Positions 1-62,824 of a stretch of 62,824 nucleotides of DNA are shown piece by piece; the first letter of the stretch is position 1, and each line of letters opens with the position of its first letter. The notes beneath the pieces are model-generated. The model was given only the letters and a program-made list of their open reading frames with translations, was not told where the DNA came from and did no database searches. The stretch is taken from assembly GCA_009697815.1 (NCBI GenBank), contig WLRQ01000009.1, positions 1 through 62,824 on the forward strand. The letters are read 5' to 3'. The position numbers were made by a program, and so were the translations under genes. The stretch comes from Actinomycetota bacterium (GTDB taxonomy: Bacteria > Actinomycetota > Actinomycetes > S36-B12 > CAIYMF01).

Positions 1-1
1 C

Positions 2-706
2 GGCGACGATGTGACGCCGGGGGTCGCCGACGATGAGGACCTCGTGGCCCCGGCCGTGGACTCATCGCCGGACCGCCGCCCTCCGATTGCCGTTCTGGAT
101 ATCGCGCCCGAACTGATGGCCGGGCCGCTCTCCGCAGTGCGCGTCGGGGTTCTTCATGGCCGGATGTCCTCCGATGACAAGGACGAAGTGATGAGGCGGT
201 TCACCGACGGCCCGTCCGCGCCCGACGGCATCGACGTCCTCATCGCCACAACCGTGGTGGAGGTCGGCGTCGACGTCCCGAACGCCACCGTGATGGTCGT
301 GATGGATGCCGATCGGTTCGGCGTCTCCCAGCTTCACCAGCTCCGTGGGCGGATCGGACGCGGCCAGCACCCCGGCCTCTGCCTTCTCGTCAGTGAGATG
401 CCCCCGGGAACCCCTGCGCGCGAACGACTCGATGCGGTGGCGAGCACTGTCGACGGCGTCGAGCTCTCGCGGCTCGATCTCGAACAGCGCCGTGAGGGCG
501 ATGTGCTTGGTGCCTCGCAGTCGGGTCGACGATCCTCGCTGCGCATGCTCGCGGTGCTGCGCGACGAGGATGTCATCGCGGCGGCCCGCGCCGAGGCGAC
601 GGAGCTCGTGGCCCGTGACCCCCTGCTGTCAAGCCTCCCCGCTCTGGCCCGAGCAGTGGCGGCGCTGCTCGACGAGGATCGCGCCGACTACCTGGAGAAA
701 TCGTGA
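2..706 (+). CDS. recG: ATP-dependent DNA helicase RecG (C-terminal part, cut by window start)
   Basis: RecG is a superfamily 2 helicase that remodels stalled forks and branched DNA. Only the last 234 codons are present; the frame is open from base 2, so the gene begins outside the window. Helicase domain 2 motifs are visible: GRMSSDDKDEVMRRF, VEVGVDVPNATVMVV (motif V) and QLHQLRGRIGRG (motif VI with its two arginines). A RecG-like C-terminal wedge follows (LDLEQRREGDVLGASQSG). rsmD begins about 50 bases downstream, the usual actinobacterial order. The family call is secure; the N-terminal DNA-binding domain cannot be examined. Confidence 0.96.
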   Translation, partial: GDDVTPGVADDEDLVAPAVDSSPDRRPPIAVLDIAPELMAGPLSAVRVGVLHGRMSSDDKDEVMRRFTDGPSAPDGIDVLIATTVVEVGVDVPNATVMVVMDADRFGVSQLHQLRGRIGRGQHPGLCLLVSEMPPGTPARERLDAVASTVDGVELSRLDLEQRREGDVLGASQSGRRSSLRMLAVLRDEDVIAAARAEATELVARDPLLSSLPALARAVAALLDEDRADYLEKS

Positions 707-758
707 GATCCCCTCGTGCACAGGGCGTCATCCGCTATGCCCGACAGGGCGGCTGGTG

Positions 759-1337
759 ATGCGGATCATCTCTGGGTCGGCCCGTGGCCGCCGATTGTCG
801 GTGCCCCGGTCCGGTACTCGCCCCACGGCCGACCGGGTCCGTGAGTCGGTGTTCAGTGCGGTGGAGTCACGTCTGGGCACGTTCGGCGGACTCCGCGTCG
901 CCGACCTCTACGCCGGATCGGGTGCGGTGGGACTCGAGTCCCTGTCGCGGGGTGCCGCGCGGGCCCTGTTCGTCGAGCGTGATCGAGGGGCGCTCGAGGT
1001 CTTGCGCGCGAATATCGCGGCCGTGGGCCTCCCGGGTGGGGTTGTGGTCGACGATGACGTGACCCGCATGGCCTCCACCGCGCCGTCCCCGTCGGCGAGC
1101 GGGCCCTACGATCTGGTCTTCGCGGACCCTCCCTACGAGCTTGAGAGTGCGGTGCTCGAAGAGGTGCTCGCCGGCCTGGGGGAGCACGGCTGGCTCGCGG
1201 AGGGGGCGCTCGTGTTGATCGAGAGGTCCCGCCGTCGCGACGGGGTCACATGGCCCGACGGATTCGACCCCGATCGCGACCGGACCTATGGGGAGACCGT
1301 GGTGCGCTCGGCCATTTGGTACGGTCGCACCCCGTGA
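759..1337 (+). CDS. rsmD: 16S rRNA (guanine966-N2)-methyltransferase RsmD
   Basis: RsmD methylates G966 of 16S rRNA using S-adenosylmethionine. The 192-residue length fits the family. Visible motifs are the N-terminal MRIISGSARGRRL, RPTADRVRESVF, the SAM-binding loop VADLYAGSGAVGLESLSRGA and the N2-methyltransferase catalytic motif DPPY within YDLVFADPPYE. I chose ATG 759 because family members start MRIIxG; the GTG codon just before it at 756 is also in frame and cannot be excluded. The gene lies between recG and coaD, as in many actinobacteria. Confidence 0.95.
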   Translation: MRIISGSARGRRLSVPRSGTRPTADRVRESVFSAVESRLGTFGGLRVADLYAGSGAVGLESLSRGAARALFVERDRGALEVLRANIAAVGLPGGVVVDDDVTRMASTAPSPSASGPYDLVFADPPYELESAVLEEVLAGLGEHGWLAEGALVLIERSRRRDGVTWPDGFDPDRDRTYGETVVRSAIWYGRTP

Positions 1338-1376
1338 CCGGATCTCGCCCCGACCTTGCACCGCGAGGAGCCCACA

Positions 1377-1868
1377 GTGCGTAAGGCTGTCTGCCCGGGG
1401 TCCTTCGACCCCGTCACCAATGGGCACCTCGACGTGTTCATTCGCGCCTCGGAGATCTTCGACCAGGTCGTCGTGGGTGTGTTGATCAACAAGACCAAGA
1501 GCAGCATGTTCACCGTCGATGAGCGCATCGACATGCTGCGTCAGGTCGTGGCCCCGTATCCGAACATCGTCGTTGATGCCTTCCACGGTCTCCTGGTCGA
1601 CTACTGCCGCGACAACGGCATCCCCGCCATCGTCAAGGGGCTGCGGGCGGTCAGCGACTTCGACTACGAGCTGCAGATGGCGCAAATGAACCACCGCCTC
1701 GCCCGAGTCGAGACGCTGTTCGTGAGTACCAACCCCCTCTACAGTTATCTCTCCTCCAGTCTGGTCAAGGAGGTCGCCACCTATGGTGGCGACGTCACCG
1801 GGCTCGTCCCGGATCTCGTGCTCGCCCGACTGCACGAACGCCTGCACGACCAGCAGAACGGCTCTTAA
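1377..1868 (+). CDS. coaD: Phosphopantetheine adenylyltransferase
   Basis: CoaD catalyses the penultimate step of coenzyme A synthesis, adenylating 4'-phosphopantetheine. The 163-residue protein has the nucleotidyltransferase signature GSFDPVTNGH (the T/HxGH motif) at its N-terminus, the substrate-binding KGLRAVSDFDYELQMAQMN segment and the C-terminal SSSLVKEVATYGGDV motif. The GTG start at 1377 sits six bases after a GAGGAG ribosome-binding site (1365-1370) and gives the family-typical N-terminus VRKAVCPGSFDP. An upstream in-frame ATG at 1356 lacks this support. Confidence 0.96.
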   Translation: MRKAVCPGSFDPVTNGHLDVFIRASEIFDQVVVGVLINKTKSSMFTVDERIDMLRQVVAPYPNIVVDAFHGLLVDYCRDNGIPAIVKGLRAVSDFDYELQMAQMNHRLARVETLFVSTNPLYSYLSSSLVKEVATYGGDVTGLVPDLVLARLHERLHDQQNGS

Positions 1869-1905
1869 GCGCCACTGCGTCACCGCGACGGAACGGAGGC
1901 CCGAT

Positions 1906-2400
1906 ATGGACGTCCACGACAAGCTCGACGACATCTCGACCCTGGTCGAGAATGCTCGCGCGATGCCGATGTCGGCCTCGTGCCTGGTGAATCGCTCAGA
2001 CCTGCTCGACCAGCTCGACGAAGTGCGGTCACTTCTGCCGGGCGCTCTGGCCGAGGCCGACGACATCCTCGCCGACCGCAATGACATCGTTGATGCGGCC
2101 CGTGTCGAGGCGGCCGAGATCATCGGGCGCGCCCACGAGCAGGCACGTGAGCTCGTGAGTGAGCACGAGATCTATCTGGGAGCCCTGTCCGAGGCCGACG
2201 CCGTCAGCGAGGCCTCCCACGCGGAGTCCGCGAGGATGCGACATGAGATCGACGACTACGTCGACGCCAAGCTGGCGAACTTCGAGGTGGTGCTCCACAA
2301 GACCATCTCGGCGGTGCAGAAGGGTCGCGACCGCATCCGCGGCCGTCACGACTTCGAGGAGCTCGGCGAGCCGTTCGACGAAGAACCGCTTCCGGGCTGA
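1906..2400 (+). CDS. DivIVA-like coiled-coil protein (small, 164 aa)
   Basis: The protein is 164 residues, charged and mostly helical. It has a short N-terminal region (MDVHDKLDDISTLVENAR) and then a long predicted coiled coil rich in A, E, R and D (for example DAARVEAAEIIGRAHEQAR). This resembles the truncated DivIVA/cell-division-initiation-like proteins found at the same place between coaD and the DUF177 gene in actinobacteria. There is no membrane segment or enzymatic motif. A GGAACGGAGG ribosome-binding region precedes ATG 1906. A role in polar or septal organisation is inferred from family resemblance only. Confidence 0.8.
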   Translation: MDVHDKLDDISTLVENARAMPMSASCLVNRSDLLDQLDEVRSLLPGALAEADDILADRNDIVDAARVEAAEIIGRAHEQARELVSEHEIYLGALSEADAVSEASHAESARMRHEIDDYVDAKLANFEVVLHKTISAVQKGRDRIRGRHDFEELGEPFDEEPLPG

Positions 2401-2484
2401 GCACAACTCGGGTGGTACGGGAGGGGCCGTTTTGGGTCCCACCCCCGCACTCAGGTACCCTGGCGTGTCGGCCTGCATGAGGCC

Positions 2485-3123
2485 GTGATCCATCGTGTCC
2501 GGCCCTGGAAGGCGACCCTCATCACGTTCGACCCGCGATCCCCTCTCGTGATCGACACCCGAGAACTGGGAAGACGCGCGGGCTCGATGCATGAGGTCTC
2601 GCTCACGGTGCCTGCTCCGACGGGGATCGGGATCATGTCGATCGGCGTCCCTGAGGGATCCGAGGTCGAGCTGGACATCCGGCTCGAGTCGGTGATCGAA
2701 GGGGTACTGGTGTCGGGAACGGCACTGGTACAGCTCACGGGCGAGTGCAGCCGCTGCCTGGATCAGATCTCCGACGAGTTGGAGGTCGACCTCCAGGAGT
2801 TGTTCCGCTACGAGGATGCCGACACACGCGGTCGGCGACCTTCACGCGGCTCACCTGAGAACGACGCCGATGAGGACGACGAACAGCACAGCATGGTCGG
2901 GGATTTCTTCGACCTCGAGCCTGTGCTGCGCGATGCGGTAGTGCTCGATCTGCCGCTCGCACCGGTGTGCCGGGACGACTGCCCGGGACTGTGCCCACAA
3001 TGTGGGCTCCGTCTCGAGGAGGACCCAGACCACCTCCATGATGTGATCGACCCCAGGTGGGCCGCCCTCGGCGGTGCCCTGGAGCCGATCAGCCAGACCG
3101 ACCACGACAAGGAAGAGGGCTGA
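2485..3123 (+). CDS. yceD: YceD/DUF177 family protein
   Basis: DUF177 proteins are encoded next to rpmF in most bacteria and are linked to 23S rRNA accumulation and ribosome assembly. The protein (about 212 aa from GTG 2485) begins near PLVIDTRELGRRAG. It contains the domain core LTGECSRCLDQISDELEVDL and a C-terminal four-cysteine cluster, CRDDCPGLCPQCG, likely to bind zinc. An acidic low-complexity insert (NDADEDDEQHS) lies in the middle. The exact start is uncertain because no strong ribosome-binding site is visible. The stop is three bases before rpmF, so the two are probably co-translated. Confidence 0.92.
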   Translation: MIHRVRPWKATLITFDPRSPLVIDTRELGRRAGSMHEVSLTVPAPTGIGIMSIGVPEGSEVELDIRLESVIEGVLVSGTALVQLTGECSRCLDQISDELEVDLQELFRYEDADTRGRRPSRGSPENDADEDDEQHSMVGDFFDLEPVLRDAVVLDLPLAPVCRDDCPGLCPQCGLRLEEDPDHLHDVIDPRWAALGGALEPISQTDHDKEEG

Positions 3124-3126
3124 GCA

Positions 3127-3303
3127 ATGGCCGTCCCCAAGCGGAAGAGCTCCCGCAGTAACACCCGCCACCGCCGTTCGCAGTGGAAGGCCAAGCTGCC
3201 CCAGATCAACAAGGTGATGCGCAACGGGCGCATCGAGTTTGTGGTGCCCCACCGTGTCGACGCGGACGGCGAGTACAACGGCCGCCAGGTCATCGACGTC
3301 TGA
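3127..3303 (+). CDS. rpmF: Large ribosomal subunit protein bL32
   Basis: This is a 58-codon gene. It starts [20 protein letters not shown], the conserved bL32 N-terminus, and ends [11 protein letters not shown]. No C-x2-C zinc motif is present, so this is the cysteine-free (C-minus) form common in actinobacteria. It follows the DUF177 gene by three bases, the classic yceD-rpmF pairing. A strong hairpin lies about 70 bases downstream and probably ends the transcript before rnc. Confidence 0.95.
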
Positions 3304-3375
3304 GCGCACCACCTCGACCCTTCACGACGACACCCCTGGGCGTGATGTCGGTGATGGGTTCGATGTCCTATCTCC

Positions 3376-3411
3376 CGCGACACCCGATCGCCACCACGGT
3401 CGGGTGTCGCG
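3376..3411 (+). terminator. Hairpin terminator downstream of rpmF
   Basis: There is a perfect 12-bp inverted repeat: CGCGACACCCGA at 3376-3387 and TCGGGTGTCGCG at 3400-3411, with a 12-base loop. No T-tract follows, which is usual for actinobacterial hairpin terminators. It sits between rpmF and rnc. Confidence 0.65.
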
Positions 3412-3456
3412 TCATGTCCGGGCACCGTCAGAGCCGGCTCGCATTACGGTGGAGTC

Positions 3457-4263
3457 ATGACTGAGCGAGCCCCCGACAGTGCCGGCCACGCGCCGGATCG
3501 TCATCAGCCCAGCCGTCCTCCTGAGGCCGCACTCGTGCGGCGTCTCGGAGTGGCCATCGACCCTGCCTTGCTGGATCTCGCGCTGATGCACCGCTCATTC
3601 GCGTATGAGAACGGTGGGCTTCCCACCAATGAGCGCCTGGAGTTCCTTGGCGACTCCGTCTTGGGGCTGGTGGTCACCTCTGCCCTCTACCGAGACCATC
3701 CGGATCTGCCGGAGGGTCAGCTGGCAAAACTGCGTGCAGCGGTGGTCAACTCCAAGGCGCTTGCCCTGGTGGGACGCGAGCTCGGTCTTGGTGAGCACCT
3801 TCTGCTCGGACGTGGCGAGGAGGCGACGGGGGGTCGTGACCGCTCCTCGATCGTCGCCGACACCGTCGAGGCGCTGATCGGGGCCGTCTATCTCGACAGC
3901 GGGCTCGACGTCGCATCCGCACTCGTCCACCGGCTCTTCGACCCGCTGATGGCCGCCTCCGCCGAGCTCGGCGCGGGGCTGGACTGGAAGACGAGCCTGC
4001 AGGAGCTCTGTGCCTCGGGGGCTCTGGGAGTGCCCGAGTACGTGGTCGAGGAAAGCGGCCCTGATCATCACAAGACCTTCCGTGCTCAGGTGCGGGTGGC
4101 GGGCGCCCTGCATGGTGATGGACGAGGCGCGAGCAAGAAGGACGCAGAGCAGGAGGCCGCCGCCACCGCGTACGCGGCCCTGCTGGCTGAGCGGTCGGCC
4201 GAGGCCGCGTCGGCTCTCGACCCGGCGCGCGATCGCGCCGCGGAATCCTCGGTCGTTCCTTAG
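3457..4263 (+). CDS. rnc: Ribonuclease III
   Basis: RNase III cleaves double-stranded RNA in rRNA maturation and mRNA turnover. The 268-residue protein has the catalytic signature [16 protein letters not shown], a second acidic motif in [15 protein letters not shown], and a C-terminal double-stranded RNA-binding domain ([12 protein letters not shown] through [20 protein letters not shown]). It carries an N-terminal extension of about 25 residues and a C-terminal Ala-rich tail. ATG 3457 follows a GGTGGAG ribosome-binding site. The stop overlaps the mutM GTG start by one base (TAGTG), so translation is probably coupled. Confidence 0.97.
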
Positions 4264-5156
4264 TGCCCGAGCTGCCGGAGGTCGAGGTGGTGCGCCGCGG
4301 CCTCGAGAAGTGGGTTACTGGACGAACTATCGCGAGCGCCGAGATCCTCCACCCGCGGGCCGCCCGACGGCATGAGCCCGGGCCCGATGATCTTGTCGCG
4401 AGCCTGAGGGGTCGCTCGGTCGTCGCCACGAGCCGTCGCGGGAAATACCTCTGGCTCCGGCTCGACGGTGGGGATATCGCGCTTGTCGCTCATCTGGGAA
4501 TGAGTGGTCAACTCCTCGTGCAGCCGAGCGAGTCGCCTGTCGAGACCCATCTGCGGGCCCGGATCGGATTCGCCGACGGAGGCCGCGAGCTCCGGTTCGT
4601 CGACCAACGCACGTTCGGCTCCCTCGCGGTTGACCCGCTCGTCGACGATGGCTCAGGTGGCCTTGTTCCGACCTCCGTCGTGCATATCGGTCGCGATCCG
4701 CTCGACCCGGCGTTCGACGACGCGGACTGGATTCATCGGCTTCAGCGGCGCGCGACCGGGATCAAGCGCGCTTTGCTTGATCAGACTCTCGCCTCCGGAG
4801 TGGGCAATATCTACGCGGACGAGTCGCTCTGGCGCGCCCGTCTGCACTGGGCCACTCCCACCGACCGCCTGACGGCCGCACGTGCCCGCCATCTCCTGGC
4901 TCAGGTACGCGAGGTCATGACCGAGGCCCTGGCACAGGGCGGCACCTCGTTCGATGCCCTCTACGTCAACGTCAACGGAGAGTCCGGCTACTTCGACGTC
5001 TCGCTCGCGGCCTACGGGCGCGAGGGTCGGCCATGTCCGCGCTGCGGTCGGTCGATCGTGCGTGAGGCGTTCACGAACAGGTCCTCCTTCAGGTGCCCCG
5101 CGTGTCAGCCGGCGCCCCGTGGGCACCGGGTCGCATCCACGGGGCGTGCGAGATGA
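4263..5156 (+). CDS. mutM: Formamidopyrimidine-DNA glycosylase (Fpg/MutM)
   Basis: MutM removes 8-oxoguanine and formamidopyrimidines and nicks the abasic site. The start codon followed by [13 protein letters not shown] supplies the catalytic N-terminal proline and the next glutamate. A conserved lysine is in GKYLWL, the helix-two-turn-helix region is [14 protein letters not shown], and the C-terminal zinc finger is [19 protein letters not shown] followed by CPAC. All active-site features are intact in 297 residues. The start overlaps the rnc stop and the stop overlaps the acyP start. Confidence 0.97.
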
Positions 5157-5482
5157 GCGACCGATCTCCGACGGTCGTGCCACACGAGCCAGCAGGCTCC
5201 GAGCGTGGGTCCGACTCGATTCGGCTCACAGCCTGGGTGCGCGGCCGGGTGCAGGGCGTGGGATTCCGCTGGTGGGTCAGGGCACACGCTCTCGAGCTCG
5301 GGCTCGCAGGCTGGGCCGCGAACCTCTCCGACGGCCGGGTCGAGGTGGTCGCCGAGGGCCTACGTGAGCGCTGCGAGGATCTGCTCCTCTCACTGCGTGC
5401 CGGGGCGACACCTGGCCATGTGGCCCTCGTTGTCGAGCGGTGGTCCGACGCACGCGGTCTCACCGGTTTCGACGAGCGCTGA
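5153..5482 (+). CDS. acyP: Acylphosphatase
   Basis: Acylphosphatases hydrolyse small acyl phosphates. The 109-residue protein has the family signature [18 protein letters not shown], with the phosphate-binding loop and catalytic arginine, and later the [16 protein letters not shown] motif with its catalytic Asn. ATG 5153 overlaps the mutM stop in an ATGA arrangement. An N-terminal extension of about 23 residues precedes the core domain. The small size and complete motif make the call firm, although the physiological substrate is unknown. Confidence 0.94.
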
Positions 5483-5691
5483 CCGCGCCCTTCGTGTGTT
5501 CTCGCGAGCACCTGCCCGCCTCGGGATCCCGCCGCTCGTCGGGTTGACGACCGGCCACGGCCGCTGTCACTCTGAGGAAGAAGAACATCCGTCGCGCGCG
5601 ATCCTCGACGCGGACACCCCACGCCGACGACGGCATACCCGTGCGACACCCGGCGACATTGCACGTCCTCTCGTGCCAAGGGAGACCGAGA

Positions 5692-5913
5692 ATGTCCAAG
5701 GCCATCTACGGCCAGATCAGTGGCTCCGAGGCGCTCCTGCTCTCGGAAGTCACGCGCTTGCGCCGTCGAGTCCGTGATCTTGAGGATCAGGTTGCCGCGT
5801 ACGAGGCCGACGTGATCATGCTGGGCCAAAGGCCCTCGCTCGTCTCCGGGGGCCGCGTCGCCCTCGATGAGGCGCTCCGCGGGCTCGGGGAGTCCGAGCC
5901 CGCTCTCCTCTAG
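5692..5913 (+). CDS. Small conserved coiled-coil protein upstream of smc
   Basis: The protein is 73 residues, starting MSKAIYGQISGSEALLLSEV. A central heptad-like helix (TRLRRRVRDLEDQVAAYEAD) should form a coiled coil, and the tail is Gly/Leu-rich. AAGGGAGA at 5678-5685 is a well-spaced ribosome-binding site. Similar short proteins of unknown function are encoded near smc in actinobacteria. I see no catalytic or membrane features. The 209 bases before it hold no other gene. Any link to chromosome segregation is positional only. Confidence 0.8.
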   Translation: MSKAIYGQISGSEALLLSEVTRLRRRVRDLEDQVAAYEADVIMLGQRPSLVSGGRVALDEALRGLGESEPALL

Positions 5914-6004
5914 AGCCCTCGCCACTCCCGGTCCGGGTCCGACGAGGGTAGGGTGGGGCTCCTTCCCCAGATCCCCTGACGCCGACGCGCCTGGAGCCTC
6001 TCGC

Positions 6005-9000
6005 GTGCACCTCAAGAGCCTCACCCTGCGCGGCTTCAAGTCGTTCGCGTCCTCGACGACCCTGCATTTCGAGCAGGGCATCACCTGTGTCGTCGGGCCC
6101 AATGGCTCGGGCAAGTCCAATGTCGTCGACGCCATCGCATGGGTGATGGGTGAACAGGGTGCCAAGAGCCTTCGCGGCGGCAAGATGGAAGATGTCATCT
6201 TCGCCGGCACCTCCGGCCGCCCGCCGCTGGGACGGGCCGAGGTACTCCTCACGATCGACAACACCGACGGCGCACTCCCCATCGAGTACGCCGAGGTCAC
6301 GATCTCGCGGACGATGTTCCGCAACGGTGGCTCGGAGTACGCCATCAACGGCGCGGCCTGCCGGCTGCTCGATGTCCAGGAGCTCTTGTCCGACTCCGGG
6401 ATCGGCCGAGAGATGCACGTCATCGTCGGCCAGGGTCAGCTCGACACCATCTTGTCGGCCTCGCCGGAGGAGCGCCGCGGGTTCGTCGAGGAGGCCGCGG
6501 GTGTCCTCAAGCACCGCAAGCGCAAAGAGAAGGCGCTGCGCAAGCTCGAGGCGATGCAGGCCAATCTCACCCGACTACAGGACCTCACATCCGAGCTCCG
6601 CCGCCAGCTCAAGCCTCTGGGCAAGCAGGCCGAAGTCGCACGCCGGGCTGCTGTTATCCAGGCCGATCTTCGAGATTCCCGCCTGCGACTGATCGCCGAT
6701 GACCTGATGACCCTGCGCGGCGCGCTCGACCAAGAGGTGGCCGACGAGTCGGCACTTCGCGAGCGACGTCACGAGGTCGACTCCGCACTGGCGGGCGCCC
6801 AGGCGCGCGAGGCGGTGCTCGATGCCGAGATCACAGGCGAGGCCCCGACCCTCGCGCGGGCACAGGAGACGTGGTACCGGCTTTCGAGCCTGCGCGAACG
6901 TGTGCGCAGCACCGCGGCACTCGCTGCCGAGCGCGTGCGCAACCTCGCGCCCGAGCCCGACGACCGACCCGGCCGCGATCCTGCCGAACTCGACGCCGAG
7001 GCGCTCGAGGCCCGCGAGCAGGAGTCCGAGCTCGGGCGTCAGGTGGCCGCTGCGCGGGAGCTCCTCAGCTCCGCCGTCGCCTCGCGGGCTCAGGCCGAGG
7101 GCTCCCATGCAGGCGAGGAACAGCGACTCATCGCGCTGGTGCGCGCGGCGTCGGACCGTCGCGAAGGCCTGGTCCGGCTCACCGGTCAGGTGAACGGCGC
7201 ATTGTCGCGACTCGAGGCACGTGCGGCGGAGGTCGACCGCCTTGCCGCCCAATTCGCCGAGGCTCGGGCTCGCGCCGACAAGTCCAACGGTGATTTCCAC
7301 GCCCTCGAAAGTCAGGTCGCGGGGCTCGACCAGGGCGAGGTCGGCCTTGACGCCGAGCACGAGCAGGCCGCCGAGTTGCTCGCCTCAGCCGAGGGCCGGG
7401 TTCAGGACCTGCGCCTCGAGGAACAGGAATCAGAGCGTGAGCGTCACGCACTCGTGGCACGCGTTGAGGCTCTCGAACTTGGCCTCGCTCGCAAGGACGG
7501 CGGCGCTGCCGTGCTCGCCGCGGGCGAGCGCCTCTCCGGTGTCCTGGGCACGGTCGCCGCACTCGTACGCGTCGAGACCGGTTACGAGGCGGCGATCTCC
7601 GCCGCTCTGGGCCCGCTGGCCGATGCCGTGGCCGTCGGTTCGGTCACTGCGGCCGTCGACGTTCTCGCACTGCTGAAGGCCGACGACTCCGGGCGTGCCT
7701 CGCTCCTGGTCGCAGGCGCGGTGGCACCAGATCGGTCCTCCTGGCCGGCGCTCCCGGCAGGTGCCCGGTGGGCGCTGGACCTCGTCACGACCCCGGAGCA
7801 GTTGCGCGGCTCGGTCGCGGTCGCGCTGGCCCGGGTTGCCGTCGTCGACGACCTCGCCACCGCGCGCGAGGTCGCGCTCTCAGGCGATCTTGTCGCGGTC
7901 ACGCGGCAGGGCGATGTTCTCTCCTCCGGCGTAGTCCACGGCGGTTCGGCGTCCGCGCCCTCGCTGATCGAGGTCCAGGCCGCCGTCGACGAGGCACGGT
8001 CACGACTCTCCACAGCCACGCACCGCTGCGAGCGAGTGCGCTTCGAGCTTGGGGGTGCGGCCGAGGCAGTCACCGAGGCTCGTCTACGGGTAGAGGTCGC
8101 ACTCGCGCGTCTGCACGAGTCCGACGCTCGCATGGCGGCGGTGGCCGAACAGCTCGGCCAGCTCGGCTCGGCCGCGCGCGCCGCGTCAGGTGAGGCTGAT
8201 CGCTTCGCGGCCGCGATCGCCTCGGCGGGCGCCGCCCGTGACGCAGACCAGGTCACCTACGACGACCTCTCCCATCGCTTGGAGGCCGCTGCGCAGGCGC
8301 CCGACGAAGGTGAGCCCTCGACCCTCGAGCGCGACCGGCTCGCGGAAGCCGCAGTGCTGGCGCGCCAGGCCGAGGTCGAGGCGCGACTTGCCATGCGCAC
8401 GGGTGAGGAACGGGCCCATGCTCTTGCCGGCCGTGCGGAGTCGCTCGAACGTGCCGCCCAGGCCGAGCGCGACGCCAGAGCACGCTCCACCGCGCGACGC
8501 GAGGCACGTGCCCGGGCTGCCGGGGTTGCCTTGGCTGTGCGCACCGGTGCGGCTGCGACCCTCGCACATCTGGAGGTGTCCCTCGCGGTGGCCTCCAGCG
8601 AGCGCGACGAGGCAGAGCAGGCGCGCACGGTCCGTGACGGCGAGATGATCGCATTGCGTGCCCGTACGCGCGAGCTGCAGATCGAGCTCGAGGCTCTCAC
8701 GTCGTCGGTGCATCGCGACGAAATCGCGCGCGCCGAGCAGCGCCTGCGCATCGAGGCTCTCGAGTCCAAGGCCATGGAGGACTTCGGTGTCGACGCCGAC
8801 ACCCTCGTCCTCGAGTACGGCCCCGAGGTCGAGGTGCCCCCGTCGGGCACGGCGCCGGGTGACGAGATCGATCCTGAGGCCCCCGATCCTGAGCCCTATC
8901 CCTACGTCCGGCTCGAGCAGGAGAAGCGCCTCCGGTCCGCCGAGCGGGCGCTGGCACTGCTGGGACGCGTCAATCCCCTTGCGCTGGAAGAGTTCTCAGC

Positions 9001-9613
9001 ACTCGAGGAGCGCTACCGGTTCCTCAATGAGCAACTCGACGACCTCAAGCGCTCGCGTACCGACCTGCTCGGGATCATCAAGGATGTCGACGAGCGTGTG
9101 CAGCAGGTCTTTGCTGAGGCCTTCGCTGATGTCGAGCGGGAGTTCGAGCGCATCTTCGCTCGCCTGTTCCCGGGGGGAGAGGGGCGCCTGATCCTCACCG
9201 CACCCGACGACCTGCTCACCTCGGGAATCGATGTCGAGGCCCGACCACCGGGCAAGAAGGTCAAGCGCCTCTCACTGCTGTCCGGCGGAGAGCGCTCACT
9301 GACGGCGGTTGCGTTCCTCGTCGCTCTGTTCAAGGCAAGGCCGAGCCCGTTCTACATCATGGACGAGGTCGAGGCCGCGCTCGACGACGTCAACCTGCAG
9401 CGGCTCCTGGAGATCATGGAGGAGTTGCGCGAAGACTCCCAACTGATCGTGATCACCCACCAGAAGCGCACGATGGAGATCGCCGATGCCCTCTACGGCG
9501 TCTCGATGCGGGGCGACGGCGTCACGACCGTCATCGGGCAGCGGTTGCGGGATGACTCCGGCGTTGAGCCCGGCGATGCCGGGATCTCGGACGACTCGGC
9601 CCAGTCAGCCTGA
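6005..9613 (+). CDS. smc: Chromosome segregation protein SMC
   Basis: SMC is the ATPase core of bacterial condensin, organising and segregating the chromosome. The protein is about 1202 residues from GTG 6005, giving MHLKSLTLRGFKSFAS, the usual SMC start. Walker A (GPNGSGKSNVVDA) lies near residue 31. Long coiled-coil arms rich in A, E and R flank a hinge at roughly 490-650 (GVLGTVAALVRVETGYEAAI). The signature motif LSLLSGGERSLTAVAFL is near residue 1090 and Walker B (FYIMDEVEAALDDVN) near 1115. All ATPase elements are intact. ftsY follows. Confidence 0.97.
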   Translation: MHLKSLTLRGFKSFASSTTLHFEQGITCVVGPNGSGKSNVVDAIAWVMGEQGAKSLRGGKMEDVIFAGTSGRPPLGRAEVLLTIDNTDGALPIEYAEVTISRTMFRNGGSEYAINGAACRLLDVQELLSDSGIGREMHVIVGQGQLDTILSASPEERRGFVEEAAGVLKHRKRKEKALRKLEAMQANLTRLQDLTSELRRQLKPLGKQAEVARRAAVIQADLRDSRLRLIADDLMTLRGALDQEVADESALRERRHEVDSALAGAQAREAVLDAEITGEAPTLARAQETWYRLSSLRERVRSTAALAAERVRNLAPEPDDRPGRDPAELDAEALEAREQESELGRQVAAARELLSSAVASRAQAEGSHAGEEQRLIALVRAASDRREGLVRLTGQVNGALSRLEARAAEVDRLAAQFAEARARADKSNGDFHALESQVAGLDQGEVGLDAEHEQAAELLASAEGRVQDLRLEEQESERERHALVARVEALELGLARKDGGAAVLAAGERLSGVLGTVAALVRVETGYEAAISAALGPLADAVAVGSVTAAVDVLALLKADDSGRASLLVAGAVAPDRSSWPALPAGARWALDLVTTPEQLRGSVAVALARVAVVDDLATAREVALSGDLVAVTRQGDVLSSGVVHGGSASAPSLIEVQAAVDEARSRLSTATHRCERVRFELGGAAEAVTEARLRVEVALARLHESDARMAAVAEQLGQLGSAARAASGEADRFAAAIASAGAARDADQVTYDDLSHRLEAAAQAPDEGEPSTLERDRLAEAAVLARQAEVEARLAMRTGEERAHALAGRAESLERAAQAERDARARSTARREARARAAGVALAVRTGAAATLAHLEVSLAVASSERDEAEQARTVRDGEMIALRARTRELQIELEALTSSVHRDEIARAEQRLRIEALESKAMEDFGVDADTLVLEYGPEVEVPPSGTAPGDEIDPEAPDPEPYPYVRLEQEKRLRSAERALALLGRVNPLALEEFSALEERYRFLNEQLDDLKRSRTDLLGIIKDVDERVQQVFAEAFADVEREFERIFARLFPGGEGRLILTAPDDLLTSGIDVEARPPGKKVKRLSLLSGGERSLTAVAFLVALFKARPSPFYIMDEVEAALDDVNLQRLLEIMEELREDSQLIVITHQKRTMEIADALYGVSMRGDGVTTVIGQRLRDDSGVEPGDAGISDDSAQSA

Positions 9614-9737
9614 TCTCCTGCATCTGATCTCGGGCCTGATCGTGTCGGGCCTGCTCATGTGCGCGTGATCGGCACGGGATCTTCAGATGCTGGGTGGGTG
9701 GCGCACCGCTGCCCCTGACGATGGGAGGATCGCTCTC

Positions 9738-10871
9738 GTGGAATCCGTCGCGCTCTATGTCCTGATCGCTGCCGTCGTCGCGCTCGCGGCGGTGGCGCTC
9801 TTGTCTGTTATGCGACGAAGGTCTGCACGCTCACGTCCCGCGGCTGCGCCTTCCGTACTGACGGCGACCGCTCCGGTCACACCAGCCGCTGACGCGATCG
9901 GTGCTCCGGGTGAGGGGCTCGGTGCCGACATTGCGACGCTCGAAACTCCCGACCCCACCAGCGGCCGGCTCGGGCGCCTCCGCTCACGCCTGGCGCGGTC
10001 GAACACCGCAGTAGGCAAGGGACTCCTTGCCCTTCTCACCCGTGACCGCATCGACGATGCGACCTGGGACGAGGTCGAGGAGACCCTCCTCGCCTCCGAC
10101 CTCGGCGTGGGCCCGACCCAGGAACTCATCGAGGCCCTCAAGCGACGCGTTCGGGTCGAGGGGATCGCCGACAGTGACGGCGCGCGCGCGATCCTGCGTG
10201 AGGAACTGCTCGCCCTGGTCGACCCCTCGATGGATCGATCCGTGGCCACCCACACCGACGCTGACCGCCCCGCCGTGGTGCTCGTCGTGGGAGTCAACGG
10301 AACGGGCAAGACCACCACGACCGGCAAGCTCGCCCGTGTGCTCGTGGCAGATGGTCGCAGTGTGGTTCTCGCCGCGGCTGACACCTTCCGTGCCGCGGCC
10401 AGTCAACAGTTGCAGACCTGGGGCGACCGCGTCGGAGCCCGAGTCGTCACGGGCCCCGAAGGGGCCGATCCAGCGGCGGTCGCCTTCGACGCGGTCAAGA
10501 TCGGCATCGCTGCGGGGGTCGATGTCATCGTGATCGACACCGCGGGCCGGCTTCACACCAAGACCGGCTTGATGGACGAGCTCGGGAAGGTCAAGCGCGT
10601 CGTCGAGAAGCAGGCCCCGGTCGACGAGGTGCTCCTGGTGCTCGACGCCACCACGGGTCAGAACGGTCTGCGCCAGGCGCAGGTGTTCTCCGAGGTCGTC
10701 GAGGTCACCGGAATCGTCTTGACCAAACTCGACGGCACCGCGAAGGGTGGGATCGTCGTGGCCGTCCAGCGTGCGCTGGGTGTGCCGGTGAAACTCGTGG
10801 GGCTCGGTGAGGGCGCTGACGATCTCGCGCCCTTCGATGCCGAGGCCTTCGTCGACGCGCTCCTCGACTGA
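9738..10871 (+). CDS. ftsY: Signal recognition particle receptor FtsY
   Basis: FtsY is the SRP receptor GTPase that docks ribosome-SRP complexes at the membrane. From GTG 9738 the 377-residue protein starts with a single membrane-spanning segment (ALYVLIAAVVALAAVALLSV), then a linker and the NG domain. GTPase motifs are GVNGTGKTTTTGKLA (near residue 185), DTAGRLHTKTGLMDEL (near 267) and TKLDGTAKGG (near 330). GGGAGGA at 9723-9729 supports this start. The other half of the pathway, ffh, lies about 6.5 kb downstream beyond the nitrogen genes. Confidence 0.96.
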   Translation: MESVALYVLIAAVVALAAVALLSVMRRRSARSRPAAAPSVLTATAPVTPAADAIGAPGEGLGADIATLETPDPTSGRLGRLRSRLARSNTAVGKGLLALLTRDRIDDATWDEVEETLLASDLGVGPTQELIEALKRRVRVEGIADSDGARAILREELLALVDPSMDRSVATHTDADRPAVVLVVGVNGTGKTTTTGKLARVLVADGRSVVLAAADTFRAAASQQLQTWGDRVGARVVTGPEGADPAAVAFDAVKIGIAAGVDVIVIDTAGRLHTKTGLMDELGKVKRVVEKQAPVDEVLLVLDATTGQNGLRQAQVFSEVVEVTGIVLTKLDGTAKGGIVVAVQRALGVPVKLVGLGEGADDLAPFDAEAFVDALLD

Positions 10872-10929
10872 GCCGCCGCGAGTTGGTCGAGCACGCCCCT
10901 CAGTGACGCGAGCGCATTGACATGTACTC

Positions 10930-11003
10930 GTAACACAAGGTGGTCAAACGTCACCCTTGTGAAACACCAGGTGCCTGGCGCGGCAACACCGACGCGATGT
11001 GAT
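10930..11003 (+). promoter_or_regulatory. GlnR-like operator and promoter block of amtB copy 1
   Basis: GTAAC (10930-10934), GTCAC (10950-10954) and GAAAC (10961-10965) match the actinobacterial GlnR half-site types gTnAC and GaAAc; the last two have the expected six-base gap. Downstream blocks GCGGCAACA and GATGTGAT (ending at 11003; possible -10) recur at identical spacing before amtB copy 2. Seen: the motifs and their conservation. Inferred: GlnR binding and nitrogen-limitation control. Confidence 0.6.
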
Positions 11004-11087
11004 CTCTCCTGTCCGGCGCAGACACGCGCCGGGCGTGGCAACACGCGCACGACGCGTCGCTGCTCACTACGGAGGGAGAGAGTGACC

Positions 11088-12789
<1,702 letters not shown>

Positions 12790-12790
<1 letters not shown>

Positions 12791-12829
12791 AACGTCAGAA
12801 CGTCAGAACGTCAGAACGTCAGAACGTCA
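12790..12829. repeat. Tandem 8-bp repeat, five copies
   Basis: Five perfect head-to-tail copies of GAACGTCA begin at the last base of the glnK copy 1 stop codon. They open a gene-free stretch (12791-13144) before amtB copy 2 that also holds a large inverted repeat and a GlnR-like operator. No such repeat follows glnK copy 2. Confidence 0.9.
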
Positions 12830-12884
12830 CACAAGTCCCGTGTCTGGGAACCGACGCGGTAGGCCACGGTCAAGGGCGAGGGGG

Positions 12885-12983
12885 GTGTGTCCGGTGCGGG
12901 TCACGGGGATCAGGGCGAGAGCCACGATAACCGGGACTCGCACCGGATCGCTCCTTGCGCTGCGGGAGGGGCTCCGGACACAC
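12885..12983. repeat. Nested inverted repeats between the two amtB-glnK units
   Basis: The outer arms are perfect over 10 bp: GTGTGTCCGG at 12885-12894 and CCGGACACAC at 12974-12983. The inner arms are GGTGCGGGTC at 12893-12902 and GACTCGCACC at 12935-12944, with one G-T wobble. The RNA could fold into a long stem ending just before the GlnR-like operator. It may terminate the first unit; no T-tract follows. Confidence 0.55.
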
Positions 12984-12987
12984 GCCC

Positions 12988-13061
12988 GTAACAATCCTGC
13001 GTTATTCGTCATGTGCGTGAAACACCCCGTGAGCGGGGCGGCAACAAGGCCAGGATGTGAT
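12988..13061 (+). promoter_or_regulatory. GlnR-like operator and promoter block of amtB copy 2
   Basis: GTAAC (12988-12992), GTCAT (13008-13012) and GAAAC (13019-13023) occupy exactly the same spacing as in front of amtB copy 1, followed by GAAACACC, GTG, GCGGCAACA and GATGTGAT without any gap difference. Bases between these blocks have diverged, which suggests selection on the blocks. Binding by GlnR is inferred. Confidence 0.6.
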
Positions 13062-13144
13062 TCGTCGAGTTCGGCGTCGAGCCGTGGCCGATGCAGCGCG
13101 CCTGCTCGCCTCGTGCCGCGCCCCCCTCGGCGGAAGAGCGATTG

Positions 13145-14832
<1,688 letters not shown>

Positions 14833-14895
14833 GCAGCTTGCGATCTTGACGGTTCGGCCACTCGTTCCGGTCACATGAACAAGGGGGAGCAATCG

Positions 14896-17313
14896 GTGCG
14901 ACTCACAGCGCAGGAGGCGACGGGTTCCTACACGGACGCCCGTCACGAGCTCCTCGAACGGCCCGGCGCCCTCGGGTCGCCGCGACGCAAGGCACTCTCC
15001 GGGCTCACCGATGACTGGCTCCGCGCCTTGTACGTGGCCTCGGGTGCCGGAGAGATCGGAGCCGCCCTCGTCGCCGTCGGCGGCTACGGACGGACCGACC
15101 TCGCACCCGGCAGTGACCTCGATCTACTGCTGCTTCACCAGCCCTCCGTCTCCCCGTCCGACCTCACCGCGGTGGCGGACCGGCTCTGGTACCCGGTCTG
15201 GGATGCCGGGCTCAAGCTCGACCACTCGGTACGGGTGCCCGCCGAGGCACGTCGCTTGGCCGCAGCTGATCTTCGCGTGCTGCTCGGTCTTCTCGATGCG
15301 CGCACCGTCGCGGGTGACGATTCACTCACCAAGTTTCTGCGCGAGTCCGTCCTCGGAGACTGGCGGGCCCTGGCACCTCGTCGGCTGGAGGAGTTGCACC
15401 GGGGAGTTGAGGAGCGCACGGCCCGCTCCGGGGAACTCGCACATCTGCTCGAGCCCGATCTCAAGGACAGTTACGGCGGCCTTCGAGACCTCGTAGCCCT
15501 GCGGGCCGTGGCCGCCTCCTGGGTGACCGACGCGCCGGTTTCTGCACTCGCCGCGCAACGAGATTTTCTGCTCGACGTGCGCGATGCCCTTCACTTGGTG
15601 ACCGGGCGGGCCACTGATCGGCTGATGCAGCAGGAACAGGTCGCCGTCGCCGCTCGGCTCGGGCTCAGTGGTGATGATCCCGCCGATGAACTCCTCCGAG
15701 CGGTGTCCTCCGCAGGGCGGGCCGTGGCCTACGCCGCTGACACGACCTGGCACAGGGTTGAACGGCTCACCCGTCGCACCGGCGTCCGGGGAGTCCTGGG
15801 CGCTCTCGCGGGATCAGGGTCGACCGCGCGAAGGCTTCGTGGGTCGGTCGCCGAGCGCGCCCCTCTCGCCGACGGCGTCGTGGTGCAGGACGGCGAGGCG
15901 GTCCTCGCGGCCGATGCGCGGCCCGAGCGCGATCCGGTCCTTGTGCTGCGGGCCGCTGCTGCCGCCGCGCAGGCCGGGATGCGCCTGTCACCACATGCGG
16001 TCGAGCGATTGGCACGCGATGGCGCGTCACTTCCCGAGCCCTGGCCGGCCTCGGCGCTTGATTCCTTGGTGTCCTTGCTCGGTGCGGGCCGCCCGGCTCT
16101 CCCGGTGTGGGAGGCGTTGGATCAGGCCGATTTCTGGAGCCGACTCATCCCCGAGTGGTCGGTGGTGCGCAGCGCGCCTCAGCGCAATCCCGTGCACCGT
16201 TTCACCGTCGACCGTCACCTCGTGGAGACCGCGGTCAACGCGGCCGCCCACACCCGGCGAGTCGGGCGTCCCGATCTGCTCCTGGTCGGGGCACTGCTTC
16301 ACGACATCGGCAAGGGCCGTCCTGGTGACCATACCGATATCGGGGTTGTGCTCGTGTCGGAGATGGCCCCGCGGATGGGCTTCGGGCCCGAGGACACCGA
16401 GACCCTGGTCGCCATGGTGCGCCACCACCTCCTGCTGCCCGATACCGCGACGCGGCGAGATCTTGATGACCCCGCGACAGTCGACTCCGTCGCAGCCGCC
16501 GTGCAGAGCGAGGAGGTGCTCGATCTGCTGCATGCACTCACTGAGGCGGATGCGGCCGCGACGGGCCCCGCGGCATGGAGCGAGTGGAAGAAGTCCCTGA
16601 TCGAGGATCTCGTCGCCCGCACGCGTGCCGTGCTCGCGGGCCGTCCACATCCGAGCGATGTCGGTGCCTTTGCTGCGGAGGCGCGAATCGCGGAGGCCGT
16701 CAGGGCAACCTCATCCGAAGGTGTCGCCGTCCTTCTTGATGAGGACGAGGTCACGTCGGTGACGACGGTCACCGTCGCCGCGCCCGACCGCACCGGACTT
16801 CTCTCGATCGTCGCTGGGGTGCTTTCACTGCACCGACTCCAGGTGCGCGGGGCACAGGTCGACACGGTTACCGCATCCGACGGAACGCCGCGTGCGGTTC
16901 AGGTGTGGACGGTGACCCCCGCCTTCGGTGATCCTCCCCCCGTGGAACGCCTGAGGGAGGACATCTCCCGGGCGGTGCTCGGGACGATGGACGTCGCCGC
17001 CAGGCTCGATGCCCGCGAGTCCGCGTACCCTGCGCCCGTTGGCACGGCCGACCCGAGCGTGAAGGTGGTACCCGGCGCGAGTGATCGCGCGACCGTGCTC
17101 GAGGTGCGAGCGCACGATGCCCCAGCGCTGCTCCACCGGATCACACGCGCCATCGCGGCCGCCGACGTGATGATCACCGCGGCTCGTGTCGCGACCCTGG
17201 GGTCCGAGGTCGTCGACGTGTTCTATCTCGTCGACCGTGCGGGCCTCCCGCTTGCGCAGAGTCGCTCCGACGCACTTGTCGTGACGGTGCTCGGGGCTCT
17301 CGCGCGCGACTGA
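14896..17313 (+). CDS. glnD: [Protein-PII] nucleotidyltransferase GlnD
   Basis: GlnD adds or removes a nucleotidyl group on PII Tyr51 according to glutamine level. The protein is about 805 residues. The nucleotidyltransferase motif VGGYGRTDLAPGSDLDLLLL is at 61-80; an HD hydrolase domain has LLHDIGKGRPGDHTD around residue 469. Two C-terminal ACT domains follow (TVAAPDRTGLLSIVAGVLSL and VLEVRAHDAPALLHRITRAI). GTG 14896 is preferred over ATG 14875 because GGGGGAG (14883-14889) sits six bases before it. All catalytic elements look intact. Confidence 0.95.
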   Translation: MRLTAQEATGSYTDARHELLERPGALGSPRRKALSGLTDDWLRALYVASGAGEIGAALVAVGGYGRTDLAPGSDLDLLLLHQPSVSPSDLTAVADRLWYPVWDAGLKLDHSVRVPAEARRLAAADLRVLLGLLDARTVAGDDSLTKFLRESVLGDWRALAPRRLEELHRGVEERTARSGELAHLLEPDLKDSYGGLRDLVALRAVAASWVTDAPVSALAAQRDFLLDVRDALHLVTGRATDRLMQQEQVAVAARLGLSGDDPADELLRAVSSAGRAVAYAADTTWHRVERLTRRTGVRGVLGALAGSGSTARRLRGSVAERAPLADGVVVQDGEAVLAADARPERDPVLVLRAAAAAAQAGMRLSPHAVERLARDGASLPEPWPASALDSLVSLLGAGRPALPVWEALDQADFWSRLIPEWSVVRSAPQRNPVHRFTVDRHLVETAVNAAAHTRRVGRPDLLLVGALLHDIGKGRPGDHTDIGVVLVSEMAPRMGFGPEDTETLVAMVRHHLLLPDTATRRDLDDPATVDSVAAAVQSEEVLDLLHALTEADAAATGPAAWSEWKKSLIEDLVARTRAVLAGRPHPSDVGAFAAEARIAEAVRATSSEGVAVLLDEDEVTSVTTVTVAAPDRTGLLSIVAGVLSLHRLQVRGAQVDTVTASDGTPRAVQVWTVTPAFGDPPPVERLREDISRAVLGTMDVAARLDARESAYPAPVGTADPSVKVVPGASDRATVLEVRAHDAPALLHRITRAIAAADVMITAARVATLGSEVVDVFYLVDRAGLPLAQSRSDALVVTVLGALARD

Positions 17314-17424
17314 GGGATCGCCGCACTCCGGTCACGGTTACCCTGGGACCTCGGCCCCCGGGTCGATGCACTGTTGCGCCCGGCTCCCTTCACCAGGTGC
17401 CACCCCTCGACCGACGGGACGACG

Positions 17425-18990
17425 TTGTTCACCTCGCTGTCTGATCGACTCGCCGCCACGTTCAAGAACCTGCGTGGCAAGGGACGCCTGTCCGAGGCCG
17501 ATGTCGACGCCACCGTGCGCGATATCCGCACGGCTCTGCTCGAGGCCGATGTTGCTCTCGCCGTCGTGCGCGATTTCACCGCGCGGGTCCGCGAGCGGGC
17601 CCTGGGCGCCGAGGTCTCGAAGGCGCTGAATCCGGCCCAGCAGATCGTCAAGATTGTCCACGAGGAACTCGTCGGGATCCTCGGCGGTCAGACCCGCCGG
17701 CTGCGACTGGCCAAGAACCCTCCCACCGTGATCCTGCTCGCAGGTCTGCAGGGCGCGGGCAAGACCACCCTCGCTGGCAAGTTGGCCCTGCACCTGCGCG
17801 AGGCAGGTCATCAGCCGTTGCTGGTGGCGGCCGACCTGCAGCGCCCGAACGCCGTCGACCAGCTCTCAGTCGTGGCCGAGCGGGCCGGTGTCGCGGTACA
17901 TGCCCCGGAGCCGGGCAATGGGGTCGGCGACCCCGTGGCGGTGGCTCGCTCCGGTGTCGAGTTCGCGCGAGCGAAGCTCTATGACGTCGTCATCGTTGAC
18001 ACCGCTGGACGTCTGGCGATCGACACCGAGCTGATGGATCAGTTGCGTTCGGTGCGCGACGCCGTCACACCCGATGAGGTCCTGCTCGTCGTCGACGCGA
18101 TGATCGGCCAGGACGCGGTTGCGACGGCCGCGGCATTCGACGAGGCGGTCGGTATCGACGGCATCGTGCTCGCCAAGCTCGACGGTGATGCACGCGGTGG
18201 TGCCGCGCTCTCGGTCGTGACGGTCACCGGCAAACCGGTGCTCTTCGCGTCGGTGGGGGAGAAGCTCACCGACCTCGAAACCTTCCACCCCGACCGGATG
18301 GCCTCGCGCATCCTGGACATGGGCGATGTCCTGACGCTCATCGAGACGGCCGAGAAGGCGTTCGATTCCGAGCAGGCCGCGCGCATGGCAGGCAAGATCG
18401 CCAAGGGTGATGACTTCACCCTCGAGGACTTCCTCGAGCAGATGATGAGCCTGAAGAAGATGGGGTCGCTCACCAAGCTCCTGGGCATGCTCCCGGGCAT
18501 GGGGGAGATCAAGGGCCAACTTGAGTCATTCGACGACAGTGAGCTTGACCGGGTGGCGGCGATCATCCGGTCGATGACTCCGGCCGAACGTGCCGACCAC
18601 GGCCTGCTCAACGGATCGCGACGCTCCCGGATCGCCCGAGGTGCTGGGGTCGAGGTGTCAGCGGTCAATCAACTCGTCGAGCGTTTCATCGAGGCGCAGA
18701 AGATGATGCGCCAGATGCGGGCCGGCGGAGGGATGCCCGGAATGCCGGGCATGCCGGGCATGGGCGGTGGCAAGCGCACCAAGGCCAAGCAGAAGGCACA
18801 GGTCAAGAGCGGTAAGGGAGCCAAGCGCAGTGGCAACCCGGCCAAGCGGGCGAGCGGCCCAGGTGAGGTCGAACCAGGTGCGGCGGGGGGCCTGGGCGGG
18901 GGCCTGCTCGGTGGTCTGGATCCGGCCGCACTCCAGGCAACCTTGAGTGAACTTCCACCAGAGTTCAAGGGTCTGCTCGAGGGTCGCTGA
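17425..18990 (+). CDS. ffh: Signal recognition particle protein Ffh
   Basis: Ffh binds 4.5S RNA and signal sequences and delivers ribosomes to FtsY. The protein is about 521 residues: N domain (LSDRLAATFKNLRGKGRL), GTPase motifs GLQGAGKTTLAGKLA, DTAGRLAIDTELMDQL and AKLDGDARGG, then the methionine-rich M domain (LGMLPGMGEIKG, QKMMRQMRAGGGMPG and a PGM repeat). The tail is unusually long, Lys- and Gly-rich. Starting at TTG 17425 gives FTSLSDRLAATFKNLRGKG, matching the family N-terminus; an in-frame ATG at 17374 would add 17 unlike residues. The start is inferred. Confidence 0.95.
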   Translation: MFTSLSDRLAATFKNLRGKGRLSEADVDATVRDIRTALLEADVALAVVRDFTARVRERALGAEVSKALNPAQQIVKIVHEELVGILGGQTRRLRLAKNPPTVILLAGLQGAGKTTLAGKLALHLREAGHQPLLVAADLQRPNAVDQLSVVAERAGVAVHAPEPGNGVGDPVAVARSGVEFARAKLYDVVIVDTAGRLAIDTELMDQLRSVRDAVTPDEVLLVVDAMIGQDAVATAAAFDEAVGIDGIVLAKLDGDARGGAALSVVTVTGKPVLFASVGEKLTDLETFHPDRMASRILDMGDVLTLIETAEKAFDSEQAARMAGKIAKGDDFTLEDFLEQMMSLKKMGSLTKLLGMLPGMGEIKGQLESFDDSELDRVAAIIRSMTPAERADHGLLNGSRRSRIARGAGVEVSAVNQLVERFIEAQKMMRQMRAGGGMPGMPGMPGMGGGKRTKAKQKAQVKSGKGAKRSGNPAKRASGPGEVEPGAAGGLGGGLLGGLDPAALQATLSELPPEFKGLLEGR

Positions 18991-19161
18991 GCCCCGATTA
19001 CCGCGCACGGCCTGTTCTCTGGCACCATGAGCGAGTTGATCCCGTAGCACCAGCGGCCCTCTAACCGGCTGGCGGCATGCGGAGTCCATCGGGCCCGAGC
19101 CGTACCGCACCCCACGCGGGTCGGTCGGACCCACACCCCACTTACAGGAGATAACGGCCCC

Positions 19162-19704
19162 GTGGCTGTCAAGATCAAGCTCAAGCGCATGGGCAAGATG
19201 CGCAATGCCCAGTACCGGATCGTCATCGCCGACGCGCGCACCAAGCGCGATGGCCGGGCGATCGAGGAGATCGGTGTCTACCAGCCCAAGGAGGAGCCGA
19301 GCCTGATCCGCATCGACTCCGAGCGGGCTTTGTACTGGCTCGGAGTCGGTGCACTGCCGACCGAGGCCGTCACCGTGCTCCTAAAGATCACCGGCGACTG
19401 GCAGAAGTTCAAGGGTTTGCCCGGCACCGAGGGAACCCTGCGCGTCGCCGAGCCCAAGCCCGACCGCAAGGCGATCTTCGCCGCGGCCGCGCTCGAAGCC
19501 GCCAGCGAGCCGGTCAAGGATGCCACGACTCCGAAGAAGAAGGCTGCCGCCAAGGTCGACGAGGCCCCGGCCGTCGTCGCTGAGGTTGTCGCTGAGGTTG
19601 TTGCCGAAGCCCCGGCTGAGGTCGTCGTTGAGCCGGTCGCTGAGGTCGTAGCCGAGGAGGCCCCGGCCGTCGAGGCCGAGGTCGCCGAGAGCACCGAGGC
19701 CTGA
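19162..19704 (+). CDS. rpsP: Small ribosomal subunit protein bS16 with long acidic/hydrophobic tail
   Basis: The first 80 or so residues are standard bS16 ([55 protein letters not shown]). The remainder, to residue 180, is an extension: a lysine-rich patch ([12 protein letters not shown]) and then a repetitive tail built from A, V, E and P. Typical bS16 is 80-160 residues, so this tail is long even for actinobacteria. An AGGAGAT ribosome-binding site precedes GTG 19162. The 171-base upstream gap probably carries a promoter, but none is convincing. The KH-domain gene follows immediately. Confidence 0.95.
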
Positions 19705-19705
19705 C

Positions 19706-19951
19706 ATGCTCGAGGACGCACTCGAGCACCTGGTCAAGGGCATCGTCGATAACCCCGACGATGTCGAGGTCACCGAGCGCGACAACCGTCGTGGTCCGGG
19801 CCGCACCCTCGAGGTGCGCGTCCACCCCGACGACATGGGACGTGTGATCGGCAAGTCCGGTCGCACGGCCACGGCCCTTCGCACGGTCCTCTCGGCGCTC
19901 GCGCCGGGCAAGGGCGTGCGCGTGGACTTCCTCGACCTCGGAGAGCGCTGA
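19706..19951 (+). CDS. khpA: KH-domain RNA-binding protein (KhpA family)
   Basis: This is an 81-residue single KH-domain protein with the GxxG loop in MGRVIGKSGRTATALRTVL. KhpA-type proteins bind RNA and in some Gram-positives pair with KhpB to regulate cell division and envelope genes. The gene lies between rpsP and rimM, as in nearly all actinobacteria, and follows the rpsP stop by one base. The fold assignment is firm; the RNA targets here are unknown. Confidence 0.93.
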   Translation: MLEDALEHLVKGIVDNPDDVEVTERDNRRGPGRTLEVRVHPDDMGRVIGKSGRTATALRTVLSALAPGKGVRVDFLDLGER

Positions 19952-19954
19952 CCA

Positions 19955-20509
19955 TTGCAGCTCGTCGTCGGACGTATCGGCCGCCCCCACGGGATCCGTG
20001 GAGAGGTCACCGTCGAGGTACGCACCGACACCCCTGATATCCGCTTCGCGGCGGGCGCGGTCCTCGTGGCCGAGCCTGCCCGACTCGGGCCCATCACCGT
20101 CGCAGCCGCCCGCTGGCACAGCGGGCGGCTGCTGCTGTTGGTGGAGGGGGTCAGCGATCGCACGGGGGCTGAGACCTTGCGCGGGGTGGTGCTCTCGGCG
20201 GAGGTCGACGACACCGAGGCACCGGAAGACCCGGAGGAGTTCTACGACCACCAACTCCGAGGTCTTGCCGTACTGACCATGTCGGGGGAGTCCCTCGGCG
20301 TGCTCGAGGATGTGCTCCATCTCCCGGCCCAAGACCTGCTCTCGATCCGCCGCCTCGACGGACGCGAACTCTTGGTGCCCTTCGTCCTCGAGTTCGTCCC
20401 CGAGGTCGACGTCGCTGGCGGACGTGTCCTGATTGATCCGCCCGCGGGCCTACTCGAGCTCGACGACCTCCCTGAGGCCGACGTGGTACCCATCGATCCC
20501 GAGGGCTGA
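19955..20509 (+). CDS. rimM: Ribosome maturation factor RimM
   Basis: RimM binds uS19 and assists maturation of the 30S head. The protein is 184 residues: an N-terminal barrel starting [20 protein letters not shown] and a C-terminal PRC-barrel containing [15 protein letters not shown] and [20 protein letters not shown]. The probable start is TTG 19955, two codons before LVVGRIG, with GGAGAG about eight bases upstream; no ATG or GTG is available at this point. It lies directly after the KH gene and five bases before trmD. Confidence 0.94.
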
Positions 20510-20514
20510 TCGAC

Positions 20515-21216
20515 GTGCGCATCGACGTCGTCACGATCTTTCCGGACTATCTCGCGCCCCTGCGGCTGTCCCTGGTGGGCAAGGCGGTGGAGTCCGGCAT
20601 TCTTGATCTTCGGGTACGCGACCTTCGCGACCACGCGCATGACCGACACCGCACGGTCGACGACACTCCCTACGGCGGTGGGCCCGGCATGGTGATGAAG
20701 CCGGAGCCATGGGGCGAGGCTCTCGACCAGATCCTGGAATCGGACCCAGGCACCGTGCCGCGCCTGGTGATTCCGACCCCCGGTGGCCGACGGTTCACCC
20801 AGGACGTCGCCCAGGAGTTCGCCGCTGACACATGGCTGATATTCGCCTGTGGCCGTTACGAAGGGATCGACTCTCGCGTGGCGGCGCACTATGCCGCGGG
20901 CACCCGTGTCGACGAGGTGAGCGTCGGCGACTACGTCCTGGCAGGGGGTGAGGCCGCGGTGCTCGTGATGGTCGAGGCCACCGCCCGTCTGCTGCCGGGA
21001 GTGCTCGGCAATCCCGATAGTGCACTCGATGACTCCTTCGCCGCCGGTGAGATGGCCGCACTTCTGGAGGGTCCGATGTTCACCAAGCCGCCCCTCTGGC
21101 GTGACCTGGCAGTGCCGCAGGTGCTGCTCTCGGGCGACCACGGGCGTATCGCGACCTGGCGGCGCGATCAGGCGCGAGCCCGTACCGAGGTCTGGCGCCC
21201 CGATCTTCTCGGCTGA
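20515..21216 (+). CDS. trmD: tRNA (guanine37-N1)-methyltransferase TrmD
   Basis: TrmD makes m1G37 in tRNA and prevents frameshifting. The 233-residue protein starts [16 protein letters not shown]. It carries the SPOUT-fold knot motifs: [29 protein letters not shown] and [21 protein letters not shown]. The C-terminal domain is complete. It is part of the rpsP-khpA-rimM-trmD unit. A structured non-coding stretch of about 170 bases separates it from rplS. Confidence 0.96.
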
Positions 21217-21273
21217 TCTTCAGGGCTGCCGCTCACCGATTGGGAGCACCCGGGTCGTCTGTGTCAGACTGAC

Positions 21274-21337
21274 GGTGTTCGCGTCGGCGCCCTGCCACAG
21301 GGGGGTCGCGGCGGGGCCGCCTCCAGCGGCGAACACC
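21274..21337 (+). promoter_or_regulatory. Candidate structured mRNA leader of rplS (three-way junction)
   Basis: A perfect 9-bp outer stem (GGTGTTCGC at 21274-21282, GCGAACACC at 21329-21337) encloses two small hairpins: CCCTG/CAGGG (21290-21302) and GGCG/CGCC with loop GGGC (21310-21321). The fold lies about 50 bases before the rplS start. Autogenous L19 leaders are known in other phyla; whether this one binds L19 is inference. A weak promoter-like TTGGGA...CAGACT (21240-21270) lies just upstream. Confidence 0.5.
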
Positions 21338-21389
21338 AGCATCCAACCTATGTTCCGCGTGTGACCTGTGGCGCGTGCGAGGAGATCAC

Positions 21390-21749
21390 ATGAACACGCT
21401 TGACCTCGTCGATGCAGGATCGCTCAAGGGCGACATCCCCAACTTCCGGCCCGGCGACACCGTCAAGGTGCACGTCAAGGTCGTCGAAGGTGCCCGCTCA
21501 CGTATCCAGGTCTTCCAGGGCATCGTGATCCGACGCCAGGGCGGCGGCATCCGTGAGACCTTCACGGTCCGTAAGGTCAGCTTCGGCGTCGGGGTCGAGC
21601 GCACCTTCCCCGTCCACACCCCGATCGTCGACAAGATTGAGCTCGTGACCCGCGGCGACGTCCGCCGCGCCAAGCTCTACTACCTGCGCGATCTGCGGGG
21701 CAAGAAGGCCAAGATCAAGGAGAAGCGCGACGCGCTCCCCAAGTCCTAA
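21390..21749 (+). CDS. rplS: Large ribosomal subunit protein bL19
   Basis: bL19 sits at the 30S-50S interface. The protein is about 119 residues from ATG 21390, six bases after GAGGAG (21379-21384). It has [20 protein letters not shown], the family signature region [19 protein letters not shown] and the C-terminal [20 protein letters not shown]. An in-frame GTG at 21375 is less likely. It is separated from trmD by a structured leader and followed by a strong hairpin. Confidence 0.96.
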
Positions 21750-21770
21750 CCGGACACAATGCGTTGTCGA

Positions 21771-21796
21771 CGCCCGGTCCCGTCAGGGGCCGGGCG
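21771..21796 (+). terminator. Hairpin terminator downstream of rplS
   Basis: CGCCCGGTCCC (21771-21781) pairs with GGGGCCGGGCG (21786-21796) around a GTCA tetraloop, an 11-bp stem with one G-U pair. No T-tract follows. It begins about 20 bases after the rplS stop and precedes lepB copy 1. Confidence 0.65.
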
Positions 21797-21838
21797 TTCG
21801 CATGTTGGGCGTGCCTGAGCCATTAGGCTGCCACCATC

Positions 21839-22615
21839 ATGGTGGAACTGATGGATGTTGATCCGCTGCGCCCGGAGCCCCCGCGGCCACGGCGGAGTTC
21901 CCGCACGGGAGCACATGAGCGGCCCAAGCTCAACCAGCATCGCTCGTTCTGGCTCGAGTTGCCGATCCTGGTCGTGATCGCCTTCGGGTTCGCCTTCGTG
22001 GTCAAGTCCTTCCTCGTCCAACCGTTTTACATCCCGAGCGGCTCAATGGAGAACACGCTCGCGGTTGGCGACAAAGTGACGGTCAACAAGATCGTCTTCA
22101 AGACTCGCGAGATCCATCGCGGCGACATCGTGGTGTTCAACGGCGTCGACTCCTTCACTCCGGAAGTCACCTTCACCGCTCCCACGGACCTGCTCGGGAA
22201 GGGTCTCGGGTGGTTCGGACGCACCTTCGGGTTCGCGCCGCCCGATGAGCGCGACTTCGTCAAGCGGGTTATCGGGGTCGGGGGCGATCATGTGGTCTGT
22301 TGTGATGTGTCCGGTCGAGTCAGCGTCAACGGCGTGGCACTCGATGAGGTCCCCTACCTCTACCCGGGCAATGCTCCGAGCGAGCAGCCCTTCGACATCC
22401 TTGTCCCGCCCGACAAGCTCTGGGTGATGGGCGATCACCGGGCGGCCAGCAGTGATTCACGTGCCCACCTCGGCGACCCGGGCGGAGGGTTCGTCCCAGT
22501 CGATCGGGTGATCGGGCGCGCGTTCGCGGTGATCCTGCCGCTCTCGCATGCGCGGATACTGGCGATCCCGCCCACCTTCGACCAGCCTGGTCTGACCACG
22601 AGCGCCGCAGGGTGA
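21839..22615 (+). CDS. lepB: Signal peptidase I, first of two tandem copies
   Basis: Type I signal peptidase cleaves signal peptides at the outer face of the membrane. The 258-residue protein has a cytosolic charged N-terminus and one membrane segment (LPILVVIAFGFAFVVKSFLV). The catalytic Ser lies in YIPSGSMENTL, the catalytic Lys in DFVKRVIGVGGDHV and box E in VMGDHRAASSDSR. The GDHR (rather than GDNR) variant is used here. A second ATG (21851) could also start translation. The stop overlaps the next lepB (GTGA). Confidence 0.95.
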   Translation: MVELMDVDPLRPEPPRPRRSSRTGAHERPKLNQHRSFWLELPILVVIAFGFAFVVKSFLVQPFYIPSGSMENTLAVGDKVTVNKIVFKTREIHRGDIVVFNGVDSFTPEVTFTAPTDLLGKGLGWFGRTFGFAPPDERDFVKRVIGVGGDHVVCCDVSGRVSVNGVALDEVPYLYPGNAPSEQPFDILVPPDKLWVMGDHRAASSDSRAHLGDPGGGFVPVDRVIGRAFAVILPLSHARILAIPPTFDQPGLTTSAAG

Positions 22616-23388
22616 CGGACTCCACTCCGCACTCGCGCCATGCCGCGCGGCGCGGCGCGGGCAAGGAGGCGTCAATCGTCCGCGAGGTGGCGGTCATCGT
22701 CGTGGTGGCGCTGGTGCTTTCAGTTCTCGTGCGCTCCTTCGTCGCCCAGGCCTTCTTCATTCCGAGCGCCTCGATGGAGGGCACCCTTCAGGTCCAGGAC
22801 CGGATCCTGGTCTCCAAGCTCTCGACCGAGCTCTCCGGCGTGCACCGCGGCGAGATCGTCGTGTTCGTCGATCCTGGTGGCTGGCTCCCCGAAGCGGTCC
22901 CGCCGACTGGTGCCTCGGGCGTCATCCGCCGCGTCCTGATGTGGGTCGGGCTCCTTCCTGCCGATACGGGCGAGGACCTCGTCAAGCGGGTGATCGCGGT
23001 CGCCGGCGACCACATCGTGTGCTGTGATGCGCGCAATCGCATCGTCCTGAACGGGATCCCCCTCGTCGAGTCCTACCTCAAGCCGGGAGATGGCACCGAG
23101 CAGGTGCGCTTCGACGTGACCGTGCCCCCGGGCCGGGTCTTCGTCATGGGGGATAACCGCGGCGACTCCGAAGACTCCCGGTTCCACCTCGATGTCGCCG
23201 CGGGCTCGGTCCCCGTGGCGAATGTTGTCGGTCGCGTGGTGGGCGTCATGTGGCCGGCGTCCAACTGGTCGGGTGCGCCGATCCCGGCAATCTTCGAGAA
23301 TCCGGCGCTCGACGTGGCGCCGGCAGCGCGTCCGGCGGTCGACACCGGGGGTGACACGGCGGCGCCCTCGGGAGAGGCGGTGCCGTGA
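22612..23388 (+). CDS. lepB: Signal peptidase I, second of two tandem copies
   Basis: This is a second signal peptidase I of 258 residues, with a membrane segment (VAVIVVVALVLSVLVRSFV), the catalytic Ser motif FIPSASMEGTL, the Lys motif DLVKRVIAVAGDHIVCC and box E VMGDNRGDSEDSR. It shares the fold and the cysteine pair in HIVCCD with the first copy but is clearly diverged, so this is an old duplication, as in Streptomyces, where several sip genes lie here. The GTG start overlaps the preceding stop; the stop overlaps rnhB (GTGA). Confidence 0.95.
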   Translation: MTDSTPHSRHAARRGAGKEASIVREVAVIVVVALVLSVLVRSFVAQAFFIPSASMEGTLQVQDRILVSKLSTELSGVHRGEIVVFVDPGGWLPEAVPPTGASGVIRRVLMWVGLLPADTGEDLVKRVIAVAGDHIVCCDARNRIVLNGIPLVESYLKPGDGTEQVRFDVTVPPGRVFVMGDNRGDSEDSRFHLDVAAGSVPVANVVGRVVGVMWPASNWSGAPIPAIFENPALDVAPAARPAVDTGGDTAAPSGEAVP

Positions 23389-24185
23389 GTGCCCGGCCTG
23401 AACCCACCTTGCTGCACGAGCGCGAACTCATGCGCACGCGAGGGATTCGGTGGCTCGCCGCTGTCGACGAGGTGGGGCGCGGAGCCCTCGGGGGGCCAGT
23501 GTCGGTCGGGGTCGTGTTGATCAGTCCGGACACCGAATCCGCGCCGGGGGGAGTGCGTGACTCCAAACTGCTCAGTGCCGCCGCGCGCGAGCGACTCGTG
23601 CCCGCGCTGCTCGCGTGGGCGCCGGGGTGGGCGGTAGGCCATGCCAGCGCAGCGGAGATCGATCTCGTGGGGATCATCGGGGCGCTGCGGCTCGCCGGTG
23701 AGCGTGCCGTCGCCTCACTGCCGCATATGCCCGATCACGTGCTCCTCGATGGCAGCCACGACTGGCTTACGCGTCCGGCACCGTCGTTGTTCGACGGCGC
23801 CCACGAATCGGGCGATCCCCGGGCCCTGCCCACCTACACCTTGACCGTGCCCGTGAATGTCCCGGTGAGCGTCCTGGTGAAAGCGGATATGTCGTGTTCG
23901 TCTGTCGCGGCGGCGAGTGTCCTGGCCAAGACCACGCGCGACGCCATCATGGTCGAGTTGGCCGGCGTCCATCCCGCCTTTGGCTGGGAGCAGAACAAGG
24001 GCTATGCCAGCCCAGATCATCTCGATGCGCTGCGCCGCCTTGGCCCGTGCGAGCAGCATCGCCGCAGTTGGGCCATCCCCGCCGGGCCGCAGGGTGCCGA
24101 ACTGCGAGAGGATGAGCCTCGGGCAGTGATCGTCGGACCCGGTGGTAGCGGGCTTGGTTCCGCAGGCGCGTCGGAGGGGAGCTAG
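23385..24185 (+). CDS. rnhB: Ribonuclease HII
   Basis: RNase HII incises at ribonucleotides embedded in DNA. The 266-residue protein has AAVDEVGRGALGGPVSVGVV, which holds the first catalytic Asp-Glu pair, VRDSKLLSAAARERL with the following Asp-Ser-Lys, DHVLLDGSHDWL with another catalytic Asp, and VKADMSCSSVAAASVLAKTTRD (the KADxxxxxVAAASxxAKxxRD motif). It overlaps lepB copy 2 and is followed three bases later by the DUF2469 gene. The C-terminal 30 residues are poorly conserved and Gly/Ser-rich. Confidence 0.96.
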   Translation: MSARPEPTLLHERELMRTRGIRWLAAVDEVGRGALGGPVSVGVVLISPDTESAPGGVRDSKLLSAAARERLVPALLAWAPGWAVGHASAAEIDLVGIIGALRLAGERAVASLPHMPDHVLLDGSHDWLTRPAPSLFDGAHESGDPRALPTYTLTVPVNVPVSVLVKADMSCSSVAAASVLAKTTRDAIMVELAGVHPAFGWEQNKGYASPDHLDALRRLGPCEQHRRSWAIPAGPQGAELREDEPRAVIVGPGGSGLGSAGASEGS

Positions 24186-24187
24186 CC

Positions 24188-24508
24188 ATGTCGGCCGAGG
24201 ATCTCGAGCGATATGAGACCGAGATCGAACTCGGGCTCTACCGCGAGTATCGCGATGTCGTCGGACTCTTCACCTATGTAGTGGAGACCGAGCGGCGCTT
24301 CTATCTGACAAACGACGTCGACGTCCAGGTACGAGGCGCCGAGGGGAGCGATGTCTTCTTCGAAGTGCGGATGAGTGATGCCTGGGTGTGGGACATGTAT
24401 CGCCAGGCCCGGTTCGTCAAGAATGTTCGCGTTCTGACCTTCAAGGACGTCAACGTCGAGGAGCTCGCGACGCCAGATCTCCAGATGCCGTCCGACGGCT
24501 CGCGCTGA
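24188..24508 (+). CDS. DUF2469 family protein (actinobacterial)
   Basis: This is a 106-residue acidic protein: MSAEDLERYETEIELGLYRE, then FTYVVETERRFYLTNDV, SDVFFEVRMSDAWVWDMYRQ, ARFVKNVRVLTFKDVNVEEL. This is the highly conserved DUF2469 family, restricted to actinobacteria and always found beside rnhB. Function is unknown; no membrane segment or catalytic signature is visible. The strict conservation of aromatic and acidic residues suggests a binding role. It is a useful taxonomic marker for the window. Confidence 0.93.
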   Translation: MSAEDLERYETEIELGLYREYRDVVGLFTYVVETERRFYLTNDVDVQVRGAEGSDVFFEVRMSDAWVWDMYRQARFVKNVRVLTFKDVNVEELATPDLQMPSDGSR

Positions 24509-24586
24509 CCAGCAAGGCCTTGTCCCCACCCTGCGCGAGTGCCGCGAGCCATCCCCAGGCTGTGCTGCTCTCCCGGCGCTCTCACC

Positions 24587-24606
24587 GCGACCCTTGACAG
24601 GGTCGC
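24587..24606 (+). terminator. Hairpin after the DUF2469 gene
   Basis: A perfect 7-bp stem GCGACCC (24587-24593) / GGGTCGC (24600-24606) has the loop TTGACA. It lies between the DUF2469 gene and yraN. The loop equals a consensus -35 hexamer, but no -10 is visible 16-18 bases on, so a terminator or attenuator is the more likely reading. Confidence 0.4.
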
Positions 24607-24645
24607 CCCGAGCGGGTGCACCGGCGCCCGGGGTGGGAGTCGATC

Positions 24646-25023
24646 GTGCGCAAGGCAGCACCTGCGGTCAGGGCCAAGGACGCCCTCGGTCGCTATGGCG
24701 AGGATCTCGCGGCACGCCACCTGGTGGCCGAGGGATTCGCGGTCCTCGCACGGAACTGGCGCTGTGAGATCGGCGAGATCGACATCGTGGCCCGCGACGC
24801 CGATGTGCTGGTCGTCTGTGAGGTCAAAACGAGAAGTAGCCTGCGCCATGGGTCGCCATTCGAGGCCGTCACCGAGCGCAAGCTCCATCGCCTCGAGCGT
24901 CTTGGAATGCGTTGGGCCCATGAGCATCGGCTCAGGCCTGGCGCTCTGCGTATCGACGTCATCTCGGTGCTGCGTCCCCGGTCTGGTCCCTCGGTGCTGG
25001 AGCACATTCGGGGGCTGTCGTGA
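24646..25023 (+). CDS. yraN: UPF0102 (YraN) endonuclease-like protein
   Basis: The 125-residue protein has the restriction-endonuclease-like fold of UPF0102: GRYGEDLAARHLVAEGF, NWRCEIGEIDIVARD and VCEVKTRSS, giving the E-x(n)-D-x(n)-ExK arrangement of PD-(D/E)XK nucleases. The biological role of the family is unknown. GTG 24646 is chosen because GGTGGGAG (24632-24639) lies six bases upstream; an in-frame GTG at 24616 would add ten residues. It overlaps comM by GTGA. Confidence 0.92.
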   Translation: MRKAAPAVRAKDALGRYGEDLAARHLVAEGFAVLARNWRCEIGEIDIVARDADVLVVCEVKTRSSLRHGSPFEAVTERKLHRLERLGMRWAHEHRLRPGALRIDVISVLRPRSGPSVLEHIRGLS

Positions 25024-26585
25024 GTGGCGTGGCGCGCACCCGGGGGGTGGTACTGCTCGGGGTTGATGGGCACGTCATCGGCGTTGAGGCCCATATCTCC
25101 ATCGGCGTCTCAGGGTTCTCTGTGGTGGGCATGGCCGACAAGCTCGTGGGTGAGGCTCGCGATCGCTGCCGGTCCGCGGTCATCAACACCGGCCTGGACT
25201 GGCCCGGGCCCAGGAACACCGTCGGACTCTCGCCCGCCGAACTGCCCAAACGCGGACCCACACTCGATCTTGCAATCGCACTTGCCCTGCTCTCGGCAAG
25301 TGGTCAGGTCCCCGGTGACGCCGCGGCAGAACTCGTCGTCGTGGGCGAACTCGGTCTCGATGGTCGGGTGCGCCCGGTCCGCGGCGCCCTCGTGGCGGCG
25401 CTGGCAGCGCGCGATGCGGGCGCCCGCAGGCTCGTCGTGCCCTCGGCCAATGTCGACGAGGCCGCGCTCGTGCCAGGTCTTGAGGTCCATGGCGTCCGCA
25501 CGCTGGCTGGCCTCGTGGCGTTGGTGCGGGGTGATGCTGTCCCCGACATCGAACTCGACGGGGCACACGACGACCTTCCACCACCGCCACCCGCACACGA
25601 TGTTCCCGATCTCGTGGACGTACGCGGACAACACGCCGCTCGTTCCGCGCTCGAGCTCGCGGCCGCCGGAGGCCATCACTTGGCGATGTCTGGAAGTCCT
25701 GGCGTGGGAAAGACGATGTTGGCCGAGCGGCTCCCAGGCCTATTGCCACCACTCGACGAGCAGGCGGCCCTTGAGGTCACCGCGATCCACTCCGTCGCGG
25801 GCCGACTCGCCACAGGTGGTCGTCTGATCACCGTGCCCCCATTCGAGGCTCCGCATCACACCGCCACCCACGCCGCGATGGTCGGAGGCGGATCAGGAGT
25901 GCCGCGTATTGGCTTGGTGTCATTGGCCCATCGAGGTGTGCTCTTCCTCGACGAGGCACCGGAGTTTGACGCGAGTGCACTCGAAGCCCTGCGGCAACCA
26001 CTCGAATCCGGAGTGATGCTCGTGGCGAGATCTGCCTTCTCCGTGCGGTTCCCGGCGCGGTTTCACCTGATCTTGGCCATGAACCCGTGCCCGTGCGGCC
26101 GCGGCGACTCCGGGCTGTCATCGTCGTCGTCGCCGGCCTGTGTCTGCACACCCCAACAGCGCCGTCGTTACCTCGCGCGGATCAGCGGTCCGTTGCTCGA
26201 CCGCATCGATCTTCGGGTATCACTGGTGCGGCCCACACTTGCCGACCTCGAGTTCGGCTCATCCGATGCCGAACCGACTTCGGCCGTCGCCGATCGTGTT
26301 CGCGCGGCGCGCGAGCGTGCTGCGCGCCGCTACCGCGACACACCGTGGCGGGTCAACGCCGAGGTGCCAGGGCCGGTCGTACGCCGTCAGTTCGGTCTCG
26401 ATGCCGACGCTGCGGTCCCGCTCGACACCGCCCTTTCCCGTGGATTCATCTCCGCCCGCGGCGCTGACCGTGTCGTGCGCGTGGCCTGGACGCTCGCCGA
26501 CCTGGCCGGGCGCTCACAGCCCTCGCGTTCAGATATCGGAGCGGCGCTCCATCATCGCGACGGCGGAACCTCGTGGGCAGCATGA
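25020..26585 (+). CDS. comM: YifB/ComM family Mg-chelatase-like AAA ATPase
   Basis: ComM is a hexameric helicase promoting branch migration during natural transformation. The 521-residue protein has an N-terminal Lon-protease-like fold (GHVIGVEAHISIGVSGFSVV, GLSPAELPKRGPTLDLAIAL), an AAA core with Walker A (GSPGVGKTMLAERLPG), Walker B (RGVLFLDEAPEF) and a zinc-like CPCG...CxC segment, and a C-terminal helical domain. It is embedded in the yraN-comM-dprA order typical of bacteria. dprA follows with an ATGA overlap, consistent with shared DNA-processing roles. Confidence 0.95.
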   Translation: MSGVARTRGVVLLGVDGHVIGVEAHISIGVSGFSVVGMADKLVGEARDRCRSAVINTGLDWPGPRNTVGLSPAELPKRGPTLDLAIALALLSASGQVPGDAAAELVVVGELGLDGRVRPVRGALVAALAARDAGARRLVVPSANVDEAALVPGLEVHGVRTLAGLVALVRGDAVPDIELDGAHDDLPPPPPAHDVPDLVDVRGQHAARSALELAAAGGHHLAMSGSPGVGKTMLAERLPGLLPPLDEQAALEVTAIHSVAGRLATGGRLITVPPFEAPHHTATHAAMVGGGSGVPRIGLVSLAHRGVLFLDEAPEFDASALEALRQPLESGVMLVARSAFSVRFPARFHLILAMNPCPCGRGDSGLSSSSSPACVCTPQQRRRYLARISGPLLDRIDLRVSLVRPTLADLEFGSSDAEPTSAVADRVRAARERAARRYRDTPWRVNAEVPGPVVRRQFGLDADAAVPLDTALSRGFISARGADRVVRVAWTLADLAGRSQPSRSDIGAALHHRDGGTSWAA

Positions 26586-27700
26586 GCGACAGCAGCATCG
26601 ACCGCCGAGCGCGCGCCTTGTTGTCGCGGGTGGCAGAGCCCGGAGATCGTCGCATCGGCCGGATGATTGCCGAGCGTGGAGCCGCGGCCACCGTTGAGGT
26701 GATCGAGGGTCGGGCAGGGGATCTTGACCACGTCGACCGTTATCGCATCCGACTCCTAGGGGCCGACCCCGACGCCGATCTTGCCCGGGTTACGGAAGTC
26801 GGGGGTCGACTCCTTGTGCCCGACGACCTCGAATGGCCGCGCCAACTTGATGACCTCGGCGACAGCGCTCCGTGGGCCCTCTGGGTCCGGGGCACGGTCG
26901 ATCTCAGGCTCTCGCTCCTACGCTCAGTGGCGCTCGTCGGCGCACGTGCGGCTACCGGTTACGGAACCCATGTGGCATCGACCTTCGCCTCCGATCTCGC
27001 ATTGGCTGGCTGGACTGTCGTATCCGGAGGGGCCTTCGGAATCGATGCCGCGGCACATGCCGGATCGCTGGCGGCGCGGGGCATCACCATCGCCGTCCTC
27101 GCGTGCGGGGTCGACGTGGCTTATCCGCCGCGTCATGCTGGGCTCTTCGAGCGCATCGCGGCCGACGGACTGCTGGTCTCGGAGGTGCCACCGGGGGCGG
27201 TCCCGCACCGCACCCGCTTTCTCGTCAGGAACCGAGTGATCGCCGCGCTCACCCGTGGCACGGTGGTGGTAGAGGCCGCGTTGCGGTCGGGCTCGCTCTC
27301 CACAGCCCACGACGCCGAACGCCTGGGTCGATCGGTCCTGGTCGTGCCAGGTCCGGTCACCTCGGCCATGTCGGCCGGCGTTCATCGTGAGTTGCGCCAT
27401 GGGGCACTGGCCGTGACTTCGGCCCAGGAGATCATCGAGGCCGTCGGCGCGCTGGGTGCTGACCTCGCTGCCGAGATGTCCGGGCCCTCGGAGCCACGCG
27501 ACCTCCTCGACCTGCTCACGCGCCGGGTTCTCGACGGCGTGCCTGCCAGGGGCGCTGACACGGTTGAGGGAATCGCCCGCGCTGCGGGTGTGACGCCCCC
27601 GGAGGCCGTCGCTGCACTGGGCCTCCTCGACCTGGCCGGCCTCGTTCGGTCATCGGCCCAGGGGTGGGCTCTCGCCGTTCGAACCGGCGCGCCGGGTTGA
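26582..27700 (+). CDS. dprA: DNA-processing protein DprA
   Basis: DprA binds incoming single-stranded DNA and loads RecA. The 372-residue protein has the Rossmann-like core: LVGARAATGYGTHVASTFAS, VVSGGAFGIDAAAHAGSLA, AVLACGVDVAYPPRHAGLF and RFLVRNRVIAALTRGTVVVEA (the F.xRNRxIAxLS-type motif). A C-terminal winged-helix-like domain follows. ATG 26582 overlaps the comM stop (ATGA). With comM it suggests residual or active natural competence, but no com pilus genes are in the window. Confidence 0.95.
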   Translation: MSDSSIDRRARALLSRVAEPGDRRIGRMIAERGAAATVEVIEGRAGDLDHVDRYRIRLLGADPDADLARVTEVGGRLLVPDDLEWPRQLDDLGDSAPWALWVRGTVDLRLSLLRSVALVGARAATGYGTHVASTFASDLALAGWTVVSGGAFGIDAAAHAGSLAARGITIAVLACGVDVAYPPRHAGLFERIAADGLLVSEVPPGAVPHRTRFLVRNRVIAALTRGTVVVEAALRSGSLSTAHDAERLGRSVLVVPGPVTSAMSAGVHRELRHGALAVTSAQEIIEAVGALGADLAAEMSGPSEPRDLLDLLTRRVLDGVPARGADTVEGIARAAGVTPPEAVAALGLLDLAGLVRSSAQGWALAVRTGAPG

Positions 27701-27731
27701 CTCCCGGTAGTCCGGCACGGACGGTAGGCAG

Positions 27732-28688
27732 GTGTCCGTCAGAGCCCCCGAGGCGCCCCCCAGTTCCGAGCACACGCTTGGCCCCGGGTTCCTTGCAGTG
27801 CTTGAGGATTTCGCCACTCACTTGGGCGTCGAACTCGGGCGCAGCCCGCACACGGTCCGTGCGTATGTGGGGGATATCTCCCGACTGCTGACCTACGCCT
27901 GCTCTCAGGGGGCCGATTCAGTGCGCCACCTCGACCTCACCGATCTGCGCAGTTGGCTCTCACATGAGTCCGAGGATGGTCACGCGCGTGCGACGCTGGC
28001 GCGTCGGGCAGCCTCGGCGCGAGTGTTCACCGCCTGGGCGCATCGACGAGGGCTACTTGAGACCGATCCCGGTGACCGCCTCGCCACCCCGAGCACTCAT
28101 CGAACTCTCCCGGGTGTCCTCAAACAGGCAGAGGCGGCGGCTCTGATGGATATCGCGCTGATCGCCTCCGACGATGGTGATCCCCTCCACGTCCGAGACC
28201 GACTGGTCCTGGAGATGCTCTATGCGACTGGTATGCGCGTGGGTGAGCTCGTCGGGCTCGATGTCGATGATGTCGACACCGCGCGGCGCACGGTGCGCGT
28301 CCTGGGCAAGGGATCGAAGGAGCGGACGGTTCCGTATGGCCCACCCGCGCAGCGGGCTCTCGACAGCTGGCTCTCGGGGGGACGTCCGGGATTGCTGATC
28401 CCGGAGTCGGGTGCCGCCCTTATCCTGGGAGCCCGAGGCAGACGTATCGATGTTCGCACGGTTCGGGCCGTGGTCCATCGGATGATGGGCCACGTTGCCG
28501 GAGCACCTGACCTTGGCCCCCATGGCCTGCGACACTCGGCGGCGACACACCTGCTGGAGGGCGGTGCGGACCTACGATCGGTCCAGGAGATTCTCGGGCA
28601 CGCTACGCTCGCTACGACTCAGATCTACACCCATGTCAGCGTCGAACGGTTGAGGGCAACGTATGAGCAGGCGCACCCGCGGGCCTGA
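27732..28688 (+). CDS. xerC: Tyrosine recombinase XerC
   Basis: XerC/D recombinases resolve chromosome dimers at dif. The 318-residue protein has a SAM-like N-terminal domain ([20 protein letters not shown]) and a catalytic domain containing all residues: Arg in [13 protein letters not shown], Lys in [11 protein letters not shown], HxxR in [17 protein letters not shown], His in [16 protein letters not shown] and the Tyr nucleophile there. The dprA-xerC-sigma order is a housekeeping context, so this is not a phage integrase. Its 3' end overlaps the sigma-factor start by 26 bases. Confidence 0.94.
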
Positions 28689-29745
28689 GGGCTCGCTCGA
28701 TGGCGCCCCCGAGCCGGAGGACGTTGTCGATGACGATTCCCTCGATGACGATTCCCTCGATGACGATTCCCTCGATGGCGATTCCCTCGATGGCGATTCC
28801 CTCGATGGCGAGGGCGGTGTGGACGTCGAAGACCCCGACAACTCCGGCGCCGAGTTGAACGACGACCTTGGTGTATCCCTCGAGGACCTTGAGCCCGACG
28901 ACGCCTTCGCTGCCGCACTCGATTCCATTGACCTCACCCCCACCGATGAGGAGAAGGCTGTCGCGGCATCCGACAGTGCTGCCGCTCTCCGAGGTCTGTG
29001 GGAGGAGTTCAAGGCCACGGCCGATCCGTCGCTGCGCGAGCGGCTGATCCTGCATTACTCACCGCTGGTGAAGTATGTGGCCGGCCGGGTCGGTGTGGGG
29101 CTGCCGCCCAATATCGAGCAGGCCGACCTGGTGTCCTATGGGATCTTCGGCCTTATCGACGCCATCGAGAAGTTCGACCTCGAGCGGGCGATCAAGTTCG
29201 AGACCTATGCAATCAGCCGCATCCGCGGCGCCATCATCGACGAGCTGCGTTCGATCGACTGGATTCCTCGCTCGGTGCGCTCCAAGGCCCGTGAGGTCGA
29301 GCGCGCGTATCAGTCACTGGAGGTCAAACTCCAGCGCTCACCGACCGAGGCCGAGGTTGCCGCCGAGATGGGTGTCAAGCTCGAGGAACTCCACACGATC
29401 TTCAGCCAGGTGTCGTTCGTCAACGTGGTCGCCCTCGACGAGTTGCTGCATGCCAGTGGCGAGCGTGGCGACAAGATGACCCTGGGGGACACCCTCGAGG
29501 ATCCCAAGGCGCCCGACCCCCTCAACCTTTTCGAGGGCGAGGAGACCAAGTACATCCTCGCCAAGGCGATCAACACCCTGCCTGAGCGCGAGAAGATCGT
29601 GGTGACCCTCTACTACTACGAGGGACTCACCCTCGCCGAGATCGGGCAGGTTCTCGGTGTGACTGAATCACGTATCTGTCAGATGCACACCAAGGCTGTT
29701 CTCCAGTTGCGCGGCAAGCTCTCCGAGTCAAGCGACGACGACTGA
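28663..29745 (+). CDS. whiG: WhiG/FliA-type RNA polymerase sigma factor with acidic repeat N-terminus
   Basis: This 360-residue sigma-70 family protein of the sigma-28 group has region 2 in [20 protein letters not shown] and [20 protein letters not shown], region 3 in [19 protein letters not shown], and region 4 in [20 protein letters not shown]. In Streptomyces, WhiG drives sporulation; elsewhere FliA drives motility. The first 110 residues are an acidic extension containing five tandem D-D/G-D-S-L units, absent from ordinary WhiG. ATG 28663 lies inside the xerC end; a later start would trim the extension. No flagellar genes are in the window. Confidence 0.9.
28729..28803 (+). repeat. Five tandem 15-bp coding repeats in the sigma-factor gene
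   Basis: The unit GATGACGATTCCCTC is repeated head to tail five times (units 4 and 5 carry GATGGC in place of GATGAC). It encodes [10 protein letters not shown] in frame. The near-perfect DNA identity points to recent slippage expansion, and copy number probably varies between strains. Confidence 0.9.
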
Positions 29746-29787
29746 TCTCCGGCACCGGGCATAGGTGGTGCACCTTCCGCGTGTCGA

Positions 29788-30555
29788 TCAGCCGGTGGCG
29801 GGAAGCAGGACCGGGTCGCCCCGTCGCAGAACAGACATGGGGTTGAGGTACTCCTGGCCGCGGCGAAGCCCCCAGTGCAGACACCGGGGGCCGCGGCCGC
29901 AATGGCCCGTGCCCGGTGCGATTGATCCGATCACCTCACCGGTGATGACGACCTGGCCCACCGCGACTGCGGGATTGAGTGGCTCATAGGTGGTGCGGCG
30001 GCCGTCGGGGTGGAGCACCACGACCACCCCTCGACCGGCTATCTGAGACGCCCAGGTGATGACCCCGGACCCGGCAGCCCGGACGGTTGTGCCCGTCACC
30101 GCGGCGAGGTCGACCCCTCGATGTCCGGGGAGCCAGGTGGCGGCGGGAGGGTCGAAGCCTCGAGTGATCAGTACATAGCCTTCAATCGGGACGACCCATG
30201 TGTTGGTGACGCTCGGGGACTTCGTCGCTCTGTTCGGGGGGCCCATCGCGGGATGGGCCGGGGATGGGGGTGGACTCGGCCAGGGTTGGGGTCGGTGAGT
30301 GGGCGTGATCTCGGCCTTGCGGGGGGCTGACTGGCCGGGATCGGAATCGATCAGGGAGACCACCCCCAGCGGTGTGGCGAGAGCGAGGAGGAGGCTCGCG
30401 GCGACGGACATGATCGGGAGGGGCACCTGCCCAGGGTGCTCACCGTGACCCCGCCTGACCTCGACGCGCACGTCAACTGAGGACGACACCCCCGGATAGC
30501 CACCTGTGGGCGGCGGTTCAGCCCCCGAATACATCGGGAGCGGCCACCGCCTCAC
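29788..30555 (-). CDS. M23 family metallopeptidase (LytM domain), membrane-anchored
   Basis: This is a cell-wall endopeptidase-like protein of up to 255 residues. A single membrane segment (MSVAASLLLALATPLGVVSL) precedes a Pro-rich linker and a C-terminal M23 domain with metal ligands in GHRGVDLAA and CLHWGLRRG. The active site looks intact, so it may cut peptidoglycan cross-bridges. The start is unclear: GTG 30555 gives a 48-residue cytosolic N-terminus, ATG 30411 would begin at the membrane segment; neither has a clear ribosome-binding site. Actinobacteria often keep an M23 gene divergent from rpsB. Confidence 0.88.
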   Translation of the reverse strand: MRRWPLPMYSGAEPPPTGGYPGVSSSVDVRVEVRRGHGEHPGQVPLPIMSVAASLLLALATPLGVVSLIDSDPGQSAPRKAEITPTHRPQPWPSPPPSPAHPAMGPPNRATKSPSVTNTWVVPIEGYVLITRGFDPPAATWLPGHRGVDLAAVTGTTVRAAGSGVITWASQIAGRGVVVVLHPDGRRTTYEPLNPAVAVGQVVITGEVIGSIAPGTGHCGRGPRCLHWGLRRGQEYLNPMSVLRRGDPVLLPATG

Positions 30556-30585
30556 TCGGGTGCGGCAGGGCGGCGTGGTCAGGAT

Positions 30586-30614
30586 TTCAGGCCTCGGCTC
30601 CGAGCCCGTACACT
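30586..30614 (+). promoter_or_regulatory. Candidate promoter of rpsB
   Basis: TTCAGG (30586-30591) and TACACT (30609-30614) are separated by 17 bases, a fair match to housekeeping sigma hexamers. They lie about 210 bases before rpsB in the divergent gap with the M23 gene. No second promoter is evident. Confidence 0.4.
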
Positions 30615-30677
30615 GACCATGCGGTCCTTCTCACGAGGGCCGACATCGCACGCCCGCATCCGGCCAAGGCCGGCGGC

Positions 30678-30708
30678 GCACCCTCGGTCCGGTTCGCCGG
30701 TCGGGTGC
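30678..30708 (+). promoter_or_regulatory. Hairpin in the rpsB leader
   Basis: GCACCC (30678-30683) pairs with GGGTGC (30703-30708). Inside is CCGG-TTCG-CCGG (30689-30700), a UUCG-tetraloop hairpin. It lies about 115 bases before rpsB, in its likely untranslated leader. Autogenous control by S2 is possible but unproven. Confidence 0.4.
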
Positions 30709-30823
30709 GTGAGGCGGGAGTCAGGCACCCCGCCGCCCGGTGGGGTACACAACCGAGTGGCGCTGCCGCGTCGCGGGGCTTTGTCCCGTGTCGCCTCGGC
30801 GCCGGATCAAGGAGCGATAGGCC

Positions 30824-31711
30824 ATGGCCGTCGTCACAATGAAGCAGCTGCTCGAGAGCGGCGTCCACTTCGGGCACCAGACCCGACGTTGGAACCCCAA
30901 GATGAAGCGTTTCATCTTCAATGAGCGCAACGGCATCTACATCATCGACCTCCAGCAGTCGCTGACCTACATCGACCGTGCGTACGAGTTCATCCGCGAG
31001 ACCGTCTCCCATGGCGGTTCGGTCATGTTCATCGGCACCAAGCGCCAGGCGCAGGAGCCGGTTGCCGAGCAGGCCACGCGCGTCGGTATGCCCTATGTCA
31101 ACCAGCGTTGGCTCGGTGGAATGCTCACCAACTTCACCACCGTCTTCAAGCGCCTCCAGCGCCTCAAGGAGCTCGAGCTCCTCGACTACGACGACGTCGC
31201 CGGCTCCGGCATGACCAAGAAGGAGCTGCTCGTCCTCAAGCGCGAGAAGGACAAGCTCGACAAGACCCTCGGTGGTATCCGCGACATGACCAAGATCCCG
31301 AGTGCGGTGTGGATCGTCGACACCAACAAGGAGCACATCGCGGTCGCCGAGGCCCGTAAGCTCGGCATCCCCGTCGTCGCGATCCTCGACAGCAACTGCG
31401 ACCCCGATGTGGTCGACTTCCCGATCCCCGGCAACGACGATGCGATCCGCGCGGTGTCTCTCCTGACTCGTGTCATCGCAGATGCGGTTGCCGAGGGCCT
31501 CATGGCCCGTGCGGGCCGTGGTCGCGCCGATGCGGCCGCCGAGGGCGAGCTCGCCACCGACGAGCCTCTCGCCGCATGGGAGGCCGAACTTCTGGCACCT
31601 GTCGAGGTCGTCGTCGAAGCACCCGCCGACATCGTCGTCGAGGCACCTGCCGACATCGTCGTCGAGGCACCTGCCGCTGACGCCACCGAGGCCCCGGCCG
31701 ACCAGGCCTGA
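30824..31711 (+). CDS. rpsB: Small ribosomal subunit protein uS2 with repetitive tail
   Basis: The N-terminal 230 residues are canonical uS2: [56 protein letters not shown] and the signature [20 protein letters not shown]. The rest, to residue 295, is an A/E/V/P-rich extension with EAPADIVV units, similar in style to the tail on bS16 in this window. tsf follows after a hairpin, the universal rpsB-tsf-pyrH-frr order. Confidence 0.97.
31616..31675 (+). repeat. 24-bp coding repeats in the rpsB tail
   Basis: Two full 24-bp units (31616-31639, 31640-31663; the second reads GAGGCACCTGCCGACATCGT followed by CGTC) and a 12-base partial third encode [11 protein letters not shown] identity is very high, which suggests recent duplication by slippage. 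Confidence 0.85.
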
Positions 31712-31730
31712 GCCACTTCGCACGATCTGG

Positions 31731-31772
31731 CCTGCGGCCTGGTCCGGCCCTCGGGCCGCTCCGGGCCGCAGG
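31731..31772 (+). terminator. Two-tier hairpin between rpsB and tsf
   Basis: The outer 9-bp stem CCTGCGGCC (31731-31739) / GGCCGCAGG (31764-31772) encloses an inner stem CGGCC (31745-31749) / GGCCG (31754-31758) with loop CTCG. It lies 20 bases after the rpsB stop. It probably attenuates transcription between S2 and the more weakly needed downstream genes. Confidence 0.55.
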
Positions 31773-31814
31773 CGCGAGAACCCGAGTTCACTTCCGATGA
31801 AAGAGAGTCACGCC

Positions 31815-33522
<1,708 letters not shown>

Positions 33523-33604
33523 GAGAGCGCCCCGCCCTATCAGCCCCGCTGAACCGAGCCCGACCACCATGTTCGTCACCAGATTTGACCCGAGGAGTTC
33601 CCAG

Positions 33605-34162
33605 GTGATCGACGACACCCTGCTCGAGGCCGAGGCCAAGATGGACAAGGCCGTCGGCGTCGCCAAGGAGGACTTCGCGGGGATCCGCGCAGGCCGCGCG
33701 ACCGCAGCGATGTTCAGCAAGATCACCGCCGACTACTACGGCACGCCAACCCCGATCACGCAGATGGCGGGGTTCGCGGTGCCCGAGGCCAGGCTCGTGG
33801 TGATCACCCCTTACGACAAGGGTTCGATGACCGCGATCGAGCGCGCGATCCGCGACTCCGATCTTGGCGTCAATCCGGGCAATGACGGCGTCGTCATCCG
33901 GGTGGCTTTCCCCCAGTTAACCGAGGATCGCCGCAAGGAGTACATCAAGGTCGCACGTGCCAAGGCGGAAGATGCGCGAATCTCGGTCCGCAGTATCCGC
34001 CGGCACGCGAAGGACGTCCTCGAGAAGATGATCAAGGACAGTGTCGTCGGCGAGGATGACGTGCGACGTGCCGAAAAGGCCCTCGACGAGACCACCCAGA
34101 AGTACGTCGCCGCGATCGACGACCTCCTCAAGCACAAGGAGGTCGAGCTGCTCGAGGTCTGA
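33605..34162 (+). CDS. frr: Ribosome recycling factor
   Basis: RRF splits post-termination ribosomes with EF-G. The 185-residue protein begins [20 protein letters not shown] and contains [49 protein letters not shown], and the tRNA-like domain ending [23 protein letters not shown] 33605 lies seven bases after GAGGAG (33592-33597). It is part of the rpsB-tsf-pyrH-frr run. Confidence 0.97.
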
Positions 34163-34184
34163 CCACCTCCCAGCTCCTCCGCCT

Positions 34185-35033
34185 ATGGCAGAGCTCTCGC
34201 GCGACGACCAGTCGAGCGCCTCCGGGCGCGCCGGTCGCAATCTCGCGTCGGCGATCGTCGTCGGGCTGCTGCTCGGATTCGGTCTGGTACTCCTGCCGAT
34301 TGTGCTCGCCCCGTGGATCTTCTCCTTCGTTGTCGCGTTTGCCATGGTCGGTGGGGCCCACGAGTTGCACGGCGCCATGGCTTCCCGCGGTATCCGCCTG
34401 GTGCGGCTCCCGCTGTACATCGGCGTGTTCGCGATGGTCGAGGTTGCCTACTGGTACGGGCCCCTCCCGTTCCTCGCCGTGTTCGCCGCGACCGTGCTGC
34501 TCAGTTGTGGGCTCAGGCTCCGCCGCGGGCCGGACGGCTTCGTGGCCGACGTCGCCGCAACCGTGTTCGCGGCGAGCTACACCGGGTTGCTCGGTGGCTT
34601 CGCGGCACTCACATTGGCCTCATCGCAGGGCGGTGGCCGCGTCCTCACCTTCGTCATCCTCACCATCTGCAGCGATGTCGGGGGATATGCCGCAGGGGTA
34701 CTCGCGGGCCGTCATCCCATCGCGCCGAGCCTCTCGCCGAAGAAGTCGTGGGAAGGTTTCGTTGGTTCCCTTCTGCTGCAGGCGATTGCGGGCGTACTGC
34801 TGTTCACCCTGCTGCTGCACGCACCGTGGTGGCAGGGGCTCATCACGGGCCTGGTGCTCACCGTCACGGCCACGGTCGGAGACTTCGTGGAGTCGGCTGT
34901 GAAGCGCGATCTCGGGGTGAAGGACATGAGCTCGGTCCTTCCCGGTCACGGTGGCCTCATGGACCGCTTCGACTCACTGCTGCCGAACGCGTTCGCATCC
35001 TGGCTGCTGCTACGCGTGTTCCTCGGGCCCTGA
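34185..35033 (+). CDS. cdsA: Phosphatidate cytidylyltransferase
   Basis: CdsA makes CDP-diacylglycerol from phosphatidic acid and CTP at the membrane. The 282-residue protein has about seven or eight membrane segments. The C-terminal signature is complete: [20 protein letters not shown] followed by GLMDRFDS, preceded by the [11 protein letters not shown] substrate loop and the SDVGGYAAG Asp. ATG 34185 begins [10 protein letters not shown]. It lies 22 bases after frr and 26 before rlmN. Confidence 0.95.
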
Positions 35034-35059
35034 TCCCCCGTGCGACACTCGTCCATGAC

Positions 35060-36187
35060 ATGACTGAGGACCTCGAGACTCCACGCAAGCCCCGGGTGGG
35101 CGAGCTCACCTTCGACGAGCCCCGACGGCGCAAGCCCCCGCGGCATCTCGCCGACCTGACCGCAGCCGAGCGGCGCGAGGCGGTCGTGGCACTGGGCCTG
35201 CCAGCGTTCCGGGCCGATCAGGTGTCGCGTCACTACTTCACGCGTCTCTCGAATGACCCGAGCGAATGGTCTGACGTGCCTGCCGCGCAGCGCGACCAGA
35301 TTGCCACCGAGCTCACCCCCGCGCTGATGTCGCCGGTGCGCGAGCTCACCTGTGACGAGGGCATGACCCGCAAGACTGTCTGGCGACTCTTCGACGGCGC
35401 ACTCGTCGAGAGTGTGCTGATGCGCTACCCCGGTCGCGTGACGATGTGCGTGTCGAGTCAGGCGGGGTGCGGCATGAACTGCCCGTTCTGCGCGACGGGC
35501 CAGGCCGGACTCACCCGCAATATGAGCACTGCTGAGATCGTCGAACAGGTTGTGGCCGGGGCGCGCACGATCGCCTCCGGCGTGGTGCCGGGAGGCCCGG
35601 CTCGGGTCTCCAATGTCGTCTTCATGGGTATGGGCGAGCCCATGGCCAACTACAAGTCGGTGGTGGGTGCCGTTCGGCGTCTGGTCGAGAAGAGCCCGGG
35701 GGGCCTAGGTATGTCGGCCCGCGGGATCACGGTTTCCACCGTTGGCCTTGTCCCGCGGATGCATGAACTGGCAACCGAGGGCCTGCCCGTCACGCTCGCT
35801 CTGTCACTCCACGCCCCAGACGATGAACTACGTGACACCCTCGTGCCGGTCAATACCCGGTGGAAGGTCACCGAGGTGCTGGATGCGGCATGGGACTACG
35901 CGCGTATCACCGGCCGACGTGTCTCGATCGAGTACGCGCTCATCAAGGATGTCAACGACCAGGCTTGGCGGGCCGAGCTGCTCGCCAAGCGTCTGCGGGG
36001 CAAGCTCGTGCACGTCAACCTCATCCCGCTCAACCCCACCCCGGGATCGAAGTGGACCGCATCGCGGCCGGAGGACGAGCGGGAGTTCGTTCGTCGCCTC
36101 GAGGCCGGCGGAGTGGCTGTGACGGTGCGCGACACCAGAGGCCGCGAGATCGACGGAGCGTGCGGGCAACTCGCGGCGGCCGAGTAG
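35060..36187 (+). CDS. rlmN: Dual-specificity 23S rRNA/tRNA adenine-C2 methyltransferase RlmN
   Basis: RlmN is a radical SAM enzyme methylating C2 of A2503 in 23S rRNA and A37 in tRNA. The 375-residue protein has the [4Fe-4S] motif CGMNCPFC (Cys137, 141, 144), the [13 protein letters not shown]-binding region, and the C-terminal catalytic Cys in [11 protein letters not shown]; the second catalytic Cys is in [16 protein letters not shown] or nearby. ATG 35060 is chosen as the most plausible family start. The frame is open much further upstream, but that region belongs to cdsA. Confidence 0.95.
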
Positions 36188-36256
36188 GGTCACGCGCAGT
36201 GTGTGTGGTTCTCGCGCGCCCAGCGGTTCGGAGCATCTCAGAGACCGGAGAAGTTC

Positions 36257-38158
36257 GTGGCGAAGGACATCAGCGGCCCCTACGCGAGCGCCCATGAGCT
36301 CAGCCTGAGCGACCCATCGGCCTTCTGGGGCGAGGCGGCCTCGGCCATCGACTGGTCTGTCGATCCGACCCAGGTGCTCGATTCCTCGGACGCCCCCTTC
36401 TATCGCTGGTTCACCGACGGCCGTCTCAACACCTGCTGGAATGCCCTTGACCGGCACGTCGCCGCAGGCCGGGGGGAGACCACAGCCCTGATCTACGACA
36501 GCCCGCTGACGGAAACGTCCTTCACCTATACCTACGCCAGGCTCCGTGACGAGGTCGCGACCTTTGCAGGGGCGCTTCGCGGCCTAGGTGTGGGTGTCGG
36601 TGATCGCGTGCTGATCTACATGCCCATGGTGCCCGAGGCGGTGATCGCCATGCTCGCGGTGGCGCGCCTGGGCGCGGTGCACTCGGTGGTCTTCGGGGGT
36701 TTCGCCTCACATGAGTTGGCAATCCGCATCGACGATGCCACCCCGAAGGTCGTGCTCTCTGCGTCGTGCGGACTCGAACCGGGTCGAGTCGTGGAGTACA
36801 TGCCACTTCTCGATGCCGCTCTCGAACTCGCCGAGCACCAGCCAGATGCGGTCGTCGTACTCGTACGACCCCAACACGTCGTCGACCTCGGAACGCGCGC
36901 ACTCGATTGGCGCGAGATCGTCGCTGCTGCCTCGCCTGTCGAGTGTGTGCCCGTGGCGGCCACGGATCCGCTCTACGTGCTCTACACCTCGGGCACCACG
37001 GGAAAGCCCAAGGGAATCGTGCGCGACAACGGCGGCCACGCCGTCGCACTGGCGTGGAGCATGCGCAATATCTACGACATCGGCCCGGGTGAGGTGTTCT
37101 GGGCGGCCAGCGATATCGGCTGGGTCGTCGGTCACTCCTACATCGTTTACGGTCCCTTGCTGGTCGGCGCCACCACGGTGCTCTACGAGGGAAAGCCGGT
37201 GGGAACGCCTGATGCGGGTGCGTTCTGGCGAGTCATCGCCGAACATGGCGTGAAGGCGATGTTCACCGCTCCTACGGCGTTCCGGGTAATCAGGAAGACC
37301 GACCCTGACGCGCTGCTGCTCGAAGGTCGTGACCTCTCGAAGTTTGAGACGTTGTTCCTCGCGGGTGAGCGGCTCGACCCGTCGACCCAGGACTGGGCCA
37401 CCACCACTCTGGGTGTCCCCGTCGTCGACCACTGGTGGCAGACCGAGACGGGCTGGGCGATCACCGCGAATCCGCGCGGGCTCGAGCCCATGGCGACCAA
37501 GTCAGGCTCGGCAAGTGTCGCGATGCCGGGGTATGACATCGTGATTCTCGATGACCACGGAAACCCCGTCGGCCGGGGGCGCGAGGGCAACATCTCGCTC
37601 CGGCTTCCGTTGCCTCCGGGAACCTTGCCCACCCTGTGGAATGACGACAGTCGGTACGTCGCCTCCTATCTCGCGGACGCCGAGGGCTTCTATGCCACGG
37701 GCGACGAAGGCATCATCGACGACGACGGCTATGTGTTCGTCATGGGTCGAACCGACGATGTGATCAACGTGGCGGGGCACCGGCTCTCGACCGGTTCGAT
37801 GGAGGGGGTCGTGGCAGGGCATCCCGCGGTCGCCGAGTGCGCGGTGATCGGGGTGGCCGATCCGATCAAGGGGCAGATCCCGCGTGCGTTCGTGGTGCTC
37901 AAGGCCGGTGTCGACTTAGATCCGGCCGTCCTCGAAAGTGAGATCGTGGCCGATGTGCGTCAGCGGATCGGCCCTGTCGCGGCCCTCAAATCAGTGGTGA
38001 TCGTGGCGGGCCTGCCAAAGACTCGGTCCGGCAAGATCCTTCGACGGACCATGCGCGGCATCGCCGACGGTCGGGATGAGGCCACTCCGAACACCATTGA
38101 GGATGCAAGCGTCCTGGAAGTAATGCGCCCGCTCCTGGCCCCGACTACATCTGGCTGA
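36257..38158 (+). CDS. prpE: Propionyl-CoA synthetase-like acyl-CoA ligase
   Basis: This 633-residue AMP-forming acyl-CoA synthetase of the acetyl/propionyl-CoA synthetase group would activate a short-chain acid with ATP and CoA. Motifs: an N-terminal ACAS segment (FWGEAASAIDW), YTSGTTGKPKGIVRDNGGHA (the RDNGGHAVAL string is typical of PrpE), WWQTETGWAI, YATGDEGIIDDDGYVFVMGR, and PKTRSGKILRRTMR with the acetylatable Lys. GTG 36257 lies six bases after GGAG. PrpE is more likely than Acs from these motifs; substrate choice is inferred. Confidence 0.88.
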   Translation: MAKDISGPYASAHELSLSDPSAFWGEAASAIDWSVDPTQVLDSSDAPFYRWFTDGRLNTCWNALDRHVAAGRGETTALIYDSPLTETSFTYTYARLRDEVATFAGALRGLGVGVGDRVLIYMPMVPEAVIAMLAVARLGAVHSVVFGGFASHELAIRIDDATPKVVLSASCGLEPGRVVEYMPLLDAALELAEHQPDAVVVLVRPQHVVDLGTRALDWREIVAAASPVECVPVAATDPLYVLYTSGTTGKPKGIVRDNGGHAVALAWSMRNIYDIGPGEVFWAASDIGWVVGHSYIVYGPLLVGATTVLYEGKPVGTPDAGAFWRVIAEHGVKAMFTAPTAFRVIRKTDPDALLLEGRDLSKFETLFLAGERLDPSTQDWATTTLGVPVVDHWWQTETGWAITANPRGLEPMATKSGSASVAMPGYDIVILDDHGNPVGRGREGNISLRLPLPPGTLPTLWNDDSRYVASYLADAEGFYATGDEGIIDDDGYVFVMGRTDDVINVAGHRLSTGSMEGVVAGHPAVAECAVIGVADPIKGQIPRAFVVLKAGVDLDPAVLESEIVADVRQRIGPVAALKSVVIVAGLPKTRSGKILRRTMRGIADGRDEATPNTIEDASVLEVMRPLLAPTTSG

Positions 38159-38168
38159 TCACCGCGCT

Positions 38169-38181
38169 CACGGCCGCCGTG
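38169..38181. terminator. Small hairpin between convergent genes
   Basis: CACGG-CCG-CCGTG forms a 5-bp stem in the 48-base gap between the prpE-like gene and the acyl-CoA dehydrogenase gene, which converge. It could terminate both, but it is short. Confidence 0.25.
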
Positions 38182-38206
38182 GATTCGCGCGCCGGGCGAG
38201 TGTTGT

Positions 38207-39385
38207 TCATCCGCGGTAGGCGGCTATGCCCGTGAGTGCCTCGCCCACGACGAGGGTGTGCATTTCGTTGGTGCCCTCGTAGGTGAAGACCGACTCGAGA
38301 TTGTTCATGTGCCGGATCACCGGGTACTCAAGCGTGATTCCGTTGGCACCGAGGATCGAGCGGCACTCGCGAGCGATCGCCAACGCCTCACGGGCGTTGT
38401 TGAGTTTGCCGACGCTGATCTGTTCGGGTCGCACCTGGTGGGCATCCTTGAGCCTGCCGATGTGAAGGGCGAGTAGGAACCCCTTGTCGAGCTCGAGGGC
38501 CATGTCGGCAAACTTCTTCTGAGTCAATTGGAATCCGGCGATGGGCCGATCGAACTGAACGCGGTCGATGGCGTACGCGATCGCCGTCTCCAGGCAGTCA
38601 CGGGCCGCACCCAGGGTGCCAAACACGATTCCGAACCGGGCCTCGTTCAGGCATGAGAGCGGGCCGCGAAGGCCCGTGACATTCGGAAGGATCGCATCAG
38701 CCGGAAGGCGGAGGTCCTCAAAGGTGAGCTCGGAGGTGACCGATGCCCGAAGTGAGATCTTCTTGGTGATCTCGCGGGCTGTGAAGCCGGGGGTGTCGGT
38801 AGGGATGACGAAGCCGCGGATCCCATCGTCGGTGCCAGCCCACACCACCGCCACGTCGGCGACATTCCCGTTCGTGATCCACATCTTGGAGCCGTTGATC
38901 ACCCAGTCGTCACCGTCGCGGCGGGCGTGGGTGCGCATGCCCGCGGGGTCGGACCCGAAGTCGGCTTCGGTCAGGCCGAAGCAGCCGAGCGCCTCGCCGG
39001 AAGCCATGCGGGGGAGCCACTCGTTCTTCTGGGCCTCGGAGCCGAAGGCATGGATGCCATACATCGCCAGCGAACCGGTGACACTCACGAGGGAGCGGAG
39101 CCCGGAGTCGCCCGCCTCGAGCTCGAGACAGGCCAGCCCGTAGGCCACCGCGCTGGTGCCGGCGCAACCGTAGCCCTGGAGATGCATACCGAGGACGCCG
39201 AGTTCTCCGAGCTCGCGCGCAAGTTCACGTGCAGGGATGGTGCCGGCCTCGAACCAGCCGCCGATATGTGGCGTGACGCGGTCCTCGACCCACGAGCGCA
39301 CCACGTCGCGGATCGCGCGCTCCTCCTCGCTCAGGAGGGAGTCGAGGTCGAGGAGGGCGAAGGGCGACACGGGGGCGCGGGACAC
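38207..39385 (-). CDS. Acyl-CoA dehydrogenase, glutaryl-CoA dehydrogenase-like
   Basis: This 392-residue flavoprotein would introduce an alpha,beta double bond into an acyl-CoA (in GCDH also decarboxylating glutaryl-CoA to crotonyl-CoA). Motifs: CFGLTEADFGSDPAGMRTHA (FAD/substrate region), INGSKMWITNG, FDRPIAGFQLTQKKFADM, and the catalytic glutamate in TYEGTNEMHTLVVGEALTG, which resembles GCDH more than medium-chain enzymes. GTG 39385 follows GGAG by about six bases. Glutaryl-CoA comes from lysine or tryptophan breakdown; no electron-transfer flavoprotein gene is nearby. Confidence 0.85.
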   Translation of the reverse strand: MSRAPVSPFALLDLDSLLSEEERAIRDVVRSWVEDRVTPHIGGWFEAGTIPARELARELGELGVLGMHLQGYGCAGTSAVAYGLACLELEAGDSGLRSLVSVTGSLAMYGIHAFGSEAQKNEWLPRMASGEALGCFGLTEADFGSDPAGMRTHARRDGDDWVINGSKMWITNGNVADVAVVWAGTDDGIRGFVIPTDTPGFTAREITKKISLRASVTSELTFEDLRLPADAILPNVTGLRGPLSCLNEARFGIVFGTLGAARDCLETAIAYAIDRVQFDRPIAGFQLTQKKFADMALELDKGFLLALHIGRLKDAHQVRPEQISVGKLNNAREALAIARECRSILGANGITLEYPVIRHMNNLESVFTYEGTNEMHTLVVGEALTGIAAYRG

Positions 39386-39499
39386 GGCTTACTCCGGGGG
39401 CTGTGGTGGCTGAACCACGACGGTATCCAATATTCAGCCCCGACACCCGGCACGCCGGAGATGCCGGGGATGCCGGACGTGAGGAGCGCGACGCGACAG

Positions 39500-40438
39500 T
39501 CATGCAGTCGCCGACGATGGGCGCCGCACGAGCCGGAGCCGACCCTGTGAGATCGCGGCGCCCGCGAGCACGACAGCACCACCGACGGGTTGGTACCAGG
39601 CCAGGCGCTCACCGAGCACGAGGGCGCCGGTGACCACCGCGACCACGGGAAGCAGGTAGGTGACCGAGGCCAGGGTGGTCGCTCCGGCCACCGTGATGAT
39701 CCGGAAGTTGAGGGTGTAGGCCACCCCCGTGGAGATAACTCCGAGCGTCGTCAGCGCGGCGACTGGCCCGAGCGTCACGGCACTGTGGGTGACACCCGTG
39801 ACGAGCACCCAGGGAATCATGATGATCGCCGAGAACAGGATCTGCGTCGCCACCAAGGGGATGGCCTCGACATTGCCGCTCAGATGCTGACGCGTGTAGG
39901 GGAAGGCGATCGCGGGGCCCACTACTGAGGCGAGCACGAGTGCGACCCCGATCCAGCTCACCTCGCCGAAGCCGTTCCAGGCCCCGAGAACGACCAGCAC
40001 CCCACCGAACCCGATGAACAGCCCAAACGCGCGGGCGCGGGTGAGCACCTCCTCGTCGCGGTAGGCGGCCAGTACCACCACCAGAGTGGCGAGGGGCACG
40101 GTCGAGTTCAGGATCGCGGCAAGGCCGGAGGAGATGTAGCTCTGGCTGATCGAGATCAACGTTCCGGGCAGCACCGACATGAGGAGGGCGATGACCGCTA
40201 TATGCCCCCAGAGCGCCCGAGGGGGGAACCGGTGTCGACCGATGAGCATGAACGACAGCAAGGTGATGGTTCCGATCACCTGGCGCAGGAAAGACGATCC
40301 GACACCGGTGAATTCCTCGACGGAGACCTTCACCAGCATGAACGAGGAGCCCCAGATCAGGGCGAGGATGACGTAGTCCGGAAGCCACGCGCGCAGCGGA
40401 GGCAGATCGGCCGTCGACGTCGTGCCGGGTGTGGCCAT
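39500..40438 (-). CDS. EamA/DMT family transporter
   Basis: This 312-residue protein of about ten membrane segments has the two-fold EamA repeat: first half LPDYVILALIWGSSFMLVKV to VLGAWNG, second half SWIGVALVLASVVGPAIAFP to LGERLAWYQPVGGAVVLAGA. The family exports amino acids or metabolites. ATG 40438 gives a short cytosolic N-terminus. It is a single gene between the dehydrogenase and the radical SAM cluster on the same strand. The substrate is unknown. Confidence 0.9.
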   Translation of the reverse strand: MATPGTTSTADLPPLRAWLPDYVILALIWGSSFMLVKVSVEEFTGVGSSFLRQVIGTITLLSFMLIGRHRFPPRALWGHIAVIALLMSVLPGTLISISQSYISSGLAAILNSTVPLATLVVVLAAYRDEEVLTRARAFGLFIGFGGVLVVLGAWNGFGEVSWIGVALVLASVVGPAIAFPYTRQHLSGNVEAIPLVATQILFSAIIMIPWVLVTGVTHSAVTLGPVAALTTLGVISTGVAYTLNFRIITVAGATTLASVTYLLPVVAVVTGALVLGERLAWYQPVGGAVVLAGAAISQGRLRLVRRPSSATA

Positions 40439-40526
40439 ATGGGCACACTACGGATGTAGGTGGTCGGGCACCAACGCCTGGCTATGCGGGTGCAGCACTG
40501 GCGGGTGCGCCTTCCTGGATCAGTGA

Positions 40527-40862
40527 TCAGCCGAGCCAGCCCACGACCTCGCGTACGGCGAACACCACGCCCACCGCGCTCAACGCGGCGAGATAGATCA
40601 GCACGAGTCGTACATCGCGCAGGTAGCACCGGCTCTGCGTCAGCCCCGCGCGGTGCGCGCGCCAATAGCCCGCGAATCCCAGAAGGGCGAATCCGAGAAG
40701 TGCGAAGGGCCCGAGTAGCCACGCGATCAGTGCGATCGTGGCGAAGATGCACAGGCGCAAGGGATCGAAGGACCCCTCAGAGGGCCTCGTGATCTCCTCG
40801 GGCTCACCGCAGTCCGGTTGCCCTGGTATGGGGCGACCTGGAGTGCCGGCGGGCGAGGTCAT
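40527..40862 (-). CDS. Small membrane protein at the end of the Lgt-like/radical SAM operon
   Basis: The 111-residue protein has a polar N-terminus of about 32 residues (MTSPAGTPGRPIPGQP), then a hydrophobic hairpin (CIFATIALIAWLLGPFALLG, FALLGFAGYW) and a third segment (LVLIYLAALSAVGVVFAV) separated by the basic loop RAHRAGLTQSRCYLRDVR. I do not recognise a named family. ATG 40862 overlaps the radical SAM stop (ATGA), implying coupled translation and related function. It could be a membrane partner for the upstream enzyme. Confidence 0.75.
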   Translation of the reverse strand: MTSPAGTPGRPIPGQPDCGEPEEITRPSEGSFDPLRLCIFATIALIAWLLGPFALLGFALLGFAGYWRAHRAGLTQSRCYLRDVRLVLIYLAALSAVGVVFAVREVVGWLG

Positions 40863-42448
40863 GAGCGAGCCGCCACGGCTTCGACATGCGAGAGCCGCTG
40901 GGCGGCCAGCGCTGGCCAGGCCTGCACCGCGCAGAACGGGGCACATTGATCCTGAGTGTCGCTGCGGGTGCCCACATGGACGCAGCACTGGGTCAACCGT
41001 TCTTCGATCATCGTGTGCTGATCCATGAATGGCTTCACGGTCACGCGTACCACCCGCTCGCCGAGCATGCGGCGAAGGGCTTCGTCACGGCCCGGAAGCC
41101 CGAGGTTCGCCGCCACTTTCAGCAGTGTGCCCAAGCCGAGGTCGCAGGCATCGCACACATCGCGCCACATGGTCGTGACCGATGGGTGGCTCAGGCTGCT
41201 CTGTTCGCTGAGCAGGCCGAGCAGCGACTGTCGAACAGCCTTGCGGAGTTCTCGAGGCAGTTCGCGATCGGCGATGCGGTTGGCGACGAGGCCGAGATAT
41301 TCCTTGAGTCGGTCGACTCCCACCATGCCGACTAGTGAGCGCCACTCGCCTGAGTCGGTGCGCAGCATGTATCCGACGCTGGCGCAGTGCGGGTGCGAGC
41401 AGGGGAGTGCGGTGAGATCGCGCCATGTGACGGCTCCGTCGGTCTGCGGGCCGAGCCGGGCCAGTACTCCGGTGTGCGTGAGGCGGTTCATGGGGTCAAG
41501 CGGTTGTGCCCGGCCCGACCCGAACACCGGCTGGATCGAGACCCCGCCGACGTAGGGGGTGGCGAGTGCGGTCATGACGACATCGCCGATCTCGTCGTCG
41601 TTGACGCCCAGTGTGGCCGTCATCGTCAAGGTCGTGAAGATCGCTGCGGCGGACAGTCGCGACATCGCCTCATGTTTGATCGCGGTGAGATCCCCACCGC
41701 GGTGGTGGCGGGAGGATTCCGCCCGGAGTCCGTCGAACTGCAGGTAGACCTCGACCCGGTCACGGTGGCGGTGCAGGAGTGCGATCAGATCGTCGTCGCG
41801 TGCGACGAGAAGCCCGTTGGTGTTGATGAGGATGCGCACGATATTGCGTGCCGCGAGCTCATCGAGCAGGCGCGGGAGTTCCGGGTGAAGGGTCGGTTCG
41901 CCGCCGCTGAGCATGACGACATCGATCCGTCCGTTCTCCCGTGCAAGTCGCTGGTCGACGTTCGCCAGGATGGATTCCACTGGGACGATCCCCCCGAGGT
42001 CGGGGGAGGAGTCCGTGAAACACGTGGGGCAGCGAAGGTTGCACACCTCCACGATGTCCTCGAGCAGGATGCAGGTGTGCTGGGTTTGCATCTCGCCGAG
42101 GCCTTGGAGGTAGGCCCCGGGCACTGGGTCGAAGTTCCCGACGGTATCTGGCACATGCCACTTGGTGGGTGCTGTCCACTGCTCGAGGTAGTCGAGGATC
42201 TCAGGACTCTCGTCGTACAGGGTGCGGATGAAGCCGTGCGTGGGGCACCCGCGCTCGAGCCACACCTTGCCGTCTCGTTCGGCCAGCCAGCCCGACAGGC
42301 GCCGTACCTCGGTCAGTGGCTGTTCCACTTGTGCCGCATGGCATTGCGGGCAGAAGCAGTTGACGTAACGCCGGATCTTGTCCCCTCGCAGGGGCATTCC
42401 CTCGCCCCAGGTGAGCGGCACTGTGTCGGCGATCGGCACCCCTGTCAT
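40859..42448 (-). CDS. Radical SAM protein of the Tes/MJ0619-like family
   Basis: The 529-residue protein has an N-terminal cysteine cluster (Cys31, 33, 36, then CPTH at 68-71) resembling the zinc/rubredoxin-like part of archaeal MJ0619. The radical SAM motif CNLRCPTC is at 136-143, SGGEPTLHPE at 181-190, a further PCSHPHC, and a C-terminal Cys group (about 488-506, CCVH and CAPFC). Archaeal Tes joins lipid tails and bacterial relatives include Mss; others are methylases. It is linked by ATGA overlaps to membrane proteins on both sides. Substrate unknown; a role on lipids is inference. Confidence 0.75.
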   Translation of the reverse strand: MTGVPIADTVPLTWGEGMPLRGDKIRRYVNCFCPQCHAAQVEQPLTEVRRLSGWLAERDGKVWLERGCPTHGFIRTLYDESPEILDYLEQWTAPTKWHVPDTVGNFDPVPGAYLQGLGEMQTQHTCILLEDIVEVCNLRCPTCFTDSSPDLGGIVPVESILANVDQRLARENGRIDVVMLSGGEPTLHPELPRLLDELAARNIVRILINTNGLLVARDDDLIALLHRHRDRVEVYLQFDGLRAESSRHHRGGDLTAIKHEAMSRLSAAAIFTTLTMTATLGVNDDEIGDVVMTALATPYVGGVSIQPVFGSGRAQPLDPMNRLTHTGVLARLGPQTDGAVTWRDLTALPCSHPHCASVGYMLRTDSGEWRSLVGMVGVDRLKEYLGLVANRIADRELPRELRKAVRQSLLGLLSEQSSLSHPSVTTMWRDVCDACDLGLGTLLKVAANLGLPGRDEALRRMLGERVVRVTVKPFMDQHTMIEERLTQCCVHVGTRSDTQDQCAPFCAVQAWPALAAQRLSHVEAVAARS

Positions 42449-42810
42449 CCGCTGTTCAAACTGGTGATCACTGCGACACAAAGTCCGGCGCCAACGATCA
42501 GCGCGAGGCCACAGCCGATAAGCACGCCCATCCAGACGCTGCGAGATCTGGGCGCGGTGCTTCGGTGGGTCGCGATCGAGGAGACGATGATCATCACGGG
42601 CACGGCGAGGATGATGAGCACCGGCAGGATGGGCAAGAACGGAAGGTACATCGTTAGCGACGAGGCCAGGAGCGAGGCCAGGAACGTCACTCCAGGTGCT
42701 CCGAGCGCCGTCGCGAGCGCAACTCCGACGACCACACCCGGCTGGTATCGCCGGGGCGGCTCGGCCCCTGGGTCAGTGAACTCCGCAGGCCAGGGCGGTT
42801 CGATGGTCAT
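42445..42810 (-). CDS. Small multi-pass membrane protein between the Lgt-like and radical SAM genes
   Basis: The 121-residue protein has a polar Pro-rich N-terminus (MTIEPPWPAEFTDPGAEPPR) and three or four membrane segments (VVVGVALATALGAPGVTFLA, LPFLPILPVLIILAVPVMII, WMGVLIGCGLALIVGAGLCV). No family is recognised. Its start overlaps the Lgt-like stop and its stop overlaps the radical SAM start, both as ATGA, so all three products are probably made in fixed ratio. Confidence 0.8.
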   Translation of the reverse strand: MTIEPPWPAEFTDPGAEPPRRYQPGVVVGVALATALGAPGVTFLASLLASSLTMYLPFLPILPVLIILAVPVMIIVSSIATHRSTAPRSRSVWMGVLIGCGLALIVGAGLCVAVITSLNSG

Positions 42811-43610
42811 GTCGTTCCTCTCGCGGGTTGGGCAAGGACAGTGGCGCTGCGGTAGGAACCGCGCCGAGCGGAGATCACGAGCCGACGCACCAAGAGCGGC
42901 GACACCACGACCAGGAACAGCTGCGAACGCGTAAGCCCGAAGACATCGGCTGGGTTGGCGCGAGTGAACTCGACCCCGAACCGGAATACGGCGTAAGCGG
43001 CGAGGAAGAGCACGAACAACTCGCCGGGTACCTGGATACGGTCTCGCCAGAGCATCATGGCGGCGAAGGCCAGCAGTAGAAAGCCGATCTCGTAGAGGAA
43101 TGACGGATGCATCGGCAAACCCGCGACGCAACCGGGGCATTCGGGTAGTGCCGCGGCGGCGTCGACGCGGATTCCCCACGGGAGTGTGGTCGGACGGCCA
43201 GGTGCCTCGGCCAGGAAGCAGCCGATCCTTCCGACCGCGAGGCCGAGTGCCACTGCGGGGGCGAACAGGTCGCCCGTCTTCCCTGAGTACCCGCCCAGGC
43301 GCTTGCCGATCAGCCCACCGACGTAGGCGCCCGTGAGACCGCCCAGGATGCTGCGCCCGCCCTCGGACCAGGCCCACGCGATTGCGCCGACACCGTCTTG
43401 GGTCGCGGCATCGATGACTCCCGCGAGCCTGCCTCCGATCGCGCCACCCACGATGACCCCGGCGATGACGGGGATGAGCCGTTCGTCCCACATCCGCCGC
43501 CGACGGGCCTCGTAGAGGAAGACCACAAACCCCACGACGAAGGCGAGGGCGACGAAGAAGTCATGGCTGGCAACGCGAACTCCCACGAGCGTGAACAGAG
43601 TCGGATACAT
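42807..43610 (-). CDS. Lgt-like membrane protein lacking key canonical residues
   Basis: This 267-residue multi-pass protein has the topology of prolipoprotein diacylglyceryl transferase. At positions matching Lgt essentials it differs: GGRSILGG (84-91) replaces GGMSFHGG, losing the essential His, and GRIGCF (127-132) replaces GRxGNF, losing the Asn. MHPSFLYE (167-174) and VFRFGVEFTR are kept. It is therefore probably a divergent subfamily acting on another lipid or acceptor. ATG 43610 lies 11 bases after AGGAG. It is the first gene of the four-gene ATGA-linked set. Confidence 0.82.
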   Translation of the reverse strand: MYPTLFTLVGVRVASHDFFVALAFVVGFVVFLYEARRRRMWDERLIPVIAGVIVGGAIGGRLAGVIDAATQDGVGAIAWAWSEGGRSILGGLTGAYVGGLIGKRLGGYSGKTGDLFAPAVALGLAVGRIGCFLAEAPGRPTTLPWGIRVDAAAALPECPGCVAGLPMHPSFLYEIGFLLLAFAAMMLWRDRIQVPGELFVLFLAAYAVFRFGVEFTRANPADVFGLTRSQLFLVVVSPLLVRRLVISARRGSYRSATVLAQPARGTT

Positions 43611-43749
43611 GGCTGCCCATCTCCTACTCGATCACCCACGGCGAAATCCTTCGTTCCGAAGGCTATTGCGAGATCCGTGTCGATGTGGGGACTTCGGCCG
43701 CGGTTCGTGCGTCGTCTGGCAGCGATCCGACAGATCCCGACACGACGCG

Positions 43750-44076
43750 TCAGTCGTTCTCGCCGGATGGCCTCAAGGTCGACTCCTCTGATGGCAGCAC
43801 GATTGTGGCACCGGAGCGAGCGTCGAGGATCAGGCGTGCCAGGCGCTCGACCGCGGGGCCGATATCGCTCGACCCGCTAGGCGGACGGGTCGCCAGATTG
43901 GAGCAGCGCGCGACACAGCGCACCACGCTGCCGGCGGGGAGGTGTGGGTAGTCGGCGATGAGGCGGTCCATCACGGGCTGAAGCTGCGCACGTACCTCTC
44001 GGGGGGATGCTGGCCGCCCTGTCGAGAGATCCTGTGGCACATCCGCATTCCGCAACCGATCGCTGTCCTCGCTCAT
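43750..44076 (-). CDS. Small protein of unknown function (helical)
   Basis: The 108-residue soluble protein has a Glu/Arg-rich start (MSEDSDRLRNADVPQDL) and then helices PVMDRLIADYPHLPAGSVVR and AVERLARLILDARSG. The middle resembles small actinobacterial three-helix-bundle dimerisation domains, but I cannot assign it firmly. ATG 44076 overlaps the stop of the debranching-type gene (ATGA). The 139-base gap downstream, before the Lgt-like gene, holds no other feature I recognise. Confidence 0.7.
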   Translation of the reverse strand: MSEDSDRLRNADVPQDLSTGRPASPREVRAQLQPVMDRLIADYPHLPAGSVVRCVARCSNLATRPPSGSSDIGPAVERLARLILDARSGATIVLPSEESTLRPSGEND

Positions 44077-46307
44077 GTCGTTGACATCCCCCCCGCGGTG
44101 GCGGTTGCGGTGCGTGAGGCCACCCCATCGAGCTGAATGGCGATGCCGGGACTCCGCGGCTCGTGGATCGTGGTCACATCCTCCGGAAGCCCCTCGATCG
44201 AACTGGTGGAGGTGGTGACCTCGATCGCGACGCGCGTGCCGGCAAGTCCGACATTGTCGAGCCGGAAAGGCAGGTACTTTGCGGGCAGGACGGGGGTGAG
44301 GCGGACATCACCGCGACTGATCCCAGGGTCGAACTGAAGGAGCGAACGCAGCATCAGGATCGGAGCCGCGGCGGCCCAGGCCTGAGGTGAGCCGGAGGTG
44401 GGGTACGGGACGGGAAGATCGAAATCGGCCCGATCGAAACCGCAGAACAACTCGGGGAGCCGTCCCCCGAAGTGGTCCGCCGCCTCGAGTATGGCCGAGG
44501 CGACGAGTTGGGCTTCGGCGGTGAATCCGTAGCGGACGAGTCCGGCGACGGCGATGGCGTTGTCGTGGGGCCAGACTGAGCCGTTGTGGTAGCTCATGGG
44601 ATTGAAGGCGCCCATCGAACGACCCAGCGTGCGGATTCCCCAGCCCGAGAACAGGTCAGGGCCCACCAGGTGTGCTGCAACGTCTGCGGCTTTGTCCTCG
44701 TCGACGATCCCGGTCCACAGGCAGTGGGCCATGTTGGAGGCGAGTGCGTCGATGGGCCGTTTGTCACGATCGAGCCCGATCGCGTACCAACCACGATCGG
44801 GTAGCCAGAACTTCTCATTGAATGCGACCTTCAGGTCCGCGGCGCGCTGCGCCCAGCGTTCGCTCAGCGCCATGTCGCCGGCATCGCGAGCGAAGTGTGC
44901 GCGCGCGACATAGGCGGCGTACGCGTATCCCTGGACCTCGCACAGTGCAATGGGTGCATCGGCGAGCCGTCCATCGGCGAAGTTGACGCCGTCGAACGAA
45001 TCCTTCCAGCCCTGGTTGCGCAGGCCGCGATCGGTAGCGCGCTCGTACTCCAGGAATCCGTCGCCGTCTCGATCGCCCGAGGCGGTCATCCACTCGAGGG
45101 CCCGATCCGCTGCGGGGAGAAGGGCTTGGACCTCCGACGTCGACAGCCCCCAGCGTCGTAGTTCGCCGAGGAGCATCACGAAGAGCGGCGTGGAATCGAT
45201 ACTGCCGTAGTAGACGTGGCCGCCCCCGCGCACCGTGGAGGAGCGGCCGAATCGCATCTCATGCAGGATTCGGCCGGGCTGCTCCTCCGACAGCGGGTTG
45301 ACCCTGCGCCCTTGGTCCGCGGCAAGAGCCTGCAGCGTGCCGAGCGCTAGCCGATAGTCGAGCAAGAGGAGCATCCACGACGCGATGAGGGAATCGCGAC
45401 CGAAGAGGGTCATGAACCACGGCGCACCCGCCGCCACGACCGCGCGGTCGGGGTGTTCGGCGTCGAAAATTCGCAAGGACCCCAGGTCGGCGATGCTGCA
45501 CTGCAGGGTGCGGGTGAGGCTGGCATCAGGTGTGGTCAAAACTGATGCACCTGCGAGCCATTCCTGCGCGCGACGGTCCGCGGCCAGGGCCGATTGCTCG
45601 ATCCCGTCATGGCCCAGCGGTAGCAGTCGTACGTCGTCGATGCTCGCTTCGACGATCACGGTGCATGACCACTCGGTGCGCGCAGGAACGGCGAGGTGCC
45701 AACTCACGTGCCCGGGGCTGAGATCAGCCTCAATCGCTTCGGATTCGGCGGAATCCGTGGTGGACGTAGCAGGGCCCGCAAGGATGCGCACCCCGCGGCT
45801 GTGACCTCGGCGTGACTGGCGCAGTTCGAGCGCACCGTCCGTCACGCGGCTCGTGATCCCGGTGTGCGGCCTGAGTCGTTGCTCCTTGACCTCGAACAGA
45901 TCGGCGAAGTCCGCGGCGACGCGCAAGGAGATCGTGATTCCGGCAGCCTCGCGTCCGAGGTTGTGCACGCTGATCCGCTCCCGCATGCCTTCGCTGACTT
46001 CACGCTCGCGCACGACGAGGACTGTGCTGTCAGCCAGTCCCGGGCGCGGATGTGACCGCGTCACGAACTGCGCCCGGAAAGGGTTGGGGGAGGTGACGCT
46101 GAGAGGTTCGAGCCGCTCACCGTCCACCTCGAGCAACCACTCCGACACGATCCGGGTGTCGCGGACGAACAACCCCATCGGGGCGCCCGGGATGATGTTC
46201 CCGGTAGACGCGCTGATGCAGAAGGACGATCCCTCGATCACGGTGGTCATCGTCGCCGCCACGGCGGTCGGCGGCGGTGTTCCCGTGAATGCCCAGCCTT
46301 CGGTCAT
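44073..46307 (-). CDS. Glycogen debranching/amylo-alpha-1,6-glucosidase-type protein
   Basis: The 744-residue protein has an N-terminal all-beta domain (SFCISASTGNIIPGAPMGLF, GLFVRDTRIVSEWLLEVDGE) of the GDE_N_bis type and a C-terminal (alpha/alpha)6 toroid like GH15/GH133 glucosidases. Motifs: GAPWFMTLFGRDSLIASWML, LRNQGWKDSFDGVNFADG, YHNGSVWPHDNAIAVAGLVR. It would hydrolyse alpha-glucosidic bonds in storage glucan or a compatible-solute glycoside. It is ATGA-coupled to a GT4 glycosyltransferase upstream and a small protein downstream. The natural substrate is uncertain. Confidence 0.88.
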   Translation of the reverse strand: MTEGWAFTGTPPPTAVAATMTTVIEGSSFCISASTGNIIPGAPMGLFVRDTRIVSEWLLEVDGERLEPLSVTSPNPFRAQFVTRSHPRPGLADSTVLVVREREVSEGMRERISVHNLGREAAGITISLRVAADFADLFEVKEQRLRPHTGITSRVTDGALELRQSRRGHSRGVRILAGPATSTTDSAESEAIEADLSPGHVSWHLAVPARTEWSCTVIVEASIDDVRLLPLGHDGIEQSALAADRRAQEWLAGASVLTTPDASLTRTLQCSIADLGSLRIFDAEHPDRAVVAAGAPWFMTLFGRDSLIASWMLLLLDYRLALGTLQALAADQGRRVNPLSEEQPGRILHEMRFGRSSTVRGGGHVYYGSIDSTPLFVMLLGELRRWGLSTSEVQALLPAADRALEWMTASGDRDGDGFLEYERATDRGLRNQGWKDSFDGVNFADGRLADAPIALCEVQGYAYAAYVARAHFARDAGDMALSERWAQRAADLKVAFNEKFWLPDRGWYAIGLDRDKRPIDALASNMAHCLWTGIVDEDKAADVAAHLVGPDLFSGWGIRTLGRSMGAFNPMSYHNGSVWPHDNAIAVAGLVRYGFTAEAQLVASAILEAADHFGGRLPELFCGFDRADFDLPVPYPTSGSPQAWAAAAPILMLRSLLQFDPGISRGDVRLTPVLPAKYLPFRLDNVGLAGTRVAIEVTTSTSSIEGLPEDVTTIHEPRSPGIAIQLDGVASRTATATAGGMSTT

Positions 46308-47503
46308 GCGGGCCCGAGCTCCATGAGTAAGGAGTGGGCTTCCTCGCGCAATGAGACCTGCTGCTCGGCGCGTTCCTGGGTGAGGTCGACGGTGGTGCCA
46401 CCGAGCGCGATGCGCTCATAGAGCGCCACGTACTCCGCCACCATCCGACGGGAGGAGAAGTACCCCTCGACGGCTTCCCTGCACATGGTCCGGTCGATGA
46501 GGGCCGCTTTCCCCAGAGCCTCGGTGGCTTCCGCGATGTTGGTGCACACGAATCCGGTGACACCGTGCTGGATGATTTCCGGGGCGGCACCGCTCGGATA
46601 GGTGATCACGGGAGTCCCGCACGCCAGGGCCTCGATCATGACCAGACCGAACGGCTCGGCCCACCGAATCGGGTTGAGCAGGGCGATCGCCTCGCCTAGC
46701 TCGTGATCGCGCTGCGCGGGGCTGATCTCACCGAGGTACTCGACCCCGGGACCGAGTTCGGGCTCGATCTGCTCGTGGAAATACCGGATTTCGTCGGGTT
46801 CGCGCATCTTCGCGGCGATACGCAGCGGGATCCCGGCGGCGCGAGCAATCTTGATGGCCTCGTGTGCCCCCTTCTCGGGGGCCAGTCGGCCGAGAAACAT
46901 CGCGTAGCCACCTTGACCCGCGCCGACAGTGAACAGAGCCGGGTCGACACCGTGATGAATGACGGCCGCCATCGGCACGGTCGGCGCGAGCCAACGCTGG
47001 TGGCGAGAGATGGCGGTGACACTCGCCCAGGTCGCGATCTCGCGGTAGAGCGCGAGGTTCTCGGGTGTGAACTCGCCGTGGCAGGTGGTGATCACGGGCG
47101 TGGTCAGGCCGCGAGCCGCCGCCCAGACCGGTCCCACGGTGGTGTGGTCGTGGATCACGTCGCAATCCTTAAGCGCGTCGTAGGCCGCCTGTGCGTGGCG
47201 ACATTCCGCGGTGGTCGATCCCATCGGCTCTGCTGGTCGTTCGAACACCGACAGGCGCGTCACCGGGCAAGTCGAGTCACCGGTGGTGAACAGCACGACG
47301 TCGTGACCCGCAGCATCCAGCCCGCGTGCCAGCGTGTCGATCAGCCCCTCGGTGCCGCCGTACGTGGTGGGCGGTACGGGAACCCACGGAGGGGCGATGA
47401 GGCCGATGCGCAGGCGTCGCGCCGGTGGATCGGTCGGCGATCCCGTTGTCGTCGTGCGGTTTCCCTGTGCTGCGCCAAAGCCTTCATAGGCGTCGTCATC
47501 CAT
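46304..47503 (-). CDS. GT4 family glycosyltransferase
   Basis: This 399-residue GT-B fold enzyme has the N-terminal domain RIGLIAPPWVPVPPTTYGGT and TLARGLDAAGHDVVLFTTG and the C-terminal nucleotide-sugar domain YAMFLGRLAPEKGAHEAIKI and EPFGLVMIEALACGTPVITY with the E-x7-E motif. ATG 47503 follows a GGGGGGAT ribosome-binding site. The stop overlaps the debranching-type gene (ATGA). The pairing suggests joint synthesis and turnover of a glucoside. The donor and acceptor are unknown. Confidence 0.9.
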   Translation of the reverse strand: MDDDAYEGFGAAQGNRTTTTGSPTDPPARRLRIGLIAPPWVPVPPTTYGGTEGLIDTLARGLDAAGHDVVLFTTGDSTCPVTRLSVFERPAEPMGSTTAECRHAQAAYDALKDCDVIHDHTTVGPVWAAARGLTTPVITTCHGEFTPENLALYREIATWASVTAISRHQRWLAPTVPMAAVIHHGVDPALFTVGAGQGGYAMFLGRLAPEKGAHEAIKIARAAGIPLRIAAKMREPDEIRYFHEQIEPELGPGVEYLGEISPAQRDHELGEAIALLNPIRWAEPFGLVMIEALACGTPVITYPSGAAPEIIQHGVTGFVCTNIAEATEALGKAALIDRTMCREAVEGYFSSRRMVAEYVALYERIALGGTTVDLTQERAEQQVSLREEAHSLLMELGPA

Positions 47504-47576
47504 CGCGATCCCCCCGGTCGTTGATCCGAGGCTAGGGGGGTGCCGCCAACGGTTGCCAGTCGAACGGCCAGGAAGG

Positions 47577-48971
47577 TCAGTGACCGCCCAGGAACGGGGC
47601 CAGGATCTTGGCCCTCCTTGCGGCCTTTCCGGTGCGCTGTTCGGCACCGTCGGCTGAGCCCATCACTCGCAAACCGATGTTCACCCCGAGCCAGCGCAGG
47701 GGCTCGGGTTCCCACCGCGGCGAGCGCCTGTTCACCCACGGCAGTTCGGTGAGGGAGGAAGGGACACCTCGCACAAGGTCGGCGAGGGTCCTTCCGGCGA
47801 GATTGCTGGATGCGACACCGTCGCCGACATAGCCTCCAGCCCAGCCGATCCCGCTTGAGGGGTCGAGCCCGACCGAGGGATACCAGTCGCGCGGTACCCC
47901 GAGCGGTCCGCCCCATCTGTGTGTGATGGCGTGATCTGCGACTGCGGGGAACAGTTCGCGCAGGACATCGCTGAGCCCGTTGTAGACCGCCGGCTCTCGG
48001 TCGTATTCAGGCTTGATGCGTGAGCCGAGATGGTAGGGCGCGCCGCGCCCGCCGAAGGCCAGGCGATCATCGATCGTCCGTTGGCCATAAATGATGAGAT
48101 GTCGATGGTCGGAGAACGTCTCGCCGCGCCGAAGGCCCACGGTGTCCCAGAATGACTCTGGAAGCGGTTCGGTGGCCAGCATCAGCGAGTAGACAGGTGC
48201 GATGTCGCGCTGGGAGCCGGGCAGGCGCGACGACCATGCCTCCGTCGCGCGGATGATCTTTCCCGCCCTCACATCGCCCCGGACGGTTCGGACGATTCCG
48301 GGTTCGATCGACGTCACACGCGTTCGTTCGTGGATCGCTACTCCGAGGTCTTCCACCACACGGGCCAGGCCTCGGACGAGTCTCGCGGGGTGGATTGCGG
48401 CACAGTGGGGAGTGAAGGTGGCACCGAGAACATCCGTGGCACCTAGGCGATCTCGGGCTTCGTCGGCACCGAGAAGTTCGGCGTCCTCTGGCCCAAAGCC
48501 CCACGATCGATGATCGTCGATCTCGGCCCGTGCCCGCGCGAGCTGCACGGGGGTTCGCGCCAGCACGATGGTGCCGCCTTTGCGGAAATGGCAGTTGATG
48601 CCTTCGTCGCGGGTTACTCGCCCGATCTCGTCGACGGTGTCGAACATTGCGCGCTGGAGATCGATCGCCCCTTGACGTGATGACGCATGTGCCACTGTCG
48701 CGAGTGAGGTCGGGAATAGGGCGGAAGCCCAGCCGCCGTTGCGTCCGCTTGCACCGAAGCCGGCGGTCTCCGATTCGAGGATGACGATGTGGAGTGAGGG
48801 GTCTGACTTGGCCAGGTAGTAGGCAGTCCACAGTCCGGTGTATCCGGCACCGACAATCGCGACGTCGACGCTTGCGGGCCCGGGCAGCGGATCACGAATC
48901 GGGCCCTGCATGTCGTCGGGCAGGGTGTCCCACCAGAGTGAGAGGTTCCGGTAATCACTGAGTGCCGTCAT
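47577..48971 (-). CDS. FAD-dependent amine oxidoreductase (PuuB/DAO-like), copy 1
   Basis: This 464-residue DAO-fold flavoprotein starts with a segment typical of gamma-glutamylputrescine oxidase-like proteins (SLWWDTLPDD), followed by the FAD-binding VDVAIVGAGYTGLWTAYYLA, GFGASGRNGGW, and the C-terminal GIGWAGGYVGDGVASSNLAG. It probably oxidises a polyamine-derived amine to aldehyde, releasing ammonia and peroxide. ATG 48971 overlaps the PPOX gene stop (ATGA). A diverged relative lies at the other end of the island. The substrate is not determined. Confidence 0.88.
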   Translation of the reverse strand: MTALSDYRNLSLWWDTLPDDMQGPIRDPLPGPASVDVAIVGAGYTGLWTAYYLAKSDPSLHIVILESETAGFGASGRNGGWASALFPTSLATVAHASSRQGAIDLQRAMFDTVDEIGRVTRDEGINCHFRKGGTIVLARTPVQLARARAEIDDHRSWGFGPEDAELLGADEARDRLGATDVLGATFTPHCAAIHPARLVRGLARVVEDLGVAIHERTRVTSIEPGIVRTVRGDVRAGKIIRATEAWSSRLPGSQRDIAPVYSLMLATEPLPESFWDTVGLRRGETFSDHRHLIIYGQRTIDDRLAFGGRGAPYHLGSRIKPEYDREPAVYNGLSDVLRELFPAVADHAITHRWGGPLGVPRDWYPSVGLDPSSGIGWAGGYVGDGVASSNLAGRTLADLVRGVPSSLTELPWVNRRSPRWEPEPLRWLGVNIGLRVMGSADGAEQRTGKAARRAKILAPFLGGH

Positions 48972-49630
48972 CGCGTCCACCGCTCCACATAGTCGGGAAC
49001 GGGGAAGGCCGCGCCGGCCACATCCGGGACGGGTGCCCCGAACATCTCCCGAATCGGCAGGTGCCCAGCCCAGATCGGGCGGTCGAGGTCGATGTCTGCG
49101 TCGTCGGGCCCGCCTGTGCTGACCTTGACGCTCGATTCGTCGAGCGCGAGGGCGAGTACGAGCGTGGCAGCAATCTCCTTGGGCGACGGTGGTCGGATGT
49201 CCTCCCAGCGACCCGGGAGCAGATGATCGGAGATATGCCTCAGGGCTGCATCCTTCTCATCTCCCTCAAGTGCCACACAGGCGCCGAGCACCATCACCGA
49301 GCGGTAGTTCATCGAGCTCTCGAAGGCCGAGCGAGCCAGGACGAGGCCATCCACCAAGGTGACACTGATGCAGGTTCGAGATCCGGCCGCGAGTGATCGG
49401 AAGAGCCGTGAAGCCGTGGAGCCGTGGAAGAGTAGGCGTTCACCGTCGCGAGCGTAGGCCACGGGGAGCACGTAGGGCTGGCCCGACTCATCGATGATCC
49501 CGACGTGGGCCATGAGCCCTGCATCGAGGATGTCATGGAGAGTGCCACGATCGGTGACGGCATTCTCCGGAAGTCGACGCACCCGGGTCCGTTCGCCGGA
49601 TCCTGGTGCTGGCAACTGCTGCTGGTCCAT
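48968..49630 (-). CDS. Pyridoxamine 5'-phosphate oxidase-fold (PPOX) family protein
   Basis: The 220-residue protein has a split-barrel flavin- or haem-binding fold: VRRLPENAVTDRGTLHDILD, AHVGIIDESGQPYVLPVAYA, LLFHGSTASRLFRSLAAG, VLARSAFESSMNYRSVMVLG. It resembles the FMN-binding flavoredoxin-like/nitroimidazole-resistance PPOX group. ATG 49630 follows AGAAGG; a GTG at 49645 is also in frame. It is translationally coupled to the FAD oxidase, so it may use or recycle cofactor for amine catabolism. That role is inference. Confidence 0.85.
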   Translation of the reverse strand: MDQQQLPAPGSGERTRVRRLPENAVTDRGTLHDILDAGLMAHVGIIDESGQPYVLPVAYARDGERLLFHGSTASRLFRSLAAGSRTCISVTLVDGLVLARSAFESSMNYRSVMVLGACVALEGDEKDAALRHISDHLLPGRWEDIRPPSPKEIAATLVLALALDESSVKVSTGGPDDADIDLDRPIWAGHLPIREMFGAPVPDVAGAAFPVPDYVERWTR

Positions 49631-49671
49631 CAGGACCCTTCTCACGATCGAGCAACGGATCGTGCTGGCTA

Positions 49672-51069
49672 CTACAGGACGTTCATACCTTCGATGAGAA
49701 CGGACCGAAGGATCTGCTCAATCTCGTCGAAGTGAGACTGGTCGGCGATCAGGGGCGGCGCCAGTTGAATCACCGGGTCGCCGCGGTCGTCGGCCCGGCA
49801 GTACAGGCCCGCGTCGAACAGGGCCTTCGACAGGTATCCCCTCAACAGTCGCTCGCACTCGTCGTCGTTAAAGGTCTCCTTGGTGGCCTTGTCCTTGACA
49901 AGTTCGATGCCGTAGAAGAACCCGGCACCGCGCACGTCGCCGACGATGTCGAGATCGGTGAGCTTGTCGAGCGTGGCCCGGAACGCGTTCTCGTTGTCCC
50001 GAACATGTTGGTTGATGCCCTCGCGCTCGAAGATGTCCAGGTTCGCCAGGGCGACGGCAGCCGACACGGGGTGGCCACCGAAGGTGTATCCGTGCGCGAA
50101 GTACGTGTGACCGACCTTGAAGGGCTCGAAGAGGCGATCACTCGCGATCATCGCGCCGATGGGTGCGTAGCCTGACGTCATGCCCTTTGCGCACGTGATG
50201 ATGTCGGGGGTGACACCGTAGCGAGACATCGCGAACATTTCCCCGATGCGACCGAACGCGCAGATCGTCTCGTCGGCTACGAGGAGGACGTCGTATTCGT
50301 CGCAGATCTCCCGAACGCGCTCGAGGTATCCAGGCGGCGGTGGGAAGCATCCACCGGAGTTCTGGACCGGCTCGAGGAATACAGCGGCCACGGTGTCGGG
50401 CCCTTCGAACTCGATGGCCTCGGCGATGCGATCGGCGGCCCAGCGGCCGTAGGCCTCGATGTCGTTCGCATGCTGCGTCGCGCGGTAGAAGTTGGTGTTG
50501 GGAACGCGGAATGCCCCGGGAACGAGGGGCTCGAAGTACATCTTGGCATCGGGGATACCGGTGATCGACAGTGCGCCTTGAGGGGTGCCGTGATACGCGA
50601 CAGCGCGACTGATCACCTTGTGCTTCATGGGCTTTCCGGTGAGTTTGAAGTACTGCTTCGCCAGTTTCCAGGCCGACTCGACGGCCTCTCCGCCGCCTGT
50701 CGTGAAGAACACGCGGTTGAGATCGCCCGGTGCATAGTGCGCGAGCCGCTCGGCGAGTTCGATCGCCTTGGGGTGGGCGTACGACCAGAGCGGGAAGAAG
50801 GCGAGTTCCTGCATTTGCTTGGCGGCCGCCGCGGCGAGTTCGGCGCGGCCGTGTCCGATCTGCACGGTGAACAGTCCGGCCAGGCCATCGAGATAGCGCT
50901 TACCCGCGTCGTCCCAGATGTAGGCGCCGTCACCCCGCACGATGATGGGGACGTGGCCGCCCTCCTCGAATGTCGAGTGGCGGGTGAAGTGCATCCAGAG
51001 GTGATCGCGTGCCTTATCCGCGAGGATGTCGTCGCCGGACTCGCCTACGTACTGCGGTGAAGTGCTCAT
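49672..51069 (-). CDS. Class III aminotransferase, probable putrescine-pyruvate aminotransferase
   Basis: This 465-residue PLP enzyme close to SpuC/omega-amine transaminases has WDDAGKRYLDGLAGLFTVQI, FFTTGGGEAVESAWKLAKQY, AVFLEPVQNSGGCFPPPPGY, LLVADETICAFGRIGEMFAM, and the PLP-Lys segment CAKGMTSGYAPIGAM. Putrescine would give 4-aminobutyraldehyde, the substrate of the dehydrogenases across the divergent region. ATG 51069 overlaps the Lrp-type regulator stop (ATGA). Beta-alanine or taurine transaminase activity is an alternative. Confidence 0.88.
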   Translation of the reverse strand: MSTSPQYVGESGDDILADKARDHLWMHFTRHSTFEEGGHVPIIVRGDGAYIWDDAGKRYLDGLAGLFTVQIGHGRAELAAAAAKQMQELAFFPLWSYAHPKAIELAERLAHYAPGDLNRVFFTTGGGEAVESAWKLAKQYFKLTGKPMKHKVISRAVAYHGTPQGALSITGIPDAKMYFEPLVPGAFRVPNTNFYRATQHANDIEAYGRWAADRIAEAIEFEGPDTVAAVFLEPVQNSGGCFPPPPGYLERVREICDEYDVLLVADETICAFGRIGEMFAMSRYGVTPDIITCAKGMTSGYAPIGAMIASDRLFEPFKVGHTYFAHGYTFGGHPVSAAVALANLDIFEREGINQHVRDNENAFRATLDKLTDLDIVGDVRGAGFFYGIELVKDKATKETFNDDECERLLRGYLSKALFDAGLYCRADDRGDPVIQLAPPLIADQSHFDEIEQILRSVLIEGMNVL

Positions 51070-51548
51070 CGTGTTCCCCAGGTGTAGATCTGCTTGCGGA
51101 GCTTCAGGTAGACGAAGGTCTCCGTGTTCCGCACGCCCGGGATGGCCCGGACATGGCGATTGACTACCTCGAGTAGATGGTCGTCGTCCTCGCACACGAC
51201 TTCGGCGAGGATGTCGTAGCCGCCCGCTGTGATGACGAGATAGTCGACCTCGGCCATCTCGGCCATCTGATCGGCGACAGCTTCGACGTCGCCGTCTACG
51301 CGCACGCCGATCATGGCCGCCCGAGAGAACCCGACTTGCATCGGATCGGTCACCGCGACGATCTGCATCACGCCGGATTCAATCAGCCGCTGGACTCGCT
51401 GGCGGACGGCTGCCTCCGACAGTCCGATCGCCTTGCCGATCGAGGCATAGGGCCGACGACCGTCCTCCTGGAGCTGATTAATGATTGCCTTGCTGACGTC
51501 GTCTAGGGCCGAACGCGCGACTCGATCACGGCTGACCACGATTCTCAT
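51066..51548 (-). CDS. Lrp/AsnC family transcriptional regulator
   Basis: The 160-residue protein has an N-terminal winged helix (SKAIINQLQEDGRRPYASIG, LSEAAVRQRVQRLIESGV) and a C-terminal RAM effector domain (VDYLVITAGGYDILAEVVCE, PGVRNTETFVYLKL). It is first in the leftward operon and divergent from the aldehyde dehydrogenases, the usual place for a local regulator of both. The start is not certain: ATG 51548 is used, while ATG 51590 would add 14 residues. Its ligand may be a polyamine or product. Confidence 0.9.
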   Translation of the reverse strand: MRIVVSRDRVARSALDDVSKAIINQLQEDGRRPYASIGKAIGLSEAAVRQRVQRLIESGVMQIVAVTDPMQVGFSRAAMIGVRVDGDVEAVADQMAEMAEVDYLVITAGGYDILAEVVCEDDDHLLEVVNRHVRAIPGVRNTETFVYLKLRKQIYTWGTR

Positions 51549-51577
51549 GCTGCGGGATGAAGTGCGGGTTAGCAAGT

Positions 51578-51613
51578 GAATCCGCTGCATTCCGGCAAAT
51601 ATCCTGCGGATTC
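51578..51613. promoter_or_regulatory. Inverted repeat in the divergent polyamine regulatory region
   Basis: GAATCCGC (51578-51585) and GCGGATTC (51606-51613) are perfect inverted arms with a 20-base spacer. The pair sits between the Lrp-type gene and aldehyde dehydrogenase 1, suited to a dimeric or higher-order regulator. A possible -10 (TAGCAT, 51659-51664) precedes the rightward genes. Binding is inferred. Confidence 0.5.
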
Positions 51614-51730
51614 GGTGGCTTTGAGGTCAGATCTCTGTCGGAATCGCAACTTCGGGGCTAGCATCTGGGTCACGTGATGGCCGCTACCACCCACGCGTCT
51701 AGATCCGCCTGCACCCCTCAGGGAGAACTC

Positions 51731-53173
51731 GTGTCCGAGTACCGCGTCGTGCGCAACGTCATCAACGGGGAGCGTGTCGACTCCGTCGACGGACGGACGA
51801 GCGAACTCGTCGACCCGTCCACGGGCGAGGTCTTCGGCACCGCCCCCGTGTCGTCCCTGGCTGATGTTGATCGCGCCTATGCCGCGGCAACTGTGGCGTT
51901 CGACCAGTGGCGCGAGACCACCCCTTCGGAACGTCAGGCTGCGCTTCTCGCGATCGCCGACACGCTGGAGTCACACGCGGACGAACTGGTCGCGCTCGAG
52001 AGCCAGAACACCGGGAAGCCGATCGCGGTCACCGCGTCGGAGGAGATCCCTCCGATGATCGACCAGATCCGATTCTTCGCCGGTGCCGCGCGCGTGCTCG
52101 AGGGGCGAGCTTCGGGGGAGTACATGAAGGGCTTCACGTCCATGGTCAGGCGCGAGCCGGTGGGCGTGATCGGCCAGGTAACTCCGTGGAACTACCCCAT
52201 GATGATGGCGGTGTGGAAGTTCGCGCCCGCGATCGCGGCCGGGAACACGGTCGTCCTCAAGCCCAGTGACACCACGCCGGTATCGACGGTTCGTATGGCC
52301 GAGCTCATCGCCGAGATCCTGCCACCGGGGGTGTTCAACGTCGTCACTGGTGATCGTGAGACAGGCCGCGTGCTGGTGGAGCATTCGTCGCCGCAGATGG
52401 TGGCCATTACCGGATCGGTGCGTGCGGGGATCGAGGTCGCCGCGTCGGCTGCGAAGGGAGTCAAGAGGGTTCACCTCGAACTGGGGGGGAAGGCTCCTGT
52501 GGTGATCTTCGATGATGCCGACATTGCTGACGCAGTCGAGAATCTCGCCATCGCCGGGTATTTCAATGCCGGCCAGGACTGCACAGCCGCGACTCGCCTG
52601 CTCGTGGCGGACGGGATCTATGACGAGTTCGTGGCCGCACTCGCGGACGAGGCGCGCAACACGGCGACCACGTTCGAGGACGGACCTTCCGGAGATGCCA
52701 TGGTGCCGCCGGTGAACAACGCGAGCCAGATGGACAGGGTCCTCGGCTTCATCGAGCGCACACCGGGACACGCCTCCGTCGTCGCGGGCGGCAATCGTCA
52801 AGGAACTCGCGGGTTCTACATTGAGCCCACGGTTATCGCGGGACTGCTGCAGGACGACGAGATGATCCAAAATGAGATCTTCGGACCGGTGATGACGGTG
52901 CAGCGCTTCTCGGACGAGGCGCAGGCGCTGAGCTGGGCGAATGGGGTTCCGTACGGCCTCGCGTCAAGTGTCTGGACGAAGGACTTCGGGCGTGCGATGC
53001 GGATGGCCAAGCGCTTGGACTTCGGGTGCGTGTGGATCAACACCCACATCCCGCTCGTCGCGGAGATGCCGCACGGCGGGTTCAAGCACTCCGGCTACGG
53101 CAAGGACCTCTCGATGTACGGGTTCGATGACTACACGCGCATCAAGCACGTGATGGCCAACCTCGAGATCTGA
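51731..53173 (+). CDS. Gamma-aminobutyraldehyde dehydrogenase-like, copy 1
   Basis: This 480-residue NAD-dependent aldehyde dehydrogenase has the cofactor motif TPWNYPMMMAVWKFAPAIAA, VHLELGGKAPVVIFDDADI with the general-base Glu, and the catalytic Cys284 in NAGQDCTAATR, the form seen in aminobutyraldehyde dehydrogenases. EIFGPVMTVQRFSD and HGGFKHSGYGKDLSMYG complete it. GTG 51731 follows GGGAGA by about four bases. With the adjacent aminotransferase it would yield GABA. A hairpin lies after the stop, before a second dehydrogenase. Confidence 0.9.
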   Translation: MSEYRVVRNVINGERVDSVDGRTSELVDPSTGEVFGTAPVSSLADVDRAYAAATVAFDQWRETTPSERQAALLAIADTLESHADELVALESQNTGKPIAVTASEEIPPMIDQIRFFAGAARVLEGRASGEYMKGFTSMVRREPVGVIGQVTPWNYPMMMAVWKFAPAIAAGNTVVLKPSDTTPVSTVRMAELIAEILPPGVFNVVTGDRETGRVLVEHSSPQMVAITGSVRAGIEVAASAAKGVKRVHLELGGKAPVVIFDDADIADAVENLAIAGYFNAGQDCTAATRLLVADGIYDEFVAALADEARNTATTFEDGPSGDAMVPPVNNASQMDRVLGFIERTPGHASVVAGGNRQGTRGFYIEPTVIAGLLQDDEMIQNEIFGPVMTVQRFSDEAQALSWANGVPYGLASSVWTKDFGRAMRMAKRLDFGCVWINTHIPLVAEMPHGGFKHSGYGKDLSMYGFDDYTRIKHVMANLEI

Positions 53174-53215
53174 TGGGCCCGCGCACCATCGGAAAGGCCT
53201 TCAGTGGGGAAGTTC

Positions 53216-53234
53216 AGCGGCCTCTAAGGCCGCT
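53216..53234 (+). terminator. Hairpin between the two aldehyde dehydrogenase genes
   Basis: AGCGGCC-TCTAA-GGCCGCT is a perfect 7-bp stem with a five-base loop, about 40 bases after the first aldehyde dehydrogenase stop. It may partly end that transcript or protect its 3' end. About 95 bases follow before the second dehydrogenase. Confidence 0.45.
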
Positions 53235-53329
53235 TGGGGCACATTCACCGCAGTATGGGTGCAAACATGAGGTGGATATGTGAGGAGATAGCGATTCCTG
53301 CAGGACGTCGTGCAACGGGAAGGATCTCC

Positions 53330-54820
53330 GTGTCCGGACAAGGGCATCAGTACATCGATGGCCGCCACCGGCCAGGTACCTCAGGTGAGTCCCACGAGGT
53401 CCTCAACCCGGCCACTGGCGAGATCGTCGCGCATGTCGATGTCGCGTCTGCCTCAGACGTCCACGACGCTGTCGTGGCAGCGGGTCGCGCCCATTCCGAG
53501 TGGTCGGGGGCCACGCCCGGAGACCGCGCCACGGCGCTGATCGCACTCGCCGCCGCGATGTCCGACCGGGCCGAGGAGTACGCGCAGGTCGAGACCGCCC
53601 AGGCCGGGAAGCCCATCAAGCTCACTCGCGAGTTCGACGTGCCCGGCGCGATCGACAACGTGTCGTTCTACTCAGGGGCCGCGCGCAATCTTGAGGGCCG
53701 TGCATCGGGTGAGTACGACAGCTCGCACACCTCGATCGTGCGCCGCGAGTCCGTGGGAGTGGTGGGATCGATTGCCCCCTGGAACTACCCGTTGCAGATG
53801 GCGGTATGGAAGGTGTTGCCCGCGATCGCCGCGGGCAACACGATCGTGCTCAAGCCGGCCGAGATCACACCCCTGACCTCGGTCATGCTCGCGGAGGACT
53901 GCACCAGGGCGGGTATTCCCGACGGAGTCGTCAATGTGATCTGCGGTCGGGGCAGGGTTGCCGGGGAAGCCTTGCTTGCCCACCCCGGTGTACGCATGGT
54001 GTCCTTCACGGGCTCGACCCCCGTGGGTCAACGGGTGATGGAGATCGCGGCCCAGACGGTGAAGCGCGTGCACCTCGAACTCGGGGGCAAGGCCCCGTTC
54101 CTGGTCTTCGACGACGCCGACCTCGAGGCCGCAATCCATGGCGCCGTCGCCGGAGCGCTGATCAATTCCGGCCAGGACTGCACTGCCGCCACCCGTGCGT
54201 ATATCCAGCGGCCGCTCTACGACGCGTTCGTCAGCGGGGTCGCGGATCTCATGGCGGCAGTGCGCCTCGGAGATCCCACCGATCCCTCGACCGACCAAGG
54301 TCCGCTCGTCTCGCGTGTCCAGCAGGCAAGTGTGGCCGGTTATATCGATCGCGCTCGAGCCGCTGGGGCGCGAGTTCTGGTCGGGGGTCGTGCCCCCGGA
54401 GGCGATCTCGCCGCCGGTGCCTACTACGAGCCCACGTTGGTCGTAGACGCGGCGCAGGATTCCGAGATCGTTCAGCAGGAGCTCTTCGGCCCGGTGCTCG
54501 TGGCGTTGCCTTTTGACAGTGACGATGAGGGCCTGCGGCTCGCCAACGACTCACCCTTCGGTCTTGCCGCGTCGGCGTGGACGCGCGATGTGCTCAGGTC
54601 GATGCGTGCCAGTCGCGAGATCGCTGCGGGGTGCGTGTGGATCAACGACCACATCCCGATCGTGTCGGAGATGCCACACGGCGGCTTCAAGGCGTCTGGG
54701 TTCGGTAAGGACATGAGCCAGTACTCCTTCGACGAGTACACGCAGATCAAGCATGTGTCGATCGAGATCAGCGGCGTAGCCCGCAAGGACTGGCACCGGA
54801 CGATCTTCGGGGACAGGTGA
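53330..54820 (+). CDS. Gamma-aminobutyraldehyde dehydrogenase-like, copy 2
   Basis: The 496-residue paralogue of the preceding dehydrogenase has APWNYPLQMAVWKVLPAIAA, HLELGGKAPFLVFDDADLEA, catalytic Cys284 in NSGQDCTAATRA, and HGGFKASGFGKDMSQYSFDE. The GTG start at 53330 follows GGGAAGGA. It may handle a different chain length (for instance aminopropionaldehyde from spermidine) from copy 1. The frame continues upstream to 53234 but lacks support. The stop overlaps a 61-codon open frame by GTGA. Confidence 0.9.
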   Translation: MSGQGHQYIDGRHRPGTSGESHEVLNPATGEIVAHVDVASASDVHDAVVAAGRAHSEWSGATPGDRATALIALAAAMSDRAEEYAQVETAQAGKPIKLTREFDVPGAIDNVSFYSGAARNLEGRASGEYDSSHTSIVRRESVGVVGSIAPWNYPLQMAVWKVLPAIAAGNTIVLKPAEITPLTSVMLAEDCTRAGIPDGVVNVICGRGRVAGEALLAHPGVRMVSFTGSTPVGQRVMEIAAQTVKRVHLELGGKAPFLVFDDADLEAAIHGAVAGALINSGQDCTAATRAYIQRPLYDAFVSGVADLMAAVRLGDPTDPSTDQGPLVSRVQQASVAGYIDRARAAGARVLVGGRAPGGDLAAGAYYEPTLVVDAAQDSEIVQQELFGPVLVALPFDSDDEGLRLANDSPFGLAASAWTRDVLRSMRASREIAAGCVWINDHIPIVSEMPHGGFKASGFGKDMSQYSFDEYTQIKHVSIEISGVARKDWHRTIFGDR

Positions 54821-55002
54821 GCGCGACGGATTCGGTGCCAGGCGCGCGCGCGACTTTAGACACGGACGCGTCGCTCGCCGTCGGCAACGAACTCGCACTC
54901 CTGACCGGTACCGTGCTGCCAAGGACGCACCTGGTCACGGGCTTTGAGCAGAACGCGCGAATTGCGCGTGAAGCAGCGTTCACCAAGGTGAAAGGCTCGT
55001 GA
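54817..55002 (+). CDS. Possible 61-residue protein before the polyamine importer
   Basis: A short frame fits between the second dehydrogenase and potA: its GTG overlaps the dehydrogenase stop (GTGA) and its stop lies four bases before potA. Codon third positions are mostly G or C, like real genes here. The product (ending EAAFTKVKGS) matches no family I know and has no membrane segment. It could simply be a spacer or leader. Reality is uncertain. Confidence 0.35.
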   Translation: MSATDSVPGARATLDTDASLAVGNELALLTGTVLPRTHLVTGFEQNARIAREAAFTKVKGS

Positions 55003-55006
55003 CCTC

Positions 55007-56167
55007 ATGGACTCAACCACTGGCGGCGCGGACCTCCGACTTCTCGCTCTCACCAAGCGGTTCGGGGATTTTGTCGCGGTCGACGACCTCACGCTGACAA
55101 TTCCGTCGGGCTCGTTCTTCGCCCTCCTGGGCCCGTCCGGGTGTGGCAAGACCACCACCCTTCGAATGGTCGCGGGTCTTGAGGAGCCCACTGCGGGCAC
55201 CATCGTGATCGGAGATCAGGACGTCACCTGGACCAAGCCCTACAAGCGTCCGGTCAATACGGTCTTCCAGAGCTACGCGCTCTTCCCACACCTCGATGTG
55301 TTCGAGAACGTGGCGTTCGGGCTGCGCCGGCGCGGTACCAAGGGCGTTGACGCGAGCGTTGAGGCGATGCTCGAACTCACCGAGCTCGGCGGGTTGGGTC
55401 GACGCAAGCCCGCCCAGCTCTCCGGTGGGCAGCAGCAGCGTGTGGCATTGGCGCGGGCACTGATCAACGAGCCGAAGGTGTTACTGCTCGACGAGCCGCT
55501 GGGCGCACTCGATCTCAAGCTGCGTCGCCAGATGCAGCTCGAGCTCAAGCGCATCCAGACGGAGGTGGGTCTCACGTTCGTGCACGTGACCCACGATCAG
55601 GAGGAGGCCATGACCATGGCAGACACGATCGCGGTGATGAATGCCGGCAGGGTCGAACAGCTCGGGTCGCCCGCGGATCTTTACGAGAATCCCAGCACCA
55701 CCTTCGTCGCGAACTTTTTGGGGCAGTCCAACTTTTTCGACGGCTCCATCACCGAGCGCTCCGGTGGGAATGCGATCGTCTCGATCGAGGGCAATCGCGT
55801 CGGAGTGCTCGACTCGCGCGTTCACTCGAGTGGTTCACGCGTCCACGTGGGGGTGCGTCCGGAGAAGCTGCGGATCCAGTTCGCGGCAGACGCGGTGATG
55901 GGAGAGGACACCAACCGCCTCGAGGGCACAGTGGTCAGCTCGTCCTTCATCGGCGTCTCCACCGAGTACCGCGTGGGGATGCCGTGGGGACAGCAGGTGA
56001 GCGTCTTCGCGCAGAACACGCGCCGCGACGAGCGACTCGTCCGTGGCGCTGAGGTAGTCATCTCCTGGGCGCCAGATCACGCATTCGCGCTCGATGCCGC
56101 GCAGGATGTCGGAGCGGGCGTCGGTGGCGCGCATGCGGCAGAGCGACCTGAATCGGCGGGCCCATGA
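55007..56167 (+). CDS. potA: Polyamine ABC transporter ATP-binding protein (PotA-like)
   Basis: The 386-residue ATPase has Walker A GPSGCGKTTTLRMVAGLEEP, Q-loop FQSYALFPHL, signature LSGGQQQRVALARALI, Walker B VLLLDEPLGALD, H-loop VHVTHDQEEAM, and a C-terminal TOBE domain. The sequence belongs to the spermidine/putrescine (CUT1-like) importer class. It is followed by both permeases and the binding protein with tight overlaps (ATGA to potB). It would energise uptake of the amines broken down by neighbouring enzymes. Confidence 0.93.
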   Translation: MDSTTGGADLRLLALTKRFGDFVAVDDLTLTIPSGSFFALLGPSGCGKTTTLRMVAGLEEPTAGTIVIGDQDVTWTKPYKRPVNTVFQSYALFPHLDVFENVAFGLRRRGTKGVDASVEAMLELTELGGLGRRKPAQLSGGQQQRVALARALINEPKVLLLDEPLGALDLKLRRQMQLELKRIQTEVGLTFVHVTHDQEEAMTMADTIAVMNAGRVEQLGSPADLYENPSTTFVANFLGQSNFFDGSITERSGGNAIVSIEGNRVGVLDSRVHSSGSRVHVGVRPEKLRIQFAADAVMGEDTNRLEGTVVSSSFIGVSTEYRVGMPWGQQVSVFAQNTRRDERLVRGAEVVISWAPDHAFALDAAQDVGAGVGGAHAAERPESAGP

Positions 56168-57111
56168 GCGGCGGGGCGGTGCTCGCCACCTCTGTTGAGC
56201 AGCAGGAGCCACGCCGTGGCCCCGACTTGCCTCGGGCGGTCGGCACGTCCCGGGCCACTCCGTATCTTCTGCTCTCCCCAGGAATGCTATGGCTGGCCGT
56301 GTTCTTCGTCGTACCGACGCTGATGCTGCTCGTCACCTCGCTCTACACCGGATCCCTGGACCAGGGGTACACCTTCGAGTTCCCTGGCCACTGGGCTACC
56401 TACTCCAATGCCCTCACCGAGTACTGGCCGCAGTTCCTGCGATCATTCCTTTTCGCCGGCCTCGCTACCGTGTTCTGCCTGGTGCTCGCATACCCGTTGG
56501 CGTACTTCATCGCCCTGCGATCCGGGGCGTGGAAGTCCACCCTGCTGGTCCTGGTGATCGCACCTTTCTTCACGAGCTTTCTGATCCGGACCTTGGCGTG
56601 GAAGACGATCCTGGCCGACGACGGTGCCGTGGTGCGCACACTGAACAGCCTCCACATCACCGACCTCCTCACCTGGCTCCATCTGACCGAGGCCGACCGG
56701 ATCCTGAACACGCCGCTCGCGGTGGTGCTGGGCCTGACGTACAACTTCCTGCCGTTCATGGTGCTGCCGATCTACGCCTCACTCGACCGTATGGATGGTC
56801 GCCTGGTCGAAGCGGCGCAGGATCTCTACGCATCCTCGTGGGCGGCTCTGCGCAAGGTCACCTGGCCGTTGTCGCTGCCCGGTGTTGTTGCCGGCACGCT
56901 GCTCACCTTCATCCCGGCGGCCGGCGACTACATCAACGCCGAACTCCTGGGCACCGCGAAGGTGTCGATGATCGGCAACGTGATTCAGGATCAGTTCTTC
57001 GTCGTGACCGACTACCCGACCGCATCCGCCCTGAGCTTCGTGCTCATGCTCGCGATCATCTCGATGGTGTTCTTCTACGTCCGCCGCGCGGGCACCGAGG
57101 AGCTTGTCTGA
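56164..57111 (+). CDS. potB: Polyamine ABC transporter permease (PotB-like)
   Basis: The 315-residue inner-membrane permease has about six membrane segments after a cytosolic N-terminus. The EAA loop is in LVEAAQDLYASSWAALRKVT, which contacts the ATPase. Segments include MLWLAVFFVVPTLMLLVTSL and SALSFVLMLAIISMVFFYV. The ATG overlaps the potA stop and its own stop overlaps potC by one base (TGATG). It pairs with PotC to form the channel. Confidence 0.93.
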   Translation: MSGGAVLATSVEQQEPRRGPDLPRAVGTSRATPYLLLSPGMLWLAVFFVVPTLMLLVTSLYTGSLDQGYTFEFPGHWATYSNALTEYWPQFLRSFLFAGLATVFCLVLAYPLAYFIALRSGAWKSTLLVLVIAPFFTSFLIRTLAWKTILADDGAVVRTLNSLHITDLLTWLHLTEADRILNTPLAVVLGLTYNFLPFMVLPIYASLDRMDGRLVEAAQDLYASSWAALRKVTWPLSLPGVVAGTLLTFIPAAGDYINAELLGTAKVSMIGNVIQDQFFVVTDYPTASALSFVLMLAIISMVFFYVRRAGTEELV

Positions 57112-57962
57112 TGGCCGTGACCACGCCGAGTTCGGATAGCAGTTCCATGTCGGTCCGACGCCGCCCACGAGGCCCCGTTCGCTGGCTGCGCTCGCGGCTG
57201 ATTCCCCTGGTGGGGCTTCTGGTTCTGCTCTACATGTTCGCGCCGATTTTCGTTGTCGTGCTGTTCTCCTTCAACCAGCCGTCTGGGCGCTTCAACTACC
57301 AATGGGTTCACTTCTCGACCAACGCCTGGACGAATCTGTGCCAGGTCGGGGGCATGTGCGAGGCATTGCGGCTGAGCCTGCTCATCGGAGTCGTGGCGAC
57401 CCTGTGCAGCGTGCTGCTCGGCACTCTCGTCGCCTTCGCGATTGGCAGGCACCGCTTCCGCGGAAGGTCCGGCGCCAATCTGATGGTCTTCATGCCGATG
57501 GCCACCCCCGAGGTGGTTATGGGTTCCTCGCTGCTCGCATTATTCGTGGGAATGAACGTCGCGCGGGGCACCGGCACCGTTCTCGTCGCGCACATCATGT
57601 TCTGCCTGAGCTTCGTGGTGGTGACGGTCAAGGCCCGCATCGCAAGCCTTGATCCGCGGCTCGAGCAAGCCGCCATGGATCTCTACGCGAATGAGCGCAC
57701 GACGTTCTGGAAGGTCACATTCCCGCTGGTTCTCCCCGGGATCGTCGGTGCGTCGTTGCTCGCGTTCTCGCTCTCGTTCGACGACTTCATCGTGACGAAC
57801 TTCAACTCCGGTTCGACCGTCACCTTCCCCATGTTCGTGTGGGGTGCCGCGCAGCGGGGAACGCCGCCGCAGGTGAATGTGGTGGGATCGTTGATGTTCG
57901 TGTTGTCTCTGGCCGTGGTCATCGCAACGCAGGTGGTTCGTCGGCGACGATCCCGTGTCTGA
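57111..57962 (+). CDS. potC: Polyamine ABC transporter permease (PotC-like)
   Basis: The 283-residue second permease starts MAVTTPSSDSSSMSVRRRPR, followed by LIPLVGLLVLLYMFAPIFVV and further segments. The EAA loop is LEQAAMDLYANERTTFWKVT. Near SFDDFIVTNFNSGSTVTFPM it shows the PotC-specific loop. ATG 57111 overlaps potB. The family call is firm; the transported amine is inferred from context. Confidence 0.93.
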   Translation: MAVTTPSSDSSSMSVRRRPRGPVRWLRSRLIPLVGLLVLLYMFAPIFVVVLFSFNQPSGRFNYQWVHFSTNAWTNLCQVGGMCEALRLSLLIGVVATLCSVLLGTLVAFAIGRHRFRGRSGANLMVFMPMATPEVVMGSSLLALFVGMNVARGTGTVLVAHIMFCLSFVVVTVKARIASLDPRLEQAAMDLYANERTTFWKVTFPLVLPGIVGASLLAFSLSFDDFIVTNFNSGSTVTFPMFVWGAAQRGTPPQVNVVGSLMFVLSLAVVIATQVVRRRRSRV

Positions 57963-58007
57963 GAGACTCAAATCCTGTTCGGTCCCTGATATGAACCGGG
58001 AGCCCTG

Positions 58008-59213
58008 GTGACGATGGCATCACGCACTGGAATTTTTGGCGAGCCCGGGCCTCGGGGCATGAGTCGTCGACGCCTGCTGGCCGCGGGCGCGGCCTCCGCT
58101 GGCGCCCTGACCCTGGCGCCCTTGATGACCGCGTGTGGCACGAAGCCAACCGCGAGCTCCAGCCTCGCGCCTGACCTTTCTGACACCGAACACGTTGTGA
58201 ACTTCTCCAACTGGCAGTTGTACATCGACGTCGATGAGAACGATGCCACGAAGCATCCGACTCTGGACGGCTTCACTCAGAAGACGGGGATCACCGTCAA
58301 CTACAGCGAGGACATCGACGACGCCGACGTCTTCAGTGCCAAGCTCATGCCCACCTTCAAGGCCGGCCAGGACACCGGGCGCGACATCCTCGTTCCCACC
58401 GAAGAGGTCGGGACCAAGTGGATCCGCGCCGGATTCGTCGAGAAGCTCGACAAGGCGCTCCTCCCCAATGTGACGGCGAACCTGCTCGACTCGCTGCGCA
58501 ATCCGGCATGGGATCCCGATCGGGTCTACACCGTGCCGTGGCAGACGGGGTGTACGGGAATCGCCTTCGACAGCTCCAAGACCAAGCCGGTGAACACGAT
58601 CACCGAGCTGCTCACCCGCCCAGATCTTCACGGCAAGGTCGCGCTCATTCGTGACTGGCGTGACACCGTGTGCCTGGTGATGCTCGAGATGGGCGTCGAT
58701 ATCGGCACCTATACCGATGACCAATTCATGGCGGCCGTTGAGGTCGTGCAGAAAGCCGTCGACTCCGGGCAGGTCCGTGCTTTCACGGGGAACAACTACA
58801 CCGAACTTCTCGTCAACGGGTCGGTCCACGCGTGCCTGGCCTGGAGTGGCGACATCGTGCAGCTTCAGTACGACGCCCCGGGAATGACCTACGTACCGCC
58901 GGAGTCTGGTCAGCTGATCTGGGGCGACACCATGGTGATCCCGGAGCAGGCACAGCACCGGAAGAACGCCCATGAGCTCATCAACTACTACTACGACCCT
59001 GCCGTGGCGGCGAGAGTCTCCGCCACGGTGCAATACATCTGTCCCGTCAAGGGTGCGCAGTCGGAGATGGAGAAGATCGACCCCACGTTGGTTGACAACC
59101 CGCTGATCTTCCCCGACGCCGCGTTCCTCGCCACAACTCACACGTCCCGACTCGTCGACGAGGCCACGCAGGCCAGGTACGCCGACGCCTGGACCAAAGT
59201 GACGGGCACCTGA
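58008..59213 (+). CDS. potD: Polyamine-binding lipoprotein (PotD-like) with Tat-type signal
   Basis: The 401-residue extracytoplasmic solute-binding protein has a signal with a twin-arginine motif (MSRRRLLAAG, Arg20-21), a hydrophobic stretch and a lipobox-like LMTAC with Cys43. The mature part is typical of PotD (VVNFSNWQLYIDVDEND, VPTEEVGTKWIRAGFVEKLD, VPWQTGCTGIAF). GTG 58008 follows GGGAG by five bases. A Tat-exported lipoprotein suits an actinobacterium. It is the last gene of the importer. Confidence 0.92.
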   Translation: MTMASRTGIFGEPGPRGMSRRRLLAAGAASAGALTLAPLMTACGTKPTASSSLAPDLSDTEHVVNFSNWQLYIDVDENDATKHPTLDGFTQKTGITVNYSEDIDDADVFSAKLMPTFKAGQDTGRDILVPTEEVGTKWIRAGFVEKLDKALLPNVTANLLDSLRNPAWDPDRVYTVPWQTGCTGIAFDSSKTKPVNTITELLTRPDLHGKVALIRDWRDTVCLVMLEMGVDIGTYTDDQFMAAVEVVQKAVDSGQVRAFTGNNYTELLVNGSVHACLAWSGDIVQLQYDAPGMTYVPPESGQLIWGDTMVIPEQAQHRKNAHELINYYYDPAVAARVSATVQYICPVKGAQSEMEKIDPTLVDNPLIFPDAAFLATTHTSRLVDEATQARYADAWTKVTGT

Positions 59214-59353
59214 CGCCGCCCACGGATTCTGCACGGTCGTTCAGTATTCGCACTAGCATGGACCCGTTGCGGGAGCACGTGACGGAGCCCTCCGTCCACT
59301 CGCAGCGGCCGTGACTTCCGGAGGACCCGGGGCGGCCCGAATCGGTTGAGGCC

Positions 59354-60796
59354 GTGAGAATCGTGCCGTTCGCGCGCGAGCCCCGCCCGTCGTCGTTCGC
59401 CGCCGTCGCTGATGCGACCCCGCTGTCCTTCTGGCTCGACGACCCAGGCCGCCCGGAGGCCCTCGACCCGCTTGTAGGTCCGACTGCGACCGATCTCTTG
59501 GTGGTGGGCGGCGGGTTCTCGGGGTTGTGGACCGCATTGCTGGCGAAGGAGGCCGATCCCAGCCTCGATGTGGTTCTCCTCGAAGGCTCTCGCATTGGCT
59601 GGGCCGCATCCGGCCGCAATGGAGGATTCTGTGCCGCCTCGCTCACCCACGGCTTCGCCAACGGGCTCGCTCGTTGGCCCGATGAACTCGAAGCGCTCAC
59701 CCGACTGGGCCAGGTGAACCTGGACGCAATCGCGGGTGCGGTCGAGCGTTACGGGATCGACTGCTCATTCGAGCGCACCGGGGATCTTGGTGTCGTCACG
59801 GAGCCGCACCAGATGGTAGGGCTCGCCGATCAGCCGTTGATCGCTGGACGATACGGGGAGAAGCTCGAGTACCTCGAGCGCGAAGCGGTTCGTGAACTCG
59901 TGGACTCACCCCTCTATCTCGGGGGAATCCTCGATCGGGACGGCGTCGCGATGCTCAACCCGGCACGGCTCGCCTGGGGGCTGCGCGATGCCTGCATTTC
60001 GTTGGGCGTTCGGATACATGAGCACACTCGGGCCGTGGACTTCCTGGACACATCGCGGGAGGTCGTCGGGATCAGCACGGAGTCCGAAGCAGGAACGGGC
60101 AATGTGCTCGCATCGCGTGTCGCATTGGCCACCAACGCATTTCCGCCGATGCTGCGTCGACTGTCGAACTACGTCCTGCCGGTCTACGACTACGTGATCG
60201 TGACCGAGCCATTGAGCCCCGAGCAGTGGGACTCCATCGGCTGGCACGGTCGTCAGGGGGTCTCCGACGCCGGCAATCAGTTCCACTACTACCGCCGCAC
60301 TGACGACGGCCGAATCCTGTTCGGCGGATACGACGCGGTGTATCACCGTGGCAACGGTGTCAGCAGTGAGTACGACCAGCGGCCCGAGTCCTTCGCACTT
60401 CTCGCTGAGCACCTCACCGAGGTCTTCCCCGCACTCGAGGGGATCCGTGCATCCCACGCGTGGGGTGGGGCGATCGACACCTGCTCGCGGTTCTCGGCCT
60501 TCTTCGGCACCGCGCGCGAGGGTCGCGTGGCCTATGCGCTTGGCTACACCGGCCTCGGGGTGGGGGCGACCAGATTCGGAGCTGCGGTGATGCTCGATCT
60601 CCTGGGGGGACATTCGACTCCGCGCACCCGTACCCGGATGGTGGGCACAAAGCCGTTCCCCTTCCCGCCGGAGCCGGCGCGGTCGATGGCCGTGGGTCTG
60701 ACGACGTGGTCGCTCGATCGGGCCGATCGCCATGACGGCAGACGCAACCTGTGGCTGCGCACGCTGGACCGCCTCGGGCTCGGCTTCGACTCCTGA
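59354..60796 (+). CDS. FAD-dependent amine oxidoreductase (PuuB/DAO-like), copy 2
   Basis: This 480-residue DAO-family flavoprotein has TPLSFWLDDPGRPEALDPLV, TDLLVVGGGFSGLWTALLAK (FAD-binding), IGWAASGRNGGFCAASLTHG and a C-terminal ALGYTGLGVGATRFGAAVML. It is clearly diverged from copy 1, so the two probably act on different amines (for example putrescine and a longer polyamine). The likely start is GTG 59354. A 140-base gap after potD includes a possible -10 (TAGCAT). Confidence 0.88.
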   Translation: MRIVPFAREPRPSSFAAVADATPLSFWLDDPGRPEALDPLVGPTATDLLVVGGGFSGLWTALLAKEADPSLDVVLLEGSRIGWAASGRNGGFCAASLTHGFANGLARWPDELEALTRLGQVNLDAIAGAVERYGIDCSFERTGDLGVVTEPHQMVGLADQPLIAGRYGEKLEYLEREAVRELVDSPLYLGGILDRDGVAMLNPARLAWGLRDACISLGVRIHEHTRAVDFLDTSREVVGISTESEAGTGNVLASRVALATNAFPPMLRRLSNYVLPVYDYVIVTEPLSPEQWDSIGWHGRQGVSDAGNQFHYYRRTDDGRILFGGYDAVYHRGNGVSSEYDQRPESFALLAEHLTEVFPALEGIRASHAWGGAIDTCSRFSAFFGTAREGRVAYALGYTGLGVGATRFGAAVMLDLLGGHSTPRTRTRMVGTKPFPFPPEPARSMAVGLTTWSLDRADRHDGRRNLWLRTLDRLGLGFDS

Positions 60797-60900
60797 GGCG
60801 CGCCGTACACGCGCGGTTCTGGCAGTGCGTCAACCGCATTGCGAGCGGATCGGCAGGGTGCAGGTAGCGAACATCGGGTTCGGCAGTTGAGAATGGCCAT

Positions 60901-62400
60901 ATGAGCGAGCCAACCCGAATCACCCACTGGATCGATGGCAAGCCCTTCGGCGCTGTCGCGGACCGTTCCGGCGTAGTGCGAGACCCTGCCACTGGCGCCA
61001 TGAGCGGCCGCGTCGATTTCGCAACCAGCGAGGTCGTCGACGAGGCGGTGGCTGCCGCGAAGATCGCCTTCGGTGAGTGGCGTCACGCCTCTCTCGCCCG
61101 TCGGTCCCAGGCGCTGTTCAACTTCAGGGAGTTGCTCAACGCCCGTAAGGGCGAATTGGCCGCGATCATCACGGCCGAGCAGGGCAAGACCCTTGCAGAT
61201 GCCCTGGGTGAAGTCTCGCGTGGTCAGGAGGTCGTCGAGTTTGCCTGTGGCATTCCGCACCTGCTCAAAGGCGGCTACTCCGAAGGTGTCTCGACCAAGG
61301 TCGATGTCTACTCCATCAGGCAGCCACTCGGTGTCGTCGGGATCATCTCGCCCTTCAACTTCCCCGCGATGGTGCCGATGTGGTTCTTCCCCATCGCGAT
61401 CGCGGCGGGCAACACCGTCATCGTCAAGCCCAGTGAGAAGGACCCCTCCGCTTCGAACTGGATTGCCGAACTGTGGGCAGAGGCCGGGCTTCCTCCGGGC
61501 GTGTTTAACGTGCTGCACGGCGACAAGGTGGCGGTCGACGCCCTGCTCGACCATCCCGACGTCAAGAGCGTGTCCTTCGTGGGATCTACGGCGATCGCGA
61601 AGTACGTCTACGAGCGCGGTACCTCGGCGGGCAAGCGCATCCAGGCCCTCGGCGGCGCGAAGAACCACATGGTGGTGCTCCCTGACGCCAATCTCGAACT
61701 TGCGGCCGATGCCGCCGTCAACGCCGGGTTCGGCGCCGCTGGCGAGCGCTGCATGGCGATTTCAGCTCTGGTGGCCGTGGGTGATGTGGCCGACGAACTC
61801 GTGTCGATGATTGCCGAGCGTGTCGCCACACTTCGCACCGGCGACGGGCGTCGCGGGTGCGACATGGGTCCGCTCGTCACCGCCGAACACCGCGACAAGG
61901 TCGTGTCCTATATCGAGGCCGGTGTTGCCGCTGGCGCCACCCTCGTGGTGGACGGGCGCGCGGTGCAGCCCGATGGCGAGCCCGGAGGCTACTGGCTCGG
62001 CCCTACCCTGTTCGACAATGTCACCACCGATATGACGGTGTATTCCGACGAGATCTTCGGCCCGGTGCTCTCGGTGATCCGCGTCGACACCTATGCCGAG
62101 GCTCTGCAGATGGTTAACGACCATCCGTACGGCAATGGAACCGCGATCTTCACCAACGATGGTGGCGCTGCGCGGAGATTCCAGAACGAGGTCGAGGTCG
62201 GCATGGTCGGGATCAACGTCCCGATCCCAGTGCCCATGGCCTATTACTCATTCGGCGGGTGGAAGTCCTCACTGTTCGGCGACAGCCATGCGCACGGCAT
62301 GGAGGGCGTCCACTTCTTCACCCGCGGCAAGGTCGTGACAAGTCGCTGGCTCGACCCGAGCCAGGGTGGGCTCAACCTCGGCTTCCCCCAGAACTCCTAG
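60901..62400 (+). CDS. mmsA: CoA-acylating methylmalonate-semialdehyde dehydrogenase
   Basis: The 499-residue aldehyde dehydrogenase of the MMSDH class converts methylmalonate or malonate semialdehyde to propionyl- or acetyl-CoA. Class features are PFNFPAMVPMWFFPIAIAAG, GGAKNHMVVLPDANLELAAD (replacing the usual LELGGK Glu), the catalytic Cys284 in GAAGERCMAISA and GINVPIPVPMAYYSFGGWKS. It could process malonate semialdehyde from beta-alanine, a product of spermidine/diaminopropane breakdown, or valine. It lies after an independent gap of about 100 bases. Confidence 0.94.
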   Translation: MSEPTRITHWIDGKPFGAVADRSGVVRDPATGAMSGRVDFATSEVVDEAVAAAKIAFGEWRHASLARRSQALFNFRELLNARKGELAAIITAEQGKTLADALGEVSRGQEVVEFACGIPHLLKGGYSEGVSTKVDVYSIRQPLGVVGIISPFNFPAMVPMWFFPIAIAAGNTVIVKPSEKDPSASNWIAELWAEAGLPPGVFNVLHGDKVAVDALLDHPDVKSVSFVGSTAIAKYVYERGTSAGKRIQALGGAKNHMVVLPDANLELAADAAVNAGFGAAGERCMAISALVAVGDVADELVSMIAERVATLRTGDGRRGCDMGPLVTAEHRDKVVSYIEAGVAAGATLVVDGRAVQPDGEPGGYWLGPTLFDNVTTDMTVYSDEIFGPVLSVIRVDTYAEALQMVNDHPYGNGTAIFTNDGGAARRFQNEVEVGMVGINVPIPVPMAYYSFGGWKSSLFGDSHAHGMEGVHFFTRGKVVTSRWLDPSQGGLNLGFPQNS

Positions 62401-62403
62401 CGG

Positions 62404-62431
62404 GGCGGCAGTTTTCGCGTTCTGAGCCGCC
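62404..62431 (+). terminator. Possible hairpin after mmsA
   Basis: GGCGGC (62404-62409) pairs with GCCGCC (62426-62431) around a 16-base loop immediately after the mmsA stop. The stem is short and no T-tract follows. Confidence 0.3.
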
Positions 62432-62550
62432 GACCCATCGTTGTGGGGCCTGCGCTCGGCACTCAACAGGCCACGATCCCATCCCGGCGCTATCGTCCTC
62501 AATGGGTCCTTTTGGACTGCTGGGCGTGATGTCTGGATAGGGGAGTCTCC

Positions 62551-62824
62551 ATGGCGGAGAGCGCAATCCCCGCGCTCCTCGACCCACGCGGGCATTCCCC
62601 GTCAGCGCCAGCACCAGACCAAATCTCGGCGTGTGACGGATCCTCGGCGGAGGCCCTGCGTCTTGTCTTGGCGCTGACAACGGCCCTGTCGGCTCGACCA
62701 ACAGATATGCGCGTCCTCCATTCGGTCATGATGCACTTCCCACCGAGATTCGATGTGATCGCGGGGTTGTTCGCCCGCCGTCGCGACGACGGTTCGTACC
62801 TTGTCACCAGCCAGGTGGGCTTTC
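62551..62824 (+). CDS. N-terminal part of a probable GAF-domain regulator (cut by window end)
   Basis: An open frame starts at ATG 62551, five bases after GGGGAG (62540-62545), and runs off the end of the window without a stop. The first 91 residues include EALRLVLALTTALSARPTDM and RFDVIAGLFARRRDDGSYLV, which resemble the start of a GAF or similar sensory domain, as in LuxR-type regulators. The rest of the protein and any DNA-binding domain lie outside. The gene direction and ribosome-binding site support its reality; the function is tentative. Confidence 0.5.
   Translation, partial: MAESAIPALLDPRGHSPSAPAPDQISACDGSSAEALRLVLALTTALSARPTDMRVLHSVMMHFPPRFDVIAGLFARRRDDGSYLVTSQVGF

Follow-up and report, generated by a model that had tools for sequence, protein, structure and literature searches.

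What do four adjoining genes on the minus strand of this actinobacterial contig make? The window, which is the whole 62,824-nucleotide stretch that was analysed, here encodes an Lgt-like membrane protein, a radical SAM (rSAM) enzyme and two small membrane proteins, S2 and S4 (Table 1). The operon is uncharacterised and probably makes a modified membrane lipid. Its four genes and their three ATGA overlaps (Lgt-like/S2, 42807-42810; S2/rSAM, 42445-42448; rSAM/S4, 40859-40862) are exactly as the initial annotation had described them. The overlaps had been read there as implying a complex of fixed ratio, which by themselves they do not. Two unrelated genes immediately upstream (43750-44076 / 44073-46307) also overlap by ATGA, so the overlap alone is weak evidence, and in the orthologs ATGA at a start codon is by itself no proof of overlap. 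A scan for promoters and terminators gave no signal above chance. It is the conservation of the gene set that exceeds chance.

Table 1. Positions of the operon genes and of their conserved motifs in the window
Feature	Position	Strand	Remarks
Lgt-like membrane protein gene	42807..43610	-	267 aa; PF01790 E 2.5e-37
Lgt signature motif G127-RIGCFLAEAP-G138, Cys replacing Asn146	43197..43232	-	Alignment with 5azb and 85 orthologs
S2, small membrane protein gene	42445..42810	-	121 aa
Codon of conserved S2 C111, lipobox-like context VGAGLC	42478..42480	-	Consensus [ST][AV]G[FIYL]C
rSAM enzyme gene, Tes/TrsS superfamily	40859..42448	-	529 aa, ATG start at 42448
Rubredoxin-like / zinc-ribbon Cys3His site C33xxC36 ... 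C68xxH71	42236..42352	-	Aligns with C9/C12/C33/H36 of MJ0619; invariant, 88 orthologs
Radical SAM cluster motif CNLRCPTC (C136, C140, C143), residues 136-143	42020..42043	-	Cysteines invariant, 88 orthologs
C-terminal cluster cysteines C488, C489, C502, C506	40931..40987	-	C488/C489/C506 align with Tes C455/C456/C470
S4, small membrane protein gene	40527..40862	-	111 aa

In 77 of 80 ortholog loci, the rSAM gene is preceded on the same strand by the Lgt-like gene. In the remaining three, the rSAM match begins at most 453 bases from a contig end, and the pairing is found in all 77 actinobacterial loci with enough sequence to show it. The module is accessory: the rSAM gene is present in 37 of 148 Mycobacterium genomes, each time with the Lgt-like gene beside it (37/37). 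Three more Mycobacterium genomes have the Lgt-like gene without the rSAM gene, two at contig edges and one as a decayed fragment. A phylum-wide draw gave the pairing in 5/5 cases. Conservation of the pair had been set beforehand as a test of the initial annotation, and it held.

Carriers of the module are many actinobacteria, including environmental mycobacteria and Nocardia, and it occurs on plasmids, one of them from Mycobacterium avium. Within the window's genus the genes flanking it are not syntenic. The same pair is found on one Bacteroidota plasmid (Persicobacter), the sole non-actinobacterial case among the genomes scanned, and is thus not limited to actinobacteria; a search of viral contigs gave no match. 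In the Lgt tree, which has long branches, the module proteins including that of Persicobacter form one clade (support 99/99), whereas the Persicobacter rSAM protein takes no settled position in two trees. None of the 20 next-nearest Lgt proteins is encoded close to such an rSAM gene. In the literature, no paper was found that links an Lgt homolog to a Tes-like rSAM gene.

The Lgt-like protein belongs to the Lgt superfamily (128.9 bits against PF01790, cut-off 24.9), and the best PDB match of its AlphaFold model is E. coli Lgt (5azb, E 7.6e-5), with no other match below 0.001. Against the TIGR00544 equivalog it scores 81.1 bits, below the cut-off of 118.9 that the canonical Lgt of the same genome passes with 127.8 bits. 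With E. coli Lgt it has in common the fold, the frame of the signature motif, G154, and residues R143, E202, Y235, R239, E243 and R246. The first four of these six, which form the donor pocket of Lgt and bind phosphatidylglycerol (PMC4728403), are retained in 85/85 orthologs; E243 and R246 are retained as well. Residues Y26, H/Y/W/F103 and N146 are essential in Lgt (PMC4728403, PMC13251419). All three are replaced in every one of the 85 orthologs (Y26H, H103L/I, N146C). The protein is a divergent Lgt, as the initial annotation had it, with the changes on the acceptor side, and a canonical Lgt function was rejected as improbable. A separate canonical Lgt with N146 and W103 is encoded elsewhere in the window's genome (label G000:C17), and the making of lipoproteins therefore does not need the module gene. 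Since Y26, H103 and N146 are lost, the module protein might act as a scaffold that binds lipid and not be a transferase.

A counterpart has been described in Mycobacterium smegmatis. MSMEG_5408, the second Lgt homolog of this species, carries exactly Y26H and N146C and is presumed to have low Lgt activity, according to the accessible part of PMC13251419, which makes no mention of a radical SAM partner. On this two-residue signature, MSMEG_5408 is very probably the Lgt-like protein of the module.

The rSAM enzyme contains a radical SAM domain (PF04055, E 1.7e-19) and an N-terminal zinc ribbon (PF23545, 3.1e-11). The latter carries the name HMPTM, which we take to come from an old pterin methyltransferase annotation. 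This name would suit an enzyme acting on a soluble small molecule while the membrane proteins act separately, and MJ0619 was indeed once called a pterin methylase. Such a substrate is very improbable: no corroboration was obtained for the pterin annotation of MJ0619, a protein with a hydrophobic pocket (PMC9433317), and the strict linkage of the gene to those of membrane proteins points to a substrate in the membrane.

Among PDB sequences, residues 48-508 of the enzyme match the archaeal tetraether lipid synthase Tes/GDGT-MAS (MJ0619; PDB 7TOL, 7TOM) with E 1.4e-30 (7tol). Foldseek aligns the model, the pLDDT of which is a moderate 64, with 7tom over the full length (E 8e-22, 528 columns, TM 0.63/0.66). 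The next class is SkfB with E 1.6e-6. This gap, and the lack of any SPASM match in Pfam, rule out a SPASM peptide-maturation enzyme, the second test that had been set beforehand. The best NCBIfam match is the radical SAM (seleno)protein TrsS (NF045646), at 185.5 bits against a cut-off of 490, followed by Tes (NF045702), at 147 against 450. The TrsS-like proteins of other loci also stay below the 490-bit cut-off, at 296-335 bits. To our knowledge, no function has been established for TrsS.

With Tes, the module enzyme shares the Cys3His site, which is separate from and N-terminal to CNLRCPTC, the CX3CX2C radical cluster, the SAM/5'-deoxyadenosine contacts F106, R210 and Q268 (88/88 orthologs), and three C-terminal cluster cysteines, C488, C489 and C506 (again 88/88). 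The CNLRCPTC, CC and CAPFC groups that had been noticed from the sequence lie at residues 136-143, 488-489 and 502-506. Unlike Tes, with which its identity is about 20%, the enzyme has an Lgt-like partner, extra cysteines including the new C502, and no N-terminal cluster. The ligands C73/C77/C80/His of that cluster are V/Q/G/Q in the window protein, and none of the four is the consensus among the 88 orthologs. Furthermore, C438 is replaced by V/I, Met439 by Lys (Lys472 in the window) and Tyr459 by Val. C126, PCxxPxC (C350, C355) and C432/C435 are common to the module enzyme and the TrsS-like proteins, from which it nevertheless separates as a fully supported clade. The TrsS-like genes of loci L099 and L117-L119 have a methyltransferase gene directly downstream, whereas only the Lgt-like, S2 and S4 genes travel with the module enzyme. 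Membership of Tes was rejected for the low score and the loss of the N-terminal cluster and Met439, and membership of TrsS for the low score and the missing methyltransferase partner. By its sequence, the enzyme is a member of the Tes/TrsS superfamily and is neither Tes nor TrsS; the likeness to archaeal Tes/MJ0619 seen in the initial annotation stands for sequence and fold, not for Tes proper.

In the structure of GDGT-MAS, two phospholipids occupy a hydrophobic tunnel (PMC9433317). The region of Tes that corresponds to the C-terminal part of the module enzyme contributes the second lipid pocket and the cluster domain. Residues 385-449 and 486-529 of the model have pLDDT below 50, and the model therefore does not demonstrate a lipid tunnel. 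The Persicobacter protein is without the equivalents of C455 and C470, which may mean that the two phyla do not share the same chemistry.

The enzyme might couple two acyl tails by a C-C bond, as in Tes or Mss, with the Lgt-like protein supplying or positioning phosphatidylglycerol. A membrane-spanning lipid synthase of this kind is a narrower form of the lipid-modifying complex described below. In its favour, no solved structure is closer than that of the tail-coupling GDGT-MAS, which is also the one relative to have been characterised, the equivalents of C455, C456 and C470 are kept, and it has been proposed that Tes homologs of bacteria make membrane-spanning lipids (PMC8941075). Against this, 88/88 orthologs have other residues in place of Met439, Tyr459 and the entire N-terminal cluster; the first two are dispensable in mutant Tes (PMC9433317). 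The NCBIfam score and the extra cysteines place the enzyme nearer to TrsS. Reports of membrane-spanning lipids in Nocardia, Nonomuraea or mycobacteria are not known to us, which also counts against tail coupling, and we regard it as rather unlikely.

Fifteen cysteines of the enzyme, among them C502 and the TrsS-type C126, C350, C355, C432 and C435, are invariant or nearly so. Together with the bond between cluster sulfur and lipid carbon in the GDGT-MAS intermediate (PMC9433317), they would be in keeping with insertion of cluster sulfur into an acyl chain to give a thiol or thioether lipid, as in lipoyl or biotin synthase. The module holds no sulfur-handling partner gene and the argument is purely inferential, which makes sulfur insertion quite unlikely.

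Neither S2 nor S4 reaches the cut-off of any family in Pfam or NCBIfam. A family HMM finds S2 as a neighbour of the Lgt-like gene or the rSAM gene in the majority of ortholog loci, and detects none in Persicobacter or two actinobacterial loci. According to its own family HMM, S4 accompanies most of the non-mycobacterial orthologs and some of those in mycobacteria, and is missing from many mycobacterial loci; it has the motif DPLRLC...GYwrArRaGLtrSkC.LrDtRLV with two conserved cysteines, one of which lies in a positively charged loop. In all 92 S2 proteins a cysteine stands near the C-terminus, at the predicted outer end of the last transmembrane helix. The C-terminal part of most S2 proteins consists of a positively flanked helix, then [ST][AV]G-x-C, then a short tail, the arrangement that lipoprotein signal peptides have, and 5/92 members contain a true lipobox. 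This suggests that S2, and perhaps S4, might be the substrate: the Lgt-like protein would lipidate the cysteine of S2, and the peptide or its attached lipid would be modified by the rSAM enzyme. In most members, however, the spacing from the small residue to the cysteine is one residue longer. As S2 also went undetected in the loci named above and the enzyme does not belong with the SPASM peptide maturases, maturation of S2 appears unlikely.

By combining the above observations, we consider it moderately probable that the four gene products form a lipid-modifying complex at the membrane, which would use a radical to alter a lipid tail and would pass a diacylglyceryl group derived from phosphatidylglycerol to a non-standard acceptor. 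This reading is favoured because the rSAM enzyme resembles the lipid-tail-coupling GDGT-MAS/Tes over its whole length and is invariably paired with a phosphatidylglycerol-binding fold, because its SAM/5'-deoxyadenosine contacts and the donor pocket of its partner are kept throughout, and because the two membrane protein families that travel with it have conserved cysteines.

We infer the substrate, the reaction, the formation of a complex and the acceptor as follows. The cytosolic rSAM enzyme would be held at the membrane by S4 and perhaps S2. Its CNLRCPTC cluster would generate a 5'-deoxyadenosyl radical, which would remove hydrogen from a carbon in the acyl chain of a membrane lipid that enters a Tes-like hydrophobic tunnel. 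The C-terminal cysteine cluster would then capture or quench the radical, leaving a tail that is C-C coupled, sulfur-bearing or otherwise functionalised. The Lgt-like protein would bind phosphatidylglycerol in its retained donor pocket and move the diacylglyceryl group, possibly modified, to the non-standard acceptor. Its acceptor side is rebuilt and now carries His26 and Cys146; the rebuilt part takes in the HGGL region, the proposed binding site of the lipobox peptide. The invariant, outward-facing cysteine of S2 is a speculative candidate for the acceptor. The modification or cross-linking of membrane lipids that had first been suggested is partly supported: the Tes likeness, the divergent Lgt and the conserved pairing hold, while cross-linking is one among a number of possible reactions and is not marked out from the others. 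A more specific proposal, to which we give only a small chance, is a new pathway in which a radical-modified diacylglyceryl group is transferred by a rewired Lgt to the S2 cysteine or another non-lipoprotein acceptor, spread by plasmids among actinobacteria and at least one other phylum.

Bacterial Tes homologs are widespread and are reported without a confirmed function (PMC9433317, PMC8941075, PMC11868695). The module gives one Tes/TrsS-type group an invariable membrane partner of known substrate class, phosphatidylglycerol, which makes the question of the rSAM substrate directly testable. The co-conserved pair would allow the lipid to be searched for by comparing strains with and without the module. 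The module may also account for the presence of a second Lgt in environmental mycobacteria, a protein that looks ill-suited to making lipoproteins. In Nocardia and nontuberculous mycobacteria, envelope properties could be affected by such an accessory set of lipid-modifying genes carried on plasmids.

The Lgt-like protein, the small membrane proteins S2 and S4 and the radical SAM protein (rSAM) are encoded by four minus-strand genes, which together with their three ATGA overlaps lie exactly at the positions of the initial annotation. Because another ATGA overlap joins a neighbouring pair in the window, such overlaps alone are weak evidence. Gaps of 139 bases (upstream) and 88 bases (downstream) separate the set from its neighbours, and the four genes therefore look like a discrete operon. 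Both flanks are unrelated to the module: EamA transporter and acyl-CoA dehydrogenase genes lie on one side, and the products encoded on the other are a 108-aa protein that matches no Pfam family and an enzyme of the glycogen-debranching type.

Coordinates of the module in the window and of features at compared loci
Feature	Locus	Coordinates
Lgt-like protein (P0001, 267 aa)	window, minus strand	43610-42807
S2 (121 aa)	window, minus strand	42810-42445
rSAM (529 aa)	window, minus strand	42448-40859
S4 (111 aa)	window, minus strand	40862-40527
Neighbouring pair with ATGA overlap	window	43750-44076/44073-46307
TrsS-like gene, then methyltransferase gene	L099	5959-8327
TrsS-like gene, then methyltransferase gene	L117	4884-7162
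TrsS-like gene, then methyltransferase gene	L118	4962-7125
TrsS-like gene, then methyltransferase gene	L119	4965-7075
Module, plasmid pS2b	L096	4225-7545
Module, M. branderi plasmid	L097	4355-7548
Two DUF3558 proteins	L097	3237-4294
Decayed Lgt-like fragment, Mycobacterium	G382:C79	9523-9888

The observation itself is confirmed, and the case for it is stronger than could be known when it was made. A scan of genome contigs yielded 80 close rSAM orthologs (69-80% identity) from Nocardia, Mycobacterium/Mycolicibacterium, Nonomuraea, Microbispora, Microtetraspora, Planomonospora, Aldersonia and uncultured actinobacteria. At 77 of the 80 loci, rSAM is preceded by the Lgt-like gene in the same orientation; at the other three, no more than 453 bases separate the start of the rSAM match from a contig end. 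Of 296 genomes drawn across the phylum, five contain a close rSAM ortholog, adjoined by the Lgt-like gene in all five; among the matches listed, Lgt matches unpaired with rSAM reach at best E = 2.6e-35, versus 2.5e-52 or better when paired. The rSAM gene is present in 37 of 148 Mycobacterium genomes and adjoins the Lgt-like gene in 37/37. Three further genomes of the 148 have the Lgt-like gene without rSAM, two at contig edges and one (G382) as a fragment with a stop codon in a genome having no rSAM gene, which is consistent with joint loss of both genes. The genes flanking the module vary from lineage to lineage. The conserved pairing, the occurrence within Mycobacterium and the varied flanks show, therefore, that the module is accessory, gained and lost as one set.

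By sequence and fold, the nearest solved structure to rSAM, over its whole length, is the archaeal tetraether synthase GDGT-MAS/Tes (MJ0619). The NCBIfam models rank the related family TrsS first and Tes second, both with scores far under the cut-offs. In trees, a long branch leads to a clade of the module rSAM proteins, with full support, and separates it from TrsS-like and haloarchaeal proteins. The initial annotation, which proposed a Tes-like enzyme modifying lipids with an Lgt-like partner, is supported in part: it was right about the superfamily and the partner, but the enzyme is not Tes itself. Like Tes, rSAM keeps the rubredoxin-like site, the radical cluster and the adenosine contacts F106, R210 and Q268; unlike Tes, it has no N-terminal cluster. 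With the exact ligands of the Tes C-terminal cluster taken from conservation and not from structure, C455, C456 and C470 are retained, V/K stand in place of C438/Met439 and V in place of Tyr459, and C502 is new. The extra cysteines C126, C350, C355, C432 and C435 also occur in TrsS-like proteins; of the five, C355 alone has a cysteine as its aligned residue in Tes. Confidence is low for the C-terminal half of the predicted model, so that a lipid tunnel would be hypothetical; the module may cross-link tails or insert sulfur.

TrsS-like genes have a methyltransferase gene directly downstream in all four annotated cases, and no such partner was seen for the module rSAM gene. This sister group resides on one mycobacterial plasmid and on haloarchaeal plasmids, in two of which DUF547 and redoxin-type genes lie nearby. 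Because some genomes, such as G253, carry both types, the two are probably not interchangeable.

The partner protein has the Lgt fold, according to its Pfam match and a predicted-structure search. In the structure of E. coli Lgt, whose numbering is used for the aligned positions, R143, E202, Y235 and R239 are among the donor-pocket residues, and the HGGL motif was proposed to bind the acceptor peptide (PMC4728403). These four residues, together with E243, R246 and G154, are retained in 85/85 orthologs, while Y26 is replaced by His, H103 by Leu or Ile and N146 by Cys in all 85. Thus, the donor half is conserved and the acceptor half rebuilt. Among the 20 Lgt proteins next nearest in the phylum, those with a readable N-terminus have Tyr, Trp or Phe, not His, at the Y26 place, and no Tes/TrsS-type rSAM gene lies within the few kb flanking each of the 20. 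The module protein may be a transferase that uses a different acceptor, perhaps with H16 serving as a relocated base; alternatively, it may be a scaffold that binds phosphatidylglycerol. Since Y26H and N146C are described, with presumed low Lgt activity, for mycobacterial MSMEG_5408 (PMC13251419), MSMEG_5408 is very probably an ortholog of the module protein. Three further cysteines are conserved, C131 in the Lgt signature motif and C158 and C161 of a CPGC that is predicted to lie in the outer head region (81-82 of 86 orthologs); they could form a disulfide or a metal site.

S2 and S4 are two real protein families, as found with HMMs built from the module loci, and neither matches a Pfam or NCBIfam family above cut-off. 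The C-terminal part of S2 typically reads KGLGxGLMIGWAL...[ST][AV]G[FIYL]C, followed by a short tail, and the S4 consensus is DPLrLCvyaT...GYwrArRaGLtrSkC.LrDtRLV. Genes most often run Lgt-S2-rSAM-S4; S2 comes before the Lgt-like gene in Nonomuraea, and S4 is absent from many mycobacterial loci. All 92 S2 matches have a cysteine near the C-terminus, usually where the last helix ends, and by the positive-inside rule this end is predicted to face outwards. The layout is that of a lipoprotein signal peptide, but an exact lipobox fit is found in only 5/92; the module may modify or lipidate S2.

On a plasmid of Persicobacter psychrovividus (Bacteroidota), the last bases of an Lgt-like gene overlap the first bases of an rSAM gene of the Tes/TrsS type. 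The Lgt-like protein is 30% identical to P0001 (90 bits, versus 50 bits for the separate canonical Lgt present in the window's genome) and groups with the module clade with 99/99 support, though on long branches; the rSAM tree leaves its partner's position unsettled. The Persicobacter Lgt-like protein has His, Met and Cys at the Y26, H103 and N146 places and does not contain CPGC. In the Persicobacter rSAM the actinobacterial pattern is inverted: the N-terminal cluster is still there, but two cysteines of the C-terminal cluster are gone. It follows that the core shared by all these modules consists of the Lgt-like protein and rSAM, with S2 and S4 as apparent actinobacterial additions.

Plasmids carry the module in clinically relevant mycobacteria, namely pS2b in M. 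avium subsp. hominissuis and another plasmid in M. branderi. The pS2b copy hardly differs from the one in M. kyorinense (L033; end branches 0 and 0.002), which suggests recent transfer between species. Immediately upstream of its Lgt-like gene, the M. branderi plasmid encodes two DUF3558 proteins.

These genes form a co-inherited membrane module, in which a Tes/TrsS-superfamily radical enzyme is paired with an Lgt whose donor side is conserved and whose acceptor side is altered, and to which the two new families S2 and S4 belong. The radical chemistry would target an acyl tail, either of phosphatidylglycerol or of a lipid derived from it, and a diacylglyceryl group would be transferred or presented. 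The hypothetical M. smegmatis gene MSMEG_5406, close in locus number to MSMEG_5408, shows an about 9-fold fall on zinc starvation (PMC7174638). If MSMEG_5406 is part of the module, the operon may respond to zinc, as would fit the zinc-ribbon/rubredoxin site that it encodes.
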